NCBI RefSeq assembly: GCF_900104475.1
Contig: NZ_FNJR01000007.1
Coordinates: 186,001 to 250,000, forward strand
DNA: 64,000 bases
Origin: Actinopolyspora xinjiangensis
GTDB lineage: Bacteria > Actinomycetota > Actinomycetes > Mycobacteriales > Pseudonocardiaceae
Direction: 5' to 3'
Position numbers and translations under genes: made by a program. The stretch's first letter is position 1; the number at the start of each line of letters is the position of its first letter. The notes under the pieces are model-generated. The model ran no database searches. It was not told the DNA's origin and saw only the letters and a program-made list of their open reading frames with translations. Below, piece by piece: positions 1 through 64,000 of this stretch.

Positions 1-1
1 C

Positions 2-1489
2 GCCGAGACCGAGGACCTCGGCGAGATCGGAACCGCCGACGTGGTCCTCGGGGTGGGGGTGGCGAGTCGGGCGAGCGCCCTTGAGCTGGTGCGTGAATGC
101 GGGGCCCGGGAGGCCACGGCCGTGCTGCTGAAACCACCGGTGTCCTGCGAGGATTCCGTGGTCGCCGCCGCGGCGGACGCCGGGCTCGCGCTGGTCGAGG
201 TGCGGCGGGGCACGGCGTGGGCGCAGTTGGTGTGGTTGCTGCGGAGCGCGCTGGCCGGAACCGACACGGGTCCGGCGGGAGGTTCCCAGCAGCAGGTGGG
301 GTCGGCCGGTCTCGGCGACCTGTTCCGGGTGGCCGACGCGGTGGCGGAGGTCGTCGACGCTCCCGTGACCATCGAGGACGCGCACTCGCAGGTGCTGGCC
401 TACTCGGCCCGGCAGGACGTGACCGATCCCGCTCGGGTATCCACGATCATGGGTCGCAGGCAGCCGGACGACGTACTGGCGAAGTTCCGGGCGCGGGGCA
501 CGTTCCGACAGCTGAGCCGGGGAGGTTCCGCGATCTACGTCCCGGAGCAGCCGGACGGCACCCTGCCCAGGCTGGTGGTCCCCATCCGGATGGGTGGTGA
601 GCTGCTCGGCTCGATGTGGGCGGTGGTCACCGACGAGGTCTCCGAGCAGCGGGCCTCGGCGTTCGCCGAGACCGCCGCGCTGGTGGCACTGCAGCTGCTT
701 CGCTGGCGGGTGATCACCGACTCGGAGCGGCAGCGCTCGGCTCGGTTGGTGCGCTCGCTGCTGGAGGGCTCGGAAGGGTGGCGCGCGGCGGCCAACGAGT
801 TGGCGGTCGGGGCGGAGCCGCACCGGGTGGTGGCGATCGACGTCCGCGCCAGCGACGGCACCGACGAGGGGCATCGGCTCGCGATGTGGGAGTGGATCAC
901 GCGGGGCATCGGCCGGGGGCCGATGGTGGCCGAGGTCGGTGGGGTGCTGTACGCGGTGGTCCCGGACCGCTCCGGCACGGGTGGGTGGCCCGCGCTGCGG
1001 GAAGCGCTGCTGGGCCACATCCGTGAGATGGACGCGGCCGACCCGCGCCCGCTGGTGGCGGTGGGCACGGCGGCTCCGCTCGCGGAGCTGCCGGTATCGC
1101 GCGGCAGGGCGGACGAGGTGCTGGCGCTGCTGCGGACGGGCATGGTCGAACGCGAGATAGCCGTGCACGAACAGCTCTGGCACACCCTGGTGCTGACCCG
1201 GATGGCGGGTGCCGCGAGTGACGCCGGGGTGGACGCGCTCGGCCCGCTGGCCCGACTCCGCGACAACGACCGCTCCCAGGGGACCGAGTACCTGCGCACG
1301 CTGCACTCCTGGCTCCGTCACCCCGGAGACCCCCGCGCGGCGAGCGGGGAGCTGAACGTGCATCCGAACACCTTCCGGTACCGGATGAAGCGGGTCAGCG
1401 CGCTGCTCGGGGCTGATCTCGACGACGCGGACGTGCGGTCGGCGCTGCTGGTGCAGTTGCTGGCCGAGCGGTGGAATCCGCACGGGTGA
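2..1489 (+). CDS. PucR-family transcriptional regulator (5' end outside window)
   Basis: The reading frame is open to the left edge, so the true start lies upstream. The visible part begins inside a PucR N-terminal-type domain, continues through a GAF-like middle region, and ends in the PucR C-terminal helix-turn-helix (LNVHPNTFRYRMKRV, then a DADVRSALLVQLL tail). Family members are cytoplasmic regulators of purine, amino-acid or nitrogen catabolism. The next gene, in the same direction after about 350 bp, is alanine dehydrogenase; in Bacillus subtilis the PucR-family protein AdeR activates ald, so an equivalent role here is a reasonable inference. The regulatory target is not proven by the sequence. 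Confidence 0.88.
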   Translation, partial: AETEDLGEIGTADVVLGVGVASRASALELVRECGAREATAVLLKPPVSCEDSVVAAAADAGLALVEVRRGTAWAQLVWLLRSALAGTDTGPAGGSQQQVGSAGLGDLFRVADAVAEVVDAPVTIEDAHSQVLAYSARQDVTDPARVSTIMGRRQPDDVLAKFRARGTFRQLSRGGSAIYVPEQPDGTLPRLVVPIRMGGELLGSMWAVVTDEVSEQRASAFAETAALVALQLLRWRVITDSERQRSARLVRSLLEGSEGWRAAANELAVGAEPHRVVAIDVRASDGTDEGHRLAMWEWITRGIGRGPMVAEVGGVLYAVVPDRSGTGGWPALREALLGHIREMDAADPRPLVAVGTAAPLAELPVSRGRADEVLALLRTGMVEREIAVHEQLWHTLVLTRMAGAASDAGVDALGPLARLRDNDRSQGTEYLRTLHSWLRHPGDPRAASGELNVHPNTFRYRMKRVSALLGADLDDADVRSALLVQLLAERWNPHG

Positions 1490-1840
1490 GTTCACCGCCC
1501 CCGTTCGAGCCAGGGGGGTGCCGCCGGCCCCGCTCTGGAGCACACCGCGCGCCGACCGCTGCGCATGCTGGCACGAGAGCGCGGACCAACGGTACGGAAG
1601 CCGTGTTGTGCCGAGAGCACAACAGCACCCGTGGAATCTCATTGTGCGGGAATGATGCGGTCGAACCGGTGACGGCGCATCGTGGTGCGCGACAGCGCTG
1701 ATCCCCGGCTCCCGATCACCGGATGCCCGGCGGACTGATGCCCGGCGGACGGCGCGGTACGGAGAACACCTCCGACAACCACCACCGGTTCGGTGATCAC
1801 CCGAACGGAAGGCAAGACCAGTCCTCGGAAGGGAAGAGCA
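1490..1840. other. Intergenic region before ald
   Basis: No convincing gene. It holds an inverted repeat at 1604-1624 (listed separately) and a short direct repeat near 1723-1752 in which ATGCCCGGCGGAC occurs twice 15 bp apart. A GGAAGGGA ribosome binding site lies just before the ald GTG. Confidence 0.6.
1604..1624. promoter_or_regulatory. Inverted repeat, candidate operator between pucR-like gene and ald
   Basis: Perfect 8-bp arms TGTTGTGC and GCACAACA separated by CGAGA. It lies about 115 bp after the regulator gene and 217 bp before the ald start, where a dimeric activator of ald could bind. The arms could also form a small RNA hairpin. Confidence 0.4.
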
Positions 1841-2956
1841 GTGAAGATCGCCGTACCCCGCGAGATCAAGAACAACGAATACCGCGTCGCGCTCACACCA
1901 GCGGGGGTGCACGAGTTCGTCGGCAGGGGGCACGAGGTGTTCGTGGAGGCGAACGCGGGCGCGGGCTCGTCCATACCCGACGAGGAGTTCCTCGCGGCCG
2001 GAGCCAAGGTCCTGCCCGGCGCGGACGAGGTCTGGGCCGAGGGCGAACTGGTGCTCAAGGTCAAGGAGCCGATCGAGGAGGAGTACCCGCGGCTGCGGCG
2101 GGACCAGGTGCTGTTCACCTATCTGCACCTGGCCGCCTCGGCCGGGCTCACCGGCGCGCTGCTGGACTCCGGGGTCACCGGTATCGCCTACGAGACGGTG
2201 CAGAGCGCCGACGGCTCGCTGCCGCTGCTGGCCCCGATGAGCGAGGTGGCGGGCAGGTTGGCCCCGCAGGTCGGGGCCTACTCGCTGATGCGGCCGAGCG
2301 GCGGGCGCGGGATGCTGCCCGGCGGGGTTCCCGGTGTGCACCCGGCCCGGGTGGTGGTGATCGGCGGTGGCGTCGCCGGCCTGAACGCCGCACGGGTGGC
2401 GCTCGGTATGGGGGCCGACGTCGAACTGCTGGACACCAACGTGGACAAGCTGCGTGAGATCGACCGGGACTTCGAGGGGCGCATCCGCACGGTCACCTCG
2501 AACCGCTACAGCGTGGAGCAGGCGGTGCGAGCGGCTGACCTCATCATCGGTGCGGTGCTGATCCCCGGCGCCAAGGCCCCGAAACTGGTCTCCAACGAGC
2601 TCGTGTCGCGGCTCAAGCCGGGCAGCGTGCTGGTGGACATCGCCATCGACCAGGGCGGCTGCTTCGCGGACTCGCGGCCGACCACGCACGACGACCCCAC
2701 CTACCGGGTGCACGACTCGGTGTTCTACTGCGTGGCCAACATGCCGGGGGCGGTACCGAACACCTCGACGCACGCCCTGACCAACGTGACGCTGCCCTAC
2801 GCGCTGCGGATCGCCGAGCGGGGCTGGCGGCAGGCCTGCCGCGAGGACGAGGCGCTGGCGGCGGGGTTGAACACCCACGACGGCACACTCGTCAACGAGC
2901 CGGTCGCCGCCGCGCACGGGCTGGACCACGACAGCGTGGCGAGCGTACTCGGCTGA
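1841..2956 (+). CDS. ald: Alanine dehydrogenase
   Basis: NAD-dependent oxidative deamination of L-alanine to pyruvate and ammonia (reversible). The 371-residue product matches the usual family length and opens with [20 protein letters not shown], which carries the conserved substrate-binding Arg and Pro. The catalytic His region [10 protein letters not shown], the Rossmann loop [10 protein letters not shown] (about 175-184) and the DIAIDQGGC block near residue 270 are all present. The GTG start at 1841 is chosen because GGAAGGGA lies just upstream and because it restores the canonical N-terminus; an in-frame ATG at 1793 would add 16 atypical residues. It is followed by a strong terminator and is probably regulated by the PucR-type gene upstream. 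Confidence 0.97.
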
Positions 2957-3011
2957 TCGGGGCACCGCCCGGAAGGCACCGGCGCGGCGGAACCGGCGGG
3001 CACGGAAACAG

Positions 3012-3043
3012 AAACGGGGCCTCTCGAGAGAGAGGCCCCGTTT
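3012..3043 (+). terminator. Strong hairpin terminator after ald
   Basis: A perfect 14-bp stem (AAACGGGGCCTCTC / GAGAGGCCCCGTTT) with a GAGA tetraloop begins 55 bp after the ald stop. A-rich and T-rich ends allow it to work in either direction. Confidence 0.85.
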
Positions 3044-3317
3044 CGTTCAAGGCGGCCTGCTCAACCAGCCTGGGGGTCACCGGGAGCTGGCCGCCGACCT
3101 TCAGTATAGAACACCGACACCCGGTTACCGAAGCCCCGAGGGCGGGTGTTCACGAGATTTTCTTCGCATCGAGCCACCGATCATGCCGCGACTTCACACG
3201 AAAGAATGAAGAAATTACACAAACCTGAAGCCCTTACGGGTGAATGTCGATAGCTCCGGCAGGTGCGGTGCCGCCCCGATCGGCCCCACGAAACGAGCAG
3301 TTCGCCGGAGGATCCGC

Positions 3318-4016
3318 ATGGAGACCGAAGCCCGTCGGCTCACCCGTCCGCATCACCCCACGACGACGCTGGGTGGCGATCTGAACGAAGCAGGGAGTGA
3401 ACAACCGCCACCGAGCGCCGGGGAGAGCTCGGACGGTTACGAGGGCATCACGGCCGATGCCGACCACGAGTCCCTGCAACGGCAGCTCGACCAGCTGGAA
3501 CGCCTGGCCGACGAGGGCCCGGCGGAGGCGGTGCTGCCAATGGCCCGCTCCGAGCTGCACCGGCTGACGGAGGGCCTGCGCGCCCTGCTGGAGGAACACG
3601 GTCCGGACGAGAACGGGCGGTGCCGGGTGTGCCCCGGCAAACTGCGCGCACGCCGCTGGCCGTGCGAGGTGTGGATCACCGCGCACTCCCAGCTCATCGG
3701 CGACGATCCCGATCCGGTCGGCAGTGCGAACCGCTCCAAGCTGGCGCGGTTGCGGGAACGGACTCCCCGCAACCCCTTCGGGCGACAGCGCTCCTCCTCG
3801 TCTCCGAAGATCCCGATAGCCGCCACGGCCGTCGTCTCCGGCGGCGCTCGTGGCCCCGGCGACTGGGACACCGGCGAGTTCGCGCTCTCGGACCCGGTGA
3901 GCGAGCTGGAGACCCGAGGCACCGAGGAGCTGCCCGCCGTACCTCCCGTCGGGGGCCACTTGGAGACCGACCACAGCCGGATCCACCGCGCCGGGATAAC
4001 TCCCCGCAGCGGCTGA
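3318..4016 (+). CDS. Conserved hypothetical protein with Cys motif
   Basis: A 232-residue soluble protein of unknown function. Residues about 50-95 are acidic and predicted helical. They are followed by a Cys cluster, CRVCPGKLRARRWPCEVW, near residue 105, which could bind a metal. The rest is low-complexity and Ser/Pro-rich. The ATG at 3318 is preferred over a GTG at 3240 because GGAGG sits 7 bases upstream. The next genes, an ABC pair, lie 288 bp downstream on the same strand. I do not recognise a named family. Confidence 0.65.
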   Translation: METEARRLTRPHHPTTTLGGDLNEAGSEQPPPSAGESSDGYEGITADADHESLQRQLDQLERLADEGPAEAVLPMARSELHRLTEGLRALLEEHGPDENGRCRVCPGKLRARRWPCEVWITAHSQLIGDDPDPVGSANRSKLARLRERTPRNPFGRQRSSSSPKIPIAATAVVSGGARGPGDWDTGEFALSDPVSELETRGTEELPAVPPVGGHLETDHSRIHRAGITPRSG

Positions 4017-4304
4017 CCGGGCCCCTTTCCGTTCCTCCCCGGGACGCTCTGCGCGTTCCCACTGGAGTAGCCACCCGGTCCGAGCAGCGGTGTTCACCGG
4101 GATTCACGGGGCTCAACGCCACCGATGCCGAGGGGACGTGCGAGTCGCCACACCGAATCCTCGCGGGCACCGGAGCGACTCCTGCCGCACATGAGGCAGG
4201 ATTGGTGCAGCGTCCAACGATCGTCGGCTGGACCAGATTTCACCGATCGTGTGACGCCCGCACGGCCCGCGAGGATCGGGCGCCCCCGTGACCTGGAGGA
4301 ACGA

Positions 4305-5552
4305 GTGCACGACGGCAGCGGCCGCATCCTGGTGCAACAGCTGCACAAAAGCTTCGGGCCACTGACCGCGGTCCAGAACCTCGACTTCACCGTCGAGCCG
4401 GGCTCGGTGACCGGCTTCCTCGGACCGAACGGTTCGGGCAAGACCACCACCCTGCGCATGATCCTGGGGCTGCTGAAGCCGACCTCCGGCGCGGCCTACG
4501 TGGACGGCGTGCCGTTCGCCCGACTCCACCACCCCGCCAGGACCGTGGGAGCGGTACTGGACTCACAGTCGTTCCACCCCGGGCACACCGCGCGGAACCA
4601 CCTGCGCTGCTACACGGCCGCGACGGGGCTGCCGGACGAACAGGCCGACCGGGTATTGGAACTGGTGGGGCTGAGCAGCGCCGCGGGCCGGAAAACCAGG
4701 GGATTCTCACTCGGGATGCGGCAACGGCTGGCACTGGCCACGGCGCTGCTGGGCGACCCGCGGATACTGATACTCGACGAACCCGCGAACGGGATGGACC
4801 CGGAGGGGATCGCCTGGCTGCGGGGGTTCCTGAAGGCCTACGCGGCCACCGGGCGCACCGTGCTGGTCTCCAGCCACCTGCTCCGCGAGATGGAGCACAC
4901 CGTGGATCACGTGGTAATCGTCAGCAGGGGACAGTCCGTCTACAACGGCAGTCTGGAACAGCTGCGCGCCACGCAGCACTCCCGCGTGCTGGTCCGCGTC
5001 TCGGACCCGGTGGCGCTGACCTCGATGCTGCGAGGCACGGGAGCCGGCGCCGAGTACCTGCACGACGGCAGGCTCGCCGTCACGGGGGTGGACGCCCGCG
5101 GCATGGCCGACCTGGCGTTACGCGCCGGAGTGGCGATCCAGGAGTTACAGGAGTCCTCGGGCGACCTGGAGCAGCTGTTCTTCCAGCTCACCGAGGGGCA
5201 GTTCACCGGATCCGACCAGCCGTTCGGCCCGCCGGGGGTGACGAATCCGGACGGCTCGGCCCAACAGCCGCAGCAGTGGCGGCACCGGCCGACTCCCCAG
5301 CAGCCGCCGGGGCGACAGGCACCTCCACCGCAACCACCACCTCAACCGCCGGCGCGACCACCCGCGCCGAGCCCCTGGGCGCCGCACGGCGCGGAGCAGC
5401 CGCCACCCGATTCCCCCGCCGCCACCTCGGGACCGCCGGGCCTGGGAGGCGGCTACGGTTCCCGGCCCGAGCGGCCGGAACAGCACGGCGGGCAGCGGGA
5501 GCACGAACAGTCCTGTGACGGGGACGACACTCACGGGGGTGAGGCCCGATGA
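4305..5552 (+). CDS. ABC transporter ATP-binding protein with Pro/Gln-rich tail
   Basis: 415 residues. The first 300 form a drug/antibiotic-export type ATPase: Walker A GPNGSGKTTT (about 41-50), a signature-like FSLGMRQRLALA, Walker B ILILDEPANGMDP, and an H-loop in LVSSHLL. Residues about 300-415 are a low-complexity Pro/Gln/Gly-rich tail, unusual for this family and probably disordered. The GTG at 4305 follows GGAGGA; the frame is open farther upstream but lacks such a site. It overlaps the next gene (ATGA), so the pair is co-translated and probably forms one exporter at the cytoplasmic membrane. The substrate is unknown. Confidence 0.9.
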   Translation: MHDGSGRILVQQLHKSFGPLTAVQNLDFTVEPGSVTGFLGPNGSGKTTTLRMILGLLKPTSGAAYVDGVPFARLHHPARTVGAVLDSQSFHPGHTARNHLRCYTAATGLPDEQADRVLELVGLSSAAGRKTRGFSLGMRQRLALATALLGDPRILILDEPANGMDPEGIAWLRGFLKAYAATGRTVLVSSHLLREMEHTVDHVVIVSRGQSVYNGSLEQLRATQHSRVLVRVSDPVALTSMLRGTGAGAEYLHDGRLAVTGVDARGMADLALRAGVAIQELQESSGDLEQLFFQLTEGQFTGSDQPFGPPGVTNPDGSAQQPQQWRHRPTPQQPPGRQAPPPQPPPQPPARPPAPSPWAPHGAEQPPPDSPAATSGPPGLGGGYGSRPERPEQHGGQREHEQSCDGDDTHGGEAR

Positions 5553-6409
5553 CCGGGCTGATCAGAGCCGAGATCCGCAAGATGCTGCCCACGAATCTGT
5601 GGTGGGCGTTGCTGCTGCCGGTGGCGCCGTGGAGCCTGCTGGTCGCCTGGTACGGCACCGCGATCGGCCGAGTGGACATGATCCAGGAGATCACCGGGCA
5701 GGCGCTACCCACCGGGCTGCTGGCGATGTCGCTGGCTACGAACTACAGCACTATCTTCGCCGCCCTGCTCGGCGCGCTGGTCATGACACGGGAGTCCTGG
5801 CACCGAACCGTCACCACCACCTTCCTCACCGCGAACCCGCGAAGCTCCGTGCTGAGCGCCAAACTGGTGGTCTGCCTGGCGCTGGCGGTGGTCTACGGCG
5901 TCGTCAACGCCGTCTTCGGATTCCTGGGCGGTTTCCTCGGCGGAACGCTGGGCAGCGGATCGGGCGGCGTGGGCGGCCTGGACCAGTGGCTGCTCATCGG
6001 CGGGGCCGGCGTACTGGCGACGGTGCTGTGGGCTCTGGTGGGCTTCGGATTCGGCGCGCTGGTCAACAACTCGGTGGCGGCCGTGCTGGTCCTGGTGTTC
6101 TACAAGTTCATGGTGGACGTGCTGGCCTCCGTCGTGCTCGCCGGGACCGAGCTGTCCTGGTTGAGCAGCTACCTGCCCGGTGCCGCCTCGAACGGGATCG
6201 TGGGCAACCTGGCCGTTCCGATGTTCATCTCGGAGGTAGCCGGAGCGCGCGAGCCGATCGTGCCCGCGCAGGCGTTCCAGCAGCTGCACGCGATCTTCGG
6301 CGGGAGTTACGGCTTCTCCTGGTGGGGCAGCGCACTGGTGTTCGCGGGCTACGCCGCACTGCTCTGCGGCGGTGCGACGCTGCTGATCCGCGACCGCGAG
6401 ATCCACTGA
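5549..6409 (+). CDS. ABC-2 type transporter permease
   Basis: 286 residues with about six hydrophobic segments (for example near 20-40, 55-80, 105-135, 150-185 and 255-280), typical of ABC-2 membrane subunits. Its ATG overlaps the stop of the ATPase gene, and both genes end at one hairpin (6414-6438). It is the membrane partner of that ATPase. No sequence feature identifies the substrate. Confidence 0.88.
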   Translation: MTGLIRAEIRKMLPTNLWWALLLPVAPWSLLVAWYGTAIGRVDMIQEITGQALPTGLLAMSLATNYSTIFAALLGALVMTRESWHRTVTTTFLTANPRSSVLSAKLVVCLALAVVYGVVNAVFGFLGGFLGGTLGSGSGGVGGLDQWLLIGGAGVLATVLWALVGFGFGALVNNSVAAVLVLVFYKFMVDVLASVVLAGTELSWLSSYLPGAASNGIVGNLAVPMFISEVAGAREPIVPAQAFQQLHAIFGGSYGFSWWGSALVFAGYAALLCGGATLLIRDREIH

Positions 6410-6413
6410 GGGC

Positions 6414-6438
6414 GGCGCGCCCCGCCGTGGGGCGCGCC
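6414..6438. terminator. Hairpin between convergent genes
   Basis: Perfect 10-bp stem GGCGCGCCCC / GGGGCGCGCC with a 5-base loop, 4 bp after the permease stop and 70 bp from the end of the leftward gene at 6509. It is placed to terminate both transcripts; there is no T-tract. Confidence 0.6.
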
Positions 6439-6508
6439 GAAGACCGCCCGATCCGTCATCCTCCCCTGTTCGGGGCTTCAGTGCCGGTGCGGGAACGCGC
6501 TCGGCGGG

Positions 6509-7153
6509 TCAGTGCTGCCCGCCGGACTCCCTCCCCGCTGCCGGTTCTGCGGGCAGCGTGTCGGCGAGGATGTGGCGGCCGCACTCACTGGCGGCGATCC
6601 ACTCGTCGATGCTGCCCTCCGCGGTGTTCAGTTCCAGGTCGGTCAGACTTACCGTCCCCGGCGCGGCGGTGGTGCTCCCGTCCCCGGGCGGGGTGAGGGC
6701 GTTCCACCACAGGCGGTGGTTGGTCAGCGCGTTGGCCACGACCAGCGTGCCGTACCCGTCGTGCTGGTCACGAATCCAGTCGAGGGTGTCCCCGCCGACG
6801 GTGGAGATCACGACCACCCCGCCCGCGAGTGTTTCCGGCAGCGCGACCAGCTGTTCGCGCAGCCTCGGATCGGCCAGGGCGTCCAGCAAGACCCGCGTGG
6901 TGTGCGCCCGCCGCAGCGCGTGCTCGTCCAGGCACTCGCGCACCCACATCCCGCCGCCGAGGTCGTGCTCGGCGTGCTCGGTCAGCCCTTCGGAGGGCCA
7001 TTCGGCCAACCGGTCCACCAGAATCCGCTCCAGATCGCGCCGCACGTGCGGCAGGGACCGCGCGGTGACCACTGCCTCGTGACCGACGAGGTATCCCTCC
7101 CACCGGGGATCGGACCCGGTGACACAGCGATGGACCACGTGCAGACCGCTCAT
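6509..7153 (-). CDS. Hypothetical protein divergent from hsp20
   Basis: 214 residues, soluble and acidic, no signal peptide or membrane segment, no family recognised. The start at 7153 follows GGAGGAGCG; an upstream in-frame ATG at 7180 has no such site. Its 5' end faces the hsp20 gene across 158 bp, so the two share a promoter region and a stress-related role is possible but unproven. The protein has a well-formed hydrophobic core stretch GGVVVISTVGGDTLDWI in the middle and a variable C-terminus. Confidence 0.7.
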   Translation of the reverse strand: MSGLHVVHRCVTGSDPRWEGYLVGHEAVVTARSLPHVRRDLERILVDRLAEWPSEGLTEHAEHDLGGGMWVRECLDEHALRRAHTTRVLLDALADPRLREQLVALPETLAGGVVVISTVGGDTLDWIRDQHDGYGTLVVANALTNHRLWWNALTPPGDGSTTAAPGTVSLTDLELNTAEGSIDEWIAASECGRHILADTLPAEPAAGRESGGQH

Positions 7154-7206
7154 CGCTCCTCCACATGTCTTCTTCCGCAAATGGAACTAGGCGCTGATCG
7201 TCAGGG

Positions 7207-7235
7207 TTGAAAATTTAAGCTCGCCGTAGCAGAAT
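7207..7235 (+). promoter_or_regulatory. Possible hsp20 promoter
   Basis: TTGAAA at 7207-7212 and CAGAAT at 7230-7235 with 17-bp spacing, about 75 bp before the hsp20 ATG. The fit to a housekeeping promoter is partial. I did not see a HAIR-type CTTGAGT inverted repeat. Confidence 0.3.
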
Positions 7236-7311
7236 AAGAGGTGTCACGGCAGGAGCACAACGAAACAGGGCTCAGCCAGGACAGTTGGACACGGATAAGG
7301 AGGAACACACC

Positions 7312-7761
7312 ATGACCGTGGCTTTCGACCCGCTGTTTCGTGACCTGAACCGGCTCGCCACCGAGGTGTTCGGCTCCAGCAGGGCGCCGCAGAGCATGCC
7401 CATGGACGCCTACAGGTCCGGGGAGAGCTACATCGTCGAGTTCGACCTGCCCGGGGTCGATCCGGAGTCGCTGGACGTGCGCGCGGAGAACAACACGCTG
7501 ACAGTGCGGGCCGAGCGGCCCGGCCGCAGGAACGCGCAGGGCGACGGCGAGGTCAGCTACGTGGCCGCTGAGCGCCCCCGGGGGACGTTCTCCCGCCAGC
7601 TCTCCCTCGGCGACGGCCTCGACGTCGACAACATCACGGCCGACTACACGGACGGGGTGCTGACCGTGACGCTACCCGTGGCCGACCAGGCGAAACCGCG
7701 CCAGATCAACGTCGAGCGCGGCAATGGAGGCCAGCGAGTCATCGAAAGCGGCAACGAGTGA
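7312..7761 (+). CDS. Hsp20/alpha-crystallin small heat-shock protein
   Basis: An ATP-independent holdase that binds unfolding proteins in the cytoplasm. The 149-residue product has a short N-terminal arm (FDPLFRDLNRLATEVFG), an alpha-crystallin domain (about 30-125; FDLPGVDPESLDV, then the strand DGVLTVTLPV) and a short C-terminal extension. The ATG at 7312 follows AAGGAGG. A MerR-type gene with HspR-like features lies 360 bp downstream on the other strand and may regulate it. A GC-rich hairpin follows the stop. Confidence 0.95.
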   Translation: MTVAFDPLFRDLNRLATEVFGSSRAPQSMPMDAYRSGESYIVEFDLPGVDPESLDVRAENNTLTVRAERPGRRNAQGDGEVSYVAAERPRGTFSRQLSLGDGLDVDNITADYTDGVLTVTLPVADQAKPRQINVERGNGGQRVIESGNE

Positions 7762-7766
7762 ACCAC

Positions 7767-7794
7767 CGGCGGGAGCCCGTGCGGTGTCCCGCCG
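7767..7794 (+). terminator. Hairpin after hsp20
   Basis: 8-bp perfect stem CGGCGGGA / TCCCGCCG with a 12-base loop, starting 6 bp after the hsp20 stop. No T-tract follows. Confidence 0.5.
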
Positions 7795-7930
7795 AGCCCC
7801 CCGGAACCGGGGCACCCGGAAACCGACCGCCGGCTGCCCCGTCGGGTCGTGATCACGTCACACCCGCTGCCCCGCACCCGCTCCTCCTTTCCGAGGAGCG
7901 CGGCCTGTCCCGTGACGGACTGGAGTGACC

Positions 7931-8095
7931 ATGGTTTCCCCACGTCGTACGGCGGTGTGGCTGGTCACGGCCCTCTTCGCGTACGCGCTGGTGACCGCGC
8001 CCCGGCAGACCGCCGCCGGTACCCGCCACGCGCTGGGACTGCTGGCGACCGGGGCACAGAACCTGGTCGTGTTCGTCCACCAGGTGCTCGTCTGA
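7931..8095 (+). CDS. Small membrane protein (54 aa)
   Basis: ATG at 7931 with GGAG five bases upstream. The product has one hydrophobic segment (about residues 8-21, AVWLVTALFAYALV) and an Ala/Leu/Val-rich amphipathic second half. It lies between hsp20 and the convergent MerR-type gene, and its stop is 28 bp from the end of that gene. The coding assignment rests on the start site and composition only; I do not recognise the family. Confidence 0.5.
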   Translation: MVSPRRTAVWLVTALFAYALVTAPRQTAAGTRHALGLLATGAQNLVVFVHQVLV

Positions 8096-8123
8096 CACGC
8101 CGTTCGTCCCGATCCCGGGGCGC

Positions 8124-8453
8124 TCAGGCGGAGGAGCCTTTCTCCTGACCGTCGGAGGGATTCTCGTCGGTGTACTCGGCGAGCTGGTCCTCCAGGCTGA
8201 TGATGCGGCAGGCCGCCGACACCGGAGTGCCCTGGTCCACCAGGCGACGCGCCCGTTCCGCCTTGCGCAGTTGCCGCCGCGAGTACCGACGATGCCCCCC
8301 GGACGAGCGTTCCGGAACGATCAGTCCCGCTTCCTCCAACGAGCGCAGGAACGGCTGCGCGACTCCCACCATCTCCGCGGCACGCCCCATCGTGAAAGCG
8401 GGGTAGTCCTCATCGTCGAACTTGCTCACCGACCGCGACGGGTCACTGCTCAT
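8124..8453 (-). CDS. MerR-family regulator, HspR-like
   Basis: 109 residues. An N-terminal MerR winged helix (about 20-85: FTMGRAAEMVGVAQPFLRSL, then GGHRRYSRRQLR) is followed by a short acidic tail. The tail lacks the effector domain and Cys residues of metal-sensing MerR proteins, which is the HspR-like architecture. Proximity to hsp20 suggests control of heat-shock genes, but no operator was identified. It is transcribed leftward toward the small membrane protein gene. Confidence 0.85.
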   Translation of the reverse strand: MSSDPSRSVSKFDDEDYPAFTMGRAAEMVGVAQPFLRSLEEAGLIVPERSSGGHRRYSRRQLRKAERARRLVDQGTPVSAACRIISLEDQLAEYTDENPSDGQEKGSSA

Positions 8454-9076
8454 CGCCCTACCTTCTCCGCGCGCACATGGACAGGCCCCCGGCGCGTCCC
8501 GGAGTGCGCCGGGGGCTCGGAGGGTTCACTCGACCACCTCAGCACAGCGGCCGATCCATCCTGCGAGAAGGACACGCCCCGAACGGATGCGAACGAAGCC
8601 GCCTTCCCAGCAGGATCGCGGTCCACCTCACCGGTCGTGCCGACTCGGAACTCACGTCGAACCGCGCGGCCACGACGGCGCACTCACCGCGACTCGTCGA
8701 CAACCCCTCCTGTCAGCTCCTTACAACCAAAAGATTAACCACGAAACAGCAGGATGTCTATGGTCACGAGTACAGATTTTCTCAAGGCGTTGCGGCCCCA
8801 CCCCGAAGGGGCGCTGAAAGCCGTGAGGTGAGGGTCTACGGGGGCGGGGATCACGCGGGGGAGCCTCGGCGAGAACCTCGACGTCGAGCGCGGCGGTATG
8901 GGACCGGAGCCTCTTCCCGAAAGACGGGCGGTGCCGCCCCGTCCCCCGCGTGGACCAGAAAACCATCCGTGTTCGCGATACCCACGATCCCGCCTGGCCG
9001 GAACAATCGGGAAATCGAGACCGGAAAGTGGAGCCCTCGGGCTCGACGCCACGCACCTCGACGGGAGCCAGCGACC
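8454..9076. other. 620-bp intergenic region
   Basis: No gene recognised on either strand. It contains the GC-rich hairpin at 8485-8516 and an AT-richer patch near 8715-8760. It separates the leftward MerR-type gene from the rightward hydrolase gene, so it should hold both promoters. Confidence 0.5.
8485..8516. terminator. GC-rich hairpin upstream of merR-type gene
   Basis: Perfect 11-bp stem GCCCCCGGCGC / GCGCCGGGGGC with a 10-base loop, 32 bp upstream of the leftward MerR-type start. In that position it could be a 5'-leader structure of the regulator mRNA rather than a terminator. Confidence 0.45.
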
Positions 9077-10045
9077 GTGAACGTATCCGAAGCCGAGGAC
9101 CGGGCCGAGACCTTCGTACCGCACGAACACCCCGAGTGGACCGCCGACCTCGGGGAAGTCCGCATGAACTACGCCGTCGCCGGGGAGCCGAATTCCCCCG
9201 CCCTGCTGCTGGTTCCGGGGCAGAGCGAGTCGTGGTGGGGCTACGAACCCGTGCTCGCGTTGTTCGCGGAGCACTTCCGGGTCTTCGCGGTGGACCTGCG
9301 GGGACAGGGCCGTTCGACGTGGACCCCCGGGCGCTACACCCTCGACAACCTCGGCAACGATCTCGTGCGATTCATCGACCTCGTCATCGGGCGCCCCACG
9401 TTCGTGGCGGGCCATTCCTCCGGTGGGGTGCTCTCGGCCTGGTTGTCGGCCTACGCGAAACCCGGCCAGATCCTGGGGGCGGTGTACGAGGACCCGCCGC
9501 TGTTCTCCTCGGAGACGAACCCAGCCTGCGGCCCGTCGATCCGGCAGGGGATGGGGCCGGTATTCGCGGCGTGGCACAAGTGGCTCGGCGACCAGTGGTC
9601 GATAGGCGACTGGCGCGGCCTGCGGCGGGCGTTGCCGGACGAACTGCCACGCTTGCTGCTGGAGGGGCTGACGGGCACGCGTGCGGAGGAGGCGGAGACC
9701 GAACCCGGTACCGGACCACCGCAGAACCTGCGGGAGTACGACCCGGAATGGGCCGGGGCCTTCGTGTCCGGCAGCATGACCGCAGGATGCGACCAGGCCA
9801 CGGTGCTCTCCCGGGTCCGGGTGCCCGTGCTGCTCACCCACCACTTCCGCCGGACCGACGCGGACACCGGGCAGTTGATCGGAGCCGTCTCCGACGTGCA
9901 GGCGCAACGGGCCCGCCAGTTGATCGAGGCGGCCGGACAGCCGGTCACCTACCACTCGTTACCCGAGATGCCGCACTCGATGCACGCCACGGACCCCGAG
10001 CTGTACGCGCGCACCGTCACCGAGTGGGTGAAGTCGCTGGCCTGA
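9077..10045 (+). CDS. Alpha/beta hydrolase
   Basis: 322 residues with an alpha/beta-hydrolase fold. An oxyanion region follows strand LLLVPGQSESWW, the strand-helix FAVDLRGQGRST is typical, the nucleophile elbow is GHSSG (Ser near 118), and a late His sits in MPHSMH near residue 300. It is probably a cytoplasmic esterase, peptidase or epoxide/lactone hydrolase; the substrate is not evident. The GTG at 9077 is chosen for GGGAG upstream and because residues encoded farther upstream look non-coding. No operon partner. Confidence 0.85.
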   Translation: MNVSEAEDRAETFVPHEHPEWTADLGEVRMNYAVAGEPNSPALLLVPGQSESWWGYEPVLALFAEHFRVFAVDLRGQGRSTWTPGRYTLDNLGNDLVRFIDLVIGRPTFVAGHSSGGVLSAWLSAYAKPGQILGAVYEDPPLFSSETNPACGPSIRQGMGPVFAAWHKWLGDQWSIGDWRGLRRALPDELPRLLLEGLTGTRAEEAETEPGTGPPQNLREYDPEWAGAFVSGSMTAGCDQATVLSRVRVPVLLTHHFRRTDADTGQLIGAVSDVQAQRARQLIEAAGQPVTYHSLPEMPHSMHATDPELYARTVTEWVKSLA

Positions 10046-10180
10046 GCACGGAGTCTGTTGACCGTCCGTTGTGCCGGATCGCGGCATTGGACACAGCCGC
10101 AGCCTGGCCGCAACACCACTGGACGGACCTGAACGAGCCGGTCCTCCAGCCGATCTCTGCCCGCCGAACAGGCCGGTCGG

Positions 10181-10840
10181 CTATTGATGGCCACCCCTAT
10201 ACCCCGGCTTTCCCAGGTCGTACAAATGGGTGAGCAACAGCTCCTCGACCCTGGCGAAAGGTGTGTCCGCCGGACGGGCGAGAAGGTGCGCGGTGAGTCC
10301 GTCGAGCAGTGCGTGAAGCCGTTCGATCTCGATATCGATCGCCCGGCTCGCGGCGACGTGACCGAACTCGGCCAGGCTCTCGAGGGTGTGGCGACACTGC
10401 TGACGAACTCCGTCATCGGCTTCCTGGCGGAGCTCGGCTATGACGGAATCATTCGCCGCCTCCGCGACGAACGCCTGATAAACACACGCCTCGTTACGTC
10501 GTTCCTCGTCGAGCGGAAGCAACTCCAGCAGTAGCGCCAGCGCTGCCTCCACGACCCGTCCCTCACGCGCGTCCACGACCCGTCCCTCACGCGCGTCCGC
10601 GATCCGGAGTTCCGCACCGGCCGTGATCCGTCGGCCGATCTTGTCGATGAGCTCACGCATGGCGAAACGCCGAAGCTCGTCCTGCGTGGAGAAGAAGTAA
10701 CGAACCGATCCCATGGACAGCTCCGCCTCGCGCGCCACACCGCGCACGGAGGCTTCCCGCAGACCATCGCGCAGGGTGATTCGCCAGACGGCCTGGGCAA
10801 GCAGAAAACGACGCTCCGCGTGATCTATCCGAACTGGCAC
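10181..10840 (-). CDS. TetR-family transcriptional repressor
   Basis: 219 residues. The N-terminal helix-turn-helix (about 12-58; SVRGVAREAELSMGSVRYFF) is followed by an all-helical ligand-binding domain. It starts at GTG 10840, directly beside a perfect 24-bp palindrome, and is divergent from a small membrane protein plus CPBP protease operon that it most likely represses together with itself. An exact 24-bp tandem duplication gives a doubled DAREGRVV near residues 83-98, in a region that normally forms an inter-helix loop. The ligand is unknown. Confidence 0.9.
   Translation of the reverse strand: MPVRIDHAERRFLLAQAVWRITLRDGLREASVRGVAREAELSMGSVRYFFSTQDELRRFAMRELIDKIGRRITAGAELRIADAREGRVVDAREGRVVEAALALLLELLPLDEERRNEACVYQAFVAEAANDSVIAELRQEADDGVRQQCRHTLESLAEFGHVAASRAIDIEIERLHALLDGLTAHLLARPADTPFARVEELLLTHLYDLGKPGYRGGHQ
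10549..10596. repeat. 24-bp in-frame tandem duplication inside the TetR gene
   Basis: Two exact adjacent copies (10549-10572 and 10573-10596), adding eight residues without shifting the frame. The perfect identity suggests a recent slippage event. Confidence 0.9.
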
Positions 10841-10846
10841 TCCCTC

Positions 10847-10870
10847 AATCTAGCACAGCTGTGCTAGATT
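10847..10870. promoter_or_regulatory. TetR operator, perfect 24-bp palindrome
   Basis: Half-site AATCTAGCACAG followed by its exact reverse complement, 6 bp from the TetR start codon and 40 bp before the divergent operon. Strong candidate binding site for the adjacent TetR protein. Confidence 0.85.
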
Positions 10871-10881
10871 AGCTTTTCGTA

Positions 10882-10893
10882 ACACAGCTGTAC
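10882..10893. promoter_or_regulatory. Second, imperfect TetR operator
   Basis: ACACAGCTGTAC repeats the ACAGCTGT core of the main palindrome, its centre 29 bp away on the side of the membrane-protein operon. It may allow cooperative binding. Confidence 0.5.
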
Positions 10894-10910
10894 CAGAAAG
10901 CAGGTCTGTC

Positions 10911-11114
10911 ATGATCGGCGAAACAGCCACTCGCGGCAGGTGGGCACCCTGGTGGACGTACGTGTTACCCATCGTGGGGGTTAATCAACTGCGGCAACTG
11001 ATACTGCCGTTCGGCACGGTGCCCGAGTGGGCCGATGTCGTGATCGCGGTGCTGGTCGCCGCTGCCTGCTTCGCGCTCGTTACACTCGTTTACCGCGCCG
11101 GAGCCGGTCGCTGA
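10911..11114 (+). CDS. Small membrane protein in TetR-controlled operon
   Basis: 67 residues with two hydrophobic segments (about 12-33 and 42-60) and a short charged N-terminus. No named family recognised. Its TGA overlaps the ATG of the CPBP protease gene (TGATG), so the two are translationally coupled and may act together in the membrane. Expression should respond to the divergent TetR through the palindromes just upstream. Confidence 0.75.
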   Translation: MIGETATRGRWAPWWTYVLPIVGVNQLRQLILPFGTVPEWADVVIAVLVAAACFALVTLVYRAGAGR

Positions 11115-12010
11115 TGCCGGTCCCGTACGAGACAGAACCAAACGGACGAACCGCGATACCGCTCCCCCGCAGTGCCCGAGCGGGTGTGTGGATCGCGGTG
11201 GTCGGGCTCGCGAGTGGTCTCCCCGCGTCGTTGGCGGTGGCCGCGGGTTGGGAAAACGCGGGTTTCGCATTTCCGCCAATGATCGCGGTGCTGCTGGCTA
11301 CGAGCGCGGTTTTCCTTCATCGAGCCGTACGACCACTGCTGTTGGTCCTGACCGCTTCGGTGACCGGGCTGTGGTTCATCACCGTCGCGTCGGATCTGAT
11401 GGAACCGCTCCTGGTCGGATGGCCGACCGCGGCACGCGTGCTCGCGGTCAACGGCGCCAAGGTGTTGCCGCTGGTCCTCACCGCGATGGTGCTCGTCAGG
11501 TACCGGCCGGACCAGCACGAGATATCACTACGGCTCGGCCGGTGGCGTGCGGACAGCGGGCTGAGCGTGGCCGGACACCGGATCGACTGGAGGTTGATCG
11601 GCACGACCGTCGGCTTCGTGGTCTGCTGTGGAACCATCGCCACCGGAGTCGGAGAATTCAACGTGGCCGGGCTGAGCGAGGCCCTGAGCTGGCTGCCTGT
11701 CTACACCGCCGCGGCAGTCGTCAACGCCACCGCCGAGGAGTTCCTGTTCCGGCACGCGATCAACGGGGTCGCCGGACCACTGATGGGCAGGACAGCACTC
11801 ATCGCACTCACCTCGGCGTACTTCGGAGTCACACACGTCAACGGCACACCGAGCGGTCTCCTCGGCGTCCTGCTGTCCGGCTCCTTCGGCGTGGTACTCG
11901 CGCTGGCGATCGACCACACCAGGGGTTTCTGTTGGAACTGGACACTGCACTTCACCGCCGACATGGCGATATTCTTCACGCTGATCGCCGCGACCGCCCC
12001 GAGCGGCTGA
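11114..12010 (+). CDS. CPBP-family intramembrane metalloprotease (Abi)
   Basis: 298 residues, about eight membrane segments. The three CPBP motifs are present in order: AEEFLFRH (about 213-220), FGVTH (about 238-242) and the HFTAD region near 283, supplying the Glu and His residues of the site. Family members cleave within membranes, process prenyl proteins, or act in bacteriocin self-immunity. Coupled to the small membrane protein gene upstream and probably repressed by the divergent TetR. The ATG at 11114 is favoured by the overlap; an upstream in-frame extension is Arg-rich and unlikely. Confidence 0.9.
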   Translation: MPVPYETEPNGRTAIPLPRSARAGVWIAVVGLASGLPASLAVAAGWENAGFAFPPMIAVLLATSAVFLHRAVRPLLLVLTASVTGLWFITVASDLMEPLLVGWPTAARVLAVNGAKVLPLVLTAMVLVRYRPDQHEISLRLGRWRADSGLSVAGHRIDWRLIGTTVGFVVCCGTIATGVGEFNVAGLSEALSWLPVYTAAAVVNATAEEFLFRHAINGVAGPLMGRTALIALTSAYFGVTHVNGTPSGLLGVLLSGSFGVVLALAIDHTRGFCWNWTLHFTADMAIFFTLIAATAPSG

Positions 12011-12073
12011 CGACGAACCGCACTGTCGCTGGCCGGGACCCGTCCGACAGGGGCTCTCGGGCGTTCCGGTAAG

Positions 12074-12583
12074 TCAGCCGGAGGTACCGGTGGGCCCGCT
12101 CGGCTCGTTCGGACGGGCCGCGATGCGGCGGGCCTCGGCGACGACCTCGGCGTCGAGCTCCGCGACCGTGCAGTCGGTGTACTCGAGAGTGTCGTAGACG
12201 TCGTCGAGCCCGACGAACGGCAAAGCCGCCTCCACCTCGTGCCCGTGGTTCCGGTGGAGACGCCGCGTGAACTCCCGAGGACTCGTCCCACCCGCCAGGA
12301 ACCACCGTGCGAGCAACCGCACGGCGTGCTCCCGCGCCGCCTCGCCGTCGAGCGGGTAGAAGACCAGACCGAGCTCACCGAGCACCTCGGGAAGCAGTTC
12401 ACGAACCTCTTCGTCGGCTTCGGCACGGGTGCACGCGGCGAGGATGCGCAGGGCAGGGCCGTCGAGCCCGGCCACCAGCGCGTCGCAGGCGGCGCGCACG
12501 ACCTCCTCGGCACGGACCTCCCGCGCGCTCCACAGCACGGCGTGCTCCCACAGCCGCTCCGCTACCTGCTCGGATGAAGACAC
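12074..12583 (-). CDS. Conserved hypothetical protein
   Basis: 169 residues, acidic and predicted all-helical, with repeated Ala/Leu/Glu-rich helices and an acidic region FVGLDDVYDTLEYTDCTVAE near residue 125. Proteins of this kind occur in other actinobacteria, but I know no function. The GTG at 12583 is favoured (GATGGGCGG upstream); a TTG at 12619 would add 12 residues. It converges on the CPBP protease gene with a 63-bp gap. Confidence 0.7.
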   Translation of the reverse strand: MSSSEQVAERLWEHAVLWSAREVRAEEVVRAACDALVAGLDGPALRILAACTRAEADEEVRELLPEVLGELGLVFYPLDGEAAREHAVRLLARWFLAGGTSPREFTRRLHRNHGHEVEAALPFVGLDDVYDTLEYTDCTVAELDAEVVAEARRIAARPNEPSGPTGTSG

Positions 12584-12881
12584 CCGCCCATCATCCGATT
12601 CCCGCCCACCGAGTTCCAACGGTTTTCACCGTGTGGCGTCCGCACTCGCCTCGAACCGTCACGGTCCGACTTCTCGCGGGCTTCCCCGAGCGGTAACCGG
12701 ACGAGGTCGTTGCGGTGACGCCGGTCCCGGTCGCCGAGGAATCGTCGATGTCCCCGCACCGGGGAAACGCCGGTCGAACCGTTGGGGTGCGGAGTCCGTG
12801 ACGGAGTGGTCGCGTCCGGGCCGATTTCCGCCACCGGCGTAATCGATTCCACACGCACGTCCGTGGGCCTACCGTGGCCGT

Positions 12882-13682
12882 ATGAACTCACCTATCACGG
12901 GCACGGCCGCCGGGGTGCCGTTCACCGCCCTGCCGCCCGCCGAGGGGGAAGGTTACGCACCGCTGGTCGTCACCTGGCACATGCTGGACGCGCCGAGGTC
13001 GGACGCCGCGTTCGCCGCCGCGCTGCCGATGAACGACCTGCCCGCCTGGCGGGTGCACCTGGGCATGCCGATGTGCGGCGCGCGCACGGTCGGCGACGGC
13101 CCCGAGGCGATCCTGGAGCTGATGCGCGAGGACGCGCTGATGTCCTTCCTTCACCCGTTCGTCCGGCAGGCCAGTGAGGAGTTCCCGGACGCGCTGGCCT
13201 CCCTCCGCGCCCGGCTGCCGGTCGACGACGGCCCTGTCGGGGTGCTCGGCGGCTCGTTGGGCGGGGCGGTCGCGCTGCGGATACTGGCCGACACCGACAC
13301 ACCGGTGTTCGCGGGGGCCCTGGTGAACGCCGCCATCCGGATAAGGTCCGTCGTGGACCTGTTCCCAGGGGAGTACACCTACGACGCCGAGTCCGCCGAG
13401 GTCGCCGACGACCTGGACTTCGTCGCCAAGGCGGGCAGGATCGCCGATCGGGCGCCGCTGCTGGTCGTCAGCGGTGAGCGGGACCACCCCGCGCTGCATG
13501 CCGACGCGTTCGACCTGGTCGAGGCCGTCGGGCGACGGGCCGAGCTGCTGTCGGTTCCCGAGCTGGCCCACCCGCTCGCCGAGGAACCCGGCATCGAACC
13601 CGCACCGCAGCTGCCGCCGGCGCGCGAGGTGGACCTCGGCCTGACCGCGTGGTTCCGGGACCGGCTCGCGGAACGGGGCTAG
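12882..13682 (+). CDS. Alpha/beta hydrolase family protein
   Basis: 266 residues. A strand and oxyanion-hole region LVVTWHMLDAPRSD lead to a nucleophile elbow GGSLGG (Ser near 125), and late acid and base candidates lie in VVSGERDHP and LAHPL. The architecture fits a small cytoplasmic hydrolase of the dienelactone hydrolase/esterase type; substrate unknown. Its stop codon overlaps the stop of the leftward VapC gene through a shared CTAG, so the two genes are tail-to-tail with no spacer. Confidence 0.8.
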   Translation: MNSPITGTAAGVPFTALPPAEGEGYAPLVVTWHMLDAPRSDAAFAAALPMNDLPAWRVHLGMPMCGARTVGDGPEAILELMREDALMSFLHPFVRQASEEFPDALASLRARLPVDDGPVGVLGGSLGGAVALRILADTDTPVFAGALVNAAIRIRSVVDLFPGEYTYDAESAEVADDLDFVAKAGRIADRAPLLVVSGERDHPALHADAFDLVEAVGRRAELLSVPELAHPLAEEPGIEPAPQLPPAREVDLGLTAWFRDRLAERG

Positions 13683-14089
13683 GCGACGCCCGTAGGCTGG
13701 TCGTCCGGAAGCACGGCGAATCCGAGTTCCACCGCACCGGCGGCCAGTCGGTGATCGAAGGTGGCGACGGTCGAGGCATCGGCATGTTCACCGGCCAGCA
13801 CTACGCAGCAGTCCGGCAGCTTGAGGTTGGTACGGGCACGCAGCGTTGCCAGCCGGGTCGGTGCTTGCTCACCGAGTGGAACAGTGGTGATCTCGAGGTC
13901 CTCCAGCGCGTTCCGGGCGCGTTCGAGCATCCCACTGCGTGCTGGGCCAACCAGGATCTCGGCGATGGTGACGGCACTGGCGGCCAGTGACTCCTCGGCA
14001 TTGTCGATCAGGAGTTGAACGGCTCGGTGATGATGCGCGTCGTAAGCATTGAAGTAGGCGATGAGCACACTCGCATCGATGATGATCAC
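13679..14089 (-). CDS. vapC: PIN-domain toxin, VapC-like
   Basis: 136 residues forming a complete PIN ribonuclease domain. The first acidic residue is in MIIIDASVLIAY (Asp5), a Glu in TIAEILVG near 44, an Asp in KLPDCCVVL near 93, and an Asp in ATFDHRL near 110. Such toxins cleave tRNA or rRNA unless held by the partner antitoxin. The start overlaps the antitoxin stop (GTGA/ATGA type, 4 bp). Unlike the broken PIN gene at 36.6 kb, all four acidic positions are intact. Confidence 0.93.
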   Translation of the reverse strand: MIIIDASVLIAYFNAYDAHHHRAVQLLIDNAEESLAASAVTIAEILVGPARSGMLERARNALEDLEITTVPLGEQAPTRLATLRARTNLKLPDCCVVLAGEHADASTVATFDHRLAAGAVELGFAVLPDDQPTGVA

Positions 14090-14352
14090 GTCGGCCAGTC
14101 CTCACGGAGTTCGGCGAGGTAGCCCTCGTCGTAGGCACCGGTCAGCGCTCCGCGCTGCCGCTCTATCGCCGCGCGGCGCTTCACGGTGATCTCGGCATCG
14201 GTACGCCGTAACGCATGATGGCCCTCCGTGATCAGACGAAGCAGGAGCCTGCCCCGACTGCGCTCCTCCGGCCAGTGGCGAGCGGCTTCGTCGAGAGCTT
14301 CGGTGACTTCCTCGGTCTCGGTGATCATGTGTCGAGCTCGTGAGGTCGGCAT
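14086..14352 (-). CDS. vapB: VapB-like antitoxin
   Basis: 88 residues, highly charged, lying directly upstream of and overlapping the vapC-like gene. The N-terminal half is helical and likely mediates DNA binding and dimerisation; the C-terminus (YDEGYLAELREDWPT) is the kind of acidic tail that inserts in the toxin groove. The start could be ATG 14352 or ATG 14328; neither has a clear ribosome binding site. A pair of direct repeats upstream is a candidate autoregulatory operator. Confidence 0.85.
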   Translation of the reverse strand: MPTSRARHMITETEEVTEALDEAARHWPEERSRGRLLLRLITEGHHALRRTDAEITVKRRAAIERQRGALTGAYDEGYLAELREDWPT

Positions 14353-14357
14353 GCCCG

Positions 14358-14388
14358 AAGTGTATCACCTAAAAGAAAAGTGTTGCAC
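14358..14388. promoter_or_regulatory. Direct repeats, candidate VapBC operator
   Basis: AAGTGTATCAC (14358-14368) and AAGTGTTGCAC (14378-14388) are 20 bp apart, start to start, in the AT-rich stretch just upstream of the vapB start. Two-turn spacing fits cooperative binding by a VapBC complex. Confidence 0.45.
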
Positions 14389-14413
14389 TCTATCGTTTCC
14401 CGCCCAATGATCT

Positions 14414-14878
14414 TCAACATGCCCCGGGCAACCGCACGATGGACACGTTCCCGGACAGCGGGATGGTTTCGCGCTCGAGCCAGCGGTGGGCCAAGCCGCG
14501 CAGCCGCTCAAGCAGCAGCGTGGCCGCACCGAGGAGGGTGCCCGGTTCCTCGTCGGTGAGGTCGAGGTGCAGCAGGTAGTCGTGCGGCCGCGTGTCGGCG
14601 AGCCAGCGGAACCGCACCACGAGAACGCTGCCCGCCGCTACGGCGTGGAACCCGACGATGTTGTCCGTCACGTCGGCGTGGTCGGCCACCTCGTCCGGAT
14701 CGGAGCCCAGCGGGGCATAGGGCACCCACTCTCCCCTGCCCGACCGCAGTACCTCATCCACGACCTCGGGCGGCAGTGGCGGAGCGGGACGGGGAACCTC
14801 GGCGGGGTCACGCTCCGGTCGGGCACCCCACTCGGCGTTCTCCCGCTCGGCCAGGCGCCGCACTTCCTCGGTGTCCAC
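14414..14878 (-). CDS. Hypothetical protein
   Basis: 154 residues from the GTG at 14878. The N-terminus is charged and helical and the middle Pro-rich. The C-terminal half has beta-type sequence (AGSVLVVRFRWLADT, YLLHLDLTDEE). No signal peptide or membrane segment and no family recognised. The frame is open farther upstream to 15001 but that part is Arg/Pro-rich and looks non-coding. No ribosome binding site is evident for 14878, so the start is uncertain. Confidence 0.55.
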   Translation of the reverse strand: MDTEEVRRLAERENAEWGARPERDPAEVPRPAPPLPPEVVDEVLRSGRGEWVPYAPLGSDPDEVADHADVTDNIVGFHAVAAGSVLVVRFRWLADTRPHDYLLHLDLTDEEPGTLLGAATLLLERLRGLAHRWLERETIPLSGNVSIVRLPGAC

Positions 14879-15124
14879 GGGAGCAGGGTGGCAGCGGAGA
14901 GCACCGGCGCGCCGTCCCGGAGTCGACTCGGTGGGCGGCCGTCGTGCCGCACGAGGGGACCGCTGCTCGTTTCCCGGCACAGGTACGAGTCCGGAACGCA
15001 CGCCGTCGTGGTCAATCGCCCGGAGTATCTCTACAGTCGGCGTTCACCGTTCCGCCACCAGTGGACGAGAAGGACCGCAGCGCTTTCGTGGATCATCCGA
15101 TGAGCGACTGTAGCCTCGGTCGTC

Positions 15125-15622
15125 GTGAGTTGGTTACCCGACGACTTCGTCCACCCCCGCCACACCCCCGTGCCCGACACCGCGCTTCACCTGCGGCCGA
15201 TCCGGGAGGCGGACACCGCGCTCGACTACCCCGCCGTGATGGGCTCCCGAGAACGTTTGTGGCGGACCTTCGGTCCGGCCTGGGGTTGGCCCAGGGAGGC
15301 GATGACGTACGAAGAGGACCGCGTCGAACTGCTGCGACACGAGCGGGAAGCAGCCGCGCACCGTTCGTTCAACTACGCACTGCTCGACGAGGAGGAGACG
15401 GCGATCCTCGGTTGCGTCTACATCGATCCTCCCGAACGCGTCGGCGCCGACGGCGAAATATCCTGGTGGGTGGTGGACGAACTCGTCGGTGGTGAGGCCG
15501 AAGAAGCACTCGAGGCACTGCTGCCGCGGTGGATCGCCACCGACTGGCCCTTCCGAAACCCCCGTTTTCTGGGCCGCGATATCACCTGGCAGGACTGGCT
15601 CGCGCTGCCACGCGTCCCCTGA
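15125..15622 (+). CDS. GNAT-like acetyltransferase
   Basis: 165 residues resembling the GCN5-related acyl-CoA-dependent N-acetyltransferase fold. The opening LHLRPIREADTALDYPAVM is the usual first strand and helix, and FNYALLDEEETAILGCVYI is the central beta hairpin. The acetyl-CoA pyrophosphate loop (Q/R-x-x-G-x-G/A) is weak, so it may be a divergent or inactive member. GTG start at 15125. The substrate is unknown and the gene stands alone. Confidence 0.65.
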   Translation: MSWLPDDFVHPRHTPVPDTALHLRPIREADTALDYPAVMGSRERLWRTFGPAWGWPREAMTYEEDRVELLRHEREAAAHRSFNYALLDEEETAILGCVYIDPPERVGADGEISWWVVDELVGGEAEEALEALLPRWIATDWPFRNPRFLGRDITWQDWLALPRVP

Positions 15623-15767
15623 CACGTTCGATGCCGATGGGCGGATCTGCCGGTGGCCGTCGGGCCCGCCGCTGTCCTCCGATCGGAGAACGAGTCGGCA
15701 CGACCACCAGCTTTGTATTTCTCAGTATTATTAGCGAGTAAGCAGTGGGCCGACTTACTGGAAATGG

Positions 15768-16229
15768 TCAGCCGCGCGCCAGGAGCCGGTGGCGTCCGAT
15801 GTAGCCGGGCTCCGGCCCGGCACTGTCGGGATGCGGGAAGCAGCCCAGCAGTTCGGCGATGTCCTGCTCCACCAGGCTGGGACCGTGCCGTTGCCTGCCG
15901 GGAGTGACCGGTGGGAACGCGGGAGCCCTATGAACCCCGCACGCGGGGAACCGCCCCGGACGGTCCGGGTCCTCGAGCGGCCAGTGGATCTCGGTGGTTC
16001 GCTCGGTCGTCGCTTCGGCGTGGTCGGGCACCGCGCGGGGCGGCGGTGTTCGTGGGTCGGGCCCGAGCCGGGGTGCGAGTTCCCGGGCTTCCTGCGGAGA
16101 TGGTGGCGCGGCGGCGAGCGCGTGGCGCTCGGTGAGGATGCGGACGGTGAGCGCGCCCGGCCCGGAGTCGGCGTGCTGCCCGTTGCCGCCGCGCAGCGGG
16201 AAGACACCGCAGAGCACGAGCGCGAGCAC
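15768..16229 (-). CDS. Hypothetical protein with N-terminal membrane segment
   Basis: 153 residues from a GTG at 16229. The frame begins with hydrophobic residues (LALVLCGVF), and the hydrophobic stretch continues upstream of this GTG without an earlier ATG or GTG, so the real start may be a rarer codon. The remainder is Pro/Arg-rich with a C-terminal DIAELLGCFPHPDSAGP. It is third in a leftward series of small genes after two Cys-containing proteins. Function unknown; coding assignment is moderate. Confidence 0.45.
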   Translation of the reverse strand: MLALVLCGVFPLRGGNGQHADSGPGALTVRILTERHALAAAPPSPQEARELAPRLGPDPRTPPPRAVPDHAEATTERTTEIHWPLEDPDRPGRFPACGVHRAPAFPPVTPGRQRHGPSLVEQDIAELLGCFPHPDSAGPEPGYIGRHRLLARG

Positions 16230-16272
16230 CGCACCCAGGAGCCAGAGCGGGCCGAGCGGTTCGTGCGGGGCA

Positions 16273-16551
16273 TCACAGGAACTCCGTTCCGAACTGGTCG
16301 TGCAGTCTGCGTCGGGCGTCGCGCTGGCGTTGTTCGCGGTTCTCAGTGCGTTCGAGAGCTTCGGCCATGCAGGAGTCGCAGGTGGGCATCAGCCAGTCCA
16401 CATCGGATGGGCTGGTGAGCGTCACCGGGAGACCGCACAGGGTTTCGCGGTGCTGTTCGGGGCGAGGGGGCTCCTCGGGGCCGAACGCGTGCCGGTATCC
16501 GTCGACCGGGTTCCACCACACCACCGGACCACGCCAACCGAGACTGAACAT
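16273..16551 (-). CDS. Small Cys-motif (zinc-finger-like) protein
   Basis: 92 residues. A Trp-rich opening (GWRGPVVWWNPVDGYRHAFG) is followed by LCGLPVTLTSP and PTCDSCMAEA, giving a C-x(n)-CxxC arrangement that could bind one metal with nearby His residues, and then a charged helix. The ATG at 16551 follows AAGGAG. It lies between two other leftward small genes, and the one upstream (16678-16917) has the same kind of C...CxxC layout, so the two may be distant paralogues. Confidence 0.75.
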   Translation of the reverse strand: MFSLGWRGPVVWWNPVDGYRHAFGPEEPPRPEQHRETLCGLPVTLTSPSDVDWLMPTCDSCMAEALERTENREQRQRDARRRLHDQFGTEFL

Positions 16552-16677
16552 GTCGGGCTCCTTCCACTGGAACGAAAAGTCGGGCGTCGAAAGCGAGAGG
16601 TCGGGCCTCTCGGGGCGGTCGCGAGCGCGAGTCACTCGCCCGCACGGAGGACGGTTCTCGCGCGAACGGCGTTGAGT

Positions 16678-16917
16678 TCAACCACCGGGCAGGCTCAGCA
16701 GCACCCGCATCACGCACGCCGCGCACGGTTCACCGGCCACACCACCACGGTGCGCGCGGCGGCGCGGGTCCGGCACCCACTCGGTGTCGCGGCGGGAGAA
16801 GTGCCGCCCGCACGGCGTGATCAGGTAGCTGTGCCCCACCGCGACGTCCACGGCGTGCGCCAACCGCTCGGAGTCGGCCGCCACTCCCTCCCGCCGCCGA
16901 AACCACCACCAGGACAT
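16678..16917 (-). CDS. Small Cys-motif protein
   Basis: 79 residues with ITPCGRHFSRRDTEW and GEPCAACVMRV, i.e. one Cys followed by a CxxC pair, plus several His residues; a possible metal site. The ATG at 16917 has GGAGGAGCCCAG upstream. It is the first gene of a leftward set and is divergent, across 104 bp, from the XRE regulator gene at 17022. XRE/DUF397 pairs often sit beside such small proteins in actinobacteria; function unknown. Confidence 0.75.
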   Translation of the reverse strand: MSWWWFRRREGVAADSERLAHAVDVAVGHSYLITPCGRHFSRRDTEWVPDPRRRAHRGGVAGEPCAACVMRVLLSLPGG

Positions 16918-17021
16918 CTGGGCTCCTCCCTGAGGACATCGTTAAGCATAGGCTGTCATCGCATAATGCGATTTCGTAAGTACACGATCAGGTGAGGATC
17001 TTGTGAGAGCGCTATGCACTC

Positions 17022-17909
17022 ATGAAAACTGGTCATATGGCGATCAGTCCGACAGTGCGGCGACGCATACTGGCGAGGAAACTGCGCGAACTACGTGAGC
17101 AGGCAGGACTCACGCAGACCGAGACGGCTCGTTCGCTGGACTGGAAGCAGAGCAAGATCAGTCGCATAGAGGACTGCCATCAAGGAGTCCGTGTCTCTGA
17201 CCTACTCGCCATGCTGACCATCTATGGCGCGGACACCGCGACGAGAGAGATGTTGACCAACCTCGCCAGAGAGGCGAGCCGAAAGGGCTGGTGGCACTCG
17301 TACGCGGACGCCCTGCCGTCCTGGTTCGAAACGTACGTCGGCCTGGAAGCGGAGGCGGACACCATCCGTACCTACGAAGTGGACGTTGTCCCGGGCTTGT
17401 TGCAGACCGAGGCATACGCACGTGCGGACACTCGCGCCACGGTCCTCGACGAGACCGAGGAGAACCTGGAGCAGCGAGTGGAACTGCGCTTGCAGCGACA
17501 GCGTCGGTTGTACGACGATTCGCCGTTCACGTTGTGGGCAGTGATAGGCGAAGCCGCTATTCGACGCCCGGTAGGTGGTCACCACGTGATGCGCGAACAG
17601 CTTCACCACATCGCCAAACTGGTCGAAAGCAGCGACGTAACCGTCCAGATCATGCCGCTGGAAGCCGGTGAACACCCGGCCACGGGCGCGTTCACCATCC
17701 TCGGCTTCCCAAGTGCGGAACACCCGGAAGTCGTGTACCTGGAGTCGCAAGTCGGTGGACACTACCTGGAGGAAGCTCAGCAGGTAACGCGCTACTCACG
17801 TGTCATGGATCATCTTCGTGCTCATGCCCTCGATCCGGCAGAATCACTACGGGTACTACAGACCCGAGCCGACGAGAGAGCCGAGCATGCAGGAACTCCA
17901 ATGGCGTAA
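17022..17909 (+). CDS. XRE-family regulator with DUF5753-type C-terminal domain
   Basis: 295 residues. The Cro/CI-type helix-turn-helix spans about 14-70 (LRELREQAGLTQTETARSLD). The C-terminal domain of about 190 residues contains the hallmark VDVVPGLLQTEAYARA and the late YLESQVGGHYLEE, typical of actinobacterial WhiJ-like regulators. The next gene, DUF397, overlaps it by 23 bp, the normal partner arrangement. In Streptomyces such pairs influence development and antibiotic production; the target here is unknown. Confidence 0.92.
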   Translation: MKTGHMAISPTVRRRILARKLRELREQAGLTQTETARSLDWKQSKISRIEDCHQGVRVSDLLAMLTIYGADTATREMLTNLAREASRKGWWHSYADALPSWFETYVGLEAEADTIRTYEVDVVPGLLQTEAYARADTRATVLDETEENLEQRVELRLQRQRRLYDDSPFTLWAVIGEAAIRRPVGGHHVMREQLHHIAKLVESSDVTVQIMPLEAGEHPATGAFTILGFPSAEHPEVVYLESQVGGHYLEEAQQVTRYSRVMDHLRAHALDPAESLRVLQTRADERAEHAGTPMA

Positions 17910-18078
17910 GTCATCACGCAGCACCGGGGGAGGAAACTGCGTCGAGGTCGGTTTCGCGGCCTCGGCCGTACTGGTCCGCGACACCAAGGACCGCGACGGC
18001 GGCACCCTCGCGGTCTCCCCCACCGCGTGGCAGAGCTTCCTCACCACCCTGAAGCACCCCGCTGCGACACCCGGGTGA
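17887..18078 (+). CDS. DUF397 protein
   Basis: 63 residues with the family signature MQELQWRKSSRSTGGGNCVE and VLVRDTKDRDGGTLAVSPTA, ending in the WQSFL helix. It overlaps the 3' end of the XRE gene and is its likely partner or antagonist. The ATG at 17887 gives the standard DUF397 N-terminus; earlier in-frame codons lie deep inside the upstream gene. Confidence 0.92.
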   Translation: MQELQWRKSSRSTGGGNCVEVGFAASAVLVRDTKDRDGGTLAVSPTAWQSFLTTLKHPAATPG

Positions 18079-18099
18079 ACCTACGGGGTGACGCTCCCC

Positions 18100-18113
18100 C
18101 GTTGTCGACAACG
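18100..18113. promoter_or_regulatory. 14-bp palindrome upstream of type VII cassette
   Basis: CGTTGTCGACAACG is self-complementary and lies between the DUF397 gene and the first gene of the secretion cassette, 59 bp before its start. Possible operator, for example for the XRE protein encoded next door. Confidence 0.4.
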
Positions 18114-18171
18114 CGTTGCCCCCCATCGAACAAGATCAGTAAGGTCGGTTTTTCGGAGGCACACGCCGACG

Positions 18172-18588
18172 ATGGGGGAATCAACGCGCACCATGAACGA
18201 CAACCAGAACCTGACCGGCAACCTGTCGGCCACCAACGACGCCATGCAGGGCATCATCACCGCCGCCGACAACGGCCAGTTCGCCATCACCCCCGACGCG
18301 GGCGACGAACTCATCAAAATCTTCCAGGAACTGGAGGAGTATCTCTACGAAAGAAGCAGGGATATACAGATAATCAAACGTGACACTCCACTGGGACACA
18401 GCCCAGCCGGAAAAGCTATATCCACCTTCAATAAACAAGTAGCCGACGGTGACGATGAATCTTTCGAACACTTGATCACCACGATGCGTGAGAATACACC
18501 CAAAACAATCGAAGCAATCAAGAAAGGAATAAAAACATACCAGAACACAGACGAGAACAACGCACTGAACATCGACCTAAAGAGTTAA
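18172..18588 (+). CDS. Small helical protein, first gene of type VII cassette
   Basis: 138 residues, no signal peptide, predicted helical (TPDAGDELIKIFQELEEYLY, then TMRENTPKTIEAIKKGIKTY). No WxG motif, but its size, helical nature and place before a lipoprotein, a PPE-like protein and EspG suggest a secreted partner of the type VII kind. The first third is GC-rich; from about 18335 codon use becomes AT-rich, and this continues into the next gene. Start 18172 (ATG) or 18193 (ATG) are both possible. Confidence 0.6.
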   Translation: MGESTRTMNDNQNLTGNLSATNDAMQGIITAADNGQFAITPDAGDELIKIFQELEEYLYERSRDIQIIKRDTPLGHSPAGKAISTFNKQVADGDDESFEHLITTMRENTPKTIEAIKKGIKTYQNTDENNALNIDLKS

Positions 18589-18589
18589 A

Positions 18590-19126
18590 ATGACAAGCAA
18601 GAGAAACTATCTCCCGATAGGAATAATTACCGCCCTACTTGTCTTCACCGTCTCCTGCGGAGGCAACGCCAGCAACGAAAAAAACACTCCAGAAGGAACC
18701 GACAACCAAGGAGGAAGCAGCAAAGAAAATGGAGAACTCGCAGAAAAGCAACCCTGCGATTTAATAACCCAGAAGCAAGCACAAGAACTCGAAATAAAAA
18801 ACAACGGAGAGATAAACGAGTTCGACAAATCGACATGCCAATGGAAAATAACCCGAACAAGCGGAATCGATGTCTCCGTATACAGAGACAAACACATAGG
18901 GCAAATAAACTTCTCGAAAGACGAGACAAGTTCAACTAAACTCAACGGCCGTGAAGCAGTAATAGCAAAGACAGGTAAGTACAACTGCTCGCTGGCATTT
19001 AACGTATCAAGCAGTTCATCAATATCGGTAAGCAGTACAGCTGAAGCTACGGACCCAGTCGAGACAGCGTGCGACCTCGTGAAGAAGGCCGCACCGATGG
19101 TCGAGCACAACATTTCGGACAACTGA
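18590..19126 (+). CDS. DUF3558-like lipoprotein
   Basis: 178 residues. A lipoprotein signal peptide (hydrophobic 8-20, Cys at about 23 in VFTVSCGG) is followed by a Ser/Asn/Gly linker and a domain starting PCDLITQKQAQEL with CQWKIT and a late CDLVKKAAPM. The paired Cys residues and this pattern match actinobacterial DUF3558 lipoproteins, which accompany PPE/EspG genes. Codon use is markedly AT-rich (23 G/C in 18781-18840) except for the last 80 bases, unlike all neighbours. It starts 2 bp after the preceding stop. Confidence 0.75.
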   Translation: MTSKRNYLPIGIITALLVFTVSCGGNASNEKNTPEGTDNQGGSSKENGELAEKQPCDLITQKQAQELEIKNNGEINEFDKSTCQWKITRTSGIDVSVYRDKHIGQINFSKDETSSTKLNGREAVIAKTGKYNCSLAFNVSSSSSISVSSTAEATDPVETACDLVKKAAPMVEHNISDN

Positions 19127-19142
19127 GCGGCAGGGGGATTTC

Positions 19143-20729
19143 GTGTCCGAGGGGGACCAGGACTACCGCAGCCACGAGTACATCGCCGACCGGGAACGCG
19201 AGGCCTACAACCGCGCCAGGGGCGACTTCGAGCACCAGGGTGGCGGACACATGCCGGTCGGCAACGGCGACATGAGCGTGCACCGCGCCAAGGAAGTCGC
19301 CGCCAACGCCGCCGAGCACTACGGCACCCAGCAGGCCAAGGCCATGTCGCGCGACCAGTCGCTGCGCGGCCGACCCGCCGAACTGGGCTGCACCGCCTAC
19401 GAATCCTATCCGCACAAGGAACTCGAGAAGTTCGTGCGGGAGAAATTCGACCCCGTGTCGGTGCACGACATAGGACGCTACTATCACCAGGTCGGCAAGG
19501 ACTTCATCGAATTCTCCGAACGCCTCCGGCAGGCGGCCGCGAGGACGGAGCGGAACTGGCAGGGCCGGGCGGGCGACGCGATGCGCGCGCACGTGAACAC
19601 CGTCTCCGAACACATGGGACATTCCGGCGAGGCCGCGCAGCTCACCGCCAACCAGATCGGTCTGCAGGCCGAGGCGGGCGAGCAGGCCCGCAACTCGATG
19701 CCGGAGGACCCCGAGTTCAGCCTGGTGCACGAGCTCGCCACGCTCGCCTCGGACCCGAACCCCACGACCGTCGTGCAGCGCGCCACCGAGATCCGCCAGC
19801 AGGCCGAGGAAGCCAAGCAGGCGCACCAGGAAGCCGCCCGCGTGATGTCCACCATGGAGTCGGACTTCGGCGGCGCCGCCGAGAACACGCCGCGCTTCGC
19901 CCCTCCCCCGACATCCCCCGAGCAGACGGCGGGCGACGCCGTCGCCGGCTACAACGACACCGTATCCGGCGACAGCGGCTTCACGACCTCAACCGTCGGC
20001 GGAACCACCCCGTCGAGCACCTACGCGGCCTCCACCCCGAACACCGCCACCACACCCCCCACGTCGGGAGTGTCGAACACCCCGGCAGGCCACCACGGCC
20101 AGCCACAGCAGCCCTCCGCCACCGCACCCGCCTGGAGTTCCGGCGGCGCGGGCAACTCCGGGCCACCACCGGGAGCGGTTCGCGGCCCGGACGGCACGAA
20201 CTACCGACAGGACCCCAGGACCGGCCAGTGGCTGCGGCAGAACTCCGCCAACGGGAGGTGGGCGCCGGTCCCGCCCGGCCAGGGGGTGCCGGGCGGCGGC
20301 CGAGCCGGCGGCGTCTCCGGTGGACGCGGCGGACACTCCGGTGGTCGGGCCGGTGGGTACGGCACGGGAGGTTACGGCTCCGGCGGCTACGGCTCCGGCG
20401 GCTACGGCTCCGGCGGCTACGGCTCCGGCGGCTACGGCTCGGGTGGCTCGGCGCTGGGCCCCGGCGGCCGGGCCGGTGTCGGCGGCGCCCCTACCGGAGG
20501 TTCCACCAGCGGCACGACCGCGACATCCTCGGCCGCCTCCGGGCGCGGCGGCGGCCGCGTGCCGATGGGCGCGGGCGCCGGAGCGGCCCGCGGCCAGGAC
20601 GAGAACGAGGAGGAGCACGAGCGCAAGTACGTACTCGAAACCGACGAGATCGCCGACGACCTCGGACTGCCCCGAGTCGCTCCGCCCGTCATCGGCGCCA
20701 CACCTCGGGAGGAGGGCGGCCGCGACTGA
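19143..20729 (+). CDS. PPE/WXG-like type VII secretion substrate with Gly-Tyr-rich tail
   Basis: 528 residues. The first 250 are helical with a WxG-type turn RNWQGRAGDAMRAH near 136-149, as in WXG100/PPE proteins exported by ESX systems. Residues about 260-390 are Thr/Ser/Pro/Gly-rich and contain a GPDGTNYRQDPRTGQWLRQN segment. A run of GYGSG repeats (about 405-434) and an acidic C-terminus (EDEHERK-like) follow. Its stop overlaps the EspG start, and EspG proteins are dedicated chaperones for such substrates. No ESX membrane genes are in the window, so export would depend on a machine encoded elsewhere. Confidence 0.82.
   Translation: MSEGDQDYRSHEYIADREREAYNRARGDFEHQGGGHMPVGNGDMSVHRAKEVAANAAEHYGTQQAKAMSRDQSLRGRPAELGCTAYESYPHKELEKFVREKFDPVSVHDIGRYYHQVGKDFIEFSERLRQAAARTERNWQGRAGDAMRAHVNTVSEHMGHSGEAAQLTANQIGLQAEAGEQARNSMPEDPEFSLVHELATLASDPNPTTVVQRATEIRQQAEEAKQAHQEAARVMSTMESDFGGAAENTPRFAPPPTSPEQTAGDAVAGYNDTVSGDSGFTTSTVGGTTPSSTYAASTPNTATTPPTSGVSNTPAGHHGQPQQPSATAPAWSSGGAGNSGPPPGAVRGPDGTNYRQDPRTGQWLRQNSANGRWAPVPPGQGVPGGGRAGGVSGGRGGHSGGRAGGYGTGGYGSGGYGSGGYGSGGYGSGGYGSGGSALGPGGRAGVGGAPTGGSTSGTTATSSAASGRGGGRVPMGAGAGAARGQDENEEEHERKYVLETDEIADDLGLPRVAPPVIGATPREEGGRD
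20370..20444. repeat. Five 15-bp repeats encoding GYGSG
   Basis: Units of GGCTACGGCTCCGGC, the first and last slightly diverged, in tandem and in frame in the PPE-like gene; a sixth degenerate unit precedes at 20355. The length may vary between strains by slippage. Confidence 0.9.
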
Positions 20730-21514
20730 TGCCGAGTTCGTTCACGCTCTCGACGCGCGCGGCCGACGTCCTCTGCGAGGACCTCGGCATCGACCTGCGG
20801 AGATTCCCGTTCGAGCTGGAGTACCACGGCGGCACCACCGAGGAGCGCTCCCGGATCCGCGAGGCGGTGTGGCGCGAGCTCACCGATCGTGGTCTGGCCG
20901 ACGGCCGGGAGCCGGACCAGGACGTGGAAGCGGCGCTGCGACTGCTGCACTCCCCGAAGCTCGACATCGCGGTCACCTGGCTGGAAACCGCGACGGAGGA
21001 GGTGTTCCGCGCCCGGGCCTCGGTCTCGGGCAACCTCGGGGTGCGGGCGGTGCAGGACAGCGACGGTCTCCGGGTCGGGTTCGTCGACACCCGGAGCCTG
21101 GTCCGCGAGTGCACCGACCTGCTGCCCGAGGTCTCGGTGGGCACGCTGGAGACGGCCACTGTCAACACCACCGCCGCTTCCGGCGGCGGCCCGGAGACCG
21201 ACGGGGACTCCTGGCTGACCGATGCTGAGCACCGGCCGCCCGGCCGGAGCAGCGATCGGCAACTGCGGGCGGCGCAGCGGATCCTGACGCTGCCCACCGA
21301 GCGGATCGGCTACTTCTTCATCACCGGTGACGCGGCCGACGGCGAAACACCACGACCACCCGCCATCGGCTGGCGCGACACCGAGGACGGCCGCTACAGC
21401 ATCACGGCCCGGCGCAACAACGACGGCGCCGACTGGAACACCTTCGCCCCCGCCGACAAGCAGCGACTCGCCGGTTACCTCACCGAACAGCTCAACGCGC
21501 TGGCGAGCGAGTAA
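20729..21514 (+). CDS. ESX secretion-associated protein EspG family
   Basis: 261 residues, cytoplasmic. The opening SFTLSTRAADVLCEDLGIDL and the central EEVFRARASVSGNLGVRAVQ match the alpha/beta EspG fold, as do the C-terminal IGYFFITGDAADG and RQRLAGYL-type elements. EspG binds PPE-type substrates and guides them to the ESX ATPase. The ATG overlaps the PPE-like stop (TGATG), coupling chaperone and cargo. Together with the two genes before, it forms an orphan effector cassette. Confidence 0.88.
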   Translation: MPSSFTLSTRAADVLCEDLGIDLRRFPFELEYHGGTTEERSRIREAVWRELTDRGLADGREPDQDVEAALRLLHSPKLDIAVTWLETATEEVFRARASVSGNLGVRAVQDSDGLRVGFVDTRSLVRECTDLLPEVSVGTLETATVNTTAASGGGPETDGDSWLTDAEHRPPGRSSDRQLRAAQRILTLPTERIGYFFITGDAADGETPRPPAIGWRDTEDGRYSITARRNNDGADWNTFAPADKQRLAGYLTEQLNALASE

Positions 21515-21616
21515 CGGCGCACCGGTGTCTAGGCGCTCAGCGCCCCGCGTTCCCGCGAGTTCCGCCGAACCGAGTGATGGCGGTGTGCTCGGCAGTCTCC
21601 CGACTGCCGGACGTGG

Positions 21617-22592
21617 TCACTCCTCGGTAACTCCGAAGACGCTGTCGTTCTCGGTGATGATCAGTCCGGGAGCGGCGTGGAGATCCAGCTTGAGTGGGCC
21701 CCGCGCGGGTCGCCGAGTGGCCTGCCACTCCATGAGGACGTGTGCCGGGTGCGGAGGCGCGAAGTCGTGGACGACCATCGCCTCCCACTCGGCGGGCCGT
21801 TGCGGGCCGCTCCACCTGCCGGGCAGCGTGATCGCCTCGGCCAGCCGCAGCAGCACCGCGTTCGGGTCGTAGTCGTACTCGCCGAGCAGCAGCATCGACA
21901 CCGTGTCATTGCTGTGATCGAGATCTGGTTCTCGCATGACCTTGTCCACCCCGGTGGCGGCTCCGAGCGCAACGGCGCCAGCAGATCCTCGGCCACGGCC
22001 AGCGCGTCCTGCTCGTCCTCGGTGGCTATCTCGATGTTCGCGACCACCCGCACCCGCGGCACACCGTCGTTGCCGAAGCTGCCGCTGATGAGCAGCTCGC
22101 GCAAGAATTGAGTCTTCTCCCCTCGGTGAAGTTGAGTTCCGGAATCAGCATTCTGGGCTCGCTCCGCACCTGGTAGGGGTAAAGCCCAAGCTCGGCCCGG
22201 ATCGTGCCGCTGATGCAGCCTGCCGGACGCCGCCCCAGTCGCCCTTCGGTACCGAACTCGACGTAGGCCTCGCCCAGCCGCTCCGGATCCAACCGCACGG
22301 AGTCCTCGTACAGCCCGAGGCGATCCACGAGCGGCACCACCGCTTCCGGCAGCGCGTATTTGATCCCGTCGTCGGTGTCGTACTTGCGGTAGACGGTCAG
22401 TTCCAGCTTGTGGAACGGGAAGGGAGTGGCGCTGTCCTCATCGGGTTGGACACGCACCTCCTCGGCACCGATGTCCTCGATCAGCCGCATCCCAGCCCGC
22501 AACGCCTCCGCGGCGGAGGCCGAGCGGATCGACAACGCGATCCGCGCGATCACCACCGGATCGCCCTCGTGCAGTACCTCGTCCTCGTCCAT
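21617..22592 (-). pseudogene. Hypothetical gene broken by two single-base frameshifts
   Basis: Three consecutive reading frames on the minus strand encode parts of one protein. Part one runs from ATG 22592 to about 22120 and ends ELNFTEG. Part two (about 22119-21960) begins EKTQFLRELLISG, and part three (about 21953-21617) begins VDKVMREPDLD. Adding one base to the CCCC run at 22119-22122 and one to the CCCC run near 21949-21952 would restore about 325 residues. Both lesions look like loss of one G in a G5 tract on the coding strand. Either a decayed or phase-variable gene, or two assembly errors. No family recognised. Confidence 0.75.
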
Positions 22593-22775
22593 CGACTCCG
22601 TTCCCCGGCTCCCGACAACACTCGCCCCGGCAGCACGGTTCGACGCGAAAACCACCACGAGACTCGTACTGCGCGACGGCGCATCCTACCGAATGCGAGG
22701 TTTCCAGCAGCAACCCGATTTTTTCGGTCCCCGTATCACCAACCCTGCTCCCGAAGGTGCCGAGACTCACATTTT

Positions 22776-23036
22776 TCAGCGGCAAAACTCTTCGAAGTCC
22801 ACAGGAAATGGCGTCTTCGAGTACAGGCCGCCACTTCGAAAGTCGCTCGACGTTCCCACCAGGCCCGGGATGGCTGCGAGCTGCGCGAGCGCCCGCTGGA
22901 TATCGACATCGTCTCGCCGCACGATGGTGCGGTGGTCAAGCAGGCGGGAAAACCCACGAGAATCGAAATACGCGGACATGCCGACTCTTCGGTATTCGAG
23001 ACCCTTGCCAAGTTCTCCGGCAGGATCCATGATCAT
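22776..23036 (-). CDS. Small hypothetical protein
   Basis: 86 residues from ATG 23036 (a second ATG at 23030). The sequence is protein-like: LGKGLEYRRVGMSAYFDSRG, then DDVDIQRALAQLAAIPGLVG and a C-terminus PFPVDFEEFCR. It lies upstream of the frameshifted gene on the same strand. Its start is only 21 bp from the start of the rightward ABC gene, so the promoters must be compact or overlapping. No ribosome binding site is clear. It could be the remnant of a longer gene cut by the ABC operon. Confidence 0.45.
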   Translation of the reverse strand: MIMDPAGELGKGLEYRRVGMSAYFDSRGFSRLLDHRTIVRRDDVDIQRALAQLAAIPGLVGTSSDFRSGGLYSKTPFPVDFEEFCR

Positions 23037-23057
23037 CCGTGTTAGATTCGCATCACT

Positions 23058-23813
23058 ATGAATCCCGTCCTGAGACGCGACGGTTCGGCCGGGTACTGGC
23101 CCGGCCAACCGTTGGTGAACATCGGTGCCGGGCTGTTGCTCGGAATCGCGCTGTTCGTCGTGGAACTGCAGCACCGGATCTCGCTGAAGGAAGCAGCGAT
23201 CGGTTACTTCGCGCACTCGGATCCGGTACCCGTGATCCTCGCGCTGTTCGTCGGAGTGCTGGCCGCCGCGCCGGTGTTCGTGACCGACCAGGAGACCGGA
23301 CGCAGTCCGTACCTGCGGATCGCGGGAGTCGGGCCGCGCGAGCACGTGCTCGGCTCGATACGCGTGGCGGCGGGTCGGACAGTGGTGACGACGGCCACGA
23401 TGGTGGTCTTCGTCGACGTGCTGGCGCTGTTCGTCTACCCGCTGCGCACCGTCGACGAAAGCGTGCTGCTGTGGCCCGGGATGCACGCCATGGGACCGGT
23501 CGTGGACCTGGTCATGCTGCTGTGGTGCTGCCTGGTCTCGGTGGGCGTGCTGCTGGTGGCGCACCTGCTCGCCGTCTACCGCACGCCCCGGCTGGTCGCG
23601 CTGGTCTGCGCGCCGCTGGCGATAATACTCGGCGCGTTCGGGGGTGAAGAGCTCGGACTCACTCCTCTGAGTTTGATGCTCACCCCAGGACACGGGGCCC
23701 ACCTTTTCCCGCACAACCCGCTGAACTGGACGATCGGTCCCGCGCTGTGGCTGCTCGTCGACGCGGCACTGATCACCGTCATCGCCCTACTCGCCCCCCG
23801 AGCCGAACGCTAG
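23058..23813 (+). CDS. ABC transporter membrane subunit
   Basis: 251 residues with about six hydrophobic segments (near 20-40, 57-77, 105-130, 140-175, 180-200 and 220-245). It is followed after 13 bp by an ABC ATPase gene and then by a second, unrelated membrane protein gene. It is probably one half of the membrane part of an exporter or an immunity-type transporter. A TAGATT -10-like box ends 9 bp before the ATG, suggesting a near-leaderless transcript. Confidence 0.8.
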   Translation: MNPVLRRDGSAGYWPGQPLVNIGAGLLLGIALFVVELQHRISLKEAAIGYFAHSDPVPVILALFVGVLAAAPVFVTDQETGRSPYLRIAGVGPREHVLGSIRVAAGRTVVTTATMVVFVDVLALFVYPLRTVDESVLLWPGMHAMGPVVDLVMLLWCCLVSVGVLLVAHLLAVYRTPRLVALVCAPLAIILGAFGGEELGLTPLSLMLTPGHGAHLFPHNPLNWTIGPALWLLVDAALITVIALLAPRAER

Positions 23814-23826
23814 GTCGCACAACCAC

Positions 23827-24726
23827 ATGGAAACCCCGAACCGGGCACTGCTGGAAACCGAGAAACTGGGCAAACGCTTCGGCAACCACTGGGCGGTCCG
23901 CGACATCGACCTCGCCGTCCGAAGTGGCCGAACCGTCGGCATCGTCGGCCCCAACGGCGCGGGCAAGACCACGCTGCTCGCCGCGCTGCTCGGCCTGATC
24001 GAACCGAGCGCGGGAAAGCTGCACCACCACACCGGAGAGGGCACGCGGCCGAGCTTCGGCGCGGTGCTCGACCAGGACGGGCTGATCAACAGCGTCTCCG
24101 GGCGCCGCAACCTCGACCAGTGGGCCGGGATGCTGGGCGGCGTCACGTCGAACGAGGTGGACGAGTGCCTCGACGCGGTGGGGATGCGCCAGGCGGCGCG
24201 CAAGCGGGTCGGCACCTACTCGCTGGGAATGCGGCGCCGGTTGTGCCTGGCGCGGGCGCTGCTGGGCGATCCCGAGGTGCTGGTGCTCGACGAGCCCGGC
24301 AACGGGTTGGACCCCGCCGGGATCATCCGGCTCAAGGAGCTGATCGGCGAGCGGGCGCGTGCCGGAACCGGGGTGATCTTCAGCAGCCACTCGATCGCCG
24401 ACGTCGACGAGATGAGCGACGAGATCGTCTACATCTCCGGCGGTGAGGTCGTCACCCGCTGGCCCGAGGACAGCCCCCGGTGGTGGCGACTGCGCTTCGC
24501 GGCCGAGGACGAGGACGCGGAAGCCACCCGGCACGCCGCCGCCACGGTGTTGAAGGAACACGACTGGACACACCGGATCGACCCCTACATCGGGGTGCTC
24601 GCCGAGCAGTCCGCGCCGCTGCACGAACTGCTGGCGCTGCTCTCGCGGGCGGAGCTGCCGCTGGGAAATGTCGAGGACCTGGGCCGCGACATCGAACAAC
24701 CCTTCCGCGGATTGGACAGCTGGTGA
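23827..24726 (+). CDS. ABC transporter ATP-binding protein
   Basis: 299 residues: Walker A GPNGAGKTTL (about 41-50), signature YSLGMRRRLCLARAL, Walker B VLVLDEPGNGLDP, H-loop FSSHSIADV. The domain ends near 220; the remaining 80 residues form a regulatory-type C-terminal region common in bacteriocin/drug export ATPases. It lies between two membrane-subunit genes and its TGA overlaps the ATG of the second one, so the three proteins likely form one complex at the membrane. Confidence 0.92.
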   Translation: METPNRALLETEKLGKRFGNHWAVRDIDLAVRSGRTVGIVGPNGAGKTTLLAALLGLIEPSAGKLHHHTGEGTRPSFGAVLDQDGLINSVSGRRNLDQWAGMLGGVTSNEVDECLDAVGMRQAARKRVGTYSLGMRRRLCLARALLGDPEVLVLDEPGNGLDPAGIIRLKELIGERARAGTGVIFSSHSIADVDEMSDEIVYISGGEVVTRWPEDSPRWWRLRFAAEDEDAEATRHAAATVLKEHDWTHRIDPYIGVLAEQSAPLHELLALLSRAELPLGNVEDLGRDIEQPFRGLDSW

Positions 24727-25553
24727 TGCCACGACACCCGAATCCGGTTCGGCGCGGCGGCACGGCACGGCTGGCGGTGCTGCTGGCCACGCTGCCCGCG
24801 CTGCGCTGGGCCACCCCGGTGATCCTGCTGGCCTGGTTCTTCGTCGGCACCAGCTCCACCCCGGCCGGTCTGCCTCACGAGCCGAGCTACGGGGACTGGA
24901 TCGTGCTGTCCTCGCTGGAGCCACGGACCCTGGCGATGGAACTGGTGATTTTCTACGCGCTGCTGACGGCGGTAACGCAGGCCGCCTCCCGCTCGAACGG
25001 CCTGCACACCCACGCGCAGCTGGTGCTCGGCTCCGGGCGCTGGATCACTTCGGTGATCGGCTCCGTGGTGCTCACCGCCACGGCCTTCCTCGCGGCCTGG
25101 CTGCTGCTGTTGGTCTACATGACCTACCAGTTCGAATCGGGTCCACGAAGCCTGCTGCTCACCGCCCAGGCCGTGGAAGGACTGGACCCGGTGATCCAGC
25201 CGGGGATCGGTTTCGTGCTGCTGGCGCTGCTGCTCGACTGGGCCGCGCTGGTGCTGACCGGACTGCTCACGGCCGCCGTCGTCAACGGCCTGCGGAACCA
25301 GCGGACGGCCACCCTGCTGATCGCCGGGGCGCTGCTGGTCCAGGTGCCGCTCACCTCGACCGGCATCGGGCTGCGCTGGGTCGAACTGGCCGATCCGTTC
25401 CTGGTGCTCACGGCCTACCCTGTGCTCTACGCCCAGAGCGGCGCCGTGCTTGCGGTGAAACTCGCCGCGAACCTGCTGATGTGGGGCGGGTTGTGCGGAT
25501 GGCTGCTGCGCCGCCCGCGCCACAACGCCGCGTTGCTGGCCGCAACGAGCTGA
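24726..25553 (+). CDS. ABC transporter membrane subunit
   Basis: 275 residues, about six to seven hydrophobic segments, starting MPRHPNPVRRGGTARL. Overlaps the ATPase stop (TGATG). It differs in sequence from the first membrane protein of the operon, so the transporter probably has a heteromeric membrane domain. Substrate unknown. No terminator is clear downstream. Confidence 0.82.
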   Translation: MPRHPNPVRRGGTARLAVLLATLPALRWATPVILLAWFFVGTSSTPAGLPHEPSYGDWIVLSSLEPRTLAMELVIFYALLTAVTQAASRSNGLHTHAQLVLGSGRWITSVIGSVVLTATAFLAAWLLLLVYMTYQFESGPRSLLLTAQAVEGLDPVIQPGIGFVLLALLLDWAALVLTGLLTAAVVNGLRNQRTATLLIAGALLVQVPLTSTGIGLRWVELADPFLVLTAYPVLYAQSGAVLAVKLAANLLMWGGLCGWLLRRPRHNAALLAATS

Positions 25554-25928
25554 GCGGCACGGCTGCCCGTCCGCGCTGAGCGCTCAGGAAGCGGCTCCTG
25601 GAACCGGGAACGGGCACGCGGGGTCCACACGGGTCGGGGCCGGTCCGTCCGGCTCCAGCCCCGATCGGCCGGGGTCCGGAAGCCGGTGTCGTCGCGGTGA
25701 AGAGTGTCACCGAACTGAATCTCTCGTCTGGGTGAACGGCGGAAACCGCGCGGCGGTACTGTGCGTGAACAGATCGCGTCGCCCCGGCGACGTCGCGCAC
25801 GTCGGGGTGACCCACCGCAGGACGACCACCCGAACCGAGCAGGGATCTCCTCCTGCCGCAGCGGAGCGCTCGCCGCTCCCCGAGCGGCCCCGGTGATCCC
25901 GTGAGACACGACCCCTGACGAGGACGGC
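25554..25928. other. 375-bp intergenic region
   Basis: No gene recognised. A few short GC-rich inverted repeats occur (for example CCCCG...CGGGG near 25660), none strong. It should carry the promoter of the PAP2 gene. Confidence 0.4.
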
Positions 25929-26747
25929 ATGTACGAAACGGGCCCGCCGAACGGGCTGACCACGTCGACGACCGACCAGGCTGTCTCGGGCGTCGAGGAC
26001 GTCCCGGACATCAGCGCCAACTGGTACCTGCACATCATCGAGTTCGCGAATTCGACACCGGACTTCGTGCACCCGCTGGCGATGTTGTTCACCGACGGCT
26101 CGCTGTTCGTCATGGCCGCCGTCCTCGCCTGGGCCGGGTGGCGGGCACGCCGACTCCCCGCGCGCGACATGGCGTTAGCGCTGCTGGCGCCGTTCGGCAT
26201 GATCGCGGCCTACCTCGTCAACGACACCATCAAGGGCTTCTTCGAGGTGGGGCGGCCGTGCCGGTTGTTGTCGGACGTCAACACGATCGCGGCCTGCGAC
26301 CCGCCGGGTGACTGGTCCTTCCCGAGCAACCACTCCGCCGTCGCGGGTGCCACGGCCCTGGCGATCGTGTTCGCTTGGCGCAAGCTCGGGATTCCGGCAC
26401 TGCTGGTCGGGATCTCGACCGCCGCCTCCCGCGTGTTCGTGGGAGCGCACTTCCCGCACGACGTGGTGGTCGGCTTCCTGGTCGGGGCGAGCGTGGTGCT
26501 GGTCGTGATGCTGCTCGGTGCGCCCCCGGCGACCCGAGCGGTCGAGAAGCTACGGAAACACCCGAGAACGGGGAAGCTGCTGACGGCGGGCGCTCGGCCC
26601 GAACACGGACAGGCGGATTCATCACCGGAACCGCCGACGCGGCCCGTCGAGCCGCCGACCGAGCCCATCGACCCGCCGACGCAGCCCATGACCTTCCGGG
26701 GAACAACCGAGCGACACCGGGGACCCCGTTCGCACAGCACACGCTGA
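25929..26747 (+). CDS. PAP2-family phosphatase (undecaprenyl-diphosphatase-like)
   Basis: 272 residues, about five membrane segments. All three phosphatase motifs are present: KGFFEVGRPCR (near 99-109), PSNHSA (PSGH variant, near 136) and SRVFVGAHFPHD (near 170-181). Such enzymes dephosphorylate lipid phosphates, here plausibly undecaprenyl pyrophosphate at the outer face of the membrane. The C-terminal 60 residues form a cytosolic Pro-rich tail with repeats PPTRPVEPPTEPIDPPTQP. A strong hairpin follows 80 bp after the stop. Confidence 0.9.
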   Translation: MYETGPPNGLTTSTTDQAVSGVEDVPDISANWYLHIIEFANSTPDFVHPLAMLFTDGSLFVMAAVLAWAGWRARRLPARDMALALLAPFGMIAAYLVNDTIKGFFEVGRPCRLLSDVNTIAACDPPGDWSFPSNHSAVAGATALAIVFAWRKLGIPALLVGISTAASRVFVGAHFPHDVVVGFLVGASVVLVVMLLGAPPATRAVEKLRKHPRTGKLLTAGARPEHGQADSSPEPPTRPVEPPTEPIDPPTQPMTFRGTTERHRGPRSHSTR

Positions 26748-26828
26748 TCCGACAGCGGCGCACTGCCGCAGCGCGCACCGACGCGGAGCCAGGTGGGCCG
26801 CTCCGGCTTCCACCGAACGAACCGGCCC

Positions 26829-26856
26829 CGCCCGAGCGGAAGGACCCGCTCGGGCG
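26829..26856 (+). terminator. Hairpin after the PAP2 gene
   Basis: Perfect 11-bp stem CGCCCGAGCGG / CCGCTCGGGCG with a 6-base loop; no T-tract. It could also stop the leftward small gene that ends at 27019. Confidence 0.6.
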
Positions 26857-27018
26857 AGGGAAGACGTCACGAACTCGCGGCAGCGGCTCGTCAGGAGTCG
26901 CGAGTCCGCCGAGGTTCACGAACCGACAGCGGACCTCGACTCCCGGTGCCGACGCGACGTTCCCACCACGTACGAGAACCGCTCGCGAGAACTCCTGCTC
27001 GACGAACTCGAGTGCCGA

Positions 27019-27234
27019 TCAAACCTCGGTTTCGTACGCTCGGGCTCGACGCGACCAGCGACCGCGCCCCTGCGACCATCGCTCCCAGGTGCACAGAACC
27101 ACCGCTGCCAGCACCGCGGTCCCCGTCATGGCCCCGAAGCGGCCGATCTCCACCGTGACGCCCTCCGGTGGGAACAGCAGTTCCGGCACCAGCTGGCCCA
27201 GCAGAAGCAGCACGCCGAACCACACGTACTTCAT
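27019..27234 (-). CDS. Small membrane protein
   Basis: 71 residues with two hydrophobic segments (about 4-22 and 33-50) and an Arg-rich C-terminal region. ATG 27234 is preceded by GGAGAGTGCC. It stands alone between the PAP2 and fused ABC genes. Family not recognised. Confidence 0.7.
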   Translation of the reverse strand: MKYVWFGVLLLLGQLVPELLFPPEGVTVEIGRFGAMTGTAVLAAVVLCTWERWSQGRGRWSRRARAYETEV

Positions 27235-27832
27235 GGCACTCTCCGATAACGCCGCTAGGAAAACACCTCAGACATGGAAATTCCGCTGTTGTACTCGGTC
27301 GGACGGTTGTGGCGGCCGACAGCGGTCGGCCGTCTCCGAACTGCTCTGGAACGAGACACCCCAGGGAACCACGAACCCAGTACGCGCGACCAGCGATCCT
27401 AACGGCACGGCACCCGGAAACAGCACCCCCGTCACCCGCCCCGACCAGCCAGGTCATCCGGCGGCCACGCAACGTTGTCCAACTCTTCACCCCTCGGGCA
27501 CTCAACCCTTGAGACCGCCCGCGAAATCGACGCCCCGGAGGCCGTCGTTGGGAAGCGACCGTGCGGGTCGCAGCGTGGGTGTCCCCGGTGCGTGAGTCGG
27601 ATGCATTGCAAGGCAGGGCCGCTCGCCGCGTAGGTCGCTACTCAAGAGCCGGCCCAACGCCGCGAGGCGCCGACTCACGTAACGGCTAACCGGCCACCCC
27701 ACCAGAGCGACCGCCCCAGCAACACTGCGAGAGCCGTGCCGGAGGTTCCGCCGAGTGACCACCCGCACACCCCGCCCGGACAGCCCCGTTCCTGGAAAGC
27801 GAGGCGTCGGTGCGGAGTCCTAACCTGGCGGG
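27235..27832. other. 600-bp intergenic region with repeat copy A
   Basis: No gene supported on either strand. Contains one copy of the 25-bp intergenic repeat (27728-27752), about 80 bp before the fused ABC gene. Confidence 0.5.
27728..27752. repeat. 25-bp intergenic repeat, copy A
   Basis: Begins CGAGAGCCGTGCCGGAGGTT. Identical over 25 bp to 60755-60779 and, in reverse complement, 22/25 identical to 36240-36264. All copies are intergenic. Confidence 0.85.
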
Positions 27833-30800
27833 GTGCCCGAATCCGGAGAAGCTCAGTCCAAACCCGGCTGGATCCGCCGCCTGAGCGCGGCCTGCTGGCG
27901 TCACCCCACCGCCGTGCTGCTGTCCATGGGGGCGGCCGTGACGGCGGTCGGCATGGAGGCGGCCGTCCCGGTGTTCACCAAGGTCGCGGTGGACAACGCG
28001 GTGGCGGGCAGCACCGAGGGGCTCGGCTGGATCGTCGCGGCGATGCTCGGCCTCGGCCTGTTCCGGTTCGGCGCCGCGTTCGTGCGCCGCTACACGGCTG
28101 GCAAGCTCGCCGTGAACGTGCAGCACGACCTGCGCCGCGCCGTGTTCGGCTCGGTGCAGCGCCTCGACGGCGGCAAGCAGGACTCGCTGCGCACCGGCCA
28201 AGTGGTCTCCCGCTCGATCAGCGACCTGCAGCTGGTCAACGGGCTGCTGTCCATGCTGCCGATGGCGGCGGGCACGCTGATGCTGGCGGTGTTCTCGCTG
28301 ACGGCGATGCTGTGGCTGTCGCCGCTGTTGACCGTGATCGCGCTGGTCGTGGGACCGCTGATCGGCGTGGTGACCGCCCGCAGCCGCAGGAAGCTGTTCC
28401 CCGCCACCTGGAGCGCGCAGCAGCGCGCCGCCGACGTGGCCGAGCAGGTCGAGGAAACGATCAGCGGTGTCCGGGTGGTCAAGGGGTTCGGGCAGGAGTC
28501 CCGTGAGGTCAGCGGGATGACCGGCCGCGCCCGCAGGCTGTTCGCCGAGCGGTTGCGGGCGGCCCGGGTGACGGCGCCGCCCACCGCCCACCTGACGGCG
28601 TTGCCGCTGGCCGGTCAGGTCTGCGTGCTGGGGCTGGGCGGCTGGCTCGCGCTGCGGGGCCAGGTCAGTGTGGGCACGTTCATCGCCTTCGCGAGCTACC
28701 TGACCATGCTCGCCGCACCGGCGCGGATGCTGTCCAACGTGCTGATCCAGGCCCAGCACACCCGCGCCGGGCTGGAACGGCTCTACGACGTGATCGACTC
28801 ACAGCCCGAGGTCACCGACGCGCCCGACGCGGTGGACCTGCCCGAGGGTCCGCTGCGGGTGGAGCTGGACGACGTGCGGTTCGGCTACGGCGGCGAACAG
28901 CCGGTGCTGCGGGGCACCTCGTTCGAGGTGCGCCCCGGCGAGACGCTGGCGCTGGTCGGCTCGGCGGGCTCGGGCAAGTCCACCATCTCGCTGCTGCTTT
29001 CCCGGTTCTACGACGTGCACTCCGGCAGCATCCGCATCGGCCCGGACGGTGACGGGCGGAAGGCTCTGGACATCCGGCGACTACGACTGGACTCGCTGCG
29101 TTCGGCAGTGGGTGTGGTGTTCGAGGAGGCGTTCCTGTTCTCCGACACCGTGCGCGGCAACATCGCCTACGGGCACCCGAACGCCTCGGAGGAGGAGATC
29201 ATCGCGGCCGCCCGCGCGGCCGAGGCGCACGAGTTCATCACCGAGCTCTCACAGGGCTACGACACCCTGGTCGGTGAACGCGGCCTCACCCTCTCGGGGG
29301 GCCAGCGGCAGCGGATAGCGCTGGCACGCGCGCTGCTGACCGACCCCCGCATCCTGGTGCTGGACGACGCCACCTCGGCGGTGGACCCGACCACCGAGGC
29401 CGCGATCCACGCCACCCTGGACTCGGTGACCGCCGAACGGACCACGCTGCTGGTGGCCCACCGCCGTTCCACGCTCGCGCTGGCCGACCGGATCGCCCTG
29501 CTCGACGAGGGCGAGGTCGTCGACATCGGTACCCAGCGGGAGCTGGAGCAGCGCTCCGAGCTGTTCCGCGAACTGCTGCCCGCCCCGTCCGGGGCGGCCG
29601 AACGGCCCAGGCACCCGGTGTGCGAGCCCGGTGAGGAACCCACCCCGGAGCTGTGGCCGGGGGAAGAACGCGGCCAGCGGCACGGCTACTGGACCGGCAC
29701 CGCCACGAGCACCGAGAACTCGCTCGCGGCCGTGGGGGCGGCGGGCCGGAGCGCGGGCGCGGCGAGATCGGCCGCCGGAACGCCACCCGCTTCTGGTGCC
29801 GGGCGTCCGAAGGGCTCGACCGTGGCCGCCACCCCGCCGAGTGAGGAGCTCAGCGCCGCGATCGACCGGCTGCCGCCCGCCACCGACGAACCCGAGCTGA
29901 ACGGCACCGACCCCACGGCCCCCGACCCGGGTTTCCGGCTGGCCAAGCTGTTCCGGCCGATCCGCTGGGGAGTGGTGTTGACGGTGCTGCTGGTCGCGGC
30001 CGGTGCCGCCGTGTCGGTGAGCATGCCCTCGCTGATCCGCTGGGGCGTGGACGGCGGGGTCGGTGCGAACGATCCGGACGCGCTGTTCACCGCCACCGCC
30101 GTGGGTGCCGGAGTGGTGCTGCTCGGCTGGGTGGCCATGCGCTGGCAGACGGTGGTGGCCGCGCGCACGGGCGAGACCCTGCTGTACCTGCTGCGGCTGC
30201 GCAGCTTCGCCCAGCTGCAACGACTGGGGCTGGACTACTACGAGCGGGAACGCGCCGGGCGGATCATGACCCGGATGACCACCGACGTGGACGCGCTGTC
30301 CTCGTTCCTGCAGACGGGGCTGGCCACGGCGGTGGTCAGCCTGTCCACGATCCTCGGCGTGGCGGTGGCGCTGGTGGTCACCGACCCGTCGCTGGCGCTG
30401 GTGGCGCTGTCGGTGACACCGCTGTTGGTGGTGGCCACGCTGATCTTCCGCAGGGTCTCGTCGACCGCCTACGCCGAGGCCCGAGAGCGGGTCAGCACCG
30501 TCAACGCCGAGATGCAGGAGAACGTCTCCGGGCTGCGCGTGTCCCAGGCCAACCGCAGGGAACGGCTGGCGGCGGAGAAGTTCGCGGCACGCAGCGACGC
30601 CTACCGGCGTTCCCGACTGCGGGCGCAGCGCTACATCGCGACCTACTTCCCGTTCGTGTCGCTGCTGTCCGAGGTGGCGCAGGCCGTGGTGCTCGGCGTC
30701 GGCGCGGCGCGGGTGGCCCAGGGCGAGCTGACGGCGGGCGTGCTGGCCGCGTTCCTGCTGTACCTGGGGTTGTTCTTCAGCCCGGTGCAGCAGCTGTCCG

Positions 30801-31732
30801 GCGTGTTCGACGCCTACCAGCAGGCCAGGGTCGGGTTGCGGCGGATCGGGGAGCTGCTGCGCACCCGAACCTCGGTGCCGGAGACAGAGCGCCCGGCCAC
30901 GGTGCCGAGCGAGCTCGACGGCGAGGTGGAGCTGCGCTCGGTGTCGTTCGCCTACCCGGCCACCGACGAGCCGGCGCTGTCCGAGGTGTCGCTGCACGTC
31001 ACCCCGGGCGAGACGGTCGCCCTGGTGGGGGCCACGGGCGCGGGCAAGTCCACCCTGGTCAAGCTGCTGGCGCGGTTCTACGACGTCTCCGGCGGGTGCG
31101 TGCTGGTGGACGGGGTGGACATCCGCGACTATCCGCTGGCCGAGTACCACTCCCACCTGGCCGTGGTGCCGCAGGAGGGGCACCTGTTCGCGGGCGACGT
31201 GGCGGACAACATCGCCTACGGCAGTCCCGGGGCGAGCCCGGCCGAGATCGAACGAGCGGCACGTCGGGTGGGCGCGCTGCCGGGCATAGCGGCGCTGCCG
31301 GACGGGTTCCGACAGCGGACCGGGGAGGGCGGCAAGTCGCTCTCGGCCGGGCAGCGGCAGCTGGTGGCGCTGGCCCGCGCCGAGCTGGTGGACCCCGACA
31401 TCCTGCTGCTGGACGAGGCGACCGCCGCGCTGGACCCGGCCACCGAGGCGGTGGTGGCCTCAGCCCACGCCAAACTGGCCCGGGACCGCACCACGTTCGT
31501 GGTGGCGCACCGGCTGGCCACCGCGGCCCGTGCCGACCGGATCGTGGTGCTGGACGGCGGTCGCATCGTCGAACAGGGCTCGCACGAGCAGCTGCTGGCC
31601 GCGGACGGCGCCTACGCACGGCTCTGGGCCAACGGTGGCTCCGCCGACGACTCGGCCGCCGCGGTGCCCGGCACGACGGAGGGGATCGGAGCCGGACGCG
31701 ACGAGCCGGAATCGGCCCCGGTCAACCACTGA
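27833..31732 (+). CDS. Fused ABC exporter, TMD-NBD-TMD-NBD
   Basis: 1299 residues, a tandem fusion of two half-exporters as in Mycobacterium tuberculosis Rv0194. Order: six-helix domain (about 30-300), NBD1 (Walker A GSAGSGKST 376-384, signature LSGGQRQR near 488, Walker B ILVLDDATSAVD near 507), a Gly/Pro-rich linker (about 580-690), second six-helix domain, NBD2 (Walker A GATGAGKST near 1066, signature SLSAGQRQ near 1170, Walker B ILLLDEATAALD near 1189). NBD1 has Asp where the catalytic Glu should be, and NBD2 has a weaker LSAGQ signature. Both deviations fall in the same composite site, the pattern of heterodimeric exporters with one degenerate site. Probably exports drugs or lipids. GTG start. 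Confidence 0.95.
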   Translation: MPESGEAQSKPGWIRRLSAACWRHPTAVLLSMGAAVTAVGMEAAVPVFTKVAVDNAVAGSTEGLGWIVAAMLGLGLFRFGAAFVRRYTAGKLAVNVQHDLRRAVFGSVQRLDGGKQDSLRTGQVVSRSISDLQLVNGLLSMLPMAAGTLMLAVFSLTAMLWLSPLLTVIALVVGPLIGVVTARSRRKLFPATWSAQQRAADVAEQVEETISGVRVVKGFGQESREVSGMTGRARRLFAERLRAARVTAPPTAHLTALPLAGQVCVLGLGGWLALRGQVSVGTFIAFASYLTMLAAPARMLSNVLIQAQHTRAGLERLYDVIDSQPEVTDAPDAVDLPEGPLRVELDDVRFGYGGEQPVLRGTSFEVRPGETLALVGSAGSGKSTISLLLSRFYDVHSGSIRIGPDGDGRKALDIRRLRLDSLRSAVGVVFEEAFLFSDTVRGNIAYGHPNASEEEIIAAARAAEAHEFITELSQGYDTLVGERGLTLSGGQRQRIALARALLTDPRILVLDDATSAVDPTTEAAIHATLDSVTAERTTLLVAHRRSTLALADRIALLDEGEVVDIGTQRELEQRSELFRELLPAPSGAAERPRHPVCEPGEEPTPELWPGEERGQRHGYWTGTATSTENSLAAVGAAGRSAGAARSAAGTPPASGAGRPKGSTVAATPPSEELSAAIDRLPPATDEPELNGTDPTAPDPGFRLAKLFRPIRWGVVLTVLLVAAGAAVSVSMPSLIRWGVDGGVGANDPDALFTATAVGAGVVLLGWVAMRWQTVVAARTGETLLYLLRLRSFAQLQRLGLDYYERERAGRIMTRMTTDVDALSSFLQTGLATAVVSLSTILGVAVALVVTDPSLALVALSVTPLLVVATLIFRRVSSTAYAEARERVSTVNAEMQENVSGLRVSQANRRERLAAEKFAARSDAYRRSRLRAQRYIATYFPFVSLLSEVAQAVVLGVGAARVAQGELTAGVLAAFLLYLGLFFSPVQQLSGVFDAYQQARVGLRRIGELLRTRTSVPETERPATVPSELDGEVELRSVSFAYPATDEPALSEVSLHVTPGETVALVGATGAGKSTLVKLLARFYDVSGGCVLVDGVDIRDYPLAEYHSHLAVVPQEGHLFAGDVADNIAYGSPGASPAEIERAARRVGALPGIAALPDGFRQRTGEGGKSLSAGQRQLVALARAELVDPDILLLDEATAALDPATEAVVASAHAKLARDRTTFVVAHRLATAARADRIVVLDGGRIVEQGSHEQLLAADGAYARLWANGGSADDSAAAVPGTTEGIGAGRDEPESAPVNH

Positions 31733-32401
31733 GCATGAGCTCGTCGGCCTCGTCGGGGAAACTCTCGCGGGCTCGGGGACGTTTCGGATCCTCGCCGGAG
31801 CCGTCGGGCCGGGGTCCCGCGAACGTGGTGGGCACGGCCGACCGCGATCCCGGAGCTCTCGCGACCCGCTCGTCCACCCGACCGCACGGCCCCGCCGCCC
31901 CCGCCGGTCGGCCCCGAAAACCACGCCGGGGGCGACGCGCGGCGACGCCTAACCGACGAGCTTCTCCCGGGGTGGTGCTCGGACTCCGGGGCACGGGCGG
32001 CGTTCGACGGACCGGAGCGAAGGCGGGATCACCGGATCGGCGACGTGGCGGAGCCCGCTGCCCGCACACTCACGCTCTCCCGCGATGTGACCGGAATCGT
32101 TCAGGACACGGGATTGTTCACTTTTGCGTGAAACCTCACATTCGGGTTCCGTTCCCGCGCCCCGGTGTGCCCGGAAAACCATGATCACGAAAACCGAGAC
32201 CCCACACACTACCGGAAAACGCGGTAAGTATCCGCCGGAGAACACCCCGGACAGGTGGTCACACCGAGCACCTGATCGATTCGGAAGCGCACGTGAGGGG
32301 TAGCACGTCACGGGATCGACCCAACCGAACACCTCGGAAGCGTTAGCCTGGTTCCGAGCGTTGAAAAACCACGAGTAGATGGATCGAGGCGAACGCCAGC
32401 C
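31733..32401. other. 670-bp region upstream of kgd
   Basis: No gene recognised. It holds a small inverted repeat TTCAC-N6-GTGAA at about 32117-32132 and moderately AT-rich DNA at 32090-32240 that probably includes the kgd promoter. Confidence 0.45.
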
Positions 32402-35400
32402 GTGTCCAGCAGCAGCCCTGCGTCACAGTTCGGCCCCAACGAGTGGTTGATCGAGGAAATGTACGAGCAGTACCTCGAAGACCCCTCCTCGGTAGACTCC
32501 GCCTGGCACGAGTTCTTCGCGGACTACCGTCCGGCGGGGCACTCGGCCACCGAGTCCGCCACTGCGGCGACAGGCGCAACAACAGGCCAGACGACCGCGA
32601 CCGCCACCAAGTCGGGTGAGCGCAATGGTCAGGTGCACGACGGTGCCCGCACGACCACCACGGCGCCACCGGCGAGTGACGCGCAGCAGACCGGCACCCG
32701 GCAGGGCGCGGACGGCGCCCGGCAGCGCGACACCTCCGGATCGACGGGAACACAGCAGGACGCGAGCGGCCGGTCGACCGCGTCGCAGCAGTCCGCCAAG
32801 CCCTCCCCACAGGAGGCCGCCAAGGCCGCTCCGGTCAAGGAGGAGTCGAGCGGCGAGGAGACCAAGCCGCTGCGAGGTCCCGCCGCCGCGATCGCCAAGA
32901 ACATGGAGCAGTCGCTGTCGGTGCCGACGGCGACCAGCGTGCGCGCGGTGCCGGCCAAACTGCTGTTCGACAACCGCATCGTGATCAACAATCACCTGAA
33001 GCGGAACAAGGGCGGCAAGATCTCGTTCACCCACCTGATCGGGTACGCACTCGTTCGGGCGTTGCGCGACTTCCCCGGCATGAACCGCCACTACGGCGAG
33101 GACGCCAAGGGCAAGCCCGCCGTGGTGACGCCGGAGCACGTCAACCTCGGGCTGGCCATCGACCTGCCCGGCAAGGACGGCTCGCGCAACCTGGTGGTGG
33201 CCTCCATCAAGGCCTGCGAGAACATGAACTTCTACCAGTTCTGGCAGGCATACGAGGACATCATCCGCAAGGCGCGCAACAACGCGCTGACCGCCGAGGA
33301 CTTCGCCGGCACCACGATCTCGCTGACCAACCCCGGTCCCAGCGGGACGAACCACTCGGTGCCCCGGCTCACCCAGGGTCAGAGCGCCATCATCGGCGTC
33401 GGCGCCATGGAGTACCCCGCCGAGTTCCAGGGCGCCAGCGAGAAGGCCCTGACCGAGATGGGCGTCAGCAAGATCGTCACGCTGACCTCCACCTACGACC
33501 ACCGGGTCATCCAGGGCGCGGAGTCCGGCGAGTTCCTGCGCAAGGTGCACCAGCTGCTGCTGGGCGAGGACAACTTCTTCGACGACATCTTCTCCTCGCT
33601 GCGCATCCCCTACGAGCCGGTCCGCTGGTCCACCGACATCCCCGAGGGCGCCGTCGACAAGACGGCCCGGGTGCTGGAGCTCATCGACGCCTACCGCACC
33701 CGCGGCCACCTGATGGCCGACATCGACCCGCTTAACTACCGGCAGCGGCGGCACGAGGACCTCGACGTCCTCTCGCACAGCCTCACGCTGTGGGACCTGG
33801 ACCGGGAGTTCCCGGTCGGCGGGTTCGCGGGCCAGGAGCACATGACGCTGCGCGACGTGCTCGGGGTGCTGCGGGACTCCTACTGCCGCACGGTCGGCGT
33901 GGAGTACATGCACATCCTCGAACCGGACGAGCGCGAGTGGCTGCAGCACCGGGTCGAGAAGCCGCACGAGAAGCCGGACCAGTCCGAGCAGAAGTACATC
34001 CTTTCCAAGCTCAACGCCGCCGAGGCGTTCGAGACCTTCCTGCAGACCAAGTACGTCGGCCAGAAGCGGTTCTCGCTGGAAGGTGCCGAGACCGTGGTCC
34101 CGCTGCTGGACGCGGTGCTGGACTCCTCGGCGACCTCCGAGCTGGACGAGGTCGTCATCGGCATGCCCCACCGGGGCAGGCTCAACGTGCTGGCCAACAT
34201 CGTCGGCAAACCGATCGCGCAGATCTTCCAGGAATTCGAGGGCAACCTCGATCCGGGCCAGGCGCACGGCTCCGGCGACGTGAAGTACCACCTCGGCGCC
34301 GAGGGCAAGTACTTCCGCATGTTCGGCGACGGCGAGACCAAGGTGTCGCTGACCTCCAACCCCTCCCACCTGGAGGCGGTGGACCCGGTGCTGGAGGGCA
34401 TCGTCCGGGCCAAGCAGGACATCCTGGACAAGGGCCAGGAGGGCTTCACCGTGCTGCCGGTGCTGCTGCACGGCGACGCCGCGTTCGCCGGGCAGGGTGT
34501 GGTCGCCGAGACGCTGAACCTCTCGCAGCTGCGCGGCTACCGCACCGGCGGAACCGTGCACGTGATCATCAACAACCAGGTCGGCTACACCACCACCCCG
34601 GAGTCGGGCCGGTCCAGCAAGTACTCCACCGACGTGGCGAAGATGACCGGCTCGCCGGTGTTCCACGTCAACGGCGACGACCCCGAGGCCTGCGTCTGGG
34701 TCGCCAAGCTGGCCGTGGAGTACCGCAACACCTTCGGCAAGGACGTCGTCATCGACATGGTGTGCTACCGCCGCCGCGGGCACAACGAGGGCGACGACCC
34801 GTCGATGACGCAGCCGGAGATGTACGACGCGATCGACAAGATGCGCAGCGTCCGCAAGACCTACACCGAGTCGCTGATCGGACGCGGCGACATCACCGTC
34901 GACGAGGCCGAGAAGGCGCTCAAGGACTACGCCAACCAGCTGGAGCACGTGTTCAACGAGGTGCGCGAGCTGGAGAACCACCCGCCCGAACCGAGCCCCT
35001 CGGTGGAGTCGGAGCAGCAGATCCCCGCCAAGCTGGAGACCGGCATCTCCGAGGAGGAGGTCCGCCGGATCGCCGACGCGCAGGTCGACCTGCCGGAGGG
35101 CTTCACCCCGCACTCCCGCGTGAAACCTGTGCTGGAACGGCGCGCCAAGATGGGCCGGGAAGGCGGCATCGACTGGGCGTTCGGCGAGCTGCTCGCGCTG
35201 GGATCGCTGGCCACCTCCGGCTACCCGGTGCGACTGACCGGGCAGGACACCAGGCGCGGCACGTTCGGCCAGCGGCACGCGGTGGTCATCGACCGCAAGA
35301 CCGGTGCGGAGTACTCCCCGCTGCAGAACCTCTCGCCTGACCAGGCCAAGTTCCTGACCTACGACTCGGCGCTGTCCGAGTTCGCCGCGGTCGGCTTCGA

Positions 35401-36202
35401 GTACGGCTACTCGGTGGCCCACCAGGACGCGATGGTGCTGTGGGAGGCGCAGTTCGGCGACTTCTTCAACGGTGCCCAGTCGATCATCGACGAGTTCATC
35501 TCCTCCGGTGAGGCCAAGTGGGGCCAGCGCTCCGACGTGGTCATGCTGCTGCCGCACGGCCACGAGGGGCAGGGCCCGGACCACAGCTCGGCCCGCATCG
35601 AGCGGTGGCTGCAGCTGTGCGCCGAGGGGTCGATGACGGTGGCCATGCCCTCCACCCCCGCGAACTACTTCCACCTGCTGCGCAGGCACGCGATGGACGG
35701 CATCGACCGGCCGCTGGTGGTGTTCACCCCCAAGTCGATGCTGCGACTCAAGGAGGCCACCAGCCCGATCGAGCACTTCACCAACGGCAAGTTCGCCTCG
35801 GTGCTCGACGACCCGACCGAGCCGGACCCCTCCCAGGTCCGCAAGCTCGTGCTGTGCACCGGCAAGCTGTACTACGAGCTGGCCGCCGAGCAGGCCAAAC
35901 GGGAGGCGAAGGACACCGCCGTCGTCCGGCTGGAGCAGCTCTACCCGCTGCCGCACCGCAAGCTGGGCAGGCTGTTCGAGCGCTACCCCAACGTCGAGGA
36001 GATCCGCTGGACCCAGGAGGAGCCGCGCAACCAGGGGGCGTGGCCGTTCCTCGGCCTCGCGCTGCCGCGCGAGTTCGGTCCCGAGTTCGCCAGCAAGCTC
36101 AAGGTGGTCGGGCGCCGTCCGATGGCCGCTCCGGCCACCGGGCTGAAGAAGGTCCACGACGTGGAGCAGGCAGAAGTGATCAACAACGCCTTCGCCGACT
36201 GA
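32402..36202 (+). CDS. kgd: Multifunctional 2-oxoglutarate metabolism enzyme (E1/E2, KGD)
   Basis: 1266 residues. It supplies the E1 (thiamine-diphosphate decarboxylase) and E2-like parts of 2-oxoglutarate dehydrogenase and can also act as 2-oxoglutarate decarboxylase or carboligase in the TCA cycle. N-terminal segment [17 protein letters not shown], an Ala/Thr/Ser/Gln-rich linker (about 45-150), an E2 acyltransferase domain without lipoyl domain (about 170-385; [12 protein letters not shown] near 365), and the E1 domain (about 420-1266; [18 protein letters not shown] near 650, [15 protein letters not shown] near 690). The fused form is characteristic of actinobacteria, where GarA usually regulates it. 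GTG start; terminator at the stop codon. Confidence 0.97.
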
Positions 36203-36218
36203 CCGGGCTTTCCCGGTC
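36201..36218 (+). terminator. Terminator overlapping the kgd stop codon
   Basis: GACCGGG / CCCGGTC stem with a CTTT loop, beginning within the TGA and followed by GGGTTTCT. Confidence 0.65.
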
Positions 36219-36239
36219 GGGTTTCTCGGCTGGTCGCTT

Positions 36240-36264
36240 GGCGGAGCCTCTCGCACGGCTCTCG
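36240..36264. repeat. 25-bp intergenic repeat, copy B (diverged, inverted)
   Basis: Begins GGCGGAGCCTCTCGCACGGC; matches the reverse complement of the copies at 27728 and 60755 with three mismatches. Confidence 0.7.
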
Positions 36265-36477
36265 CTGCGGATGCCCCGACATCGGGTAGTTAACACAACG
36301 TCGGGGCCGTCCCCGCGAGAGCCGCACGGGAGAACCCGCTGCGGTGCCGACCACGCAGGTGGCCACAAGCGGCGGCGCCGGTTGCCGAGGGGGGCTTCGG
36401 CGCTCGTCGCGCCGAAGCACACAGCGGGCCGAAGGCCGAAGGCCGAAGCCGTCGGTTTCGGAACGGGTTCGTCCGAG

Positions 36478-36515
36478 CGGGCCGTCGATCCGTACGCGGA
36501 TCGGCGGCCCGTTTT
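36478..36515 (+). terminator. Strong terminator with T-tract
   Basis: 15-bp stem CGGGCCGTCGATCCG / CGGATCGGCGGCCCG (one G-T pair), TACG tetraloop, then TTTTC. A textbook intrinsic terminator, backing up the one at the kgd stop. Confidence 0.85.
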
Positions 36516-36572
36516 CGTCTCCGCGACGAACGAAGCCCGTGCGTACGAGTTCCCATGGCGGAGCCGTGGGGG

Positions 36573-37016
36573 TCAGCGGACGAAGAGGCCCTTCTCAGCG
36601 GCGACGGCGGCCTGCCTGGTGTCGCGCGTGACCACGACGAGATCGCCACCCGGGGCCAGCGGGACGGCCTGTTCAAGAGCCGCCGCGAGGTGTATCGTGT
36701 CCAGCGTGCGGATCGCGTGGGCGATCACCAGTTCCTAGGTCCTGGACAACAGCGATCCCGGATTCAACCGCAGCAGGGTGATGCCCCCTCTTGACCAGCG
36801 GTCCCTGTCGAAGCGGTCGAGTACGCGGGAGGAAACTTCGACACGGTTGCCGCGCTGTGCCACGGAGACGGCGGAAGCGAACTCGACCCTGGTCAACTCG
36901 CTGGTGATGACGGGGAGCTCGCCTTCCAGCAGCAGTTCACGGAACTCGGTGTGCTCGGCCTCGTGGGCGAGATAGGCGCGGATGAGACCGCTGGTACCGG
37001 TGTACAGCAGTGTCAC
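36573..37016 (-). pseudogene. PIN-domain toxin gene with amber stop and lost catalytic Asp
   Basis: From GTG 37016 the frame reads VTLLYTGTSGLIRAYLAHE, then a typical PIN core with SELTRVEFASAV. A TAG at 36735-36737 interrupts it, and the same frame continues with ELVIAHAIRTLDTIHLAAAL and VVVTRDTRQAA to a natural TGA at 36573. Thus one in-frame nonsense codon splits a protein of about 147 residues. In addition, the first catalytic Asp (normally YTDTS or YADTS) is Gly. The gene overlaps the remnant of its antitoxin by 4 bp. The toxin is almost certainly inactive. Confidence 0.88.
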
Positions 37017-37290
37017 CGATCCCACCGATCGGCTTCCAGCGCCTCACTCGCGCTCCGACCGAATCCCCGGGCCGCCGCTTCCATCATCCAGAGTCAACAC
37101 CTCGTCGGGTGACCGAACTTCCACCAAACACGCCGGAAGCACGATCCCGTCGGCATACCCTCCGATGACTGACCGGTCCGTCCACGGTCCCCGAGAGGGC
37201 CGCGGTGACCAGCTCGTTCATACTCCGGTTCTCGCTGGTCGCCGTCGCATTCAAAAACCTGTGCAGCTCGCCGTCCATCCGCGCTATCAG
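37013..37290 (-). pseudogene. Remnant antitoxin gene, multiply frameshifted
   Basis: Pieces of a ribbon-helix-helix antitoxin occur in three frames. LIARMDGELHRFLNATATSE with NRSMNELVTAAL lies at 37290-37200, EVRSPDEVLTLDDGS in a second frame near 37100, and a C-terminus RSASEALEADRWDR in a third, ending in a TGA that overlaps the toxin start. A TAG precedes the first piece, so the original start is also lost. It pairs with the broken PIN gene, forming a decayed toxin-antitoxin module. Confidence 0.75.
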
Positions 37291-37559
37291 CTACCGCACA
37301 ACACCGTGACAGCAAAAAGGAACGCCTGACAACACGGGTTCCCACGCGGCACGTCGCGCTCGTCCGGAGCGACGGCCCGCTTTCGCTTCCATCACCACGC
37401 ACCAGACTGGCCACTCGCTCACGCTCGACGGCCTCGGCTTCCCACTTCCGACGGAATCCGCTCAGGCCACCGGTGCCCCATGGGGCGGAAGCGCCGCCGG
37501 TTGCCTACGCTGCCGCAGTATCCCCTGCACGGGAACGCGAGACGGTTAGGAGAAGCGAC

Positions 37560-37772
37560 GTGTATTTCACCGATCGTGGTCTCGAGGAGCTGGAGGAACG
37601 GCGCGGCGACGAGCGGGTGAACCTGACCTGGTTGGCCGACCGGATGCGCGCCTTCGTCGATGCGAACCCGGAGTTCGAGGACGCCGTGGACCGGCTGGCG
37701 ACTTTCCTCGCCAGGGACGAGGGCGAGGAGGAGTCCGGCGAGGAGAAGTTCAGCGAGGCGCTGGAGAGCTGA
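37560..37772 (+). CDS. Small conserved protein found beside kgd (DUF6104-like)
   Basis: 70 residues. VYFTDRGLEELEERRGDERV and LTWLADRMRAFVDANPEFED form two charged helices, then VDRLATFLARDE and an acidic tail. The GTG at 37560 follows AGGAGA. I recall this family as a frequent kgd neighbour in actinobacteria (I believe DUF6104); no function is established. Here about 1.36 kb and a decayed toxin pair separate it from kgd, so the original linkage seems to have been interrupted. Confidence 0.8.
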   Translation: MYFTDRGLEELEERRGDERVNLTWLADRMRAFVDANPEFEDAVDRLATFLARDEGEEESGEEKFSEALES

Positions 37773-38112
37773 AGACGGTGGGGCCGCCGCCCGAGCGCTC
37801 TGGTTGTTCGGGCCGGCTGGACCGCGCCCGCCGCTCCGCTCCCGCAGAGACGGGAGCAGGGGAGTTCTCAGCGGACGAGTTCCCGCGCGAGGAGCGATCC
37901 CGCGGGCACCGCCGATCCACGCGGCGGAGCGAGGGCTCCCCGGTTCGGGAGCGATGACGCACCCCACCGAGACGTGATGGACGGTCGAGGTCGCGGCGGA
38001 GCACCGGCTGGCTCCGCCGCGACCTCCGAAAGAGCCGGGCATCCGTTATCCTGCCGATCACCTCCTGCCACAGACAGCTACCTTCGGTTCATGCCAGCGC
38101 AGTATTTGCCAC
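37773..38112. other. 340-bp gap with hairpins
   Basis: No gene. Contains a 7-bp stem at 37838-37857 and the long hairpin at 37987-38026 between two convergent genes. Confidence 0.5.
37987..38026. terminator. 16-bp perfect hairpin between convergent genes
   Basis: GAGGTCGCGGCGGAGC / GCTCCGCCGCGACCTC with an 8-base loop. No T-tract, but the stem is one of the longest in the window and could block transcription from both sides. Confidence 0.6.
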
Positions 38113-38442
38113 TCAAAAACGAACGCTGCGGAAGCCGGGAACCTCGGTCCGCTTACCGGGGCCCAGTACCAGCAGAAGCTCCCCGTTGCAATTCGGCAGG
38201 GCATACACTTCCGCCGAGGAATCGGTCTCGTTCCACATCTCCCCCGAAGCGCTCGTGTCGTAACAACCTTCAGGATTGCGAAATATTATCAGGTGACCAT
38301 CACGATTCGAATAGACGAAGTCGCCGACAGCCGCGTGAGCGACCCCCGGAAACACCATGATCACACAAACAAGCAGAGCACGAACCGAGAACGACGAACG
38401 CGGTGGCATCACTCCGTTGTCAGCGCCCATCCGCGAAGACAC
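38113..38442 (-). CDS. Small secreted protein, paralogue of 38575-38877
   Basis: 109 residues. A Sec signal peptide (hydrophobic core ALLVCVIMVFPGV, likely cleavage after AHA near 37) is followed by a domain of about 70 residues containing NPEGCYDTSASGEMWNET and ALPNCNGELLLVLGPG. Two Cys residues probably form a disulfide. The pattern NP-x-GCYDT, N-x-T, C-x-G, PG is shared with the next gene upstream. The start is uncertain (GTG 38442 or ATG 38409). Extracellular role unknown; small beta-rich secreted inhibitors look superficially similar. Confidence 0.75.
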   Translation of the reverse strand: MSSRMGADNGVMPPRSSFSVRALLVCVIMVFPGVAHAAVGDFVYSNRDGHLIIFRNPEGCYDTSASGEMWNETDSSAEVYALPNCNGELLLVLGPGKRTEVPGFRSVRF

Positions 38443-38574
38443 GAACGATCACACCATCCCAGCACGAGCGATATTTCCTTTCGTCGCGACGACCTCGAAA
38501 AACTCGAATCTTGGTGAAACCTCCCGGACGAAACACGCCCACCGGAAGAAACACCGCACCCCGAGAACAACTCG

Positions 38575-38877
38575 TCACGCCTCGAAACTCTCGAAGTACA
38601 CCGCAGGTGGAGGCACCGATTCTCCCGGTGCGACCTTGTACACGATTTGTCCCTTGCAGCCGGCCGAACTGTAGAGCGTCACCACCCCCAACGTTCTGTT
38701 GTTCATATACCTTCCGTCCGGAGTGTCATAGCACCCGTTGGGATTCTCGACCCTGTGCCAGTCACCGTGGCTGTCCCCCCACAGGACGACTCCCGGGGCC
38801 GCCGCGGCCGGACCGGCCATGACAGCCGCCCCGACCGCCATGGCAACAGCACTCAACACCACACCGAAACGCTTCAC
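38575..38877 (-). CDS. Small secreted protein, paralogue of 38113-38442
   Basis: 100 residues. A clear signal peptide (MKRFGVVLSAVAMAVGAAVM, cleavage after AAA near 27) is followed by a compact domain VENPNGCYDTPDGRYMNNRT and SSAGCKGQIVYKVAPGES. The two Cys positions and the flanking motifs align with the neighbouring gene, so the two arose by tandem duplication and have diverged strongly. Likely extracellular and disulfide-bonded. No family name recognised. Confidence 0.82.
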   Translation of the reverse strand: MKRFGVVLSAVAMAVGAAVMAGPAAAAPGVVLWGDSHGDWHRVENPNGCYDTPDGRYMNNRTLGVVTLYSSAGCKGQIVYKVAPGESVPPPAVYFESFEA

Positions 38878-39369
38878 AACACACCTCTATCCATGTCGAT
38901 TCGACGGAATTCCCGCCGAAATCTAATCTAGCGAAAGCCATGGAACTCCGACAATCACTCAGCGGAGTGAGACCCCAACAGAAAAAGCTTCAGAAAACTT
39001 CCCCGAAAGATGGAGCCACCCCTGAAAGAATTATTTCGATCACTCACGGGCGCAACAAAAACAGAATCGAATTCTTTTACGGCGATCCGGAAAACACGAA
39101 AACAATACCGATACTCCCTCGTCACGGCGACGTCCACACGTACGGAGCGGTGAACACGGCACGACCGGACCGGCTCGACCTCGCCCGCGAGATCCGCGCT
39201 GTGCAGCACGGCTTATCAGCCTGTGCGGAAAGTCCCGCTGGACCACCGCCGGGCACGGGTAGACAATCCCGTTCGGCGATCCCGACGCGCCCACCCGCGC
39301 GTCGGCGCGGACCGCGGCGCCCCACGGGCCAACAGCCCCCGCCGGATCGCCAACGGAATTGGAGGAACC
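38878..39369. other. 490-bp intergenic region, partly AT-rich
   Basis: DNA at 38885-39130 is clearly richer in A/T than its surroundings and contains A-runs (AACAGAAAAAGC type). Frames here are open but have no start site or protein-like composition that I trust. It holds the promoters of the leftward secreted-protein gene and the rightward tdh gene. Confidence 0.45.
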
Positions 39370-40401
39370 GTGCGAGCACTGGTGAAACCCACCGCCGGTC
39401 CGGGCCTCGAGATGACCGAGGTCCCCGACCCGGAACCGGGCGCGCGGGACGTGGTCCTCAAGGTCCTGCGCACTGGCATCTGCGGCACCGACCTGCACAT
39501 CGACGCCTGGGACGAGTGGGCCGCATCGAACATCACGCCGCCGCTGATCGCGGGGCACGAGTTCGTGGGAGAGGTCGTCGAGGTCGGTGCGGGAGTGCGG
39601 CAGGTCGCGGTCGGCGACCTGGTCAGCGGCGAGGGGCACGTGGTGTGCGGCCGGTGCCGCAACTGCCTGGCGGGCAGGCGCCACCTGTGCGCCGACACCA
39701 AGGGACTGGGGGTGCACTACGACGGCGCGTTCGCCGAGTACGCCGTGCTCCCCGAGGCCAACTGCTGGGTGCACAACCAGAGCATCGACCACGACGTCGC
39801 CGCGATCTTCGACCCCTTCGGCAACGCCGTGCACACCGCGCTGAGCTTCCCCGTCGTGGGCGAGGACGTGCTCATCACCGGTGCGGGCCCCATCGGGCTG
39901 ATGGCGGCGAGCGTGGCACGGCACGCGGGCGCCCGGCACATCCTGATCACCGACGCCAGTGAGTACCGGCTGGAGCTGGCGCGCCGGATCGGGGTCGACT
40001 TCGCCATGAACGTGGCCGAGCACGACCTGGCCGACGTGCAGGAACGATTGGACATGACGGAGGGCTTCGACGTCGGCATGGAGATGTGCGGCCAGCCCGC
40101 CGCGCTGCGTGACATGATCGCGAACATGGCCCACGGCGGTCGCATCGCCATGCTCGGCCTGCCCGCCGAGAGCTTCGGGATCGACTGGAGCTCCGTGGTG
40201 CTCAAGATGCTGACCATCAAGGGCATCTACGGCAGGGAGATGTTCGAGACCTGGTACTCGATGTCGGTGCTGCTCGAATCGGGTCTGGACCTGACGCCGG
40301 TGATCACTCACCGGTTCGCCCCCGGCGACTTTCAGAAGGCCTTCGACACTGCCCGACAGGGGCAGTGCGGCAAGATCATCCTGGATTGGACGGTGGAGTA
40401 G
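39370..40401 (+). CDS. tdh: L-threonine 3-dehydrogenase
   Basis: Zinc- and NAD-dependent oxidation of threonine to 2-amino-3-oxobutyrate. 343 residues: catalytic zinc motifs [15 protein letters not shown] (Cys near 38) and AGHEFVGEV, structural-zinc Cys cluster [15 protein letters not shown] (about 94-108), Rossmann motif GAGPIGLMA near 175. The GTG at 39370 follows GGAGGAACC and gives the standard N-terminus; the open frame upstream is Arg-rich and non-coding. kbl starts 3 bp after its stop, the classic tdh-kbl threonine-degradation operon. Confidence 0.97.
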
Positions 40402-40404
40402 CCG

Positions 40405-41607
40405 ATGTTCGGCAAAGCTGCCGAGGAACTGCGTGGCAGGCTGGACGAGATCCGGTCGGCCGGGCTGTACAAGCGGGAACGCGTCCTCGAAACGCCGCAG
40501 CGGGCGCGCGTGGGGGTGGACACCGGGGCGGACACCGGTGAGGTGCTCAACCTCTGCGCCAACAACTACCTGGGCCTGGCCGACCACCCGAAACTGGTGG
40601 AGGCCGCCAAGAGCGCGCTGGACGAGTGGGGCCTCGGCATGGCCTCCGTGCGATTCATCTGCGGCACCCAGGCCCCGCACAAGGAGCTGGAACGACGGCT
40701 GTCGGACTTCCTGGGAACCGGCGACACCATCCTGTACAGCTCGTGCTTCGACGCCAACACGGGGCTGTTCGAGAGCCTGCTCGACGAGCAGGACGTGATC
40801 ATCTCCGACGAGCTCAACCACGCGAGCATCATCGACGGAGTCCGGCTGTGCAAGGCCGGACGCGCGCGCTACGGCAACCGGGACATGGCCGATCTGGAGC
40901 GCAAACTCGTCGAGCACGCCGATGCCCGCTACCGGTTGATCGTCACCGACGGCGTGTTCTCCATGGACGGCTACCTGGCCCCGCTGGACGAGATCTGCGA
41001 ACTGGCCGAGCGCCACGACGCGATGGTCATGGTCGACGACTCGCACGCGGTGGGCTTCCTCGGTCCCAACGGCGCGGGCACCCCGGAGCTGTTCGGCGTC
41101 ACCGACCGGGTGGACATCGTCACGGGCACGCTCGGCAAGGCGCTGGGCGGCGCCAGCGGCGGCTACGTGGCGGCCTGGCCGGAGATCGTGGAGCTGCTGC
41201 GGCAGCGCTCCCGGCCGTACCTGTTCTCCAACTCGCTGGCCCCGCCGATCGTGGCCTCCGCGCTGGCCGCGCTGGACCTCGTCGGATCGGAACCGGGGCT
41301 GCGGGAGCGGTTGCGTTCCAACAGCGAGCTGTTCCGCGACAGGATGAGCGCTGAGGGCTTCGACCTGCTGCCCGGGGAGCACCCGATCATCCCGGTGATG
41401 ATCGGCGACGCGGCCGAGGCCACCCGAATGGCCGACCTGCTGCTCGACGAGGGGGTCTACGTCATCGGGTTCTCCTACCCGGTGGTGCCGCACGGCAAGG
41501 CGCGTATCCGGACCCAGATGTCGGCGGCATTGACCTCGGAAGACGTCGAGAGGGCCGTCACCGCGTTCGTCCGGGCCCGGGAGAGGGCCGGTAAGCTGGC
41601 CGAGTGA
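40405..41607 (+). CDS. kbl: Glycine C-acetyltransferase (2-amino-3-ketobutyrate CoA ligase)
   Basis: PLP enzyme splitting 2-amino-3-oxobutyrate with CoA into glycine and acetyl-CoA, the second step after Tdh. 400 residues; [10 protein letters not shown] near 52, [15 protein letters not shown] near 212, and the PLP lysine in [16 protein letters not shown] near 245. Follows tdh after 3 bp and overlaps the LysR-family gene by 4 bp (GTGA). Confidence 0.97.
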
Positions 41608-42503
41608 TTGACCCGCGTCGACTGACCGTACTGCGCGCACTGGCCGACCACGGCACGGTGCGCGCGGCGGCCGAGACGCTGTACCTCACTCCGTCGGCGG
41701 TCTCCCAGCAGCTGACCGCCCTGGAGCAGGAGGCGGGCCAGGCACTGCTGACCCGCAGGGGAAGACGGGTAGAGCTGACCGCCGCCGGTGAACTCCTGGC
41801 GGAGCACGCGAAGGTCGTGCTGGCCGAGGTGGAACGCGCCGAGGCCAGCATGGCCGCCCACGCCACCGGGGCGGTGGGGCGTGTCGGGGTCGCCTCGTTC
41901 GCCTCCGCCATCACCCGGGTGGTGGCGCCGTGCATCACCGCGCTGCGCTCCACCGCCCCCGGGGTGACGGTGCTGGTGCGCGATGCCGAGGCGCACGACA
42001 GCCTCCTACTGCTGCTGTCCGGCGAGACCGACGTCGCGATCTCGATGGAGTACGGCGCGACCGCGCAGTCGGACGAGCACCGCCTGACCAGGTATCCGCT
42101 CTACACCGAACCGTTCGACGCGGTGCTGCCACCGCACCACCCGCTCTGCGGGCGAACCAGCGTGGGCCTGGCCGACATCGGCGAGTCGGACTGGATCGCA
42201 CCGTTGCCGGGCAACCCCTGCCGAGAGGTCGCGCAAACCTGCTTCGCCGACGCCGGGTTCGCGCCACGCATCACGCACACCTCGGACGACTTCCACGCGG
42301 TGGTGGCCCTGGTCGCCGCCGGAACCGGGGTGGCGCTGGTGCCGCGCAGCGCGATCCCGGCCGAGCACGGCGCCGCGGTGCGCCCGCTGCACGAGCGGAT
42401 CCCCACCAGGCGGGTCTTCGCGGCGGTACGGCGCGGCAGGGAGGAGCACCCGCTGCTGCGGCGGGTGCTGGACACGCTGCTCGGCTGCTCGGAGGAGCTC
42501 TAG
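41604..42503 (+). CDS. LysR-family transcriptional regulator
   Basis: 299 residues. The N-terminal winged helix (about 5-65; [20 protein letters not shown], then [12 protein letters not shown]) is followed by the type 2 periplasmic-binding-like effector domain (about 90-295). Translationally coupled to kbl, so it may regulate threonine/glycine metabolism; it could also control the aldehyde dehydrogenase gene that converges on it. LysR genes are more often divergent from their targets, so this same-strand placement at the operon end is less usual. Confidence 0.92.
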
Positions 42504-42568
42504 GAGGCGCCCCCTCCGCCCGGCGGCGTCGCCGGAGCACGGCACCCGACGACGCCGAAGAGACGAGG

Positions 42569-44032
42569 TCAGAACGGGTAGCGCGCCTGCCGCTCGCGGA
42601 AGGTGACCCATCGGGTGTCGGTGAACGCCTCCACCCCGCTGCGTCCGCCGAAGTGCCCGAACCCGGAGTCCTTGACCCCGCCGAACGGCGCCTGGGGCTG
42701 GTCACCGATCGACTGGTCGTTGATGTGGAAGATGCCGGTCTCGACCCGTCGCGCGATCTCCCAGCCCTTGCGGGTGTCGGCCGTGATCACCCCGCCGGTC
42801 AGGCCGTACGGCGTGTCGTTGACGATCCCGATCGCCTCCTCGACGGACTCGTAGCCGAGCACGGTGGTGACCGGCCCGAAGATCTCCTCCGAGTAGATGC
42901 GCTGCTCCGGGGTGACCTCGCTGAGCACCGTCGGCCGGTACATCGCGCCCTCGGGCGCCTGACCCCCGCAGTGCGCCACCGCTCCCCCCGCGAGTGCGTC
43001 GTCGACCAGCGAGGCGATCCGCCGCGCGGCGGCCTCGTCGATCACCGGGCCGATCACGGTGTTCGGATCGCGAGGGTCACCGAAGGGCAGCTCCGCGACC
43101 TTCTTGCCCAGCCGGTCGGTGAACTCGGCACGCATCGCCTCGGGCACCAGCACCCGGTCGGCGGACATGCAGATCTGCCCCGCGTTCATGAACGCGCCGA
43201 AGGCGACCGCGTCCACCGCGTAGTCCGGGTCGGCGTCGTCGAGTACCAGCACCGAGTTCTTGCCGCCCAGTTCCAGCACGGCGGGCTTGAGGTGGCGCGC
43301 CGCCTCGATGCCGATGGAACGGCCGACCTCGGTGGAGCCGGTGAAGTTGACCCGGCGGACGCGGCGGTCGGCGATCAGGGCGTTGCCGATCTCGGCGCCG
43401 TCCGCGCTGTCGTTGGTGATCACGTTGAGCACCCCGTCCGGCAGCCCCGCCTCGCGGAGGACCTCCGCCAGCCAGAGGCCCGCCGTCAGCGGGGCCTGCT
43501 CGCTCGGCTTGAGCACCACCGTGTTGCCCATGGCCAGCGCGACGGCGAACGAGCGCGTGCCGAGGATCAGCGGGGCGTTCCACGGCGCGAACGCGGCGAC
43601 CACCCCGGCGGGCTGCCGCAGCGCGAAACTCCACTCGTCGGGATCGGAGGAGGTCAGGACCTCGCCACGGGGGCCGGTCGTGGCGGCTGCGGCCTCCCGC
43701 AGGATGTCGGCCGCCAGCTCGGCGTTGAACATCGCCCACGGCCGGGTGCCGCCGACCTCGCCGGCCATCAGCTCCACGGCCTGTTCGGTGCGCTGGGTCA
43801 GCAGGTCCGCGGCCCGCAGCAGGATCTCCCTGCGCCGCGGCGCTCCGGTGCGCGACCACTCCTCGAACGAGGCGGCGGCGGCATCCACCGCCTCGGTGAC
43901 GTCGGAGACCGAGGCCGCGGCGACGGTGGCGAACACCTCGCCGGTCCGGGGATCGGTGTCGGTGGTTCTGCGGCCCGTCGCCGCATCCCGGAACTCGCCC
44001 CCGATGATCAGTTGTCGTTGCACAGGCGCCAT
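42569..44032 (-). CDS. NAD(P)-dependent aldehyde dehydrogenase
   Basis: 487 residues, complete aldehyde dehydrogenase. Cofactor loop FTGSTEVGRSIG near 230, catalytic Glu in LELGGKN near 255, catalytic Cys in NAGQICMSADR near 289, and the EEIFGPV block near 388. Overall closest in pattern to aromatic-aldehyde (vanillin/benzaldehyde-type) dehydrogenases. ATG 44032 gives MAPVQRQLIIGGEF; the frame upstream is non-coding. It converges on the LysR gene. Substrate uncertain. Confidence 0.92.
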   Translation of the reverse strand: MAPVQRQLIIGGEFRDAATGRRTTDTDPRTGEVFATVAAASVSDVTEAVDAAAASFEEWSRTGAPRRREILLRAADLLTQRTEQAVELMAGEVGGTRPWAMFNAELAADILREAAAATTGPRGEVLTSSDPDEWSFALRQPAGVVAAFAPWNAPLILGTRSFAVALAMGNTVVLKPSEQAPLTAGLWLAEVLREAGLPDGVLNVITNDSADGAEIGNALIADRRVRRVNFTGSTEVGRSIGIEAARHLKPAVLELGGKNSVLVLDDADPDYAVDAVAFGAFMNAGQICMSADRVLVPEAMRAEFTDRLGKKVAELPFGDPRDPNTVIGPVIDEAAARRIASLVDDALAGGAVAHCGGQAPEGAMYRPTVLSEVTPEQRIYSEEIFGPVTTVLGYESVEEAIGIVNDTPYGLTGGVITADTRKGWEIARRVETGIFHINDQSIGDQPQAPFGGVKDSGFGHFGGRSGVEAFTDTRWVTFRERQARYPF

Positions 44033-44158
44033 CGCCGCTCGCTTTCGTCGAAACCTTCCACCGCATAACACCACCGGCACGCGGGCTCGCGCATCCTCCG
44101 CGCCGCCGTCGCTGCCCGTTCGCAGCACGGTGTGCGCACTCCGGCCGAAAGCGTCCGG

Positions 44159-44623
44159 TCACTCGACCCGTGACGGGGCCGACTCGGTCTCGTCCTCCTC
44201 CGAGGGCAGGCGAACGTCGTCGACGTCGATGTTGACCTCGAGTACCTCCAACCCGGTCATGCGCTCCACGGCGTCGATCACCTTCCGCCGCACGCCCCTG
44301 GTGACGTCTACTATGGACAGCCCGTATTCCACCACGATGTCCAGGTCCACGGCGGCCTGCTTCTCACCGACCTCGACCCGCACACCCGAGACCGTGGAAG
44401 TTCCCCCGCCGGGAACGCGTTCCCGCAACGCGCCGAAGGCCCTGGAGACACCGCCTCCCATCGCGTGAACACCGGGCACCTCCCGAGTCGCGAGCGCCGC
44501 GATCTTCTGCACCACCGATGCCTCGATGCTGGTCCTGCCCCGCGAGGGCTCTCCTTCCGGGATCTCGGCCCGGACGGGCTGCCGGGACGAATCCTCCGCC
44601 GATCCGGTGTCGTCCTGTGCCAT
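44159..44623 (-). CDS. Asp23/Gls24-family envelope stress protein
   Basis: 154 residues with a charged N-terminal tail and the Asp23 domain (about 30-140): IEASVVQKIAALATREVPGV, then VDLDIVVEYGLSIVDVTRGV and VIDAVERMTGLEVLEVNI. Members are small soluble proteins associated with the cell envelope and alkaline or envelope stress. It stands alone 127 bp upstream of the aldehyde dehydrogenase start on the same strand. Confidence 0.92.
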   Translation of the reverse strand: MAQDDTGSAEDSSRQPVRAEIPEGEPSRGRTSIEASVVQKIAALATREVPGVHAMGGGVSRAFGALRERVPGGGTSTVSGVRVEVGEKQAAVDLDIVVEYGLSIVDVTRGVRRKVIDAVERMTGLEVLEVNIDVDDVRLPSEEDETESAPSRVE

Positions 44624-44837
44624 GTGCCGGTTCCTTTCGCCTGGGGTGATTCGCGACCGCTCGTCACCCGCCGTGTCCCTGCCCCGCCCTCGGACGGCCC
44701 CTTACACAGACGGGTGTCCCGCGAGTATGCCCCATTCCGCCCGACTCCGACGGCGAGCTCGCCGGGCCCGGCGGTATCCCCTTATCGCCCGGCATCCCGG
44801 CTGGTCCCGGTTCAGGGCATCACGGCGACTGAGTCGA

Positions 44838-46007
44838 TCACGCAGAACGGTCCACCCGGCGGCCCGCCTTCCAGACCCGGTGAGTGAGCGGCACTCCGGG
44901 GCGGTAGGCGAGCCAGGACGCGGCGGGGGCGTCCAGGGCGTGCACGTCGGCGCGGGCGCCCGGCCGCAGCACCCCGAGCGCACCCTCCCCCCGGTCACGG
45001 CCGAGCGCCCGCGCGCCCGCCCGCGTAGCGGCGTAAACCGCTTCGGAGACGGTCATCCGCAGCTGCAGTACCGCCGTGGCCACGCAGAACGCCATCGAGG
45101 AGGTGTAGGACGAGCCCGGATTGCAGTTGGTGGCCAGCGCCACCTTCGCACCGGCGTCGAGCAGTTCCCTGGCCGGTGGAAGCGGCTGTCGGGTGGACAG
45201 GTCGCAGGCGGGCAGCAAGGTCGCCACGGTGTCCGAACCGGCGAGCGCGTCGACGTCCTCGGCGGTGAGGTGGGTGCAGTGGTCCACGCTGGCCGCCCCC
45301 AGCTCCACCGCGAGCGCCACGCCGGGCCCCGGTTCGAGCTGATTGCCGTGCACCCGCAGGCCGAGGCCCCGCTCACGGGCCGCCAGCAGCACCCGGCGGG
45401 ACCGCTCGGCGTCGAAGGCCCCGCGTTCGCAGAACACGTCGCACCAGGACACGTACGGGGCGACGGTGTCGAGCATCGGCCCGCACACCAGGTCCAGGTA
45501 GTCGTCGGCATCCCGATCCGGGGGGACGAGGTGGGCGCCGAGGTAGGTGACCTCCTCCGCCTCGATCGAGGCGATGCGCGCGGCGCGCAGCTCGTCCTCG
45601 ACGGTGAGGCCGTAACCGGTCTTGGTCTCCAACGAAGTGGTTCCCTGCGCGGCGGCCTCGGCCACGTGTGCGCGCAGGTTGGCGGCCAGCCGCTCGTCGT
45701 CGGCCGCGCGGGTGGCGCGCACCGTCTCGGCGATACCACCCGCCCGATAGGGTTCGCCCGCCATCCGGGCGGCGAACTCGGCGGTGCGGTCACCCGCGAA
45801 GACCAGGTGGGTGTGGCTGTCGACCCAGCCGGGCAGCACGGCGCGCCCTCCCAGGTCGACGCGGTGGTCGGCCTGCGGGGCCCGCTCGGCCGCTCCGACC
45901 CAGGCCACGCGCTCCCCCTCGAACACCAGGGCCGCGCCGGTCAGCGTCCCCAGCTCCTCGTCGTTGGTGGTCAGTTCGGAGATTCCGGTGACAACAGTGG
46001 AGTTCAT
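44838..46007 (-). CDS. hutI: Imidazolonepropionase
   Basis: 389-residue amidohydrolase hydrolysing imidazolone-5-propionate to N-formimino-L-glutamate, third step of histidine degradation. Metal-binding [10 protein letters not shown] near 73, [13 protein letters not shown] near 127, VHGNQLEPG near 218, SVDHCTHL near 240, [12 protein letters not shown] near 296. Last gene of the leftward hut operon, 73 bp after hutF. Confidence 0.96.
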
Positions 46008-46080
46008 CGGCCTTTCACCATCCGGGTGCTGTTCGTGGGTCTCAGTGGGAAACGGCTCGGCGACCGCGAGAACCCGGCGG

Positions 46081-47445
46081 TCACGAGTCGTCGAGCAGCT
46101 CCCGGACGCTTTCGCGCAACGTGCCCGCCACGTCCGGCATGCCCTGGTGAATCCCCTCGCGAACCACCCGCCTGCCGTCTACGACGACCTCCCGCACGTC
46201 CCCGGCACCGGCGGCCAGCACCGCGCCACGCACGGGAACCCCGGCCATGCGCGGGTCGTCCAGCGAGAGCGTCACCAGGTCGGCACGAGCACCGAGCTCG
46301 ATGCTGCCCGCGTCGGGCCAGCCCAGCGCTCGGTGCCCGGTAGCGGTGGCCATCATCGTGAGCTCCTCCGGGGAGAAGTGACCGCGCACCTCGCTGCGCA
46401 GCCGCATCCCGGATTCCACGGCACGGGCCTCGACGAACGGGTCGATCACCGAATGCCCGTCACTGCCCAGCGACAACGGGCACCCGGCCACCGCCAGCTC
46501 GTCGGCGGGGCCTATCCCGTCGGCGAGGTCCGCCTCGGTGGTGGGGCACAGGCACACCCCCGCGCCGCCGCGCCCCAGCCTGGCGACGTCCCCCGCCGCC
46601 AGTCGCGTGGCGTGCACGGCGATGGTGCCGGTGCGCAGGACGCCCTCCTCCTCCAGCAGCTGGGTCGGAGTCCGGCCGTGCACCGCCAGACAGGCGTCGT
46701 TCTCCGCTCGCTGCTCGGACAGGTGAACGTGCAGCGGCACTCCCCTGGTCCGGGCGAACTCCCGCACCACCGGCATGGCGCTTCTGGGAACCGCACGCAC
46801 CGAGTGCAGCGCAGCAGCGGTGATCACGCCTTCGCGCTGCTCGTCGAACTCGCTCACCCGCTCGGCCCACGACTCGGCGGTCCCGTCGGAGAACCTGGTC
46901 TGCACTCCTTCCGCCGGGGGGCCGAACCCACTGCTGAGATAGCAGGTGTCCAGCAGCGTCAGCCTGATCCCCGCGTCGCGGGCGGCCGCCACGAGCGCGG
47001 CGCTCATCGCGTTGGGATCGTCGTAGCGCTGCCCTCCCCGCCCGTGGTGCAGGTAGTGGAACTCGCCGACGGCGGTGAACCCCGCCGAGACCATCTCCGC
47101 GTAGACCCCGCGCGCCAGCCGGTAGTAGCTGTCCGGGTCCAGGCGGTCGGCCACGCGGTACATGTGGTCCCGCCAGGTCCAGAACGTGCCACGCTGGTCC
47201 GCCCCCCTGCCGCGCAGCGCCCGGTGGAAGGCGTGCGAGTGCACGTTGGCAGCACCGGGCAGGGTCAGCCCCCGCAGTCGGCGGGTGTCCGGCGGCGGCT
47301 CGACAGCCGGAGTCACGCCGGTGATCCGCGCACCGTCGGTCTCGATCAGCACGTCAGGGACGGGGCCTTCCGGCAACCACGCCCACTCGCACCAGTAGGA
47401 CATCCGTGTCGGCAGCTCCTCTCCTGTCCCGGGGTCCACCGTCAT
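46081..47445 (-). CDS. hutF: Formimidoylglutamate deiminase
   Basis: 454-residue amidohydrolase converting N-formimino-L-glutamate to N-formyl-L-glutamate and ammonia. Metal ligands in [11 protein letters not shown] near 68, HVHLSEQ near 239, AVHATRL near 275 and [11 protein letters not shown] near 324. ATG 47445 overlaps the stop of the M20 gene (ATGA); a later ATG at 47403 is a weaker alternative. The deiminase route requires a deformylase, for which the M20 neighbour is the only candidate in the operon. Confidence 0.95.
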
Positions 47446-48641
47446 CGGCTCCACCGCCGCAGCACCGTGGCGAGCGCCTCGGCGCCCGCGTCACAGTCGG
47501 CCGGTTCGGCGTACTCCTCCGGAGCGTGGCTGACGCCGGTCGGGTTGCGCACGAACAACATGCCGGTGGGGATCCGCGCGGCGAGCACCCCGGCGTCGTG
47601 CCCGGCCCCCGTGGGCAGTTCCGGCGCGGCCAGCATCCCGGTGAGCTCGTCGCGCAGCGGCCCGTCGAAGGACACCGTGTCCGAGTAGGACTCCTCGGAC
47701 GAGAGCACCTCGCACCCCTCCTCGACCGCCAGCGCCTCCGCGCGGTACCGGAGTTCCTCGACCATCCCCCTGGTGTCGGCGTCGCTGTGGGCGCGGGCGT
47801 CCAGCCAGAGGTCGACCGAGGCCGCGATCACGTTCGTCCCCGACGGCACTGGCCGGATGCGGCCGACGGTGGCCCTGGCGTCGTCGTAGCGGGCCGCGGT
47901 GCGGCGCGCCTCTGACACCAGCAGGGAGGCGGGCAGCATCGGGTCCCTGCGGTCGTCCAGCGGGGTGGCTCCGGCGTGGTTTCCCTGCCCGGTGAAGCGG
48001 AAGCGCCAGCGCCCGTGGGCGAGGATCGAGGAGGCGACGCCGAGGGGGCGCTGGCGGTGCACCAGCCCCCGGCCCTGTTCCACGTGCAGTTCGACGAACC
48101 TGGCTATCCGAGGAAGGCTGGTCCGGTCCGGTCCGGCGTGCTCCGGATCGACCCCGGCTGCGCGCATCGCCTCGGCCAGACTCGTCCCGGACTCGTCCCG
48201 CAGCCCGAGCGCTCGCTCCGGCGCCACCGTTCCGGTGGCCAGGCCGGACCCCAGGCAAGGAATCCCGAAGCGTCCGCCCTCCTCCTCGGCGAAGACCACC
48301 AGCGCCAGCGGCCGTCGGGGGCGGAACCCCTCGGCACGCAGTCGGTCCACTGCGGATAGGGCGCTGACCACGCCCAGCGGCCCGTCGAACTCGCCCCCGC
48401 CCGGAACGGAGTCGAGGTGACTTCCGGTAGCGACGGCGCCGTCACCGGGAGCGGGCCACCAGGCCCAGATGTTGCCGTTGCCGTCGGGCAGGACCTCCAG
48501 TCCCCGACGGGTGGCCTGTTCGACGAACCACTCCCGCAGCTCGAGTTCGCAATGTTCGAAGACGTGGCGGGAGTAACCACCGCGCTCGCGGTCACGGCCG
48601 ACCCGCCGGATATCGGCCAGCAGTTCACTCGGCGAGGGCAC
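47442..48641 (-). CDS. M20-family amidohydrolase in hut operon
   Basis: 399 residues of the allantoate amidohydrolase/N-carbamoyl-amino-acid hydrolase group. Metal motifs GSHLDSVPGGGEFDGPLGV near 75, AEEEGGRFGIPCLGSG near 118, HVEQGRGL near 190, GNHAGATPLDDR near 221, GAGHDAG near 344. It lies between hutU and hutF, overlapping hutF. No canonical HutG is encoded here, so N-formylglutamate deformylation is the natural guess for its role; allantoate hydrolysis is the annotation by family only. GTG 48641 follows GGAGGGGACGA. Confidence 0.88.
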   Translation of the reverse strand: MPSPSELLADIRRVGRDRERGGYSRHVFEHCELELREWFVEQATRRGLEVLPDGNGNIWAWWPAPGDGAVATGSHLDSVPGGGEFDGPLGVVSALSAVDRLRAEGFRPRRPLALVVFAEEEGGRFGIPCLGSGLATGTVAPERALGLRDESGTSLAEAMRAAGVDPEHAGPDRTSLPRIARFVELHVEQGRGLVHRQRPLGVASSILAHGRWRFRFTGQGNHAGATPLDDRRDPMLPASLLVSEARRTAARYDDARATVGRIRPVPSGTNVIAASVDLWLDARAHSDADTRGMVEELRYRAEALAVEEGCEVLSSEESYSDTVSFDGPLRDELTGMLAAPELPTGAGHDAGVLAARIPTGMLFVRNPTGVSHAPEEYAEPADCDAGAEALATVLRRWSR

Positions 48642-48789
48642 TCGTCCCCTCCGTTCGCTCGGTCCGCACCGGAGCCCTCCTCCGGGCGGAGTTCTCGGAT
48701 GCCGGCCCGGTCCGCTGCGCGATCCCCTCGGGAAACCCGACGGCGGAGCGGATCGGCACCGCGACGACGGCCTCTCGGGAGATCGCGGT

Positions 48790-50445
48790 TCAGCCGAGGC
48801 GCGGAACACGGACCCCGCGCTGGTCGGCCACCTCCCGCGCCCGCTCGTAGCCCGCGTCGACGTGGCGCATCACCCCGATGCCGGGGTCGTTGGTCAACAC
48901 GCGCCGCAGCTTGCGCTCGGCCAGTTCGGAGCCGTCGGCGACGATCACCTGCCCCGCGTGCAGCGACTTCCCGATGCCGACCCCGCCTCCGTTGTGGACC
49001 GACACCCACGTCGCCCCGGAAGCCGTGTTGACCAGGGCGTTGAGCAACGGCCAGTCCGCCACGGCATCGGAACCGTCGGCCATCCCCTCGGTCTCGCGGT
49101 AGGGCGAGGCCACCGATCCGGTGTCCAGGTGGTCCCTGCCCAACACCACGGGAGCCCGCAACTCGCCGGAGGCCACCATCTCGTTGAACCGCACCCCCGC
49201 CAGCTCCCGCTGGCCGTAGCCGAGCCAGCAGATCCGGGCGGGCAGGCCCTGGAACGAGACCCGTTCCCCGGCCATCCTGATCCAGCGGGCCAGGTGCTCG
49301 TCCTCGCCGAACAGCTCCAGGATCGCCCGGTCGGTGGCGGCGATGTCGGCCGGGTCTCCGGACAGCGCCGCCCACCGGAACGGCCCCTTGCCCTCGCAGA
49401 ACTGCGGCCGGATGTAGGCGGGCACGAAACCCGGGTAGTCGAAGGCGCGTTCGCAGCCCGCCGTCCGGGCCTCCCCGCGCAGCGAGTTGCCGTAGTCGAA
49501 CACCTCGGCGCCCGCGTCGAGGAAACCGACCATCGCCTCGACGTGCCGGGCCATGGACTCCCTGGCGCGGGCGGTGAACTCCTCCGGAGCTCGGGCGGCG
49601 TAGTCGGCCCACTCCGCCGTGGAAACCCCCACCGGCAGGTACGACAGCGGGTCGTGCGCCGAGGTCTGGTCGGTGACGATGTCCACCTCGGCCCCGCGCC
49701 GCAGCAGCTCGGGCAGCACCTCGGCCGCGTTGCCGATCACCCCCACCGAACGGGCCTCGCGGCGTTCCCGGGCCGACTCGGCACGTTCGAGCGCGTCGTC
49801 GAGGTCGTCTGCCACCTCGTCGAGATAGCCGTGCCGGACCCTGCGGTGCGCGCGGTCGGCGTCGCACTCCACGACCAGGGCCACCCCCTCGTTCATGGTC
49901 ACCGCCAGCGGCTGGGCGCCTCCCATGCCACCGAGACCGGCCGTGACGGTGAGCGTTCCGGCCAGTGTCCCGCCGAAGCGCTTCGCTGCCACCGCCCCGA
50001 ACGTCTCGTAGGTGCCCTGCAGGATTCCCTGCGTCCCGATGTAGATCCAGGAACCCGCGGTCATCTGGCCGTACATGGTCAGTCCCAGCGAGTCGAGCCT
50101 GCGGAACTCCGGCCAGTTCGACCAGTCCCCCACCAGGTTGGCGTTGGCGATCAGCACCCGGGGCGCCCACTCGTGGGTGCGCACCACACCGACGGGTTTG
50201 CCGGACTGCACCAGCAGGGTCTCGTCCTCGGCCAGCCCGGTCAGCTCGCGCACGATCGCGTCGTAACTGGGCCAGTCGCGGGCGGCCCTGCCGGTACCGC
50301 CGTAGACCACCAGGTCCTCCGGGCGTTCGGCCACCTCGGGGTCCAGGTTGTTGCGCAGCATGCGCAGCGGTGCTTCGGTACTCCAGCTCCGCGCGGTCGG
50401 CTCGGTGCCGCGCTGGGCTCGTACGGTGCGACTTCCGGTTGTCAC
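48790..50445 (-). CDS. hutU: Urocanate hydratase
   Basis: 551 residues. Converts urocanate to imidazolone-5-propionate using bound NAD+ as electrophile. Strongly conserved segments: [53 protein letters not shown] near 185, [14 protein letters not shown] near 395 and [15 protein letters not shown] near 495. The GTG overlaps the hutH stop (GTGA). Followed after 149 bp by the M20 gene. Confidence 0.97.
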
Positions 50446-52034
50446 GAGTGACCTCCGAGGACGGGATCGACGTGTTCGGCCGCCACCCGGTGGACCTCAC
50501 CGGAGGCGAGCAGCTGCTCGGCGGCCCGAATCTGGGGGGCGACGTGCTCGTCCGGTCCGGGACCGGACACGTGGGTACGCAGCAGGTCGCGCACGGCCCC
50601 GGTGGCCGGGGCCGCCTCCAACGGCGCGCGCAGGTCGAGCGCGCGGGCGGCGGTCAGCAACTCGACGGCCAGCACCGTGCGCAGCCCGGACACGGCGGTG
50701 CGCAGCTTGCGGGCGGCCGACCAGCCCATGGACACGTGGTCCTCCTGCATCGCGCTGGTCGGAATGGAATCGACCGAGGCGGGGCTCGCCGAGCGCTTGA
50801 GATCGGTGACCACCCCTGCCTGGGTGTAGTGCGCGATCATGTAGCCCGAGTCCACCCCGGGGTCGTCGGCCAGGAAGGCCGGCAGACCCTGCGAGCGGGC
50901 GACGTCGAGCATCCGGTCGGTGCGGCGCTCGGCGATGCTCGCGACGTCGGCCAGCGGGATCGCGAGGAAGTCGAGCGCGTGCGCCAGCGGCGCGCCGTGG
51001 AAGTTGCCGTTGGACTCCACGCGCCCGTCGTCGAGCACCACGGGGTTGTCGATCGCGGCGGCGAGCTCGCGTTCGGCGACGGTGGCGGCGTGCTCGACCG
51101 TGTCGCGCGCGGAACCGTGCACCTGGGGCGAGCAGCGCATCGAGTAGGCGTCCTGCACCCGAGTGCAGTCGGGGCCGCGATGGCTGGCCACCACGGGCGA
51201 GTCGGCGAGCAGGGCGCGCATCCGCGCGGCCGAGCGGGCCTGCCCCGGATGCGGCCGCAGCGCCTGCAGGTCGGCCGCGAACGCGCGGTCGGTGCCCAGC
51301 AGGGCCTCGACGCTCATGGCGGCCGTGACGTCGGCGACGTCGACCAGTTCGGACAGGTCGCGCAGCGCCAGCACCAGCATCCCCAGCATGCCGTCTGTGC
51401 CGTTGGTCAGCGCGAGTCCTTCCTTCTCGGCCAGCGTGACCGGCTGGATACCCGCCTCGGACAGCGCCTCGGCGGCGGGCCTGCGCGCTCCCGACGCGTC
51501 GAACACCTCGCCCTCGCCGGTCAGCGCCAGCGCGACGGCGGCCAGCGGGGCGAGGTCGCCGGAACAGCCCAGCGAACCGTACTCGTGGACCACCGGGACG
51601 ATGCCGGAGTTGAGCAGCGCGGCCAGCGCGTGCGCGGTCTCCGGACGCACCCCGGTGCGCCCGGTGGCCACGGTGTGCAGCCGCAGCAGCATCAGCGCGC
51701 GCACCACCTCCGGCTCCACCGGGTCGCCCGCCCCGGCGGCGTGGGAGCGCACGAACGAGGCCTGCAGCGCTGCCCGGCGTTCCGGCGGGATGTGGCGGAC
51801 GGCCAGCGCACCGAATCCGGTGGAGACACCGTAGGTGGGTTGTTCGGCGGCGGCGAGGGTGTCGATGTGCTTGCGGGTGTCGCCGATGCCCTGCTCGGCC
51901 CCCTCCGAGAGCCGCACGCTCGCACGTCCCCGCGCCACCGCGGCCACCTGTTCGAAGGTGAGCGGTTCGGGGCCCACCTCCGTCGTTCCCGAAACCTGGT
52001 ACTGGGTGGCCGGATGCTCGACGTTGTACCGCAT
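50442..52034 (-). CDS. hutH: Histidine ammonia-lyase
   Basis: 530 residues; first step of histidine degradation (histidine to urocanate and ammonia). The MIO-cofactor loop reads [13 protein letters not shown] near 165, so the cofactor tripeptide is Cys-Ser-Gly instead of the usual Ala-Ser-Gly; the essential Ser and Gly remain. Other family blocks: [11 protein letters not shown] near 69, [16 protein letters not shown] near 225, [14 protein letters not shown] near 300. ATG 52034 is the first with the expected N-terminus; residues before it are non-coding. First gene of the operon, divergent from the IclR gene. Confidence 0.96.
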
Positions 52035-52087
52035 GGGTCCATCCCATCGCGGTGGGAGCGCGCCGGAAAGCCGGGATACGGTGTTCG

Positions 52088-52105
52088 TGTCTGGGATTTC
52101 AGACA
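52088..52105. promoter_or_regulatory. Inverted repeat in hutH-iclR spacer
   Basis: TGTCTG-GGATTT-CAGACA, perfect 6-bp arms, 54 bp upstream of hutH and 76 bp upstream of the IclR gene. It is the only clear dyad in the 146-bp spacer and a good candidate operator for the divergent regulator. Confidence 0.6.
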
Positions 52106-52180
52106 TCCCCGTCCGAGTGAGCCGGGTGTGCCGGCCAGGACGCCCGCTCGGCGGGGAGCGGCCGCGTTCGGGGAGGGATC

Positions 52181-53020
52181 TTGGGCTCCAGCAGCGACGT
52201 GCCCGCGCTGCGACGTGGGCTCGCGGTGTTGCGCGTTCTGGCCGCGCGCCCCGGCCCCGTGTCGGCGGCGGTGATCGCGCGGGAGCTGGAGCTGCCGCGC
52301 TCCACGACGTACCACCTGCTCGCGGAGCTGACCGAGGCCGGTTTCGTGACCCACCTGCCGGAGGAGCGGCGCTACGGGCTGGGAGTGGCCAGCTTCGAGC
52401 TGGGCTCGGCATACCTGCGGCACGAACCGCTGGAGCGGCTCGCCGGACCGCTGCTGCGCGAACTGGTCGACCGGGTGGGTGACAACGCGCATCTCGGGGT
52501 GCTGCACGGCAACGAGCTGCTCTACCTGATCAAGGAACGACCCTCCCGACCGCGGACGCTGGTCACCGACGTGGGGGTGCGGCTGCCCGCGCAGCTGACC
52601 GCCTCCGGCAGGGCGATGCTGGCGCACCTGCCGCGCAATCAGGTCCGGGCGCTGTTTCCCAGGGCGGACAGTTTCGTGCTGCGCACGGAGCGGGGGCCGC
52701 GTGATCTTCCGGAGCTGCGACGACTGCTCGCGCGGGAGTACCGGGCGGGCTGGTCGGTGGAGGACGGTCAGATCACCGAGGGGTTCGCCTCGGTGGCGTG
52801 CGCGGCGTTCGACCACGGCGGGCGTCCCACCGCCGCGATCAGCGTCACCATGCGGCACCACTGCGAACCGGTCGAGGCGACCGCGGCGGAGAACGGGCGA
52901 TCCCGTTCACCCTGCGGGGAGAGCTGGCCGGAACTGGCCCGGCTGGTGCGCGCCACCGCCGACGAGCTGACCAACCGGATAGGCGGGCGGACCGGCCGAG
53001 AAGGCAGAGCTCGCGGCTGA
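52181..53020 (+). CDS. IclR-family regulator of the hut operon
   Basis: 279 residues. N-terminal winged helix (about 8-70; SAAVIARELELPRSTTYHLL), effector domain (about 85-255) with LPAQLTASGRAMLAHLP and ITEGFASVACAAFDHGGRP. Divergent from hutH, so it very probably represses or activates histidine degradation in response to a pathway intermediate. The TTG at 52181 has GGAGGG just upstream; the next candidate, GTG at 52199, has none. Confidence 0.92.
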   Translation: MGSSSDVPALRRGLAVLRVLAARPGPVSAAVIARELELPRSTTYHLLAELTEAGFVTHLPEERRYGLGVASFELGSAYLRHEPLERLAGPLLRELVDRVGDNAHLGVLHGNELLYLIKERPSRPRTLVTDVGVRLPAQLTASGRAMLAHLPRNQVRALFPRADSFVLRTERGPRDLPELRRLLAREYRAGWSVEDGQITEGFASVACAAFDHGGRPTAAISVTMRHHCEPVEATAAENGRSRSPCGESWPELARLVRATADELTNRIGGRTGREGRARG

Positions 53021-53292
53021 CGATCGGCCATCCGATCGGCCGACCGGCGCGAGGTGTGGGCACCGACCCGTGCCCCAGCAACGCTGCCGGCGTGCCATCC
53101 GGCTCGTGCGCGACGCCGTGTCAGGCGATGTAGCCGTCCGGCCGGACGAGCGTGGCTCCGCTCGGCGGTAGTCCGTAGGCACCCCGGGGCAGGGGCGGGC
53201 GTCCGGCCACGCGGGCAGGTGAGCCCCGAGGGTGATCCGGGAAGCGATCAGCCGATCGTCGATTCCGGAGCGTTCCGGAACTCGGCAGCGCA

Positions 53293-53628
53293 CTACCGCC
53301 CGTCCTCGGCGAACCGGAATCTCGTCGGAGAGGGTGGGCCGTACCGGTGGCGGTGCCGGAGCAGCAGCGCGAAGTAGCCGATGATGCCCGCGACCGCGAG
53401 AAGGCCCAGTGCCTTCGCCCCCTGACCGGGCAACATCAGGTTGACACCGTTCAGCGCGATCATCAGCCCGAGCAGCAGCTGGTTGCGCCCGGCCGCGCGA
53501 CTCGCGGGTGTACCGCGCCCCCAGGGGAGTACCGCTACCCTGCCGGTCCAGCCCAGGATCCCGAACAACACGGCCACGGCACTGCCGACCCATCCGACCG
53601 CCAGGGAAACGATCAGGAACCAGTCCAT
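53293..53628 (-). CDS. Small membrane protein, array member 1
   Basis: 111 residues with three hydrophobic segments (about 2-27, 47-62, 70-90). It shares with the three upstream genes the order hydrophobic N-terminus, GILGWTGRVAVLPWGRG, a GRNQLLLGLMIALNG block, and a basic HRHRYGPPSP C-terminus. ATG 53628 overlaps the stop of member 2 (TGATG), so the two are translated together. It is the most diverged of the downstream copies and lacks the KRLAG ending. Function unknown. Confidence 0.85.
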   Translation of the reverse strand: MDWFLIVSLAVGWVGSAVAVLFGILGWTGRVAVLPWGRGTPASRAAGRNQLLLGLMIALNGVNLMLPGQGAKALGLLAVAGIIGYFALLLRHRHRYGPPSPTRFRFAEDGR

Positions 53629-53969
53629 CAGCCCGCCAATCGTTTCGAGGAATACCTCTCTCCCGGCCGCGGCCGGGGGCCGTACTTCCGACGGTGCACT
53701 ATCGACAGGACGAGGAAACCGAACATGGTCACCGTCAACAGAGCGATCAGCGGACCGAAACCCGTGCCGGGCACGGCTCCCACGACCCCGTTCACTCCGA
53801 TGATCAGGCCGAGCAGTATCTGGTTCCGGCCGCCCTCCCGGTTCGCCCGGGTCCAACGCGCCCAGGAACTGGCCGAGACCCTACCCATCCAGCCGAGCGC
53901 GCCGTAGATGACGAACATCGCGCCGACCAGCGGCGCGCCCACGAGGAACACGACATCGAAGGAGTCCAT
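53628..53969 (-). CDS. Small membrane protein, array member 2
   Basis: 113 residues, three hydrophobic segments. Contains YGALGWMGRVSASSWARWTR followed by ANREGGRNQ, identical to member 3 over 29 residues, and ends HRRKYGPRPRPGE with a SSKRLAG tail. A 29-codon block is identical to member 3 even at DNA level (53818-53906). Preceded by the AATCTCCAC element 47 bp upstream. Function unknown; the conserved basic loop lies between membrane segments 1 and 2. Confidence 0.87.
   Translation of the reverse strand: MDSFDVVFLVGAPLVGAMFVIYGALGWMGRVSASSWARWTRANREGGRNQILLGLIIGVNGVVGAVPGTGFGPLIALLTVTMFGFLVLSIVHRRKYGPRPRPGERYSSKRLAG
53818..53906. repeat. 89-bp identical block, copy in array member 2
   Basis: Identical base for base to 54347-54435 while the sequences on both sides diverge. 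It encodes the loop between the first two membrane segments. Points to recent gene conversion between neighbours. Confidence 0.92.
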
Positions 53970-54015
53970 GACTCCGGGGTATCAGAGAACGATCGCCACT
54001 GTACCCGCTTCACGA

Positions 54016-54024
54016 AATCTCCAC
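54016..54024 (-). promoter_or_regulatory. Conserved element upstream of array member 2
   Basis: AATCTCCAC on the plus strand (GTGGAGATT in the direction of the gene), 47 bp upstream of the start. The same element occurs 48 bp upstream of members 3 and 4. A GATACC -10-like box follows 33 bp downstream. Confidence 0.6.
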
Positions 54025-54150
54025 GACGGACCAAACCCGGCAGGCGAAGTATCTCCCACCGAAAAGTCCCCCGGGAGCCCCGGAGCCGAACACCATACGG
54101 CCAGACGGCCCGACGGATGGGTACGGATCCGACCGGCAGGAACCAGACCG

Positions 54151-54498
54151 TCACCCGGCCAGGCGCTTCGCCGCGTACGGGGAGAGAGATCCCGGCTGCG
54201 GCCGGGGGCCGTACTTGCGGCGGTGCAGCACCGACAGGGTGGCGAACCCGACCATGGCCACGGAGGCGACGACGGCCAGCGGAAGCGAAACAGGATAAGA
54301 CACCGCTCCCGCGGCCCCGTTCGTCCCGATCAGCAGGCCGAGCAGCATCTGGTTCCGGCCGCCCTCCCGGTTCGCCCGGGTCCAACGCGCCCAGGAACTG
54401 GCCGAGACCCTACCCATCCAGCCGAGCGCGCCGTAAACCATGATCGTCGAACCGCCGAGCAACGCGATCACGAACAGCAGGACATTGAACGACTCCAT
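54151..54498 (-). CDS. Small membrane protein, array member 3
   Basis: 115 residues, three hydrophobic segments. Shares the YGALGWMGRVSASSWARWTR loop with member 2, then QMLLGLLIGTNG and HRRKYGPRPQPG with an AAKRLAG end. Separated from member 2 by 181 bp and has its own copy of the upstream element, so it is probably transcribed from its own promoter. Function unknown. Confidence 0.87.
   Translation of the reverse strand: MESFNVLLFVIALLGGSTIMVYGALGWMGRVSASSWARWTRANREGGRNQMLLGLLIGTNGAAGAVSYPVSLPLAVVASVAMVGFATLSVLHRRKYGPRPQPGSLSPYAAKRLAG
54347..54435. repeat. 89-bp identical block, copy in array member 3
   Basis: Exact match to 53818-53906, in the same position and frame of the gene. Confidence 0.92.
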
Positions 54499-54545
54499 GA
54501 GTCAGCGATACCAAACAACCGGCCCCGTTGTCCGCCGTTTCGCGG

Positions 54546-54554
54546 AATCTCCAC
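54546..54554 (-). promoter_or_regulatory. Conserved element upstream of array member 3
   Basis: AATCTCCAC within CGGAATCTCCACAGCGGA, 48 bp upstream of the start; a GTATCG -10-like box lies about 34 bp after it in the gene direction. Confidence 0.6.
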
Positions 54555-54648
54555 AGCGGATTCCCCAGGACGTCCGAAAGTTCCGCTTCCGCACAGCGCC
54601 CTGGGGCGCGCAGCGCTCGGGAAACGGGAGCCGCCTGGAACCGGTCCG

Positions 54649-55011
54649 CTATTCCACTACGCGCTTCGAGGAATACCGTTCTCCGGGGCGCGGCGGCGGG
54701 CCGTACCGCCCGCGGTCTCGGAGCCCCCGGACCAGACAACCGAGCGCGGCCACGAGAGCGACGGCGGACAACAGCAGCGAGACGATCCCCGACAGCACGG
54801 ATCCGCTCACCGAAAGCACAGAAGCGGAACCACCGGCACCGAGCATGGTGCCCAGCAGAACCAGATTACGACCGCTGTCACGGTTCGCCGAGGTCCCGCG
54901 TTCCCAGGACCCCACAGCGGTCCACTCCGCCCAACCGAGCAGACCGGCGACCACCACCAAGACGCTGCCGGGCAGCAGAAGCACGAGCGCCACGATTTCG
55001 AGCGGATCCAT
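54649..55011 (-). CDS. Small membrane protein, array member 4
   Basis: 120 residues, three hydrophobic segments. Same plan as members 1-3 but more diverged: GLLGWAEWTAVGSWERGTSA, then NRDSGRNLVLLGTMLGAGG, and a C-terminus RYGPPPRPGERYSSKR. The C-terminal tail is nearly that of member 2. It is the first of the array in the direction of transcription and carries its own upstream element. Function unknown. Confidence 0.85.
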   Translation of the reverse strand: MDPLEIVALVLLLPGSVLVVVAGLLGWAEWTAVGSWERGTSANRDSGRNLVLLGTMLGAGGSASVLSVSGSVLSGIVSLLLSAVALVAALGCLVRGLRDRGRYGPPPRPGERYSSKRVVE

Positions 55012-55325
55012 GAGACAGCCTTATCAGAACTCGACAGTCGGCGGGTCCGGCGGCCCGGAATCTCCACAACGGACCCACTCGAACGTCCGAAAGACAGTGC
55101 GCGAAGAGCTCGGCTCCGGCGTCCACGTGCGTCTCGGTCGCACAGCTGTTTCGCGCACTCGGTGCGAGATCGCGCGACGCGCGGAATTACGTCGGCCACC
55201 ACCCCCGGAACCACCACCGACGTCGTGACGCCGACCGGAGGGCCCGCACGGGATCGGGACGCCCGTTCGGCGGAGACCAGGTTCCACCGGACGAGCGCCC
55301 CGATCACCGTAGCGGTGCGGCCCGG
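55012..55325. other. Spacer between the array and the osmoprotectant operon
   Basis: Besides the conserved element no further feature is seen, and no terminator for the osmoprotectant operon is obvious. Confidence 0.4.
55059..55067 (-). promoter_or_regulatory. Conserved element upstream of array member 4
   Basis: AATCTCCAC within CCGGAATCTCCACAACGGAC, 48 bp upstream of the start; a GATAAG -10-like box follows 33 bp later in the gene direction. Confidence 0.6.
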
Positions 55326-56207
55326 TCAGAGTTCCAATCCCGCCACGAACTCCTCGGCCAGATCCTTCGGATTGGCCTTGTCCACCGACATCCTCTTGTT
55401 CATGCGGGTGAGGTCCTCGGTGGTCAACCGCTCGGAAACCCTGTTGAGCACTTCGGCCCGCTCCTCGCTCAACGAACCCCGGTGCACCAGTGGCAGCACG
55501 TTCTGCGCCGGGAACATGCTCTTCGGGTCCTCCAGCGCCACCAGGTCGTCCCGGTCGATCGCGGCGGTGGTGCTGAACAGGTTCGCCACCTGGACGCGGC
55601 CGTCGTTGAGGGCGTTGACCCGGACGCTGCCCGCTTCCAGATTCCTGATGTCGGCGAAGGTGCAGCCGTACACCTCGGAGATGCGCTGCTTCCAGCGGGG
55701 CGCCCACTCCGACGGAGCTCCCAGCACCAGGTCACCGCACCGCGGCCCCAGGTCCGCCATGGAACGCAGCCCGCTGTCGGCGGTCTCGCGTGTCACGGTG
55801 AGCACGTCGGAGTTCTCCGCCGAGGAGTAGTCCAGCACGCGGAGTTCCTCCGGCAGCGCGTCCCGGAGCTCCCGGTAGATCCGCTCGGAACCGGTGGCCT
55901 CGGTGCCGTCGTCGAAGTGGCGCAGCAGGTTACCGGTGTACTCCGGGATCACCGAGACCTCGCCGTCACGCACCGCGTTGACGTAGACCTCGCGGGCGCC
56001 GATCCGCCCCTTCGTGGTGACCTCGGCACCGGTGCCGCGCAGCGCCTCGGCGTAGATCTCCATCAGCAGCTGGCTCTCGCTGAAGTTCGCCGAACCGACC
56101 ACGATCGGTCCTCCGGAGTCCCCACCGGACTCGGTGGGGTCCGCGCACCCGGACAGCAGTCCCATGGCCGCCACCAGCGCGATCACCGGTGCGACGAGCC
56201 GCTTCAT
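55326..56207 (-). CDS. Osmoprotectant ABC transporter substrate-binding lipoprotein
   Basis: 293 residues. A lipoprotein signal peptide with lipobox LLSGC (Cys near 21) is followed by a type 2 binding-protein fold of the glycine betaine/choline (ProX/OpuBC/OsmF) group: IVVGSANFSESQLLMEIYAE, VSVIPEYTGNLLRHF near 93, and LEDPKSMFPAQNVLPLV near 235. Captures betaine, choline or a related solute outside the membrane. Its ATG overlaps the stop of the permease gene upstream. Last gene of the four-gene operon. Confidence 0.93.
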   Translation of the reverse strand: MKRLVAPVIALVAAMGLLSGCADPTESGGDSGGPIVVGSANFSESQLLMEIYAEALRGTGAEVTTKGRIGAREVYVNAVRDGEVSVIPEYTGNLLRHFDDGTEATGSERIYRELRDALPEELRVLDYSSAENSDVLTVTRETADSGLRSMADLGPRCGDLVLGAPSEWAPRWKQRISEVYGCTFADIRNLEAGSVRVNALNDGRVQVANLFSTTAAIDRDDLVALEDPKSMFPAQNVLPLVHRGSLSEERAEVLNRVSERLTTEDLTRMNKRMSVDKANPKDLAEEFVAGLEL

Positions 56208-56902
56208 CGTTGTTCCCTCCTGCCTCGGGGCCCTGCCCCGGTCTCTGCGACGACGAGCATCACCCCGCGCGGTACGAGCAACCGGGTGAGTCCGGCCAGC
56301 ACCAGGTCGACCAGCACGGCCAGCAGCGCGATCAGGATCGCGGCCGAGGCCATCTGGTCGTAGTGCCTGATCGCCTGCCCTTCGATGAGCAACTTCCCCA
56401 AACCGCCGAGCCCGACGTAGGCCGCTATCGCGGTCGTGGCCATGACCTGCAGCATCGCGTTGCGCACCCCGCCCATCAGCAGGGGCAGCGCGTTCGGGAG
56501 CTCGACCTGCCACAACCGCTGCGCCGAGCTCATCCCCATGCCCCTGGCCGCGTCGACCGCATCGGCGGGGACCGCGTTCACCCCCGCGTAGGTGCCCGAC
56601 AGCACGGCCGGGAAGGCCAGCACCACCAGAGCGGCCAGCGCGGCGCTTCCCTGGTACAGCATCGCGAGGCCGGTGACCAGCCCCAGCGTGGGCAGGGCGC
56701 GCACGGCGTTGCCGAACGCCACCACGAGCACCGAACCGCGACCGGTGTGTCCGATGTAGAGGCCGAGCGGGATCGCGATCACGGCGGCGGCGCAGACCGC
56801 GAAGACGCAGTAGAGCAGGTGCAGCCAGCTCTGGCGCAGCACACCCTCACCACCGGTCCAGTGGGCCGGGTCGAGCAGCCACGCGGCTATTTCGCTGATC
56901 AC
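56204..56902 (-). CDS. Osmoprotectant ABC transporter permease
   Basis: 232 residues, about six membrane segments, with the permease EAA-type loop ARGMGMSSAQRLWQVELPNA near 136-155. One of two homologous permeases of the importer. GTG 56902 overlaps the preceding permease gene's stop (GTGA). Pairs with the other permease and the CBS-domain ATPase. Confidence 0.93.
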   Translation of the reverse strand: MISEIAAWLLDPAHWTGGEGVLRQSWLHLLYCVFAVCAAAVIAIPLGLYIGHTGRGSVLVVAFGNAVRALPTLGLVTGLAMLYQGSAALAALVVLAFPAVLSGTYAGVNAVPADAVDAARGMGMSSAQRLWQVELPNALPLLMGGVRNAMLQVMATTAIAAYVGLGGLGKLLIEGQAIRHYDQMASAAILIALLAVLVDLVLAGLTRLLVPRGVMLVVAETGAGPRGRREQR

Positions 56903-57573
56903 GAGCCGATCACCGCCCGACCGGCGCGCTCCCAGGGCGTCAGCGAGCGCCACCCCACGACCAGCAGCAGGTCCACCAGCAGGGCCAGCAGCACCGTGAG
57001 CACGATCCCCACCGGAATCTGCACGAGATCCGGGCGCTCGAAACCGACCATGAACAGCCGTCCCAGACCGCCGCTGCCGACCAGCGCGCCCACGCTGACG
57101 AGGCTGATGTTGCTCACGGAGGCGACCCGCACCGCGGAGGTCAGCGCGGGCACCGCCAGCGGCAGCTCCACGGCGAGGAACCGACGGTGCGGCCGGTAGC
57201 CCATGGCCGTGGCGGCCACGGTGACGTGCGTGGGAACCGACTCCAACGCGTCGACCACCGGGCGCACCAGCAGTGCCGTCGTGTAGAGCGTCAGCGCGAT
57301 GACGATGTTGACCGGAGATGTGTAACCGGTGCCGATGATGCCGGGCAGCAGTACGAACACCGCCAGCGAGGGGATGGTGTAGACGACTCCGGCGGTGCCG
57401 AGCAGCGCTCCCCGCAACCAGCGGACCCGCTGGGCGAGCCGACCCAGCGGCAGCGCCAGCGACACACCGGCGATCAGCGGGACCAGCGCGAGGTAGACGT
57501 GCTGGCCGAGTTGTTCCAGCAGCACCTCTCGGTTGGACGGGCTGGAGAGGTACCTGACCAGTTCGTCGATCAA
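56899..57573 (-). CDS. Osmoprotectant ABC transporter permease
   Basis: 224 residues with about six membrane segments and the EAA-type loop ATAMGYRPHRRFLAVELPLA. The only start that fits is TTG 57573, which overlaps the ATPase stop by 4 bp (TTGA). Second permease subunit, paralogous to the gene that follows. Confidence 0.9.
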   Translation of the reverse strand: MIDELVRYLSSPSNREVLLEQLGQHVYLALVPLIAGVSLALPLGRLAQRVRWLRGALLGTAGVVYTIPSLAVFVLLPGIIGTGYTSPVNIVIALTLYTTALLVRPVVDALESVPTHVTVAATAMGYRPHRRFLAVELPLAVPALTSAVRVASVSNISLVSVGALVGSGGLGRLFMVGFERPDLVQIPVGIVLTVLLALLVDLLLVVGWRSLTPWERAGRAVIGS

Positions 57574-58682
57574 CGAAAAGCACCTTCGGACACCGCGGGA
57601 TGCCGCCCGGACTCCAGGATCTCCAGCACCTGCCGGGCGGTGACCACGCCGAGGTAGACCCCGTCCTCGTCCACGACGACCCCCAGACCGGAAGGCGAGG
57701 ACAGCGCGGCGTCCAACGCGCCCCGCAGCGGCGCGCCGCCGGTGTGCAGCGAACCGCCCGCGATCAGCTGGTCCTCGGTGAGCTGACCGTGGATGGTGGC
57801 CTCGGGTGGGAGCCAGCCGCGCGGCCGGTCGTGGGTGTCGAGCACCAGCACCCAACCGGCCTGGCTGGGCACGTCCGCGCTGGTGTCACCGATGCGGACG
57901 GTGTCGACCGAACCGGCCCGAAGCCCCGATGAGTCCACAAAGGACAGTCGCCTGTAGCCACGGTCGCGGCCGACGAACGAGGTCACGAAGTCGTCGGCCG
58001 GCTCGGCGAGCAGTTGTTCCGGGGGCGCGTACTGGGCGAGGTATCCGCCCTGCCGCAGTACCGCGACGTTCTCGCCGAGCTTGACCGCCTCGTCGATGTC
58101 GTGCGTGACGAACAGGACGGTCTTGCCCAGTTCGCCCTGCAACCGCAGCAACTCGTCCTGCAGTCCCTCCCGCACCACGGGGTCGACGGCGCTGAACGGC
58201 TCGTCCATCAGCAGCACGGGCGGGTCGGCGGCCAGCGCACGGGCGACCCCGACACGCTGCTGCTGCCCCCCGGAGAGCTGGGCGGGATAACGCTTGCCGA
58301 TCTCGGAAGGCAACCCGACGCGTTCCAGCAGTCCCTCGGCCCTGCGTCGCGCCTCGCGCCTGCCGTGGCCGAACAACCTCGGCACGGTGGCCACGTTGTC
58401 CCGCACCGTCCGGTGCGGGAAGAGCCCGGCCTGCTGGATGACGTAACCGATGCCGCGGCGAAGCCGAGCCGGTTCCGAATCCCGGACGTCGCCACCGTCG
58501 AGCAGCACGGCGCCCGAGGAGGGTTCGATCATCCGGTTGACCATTCGCAGCAGCGTGGTCTTGCCACAGCCGGAGGGACCGACCAGCACGGTTACCGTGC
58601 CCGCCGGAACGGTCAGGCTCAACTCCTGCACGGCGACCGTGCCGTCGTCGTACTGCTTGCGCACGGACCGGAACTCGATCAC
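57570..58682 (-). CDS. Osmoprotectant ABC transporter ATPase with CBS domains
   Basis: 370 residues. ATPase domain: Walker A GPSGCGKTTL near 35, Q-loop VIQQAGLFPH near 83, signature QLSGGQQQRVGVARAL near 135, Walker B VLLMDEPFSAVDP near 159, H-loop FVTHDIDEA. The C-terminal 120 residues form tandem CBS domains, which in OpuA/OpuC-type importers sense ionic strength or c-di-AMP. First gene of the operon; GTG 58682 follows GGGAGGGGG. Divergent from the polyamine synthase-like gene. Confidence 0.94.
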   Translation of the reverse strand: MIEFRSVRKQYDDGTVAVQELSLTVPAGTVTVLVGPSGCGKTTLLRMVNRMIEPSSGAVLLDGGDVRDSEPARLRRGIGYVIQQAGLFPHRTVRDNVATVPRLFGHGRREARRRAEGLLERVGLPSEIGKRYPAQLSGGQQQRVGVARALAADPPVLLMDEPFSAVDPVVREGLQDELLRLQGELGKTVLFVTHDIDEAVKLGENVAVLRQGGYLAQYAPPEQLLAEPADDFVTSFVGRDRGYRRLSFVDSSGLRAGSVDTVRIGDTSADVPSQAGWVLVLDTHDRPRGWLPPEATIHGQLTEDQLIAGGSLHTGGAPLRGALDAALSSPSGLGVVVDEDGVYLGVVTARQVLEILESGRHPAVSEGAFR

Positions 58683-59041
58683 CGAGCCCCCTCCCGGATC
58701 ACCGACGGTCACTCGCCGACCGTCGCAAGCCTCGCCGAGCTTAACCCGATCAGCTGGCTCACGCGATGTAATGAGACTTACGCGTAATCACCACTCCGCC
58801 CTAGTGACAGAAATGAACCGAACGCACTCAGAGTCACTCACACGGGTGATGAGAACCGGGTCTTCCACCGGGAGGACGACGGGAGCTCCAGCCGAACGGC
58901 GAACCGGTCGGGAACGAACGGGGGTCCTCGGTGAGAAACACCGTCGAACCGGGCGCCGGGATGTGGGACGGCCGCGGATGTGCACAATTGGTCCAGCACC
59001 GCCGAACCGAACGAGGGCGGACACCGACAGCGGGACGGGAC
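58683..59041. other. Divergent promoter region, osmoprotectant operon / bpsA-like gene
   Basis: No gene. AT-richer DNA at 58760-58860 contains a 10-bp palindrome TTACGCGTAA (58778-58787), a possible operator, and probably the promoter of the leftward operon. Confidence 0.45.
58778..58787. promoter_or_regulatory. 10-bp palindrome upstream of osmoprotectant operon
   Basis: TTACGCGTAA, self-complementary, 96 bp upstream of the ATPase start. A short palindrome, so chance occurrence is possible. Confidence 0.3.
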
Positions 59042-60589
59042 ATGAGCACCCAGGTTGAGGTCGCCGCCGACTCCGGGGGAGTCGAGGCGGTTCGCGAGCG
59101 ACTCCGACGCGAGGGCGCGCTCGCGCGCCCGCTGCGCCACGTCTTCACCCTGCTGGCCCGACAACCGCACTCGCTGTCGGAACTGGTGCGGATCTGCCGC
59201 ACCCCGCGCCGAACGGTCGAGGAACTGATTCGCCTGGCGGGCGAGGACGTCGAGCACTGTCCGGACGGCTATCGACTGCGGGACTCGGTCCACGAGCTCT
59301 ACCGGCGGCACGTCCGGCTGGACGTTCCCGAGCCCACCAGGACCGACGAGGAGGTCGAGCGGCTGCTGCGCGACTTCGTCGCCACCGGCCCCGCCCCCTG
59401 CGCCGCGCTGGACCACGTGACGGCCACCCCCGGGACCGCGCTGCGCCGGGCCGCGTGGCTGCGCGACAACTACGACCTCAGCCGGGCCCACCTGCTGCTG
59501 CTCGGCGACCACGACCTGACCTCGCTGGCCAGTTGCCTGTTGGTGCCGGAACTGCGGGTCACCGTGGTGGACCTGGACGAACGGATACTCGCCCACATCG
59601 ACGGCATCGCCGCCGAGTACCGGCTCCCGGTGCACACCGTGCACGCCGATCTGCGGTTCGGGCTGCCACCGGCGCTCGTGGACGGATTCGAACTGGTCTT
59701 CAGCGACCCGCCCTACACCCCGGAGGGGATCGGGCTGTTCACCGCCCGAGCGGCGGAGGCCATGGCAGACGGCAACAGCAGGTTGCTGCTGGCCTACGGC
59801 TTCAGCTCCCGCACCCCCGCCCTGGGGCACAAGGTGCAGCAGGAACTGCTGCGCCTGGGCATGGTCTTCGAGAACATCGTCAGCGGGTTCAACGAGTACC
59901 ACGGCGCGGAGGCCATCGGCGCGACGAGCGCGCTGTACGTGTGCCAGCCGACCGGGCGGGCCCACAAGTCCACCGGTGAACGGCAGGCGATCTACACCCA
60001 CGGTCCGCAGTCGCTGGAGAGCGGCGGCGAACCTCCCGGAGCGGAGTTCCTGCGGGCGATCGGTGACACGCTCGGCAGCGAGGTGACCGAGCTGCGCTCG
60101 CCCGGATGGCAACGCCCGCTGCGCACCGCCGGAGCCGTCCCCGTATTCGATCTACGCGCCGACCCCGGACCGTGGCTGCTGCGCACGCTGCTGGCCTGCA
60201 ACGCCGATCGGGCCGGATTCCTGGTCCCGAACCGACACCCCGACATCACCAGCGAACACGCGCAGCACTCGCTGCTGCGCCTGATGGGGGCCAAGTACCA
60301 GCTGTGCTTCCAGCGAGGCAAACCGGACGCCAACCACGCGCTCGTGGTCGCGGAGCGCAGCAAGCAGGGTGGCGGTGTCGCCGGGTACCTCTCGCACCGG
60401 GCGCACGGCAAGATCGGCAACATCTGGCGCGAGGCGCTGATCGCGAACTCCGAGACCCCGTTGACCAAGCGGGAGGCGCGGGAGCACGTCGAGGCGCTCG
60501 TAACCGACAGCGCGGACCTGGGACTGCGGCTGATCGACCTGCCCAGACACCGGTTGGACACGCTACTGCACACCGAGGCCGGGCAGTGA
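59042..60589 (+). CDS. BpsA-like (bis-aminopropyl)spermidine synthase family protein
   Basis: 515 residues. The N-terminal winged helix (about 25-95; LSELVRICRTPRRTVEELIR) and Rossmann-type aminopropyltransferase domain (about 140-320) match the DUF43/BpsA family. The nucleotide-site loop reads LLLLGDHDLTSLA near 148 and the catalytic-type motif FSDPPYTPEGIG near 220. Archaeal and Thermus BpsA transfer aminopropyl groups to spermidine to make branched polyamines. This protein carries an additional C-terminal region of about 180 residues, and the family GDDD loop is GDHD. ATG 59042 follows GGGACGGGAC. Activity in actinobacteria is, to my knowledge, not established. Confidence 0.85.
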   Translation: MSTQVEVAADSGGVEAVRERLRREGALARPLRHVFTLLARQPHSLSELVRICRTPRRTVEELIRLAGEDVEHCPDGYRLRDSVHELYRRHVRLDVPEPTRTDEEVERLLRDFVATGPAPCAALDHVTATPGTALRRAAWLRDNYDLSRAHLLLLGDHDLTSLASCLLVPELRVTVVDLDERILAHIDGIAAEYRLPVHTVHADLRFGLPPALVDGFELVFSDPPYTPEGIGLFTARAAEAMADGNSRLLLAYGFSSRTPALGHKVQQELLRLGMVFENIVSGFNEYHGAEAIGATSALYVCQPTGRAHKSTGERQAIYTHGPQSLESGGEPPGAEFLRAIGDTLGSEVTELRSPGWQRPLRTAGAVPVFDLRADPGPWLLRTLLACNADRAGFLVPNRHPDITSEHAQHSLLRLMGAKYQLCFQRGKPDANHALVVAERSKQGGGVAGYLSHRAHGKIGNIWREALIANSETPLTKREAREHVEALVTDSADLGLRLIDLPRHRLDTLLHTEAGQ

Positions 60590-60754
60590 TCTCCGCTCCC
60601 ACGCGGTTTCCCGGCAGCTCTCGGAATCCACGACGCGCTGAAGCGGCCGGCACCCAAGCCGAGCCCACGCTCCGGCGCACCGCCAGGGGGACTCCCCGGA
60701 TCGCCACGAGGACGTCGCCGGGATCGTGCCGACCGCTGCCCAACATCGTTCCCA

Positions 60755-60779
60755 CGAGAGCCGTGCCGGAGGTTCCGCC
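60755..60779. repeat. 25-bp intergenic repeat, copy C
   Basis: Exact 25-bp match to copy A at 27728-27752, in the spacer between two convergent genes. Confidence 0.85.
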
Positions 60780-60816
60780 ACGCCACCACGCTCGGGAACC
60801 GGCGTGGCGAAGTCCC

Positions 60817-63273
60817 CTAGTTCCGGCCACGAGCGGCCAGGAGGGAACCGCCCGCCAGCATCGCGTGGAACTCGGGGGCGGGCACCGGCGGTGAGAAGAA
60901 CCAACCCTGGTGCTTGTCGACCCCCGCTCCGAGCAGGGTGTCGAACTGCTGGGCGTTCTCCACTCCCTCGGCGACGCAGCTCCTCCCCATGGCGCCCGCC
61001 ATGTCCACGACCGCCTTGGCCACCGCGAAGTCACCGCTGTCGGAGTGGATCTCGGAGACGAACCCGCGATCGACCTTGATGATCTGGGCGGGCAGCTCCT
61101 TGAGTCGCGCCAGCGAGGAGAACCCCGTGCCGAAGTCGTCCACCGCGAAGCGAGCGCCCCGGTTGACCAGCTCCCGCATGCCCGAACGAGTACGGGCGGG
61201 CAGGTCGACCAGCGAACTCTCGACCAGCTCCAGGACCACCCGGTCCCAGGAGATGCCCGCGTGCCTCACGCAGTCGGTGACGTAGTCGACGAAGTCGGGG
61301 TCCCCCGGCACCATCCCGGCCAGGTTCACCGCCACCGAGACCGCCGTATCACCCGAACCGGGCCACTCCGCCGCCTCGGACAGGGCGTTGCGCAGCACCC
61401 AGCGGTCGATGTCGCGCATCAACCCACCCTGGTCGGCCACCGGCAGGAACACCCCTGGGGAGAGCAGCCCACGTTCCTGGTGCGGCCAGCGCAGCAGGGC
61501 CTCGGCGCTGACGATTAGGCCGTGCCGGTCCACCACGGGCTGGTAGTACAGCGTCAGCTGGTCGTGATGGAGCGCCTCCCGCAGCTGCCCCTCCAGGTGG
61601 AGCTGGCTGTCGGCGGAAGCCATCAACGACGGCCCGGCCAACGAGACCCTGCCGGGGCCACCCCGTTTGGCCTCGAACATGGCGGCGTCGGCGAAGCGGA
61701 GCAGATCCGCACCGTCGTTGGTGCCGTCGGGGACCGAGGCACCGATGGAAGCCGATACCCGGACCAGCTGGCCACGCACCGGCACGGCCGTGCGCAACAG
61801 CCCGGAGACCCTGGTGGCCAACGAGTCGGTGCCGCCCACCTCGTGCACGTCGGCGCAGATGACCACGAACTCGTCGCCGGAGATCCGCGCCGCCACGCAG
61901 CCGTCCGGCAGTCCGCCCTCCAAGCGCCGGGCCAACGCCACGAGCAGATCGTCGCCCGCGTCGTGCCCCAACGAGTCGTTGATCCGCTTGAAGTTGTCGA
62001 TGTCGCAGAACAGCACCGCGATGCGATCCGGGTCGCCCTCGGCGAGCATGCTGGTCAGCATCGCCTTGACCGCCGCCCGGTTCGGCAGCCCCGTCAGCTC
62101 GTCGTGGGTGGCCTGGAAACGCAACGCCTCGGCGTTGCGGCGACGCTCGGTCACGTCCTGGAAAACCACCAGCCAGGATTTCGTGCCGTCGTCGCGCACC
62201 GACAGTGCGGTGTGCAGCTCGCAGTAGACCGGTTGCCCATCGGAACGGGCGAGCATCCGCTGCACCGGTTCACCGCGCCGTCCTCGCGGGATGTCGCTCA
62301 GTTCGGTGGCGGCGAGTTCGATGTTCCCCTCGTCGGGGTGGGTGATCGCGCCGATCGTGTTGCCCCGTAAGGATTCCAGCGGGTAACCGAGCAACTCGCA
62401 CATCGCGTCGTTGGCCTCGATCAGCCGCTCGCTCTCGTCGAACAGCCCGATACCGACCGGGACGACGCCGACGAGGTCGGTGAAGCGTTGGCTGGAACGC
62501 TCCATCCGGGTAACAGCGGTACGTTGTTCGGTCACGTCCTGTGCGGTGCCGACCAGCAGCGGGCGGTCAGCCACGTCGGTGATGACAGCACCGTGGCAGA
62601 GCAGGATGCGCATCGTCCCGTCCGGCCTGACGTAACGCTGTTCCACCTCCATGGGGATGTGGTTCTGGGTCAGTTCCCGCCAGCTACGGGCCACCCGCGG
62701 CTGGTCCTCCGGGTGGGTGTGACCGAGGTAGTACTCGAAAGTGGTCTCGGTGCCGGGTGGCGTTCCCGTGATCTCCAGCAGGGTCTCGGACAACCGGAGC
62801 TCGTTGGTGTGCGGATTGCCCTCCCAGGTGCCCAGCCCCGCGACACGTTGCGCGTTCTGCAACTTGCGGCGCTCGTTGGCCAGGGTCCGCGCGGTGGGGG
62901 TCATCAGGTCGGAGACGTCGACCAGCAGCGTGACCGTCAACCTGGGGTTGCCCCGGTTCGACCAGCTCAGTACCCGGAACCAGACGTCCTCGGGGCGGTC
63001 GCGCGGCTTGGCGAACTCGTCCTCGACAGTCAACAGGCCGGTCAGCGAACGTCCCGTGAGCTCACTTCCCCGAGCCGCTCCCAGCAGGGTGGCGGCCTGG
63101 TCGGTGGCTCGGATGACCACGCCGGACGGGTCACTCAACAGGGCGGGGGCGTCAGGCAGGGGCTCCACCGCCGCCCCGAGGTCCGCGGCCACGCCGGTAC
63201 CGACCGGCTCGTACGCCTCCGGGGGATGTGGTTCCGCCCGGAGCCGTCGGTCCTGTTTGCTGCGTTCGGTCAC
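60817..63273 (-). CDS. PAS-PAS-PAS GGDEF-EAL c-di-GMP signalling protein
   Basis: 818 residues, no membrane segment, so cytoplasmic. Three PAS/PAC regions (about 45-130, 150-260, 265-385) precede a GGDEF domain (about 395-555) and an EAL domain (about 560-805). The diguanylate-cyclase signature is SGDEF near 461, an accepted variant. The EAL motif EALLRW (near 588), ELVESS, and DDFGTGFSSL (near 712) with the metal-binding acids are retained, so both synthesis and hydrolysis are possible. PAS domains would set the balance according to an unknown signal. Confidence 0.95.
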   Translation of the reverse strand: MTERSKQDRRLRAEPHPPEAYEPVGTGVAADLGAAVEPLPDAPALLSDPSGVVIRATDQAATLLGAARGSELTGRSLTGLLTVEDEFAKPRDRPEDVWFRVLSWSNRGNPRLTVTLLVDVSDLMTPTARTLANERRKLQNAQRVAGLGTWEGNPHTNELRLSETLLEITGTPPGTETTFEYYLGHTHPEDQPRVARSWRELTQNHIPMEVEQRYVRPDGTMRILLCHGAVITDVADRPLLVGTAQDVTEQRTAVTRMERSSQRFTDLVGVVPVGIGLFDESERLIEANDAMCELLGYPLESLRGNTIGAITHPDEGNIELAATELSDIPRGRRGEPVQRMLARSDGQPVYCELHTALSVRDDGTKSWLVVFQDVTERRRNAEALRFQATHDELTGLPNRAAVKAMLTSMLAEGDPDRIAVLFCDIDNFKRINDSLGHDAGDDLLVALARRLEGGLPDGCVAARISGDEFVVICADVHEVGGTDSLATRVSGLLRTAVPVRGQLVRVSASIGASVPDGTNDGADLLRFADAAMFEAKRGGPGRVSLAGPSLMASADSQLHLEGQLREALHHDQLTLYYQPVVDRHGLIVSAEALLRWPHQERGLLSPGVFLPVADQGGLMRDIDRWVLRNALSEAAEWPGSGDTAVSVAVNLAGMVPGDPDFVDYVTDCVRHAGISWDRVVLELVESSLVDLPARTRSGMRELVNRGARFAVDDFGTGFSSLARLKELPAQIIKVDRGFVSEIHSDSGDFAVAKAVVDMAGAMGRSCVAEGVENAQQFDTLLGAGVDKHQGWFFSPPVPAPEFHAMLAGGSLLAARGRN

Positions 63274-63631
63274 GGACCAACCTCCGCATCACCACTGCGT
63301 TCGCGCCATGCCTCCGCACCGGCTGACCCCTCGATAGTGACTTGCGCCACAAGGGATGGTTCCGACCATACCGGCGTTCGAGTGAAAAGCTAAGCCGTGA
63401 CGTCACCGTTACGGCTGACTCCTCTCAAGCTGGGACGTGCAACAGTCGACAGCGTGACGCTGTGTCGAGCAAATCACACCGCATTGTTCGGAGCCGAGGA
63501 GGTCGGTGAGCGGACCTGGTCCGTGAGCACCGGTCACCGGCGAGGCGGAGTCCCTCCCGAAACGAGCCGGACCCGGTCGACGGCGGCAGCACCCTCGACC
63601 GGGTCCGATTCACGCTGGGACGCGGCGGGAA
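63274..63631. other. 360-bp intergenic region
   Basis: No gene. A hairpin-capable segment AGCCGT-N12-ACGGCT (about 63393-63416) encloses the 10-bp palindrome GTGACGTCAC (63397-63406), upstream of the PAS-GGDEF-EAL gene. Confidence 0.4.
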
Positions 63632-64000
63632 TCAGGCCGTGGCGACTCCGTCCTCGCGAGCGGCCTCGGCGACGGCGGCGGCGACCTCGGGGGCCACCCG
63701 GGGATCCAGCGGACTGGGCACGATGTAGTCGGCGGACAGCTCCTCCGAGGCGACCGCCGCGATCGCCTCGGCAGCCGCGACCTTCATCCGGTCGCTGATC
63801 ATCCGGGAACCGGCGTCGAGAGCCCCCTTGAAGATGCCCGGGAACGCCAGCACGTTGTTGATCTGGTTCGGGAAGTCGCTGCGACCGGTGGCCACCACGC
63901 TCGCGTGCCTGGCCGCCACCTCCGGACGGATCTCCGGATCCGGGTTGGACAGCGCGAACACGATCGCGTCCTCGGCCATGGTCGCCACCAGTTCCTCCGG
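63632..64000 (-). CDS. NAD(P)-dependent malic enzyme, C-terminal part
   Basis: The frame runs leftward from beyond the right edge, so only about the last 122 residues are seen. AIVFALSNPDPEIRPE, then VVATGRSDFPNQINNVLAFPG and GIFKGALDAGSR, is the conserved C-terminal block of short bacterial malic enzymes, ending near RMKVAAAEAIAAVASEELS and DPRVAPEVAAAVAEAA. Oxidative decarboxylation of malate to pyruvate. The catalytic Tyr/Lys and cofactor loop lie outside the window. Confidence 0.94.
   Translation of the reverse strand, partial: PEELVATMAEDAIVFALSNPDPEIRPEVAARHASVVATGRSDFPNQINNVLAFPGIFKGALDAGSRMISDRMKVAAAEAIAAVASEELSADYIVPSPLDPRVAPEVAAAVAEAAREDGVATA

Follow-up and report, generated by a model that had tools for sequence, protein, structure and literature searches.

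A tandem family of small three-helix membrane proteins in Actinopolyspora and its possible distant relation to SdpI

According to the account given in PMC11995493, SdpI of B. subtilis is so far the sole characterised representative of its family; the toxin SdpC is bound by its helices 1-3, and the repressor SdpR by its helices 4-6. The same account describes TrpP as a 3-TM SdpI protein, predicted to be N-out/C-in, that aligns with the latter half of SdpI. Here we describe an array of four related genes in the window, the 64,000-nucleotide stretch of Actinopolyspora xinjiangensis DNA that was analysed, and compare its products with this and other families of small membrane proteins. We tentatively favour, at somewhat below an even chance, the view that the array is a genus-specific family of three-helix proteins evolving by birth and death, probably derived from or sister to the SdpI/YhfL 3-TM type, whose members would serve as parallel sensors or immunity proteins. 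What confidence we place in this view goes mostly to the SdpI-like kinship and plan, and less to the immunity role.

Four paralogues at a variable locus

Four adjacent ORFs, M1 to M4, occupy 53293-55011 on the minus strand (Table 1). Their products align over the full length and all four agree in 25 columns, and pairwise tblastn within the set gave E-values from about 5e-14 to 9e-44, confirming the sequence-only reading of the region as four tandem paralogues. The invariant columns include (M1 numbering) G26 and W27, a pair placed at the end of helix 1 in M1-M4, then W36, R38, T40, A42, R44 and G47-R48-N49, and, near the C-terminus, R93 and Y96-G97-P98. The shared tail had been written as RYGP-P-PG; its Y-G-P is indeed present in all four proteins, but M1 ends in RYGPPSPTR, without PG, and M2 and M3 carry KYGP. 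The common plan has three predicted helices (pLDDT 83.8 for the top AlphaFold model), in agreement with the small membrane proteins first proposed. Positive charge is higher in the loop and tail than in the hairpin and N-terminus, which suggests an N-out/C-in orientation. The overlap of the M1 start with the M2 stop, already seen in the first reading, recurs in the six genomes that have M1 (the window genome included), and because of it M1 is probably translationally coupled to M2. No fifth copy was found in the same genome, where the next match had an E-value of 0.034.

Table 1. Features of the array in the window
Feature	Position	Strand	Description
M1	53293..53628	-	111 aa; predicted 3-TM membrane protein; start overlaps M2 stop (TGATG)
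M2	53628..53969	-	113 aa; 3-TM membrane protein; AlphaFold helices 3-27, 41-65, 72-96
Putative -10-like element	53970..53984	-	TGATACC..., TA at -12; directly before M2 ATG; inferred; equivalent precedes M3 and M4
M2 upstream box	54013..54024	-	GTGGAGATTTCG; 44 nt 5' of ATG
M3	54151..54498	-	115 aa; paralogue; shares with M2 an identical stretch of 89 bp around codons 22-51
M3 upstream box	54543..54554	-	GTGGAGATTCCG; 45 nt 5' of ATG
M4	54649..55011	-	120 aa; most diverged paralogue
M4 upstream box	55056..55067	-	GTGGAGATTCCG; 45 nt 5' of ATG

The family was found in eight of ten Actinopolyspora genomes, as 21 intact and three broken copies. Intact copies per genome range from 0 to 4: four in the window genome (G000), G134 and G117, two in G177, G072, G165 and G038, and one in G150. 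The broken copies lie one each in G177, G117 and G165; M4 is shortened by a stop in G177, reduced to remnants in G117 and G165, and open in G134 (116 aa). At all eight loci the array sits between an ABC transporter and a convergent IclR-type regulator, with hutH and hutU, both over the NCBIfam cut-offs, behind the regulator; the transporter resembles OpuC/ProV/OsmF at a level below those cut-offs. Neither copy nor remnant was detected at the G097 locus, where an alpha/beta-hydrolase-like gene fills the gap. No copy was found in G188, but there the contig starts next to iclR with, judged by eye, the last part of a transposase-like ORF, so that loss is not proven. Nor was the array detected in G001, which belongs to another genus and has the same neighbours. 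Since the transporter, iclR and hut genes also occur in genomes lacking the array, no dedicated partner gene is seen, and the neighbourhood holds no partner restricted to array-bearing genomes.

This setting raises the possibility that the array encodes accessory proteins of the OpuC-like osmoprotectant transporter, beside whose genes, and in the same direction, it lies at 8/8 loci of a halophilic genus. We regard this as improbable: the array genes have promoter boxes of their own, other genes intervene in several relatives, and the transporter occurs without a detected array in both G097 and G001.

Several other genes were observed at or near the array in relatives. An ORF that by eye is transposase-like (L042, 7048-7857) separates transporter and array in G038, and the start of the G188 contig beside iclR (L122, 1-81) resembles its end. 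In genomes of the A. alba type, two genes intervene between the osmoprotectant transporter and the array, one for a DHA2/EmrB-type efflux transporter and one for a SAM methyltransferase whose start is His-rich (L038 11384-13951, minus strand; L041 6128-8689, plus; L039 5371-6987, plus; L040 6795-7808, minus). The efflux transporter of L038 has 855 aa and is extended by a long stretch at its C-terminus; in L040, where the methyltransferase gene is open, only a 211-aa frame partly like the efflux transporter is listed. In G150 the array adjoins a gene for cytidine deaminase (L043 8584-9018, plus strand; NCBIfam PRK08298, over the cut-off), and L042 has at 8097-8450 an antisense frame similar to the antisense of that gene. 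At the place of the array in L120 (7725-8608; another genus, same neighbours) there are a small antisense protein that resembles a ribbon-helix-helix regulator and an ORF of 114 aa, one half of which is hydrophobic.

Upstream boxes and putative promoters

M2, M3 and M4 had been credited with individual upstream elements, and each is indeed preceded, 44-45 nt from its ATG, by a box of consensus GTGGAGATT(C/T)CG. Allowing at most one mismatch, the box has four matches in the window, three of them exact and all three exact ones in the array, where 0.83 would be expected by chance and 1/100 shuffles reaches four. When a 19-mer of the box was searched with up to two mismatches over the whole genome (5 Mb), three of the four sites found were those of the array; a control search with the reversed pattern gave none. 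The box is thus nearly private to the array, although recent duplication would give the same privacy.

Fifteen aligned upstream regions (without M1 copies, the two remnants and G134 M4, and with the truncated G177 M4) share the conserved box GTCCGcTGTGGAgaTTtCG, a GGACA-like element and GGTATC near the ATG. Fourteen of the 15 have a TA 12 nt ahead of the start codon. As described in PMC3160421, leaderless genes have a TA-like -10 signal about 10-12 bp ahead of the start; from this position of the TA, the starts of M2, M3 and M4 are possibly leaderless, except that the -10-like elements of the array lack the last T of TANNNT. Most members would be expressed from a short promoter of their own.

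Duplication, gene conversion and constraint

Estimated by the method of Nei and Gojobori, which is biased in GC-rich genes, dN/dS was 0.47-1.02 for M1 and 0.31-1.14 for M2-like orthologues, compared with 0.08-0.22 for iclR, 0.03-0.20 for hutU and 0.07-0.14 for the ABC ATPase, and with 0.07-0.40 for a true SdpI gene of the same genomes. These sets, like those used for the promoters, the simulation and the alignment A2, did not include G134 M4 or the G117 and G165 remnants; A2 has 21 rows, 20 full-length and the G177 M4 shortened by a stop. The values are unusually high, as the earlier suggestion of diversifying selection would have it, but only 3 of 31 pairs of ortholog-type sets exceed 1 and the loop is constrained, so relaxed constraint on the helix residues explains them equally. 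Loose constraint and diversification account equally well for the high dN/dS.

The constraint is unevenly distributed along the protein. Loop pN/pS is 0.27 in M1 and 0.47 in M2, and that of the helices 0.75-1.6. The hairpin (8 codons) gives 0.06 and 0.00 within orthologues and 0.91 across the four paralogues, and the tail 1.11 in M1 and 0.30 in M2. Substitutions in M1 are spread almost evenly over the three codon positions (0.098, 0.081, 0.096). A non-coding reading of the frames was rejected, because they are open far beyond what neutral simulation on the gene tree yields: a mean of 4.2 and a maximum of 11 of 20 frames stayed open, and none of 300 runs kept all 20. The 20 real sequences in this comparison were chosen beforehand as full length (21/24 are open when all copies are counted), and the distances come from FastTree, which ignores codon structure.

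Across the W-x-R/GRN loop, M2 and M3 (76% identical overall) agree at 89 consecutive bp, a length reached by none of 5000 column shuffles (maximum 56). Within this block M2 and M3 are more alike than M2 and its G177 orthologue, which points to gene conversion, and the likeness of the M2/M3 loop is consistent with it. The array thus evolves by duplication, conversion and decay.

Between the window genome and G134, dS is 0.16 for M1 and 0.26 for M2, against 0.37 for iclR and 0.40 for hutU, while dN in the array, 0.12, is three to four times the 0.03-0.04 of the two neighbours. Put in terms of regions, M1 and M2 (53293-53969) have about 40-70% of the dS of iclR (52181-53020) and hutU (48793-50445). 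Between the window genome and G177 the dS of M1 is again lower (0.055 versus 0.10-0.11 in the neighbours), and that of M2 is not (0.157). Recombination between species is one possibility for the low dS with high dN.

The chief rival to the SdpI-related reading takes much of this at face value: the array would consist of orphan, lineage-specific membrane proteins with a loose generic role, for instance in membrane packing, that duplicate and decay and have no dedicated partner or signal. The dN/dS of 0.3-1.1, set against 0.03-0.22 in iclR, hutU and the ABC ATPase and 0.07-0.40 in the true SdpI gene, the near-even M1 substitutions, the variable number of intact copies, the shortened or remnant M4 in three genomes and the two of ten genomes where no copy was found all speak for it. 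A role so loose sits poorly, however, with frames that have stayed open, with the constrained loop, with a promoter box conserved at a near-fixed distance and with an array kept in eight of ten genomes, and we consider this alternative unlikely.

Known families and the SdpI comparison

None of the four window proteins matched a Pfam or NCBIfam model over the cut-off, so that by curated cut-offs the initial statement that no family is recognised stands. The 21 members gave weak touches in Pfam, NCBIfam (best E 0.0042) and PHROGs (best E 0.0072) and no match in PADLOC, and against PDB sequences A1, A2 and the SdpI set A3 gave weak matches only (best E 0.14 for the SdpI profile).

Among the genomes sampled, clear relatives were found only in Actinopolyspora. 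Three overlapping samples, with scoring of the best 15, 11 and 11 candidates in each genome, gave matches outside the genus at E <= 0.001 in 2 of 297 genomes, and at E <= 0.05 in 23 of 397 and in 14 of 394 (best 0.002). Five matches outside the genus (L018, L017, L077, L100 and L102) were inspected by eye: the motif of the family is absent from all of them, four are contained in larger ORFs and L100 is in a 74-aa ORF, so that the weak matches look like chance. A spread into other Pseudonocardiales, where the sequence-only reading had proposed to look for the family, was not found among the 11-15 best candidates scored per sampled genome. The pattern scan of genome contigs retrieved only A. mzabensis and A. 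alba.

Small size, three TM segments and a tandem arrangement would suit holin-like or other pore-forming proteins, whether phage-derived or toxins, and M4 touches Phage_holin_3_6 (PF07332; E 0.026), as do 3/21 members (best E 0.0072). That family is likewise small and hydrophobic, but the match is local and weak (M4 15.0 bits, under the cut-off of 28.4). A two-peptide pattern scan of viral contigs and a tblastn search of M2 against 50,697 phage and 72,556 plasmid records found no relative, and hhalign to Holin_X reached 22.5 over only 22 columns. A holin relation is thus unsupported, and a pore-forming role seems very improbable.

By structure, the best PDB matches in Foldseek were MrpG/NuoK, weak at an E-value of 0.077 at best, and the array proteins seem similar to these in three-helix arrangement and are of like size. 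They could be small subunits related to those of cation/proton antiporters, with a part in the salt homeostasis of a halophilic genus, but the sequence profile lends this no support: hhalign to MrpG (PF03334) scored 17.9 (prob 2.3), where shuffles reached up to 18.6, and we think the proposal distinctly unlikely. Homology to MrpG, like that to holins, was set aside for want of profile support. FxsA (PF04186), also a small membrane protein, matches the M1 clade alone (27.2, prob 39, over 37 columns; SdpI 22.3), but the whole-family profile is at noise (hhalign 19.2, 35 columns) and M1, with 10.8 bits, stays under the Pfam cut-off of 25.2.

A distant relation to SdpI/YhfL (PF13630) is the best-supported lead from the profile comparisons, with results against it. 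The whole family matched mixed SdpI rows with scores of 28.5-40.2 (prob 48-91, depending on the rows used), against at most 26.0 in 200 column shuffles and 17.7-18.9 in reversals; four other small membrane families (Holin_X, 23/25 loci; FxsA, 21/21; DUF202, 25/25; MrpG, 21/22) scored 17.9-22.5. Adding G134 M4 changed the score to SdpI set A4 from 36.0 to 35.2. Sets A3 and A4 have 19 rows, and the comparison with the control families used 25, of 30 loci found. SdpI is also the Pfam family touched by most members (10/21, best E 0.0058). On the other side, own-genus SdpI rows alone gave 13.8; single members had lower Pfam E-values to ExoD (0.0011), DUF2759 (0.003) and FxsA (0.0051); the SdpI cut-off of 28.2 bits was not reached (window protein P0002, 12.1 bits); pairwise BLAST of array against SdpI gave nothing; the structure search pointed, weakly, to MrpG/NuoK instead; and the N-R-x-x-G-x-R-T loop that SdpI has between helices 1 and 2, as read from A3, has no counterpart in the array proteins, where the alignment shows a 12-residue gap.

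Returning to the SdpI-related reading, the loop W-x-R-x-T-x-A-x-R-x-x-G-R-N and the R/K-Y-G-P tail would lie on the cytoplasmic face and dock one common partner, and gene conversion would keep the docking loop of M2 and M3 alike. The helices, and an outer hairpin that is paralogue-specific and steady within orthologues, would recognise different membrane or extracellular inputs, candidates being peptide toxins, lipids or envelope stress, so that the array proteins might work side by side as sensors in the membrane or as immunity proteins. The sequence-only reading had likewise suggested that they might be an immunity or stress device, or else a multi-subunit pore. This division into a common partner and varied inputs is inferred by analogy with SdpI; a counterpoint is that the tail is unconstrained in M1 orthologues. 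There is a more specific version, to which we give little credence: a private, diversifying set of sensors or immunity proteins, built on an SdpI-derived scaffold that has lost the hallmark loop, with a cytoplasmic docking loop that gene conversion keeps uniform and with helices and hairpin that differ between paralogues so as to track changing membrane-active toxins in hypersaline communities.

If the SdpI link is true, the array is a fast-evolving tandem family that separates a constrained cytoplasmic loop from variable membrane parts, and could help to show what is bound by SdpI-type 3-TM proteins. If it is false, the array records the gain and loss, within one genus, of a private family of small membrane proteins at a single variable chromosomal place.

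Compared with the SdpI/YhfL 3-TM type, for which PMC11995493 describes TrpP of Corynebacterium glutamicum, the array proteins share three predicted helices and, from the AlphaFold helices and positive-inside charges, a predicted N-out/C-in arrangement. They also share an ANR..G-type stretch ahead of helix 2 and a profile match that is colinear over 64-88 columns. They differ in having no G-x-R-T loop and none of the Cys-rich tail of the SdpI of their own genome, and in their tandem arrangement and R/K-Y-G-P tail; no member was seen to exceed the Pfam cut-off. By the tests made the array does not belong to SdpI, yet it is SdpI that it most resembles.
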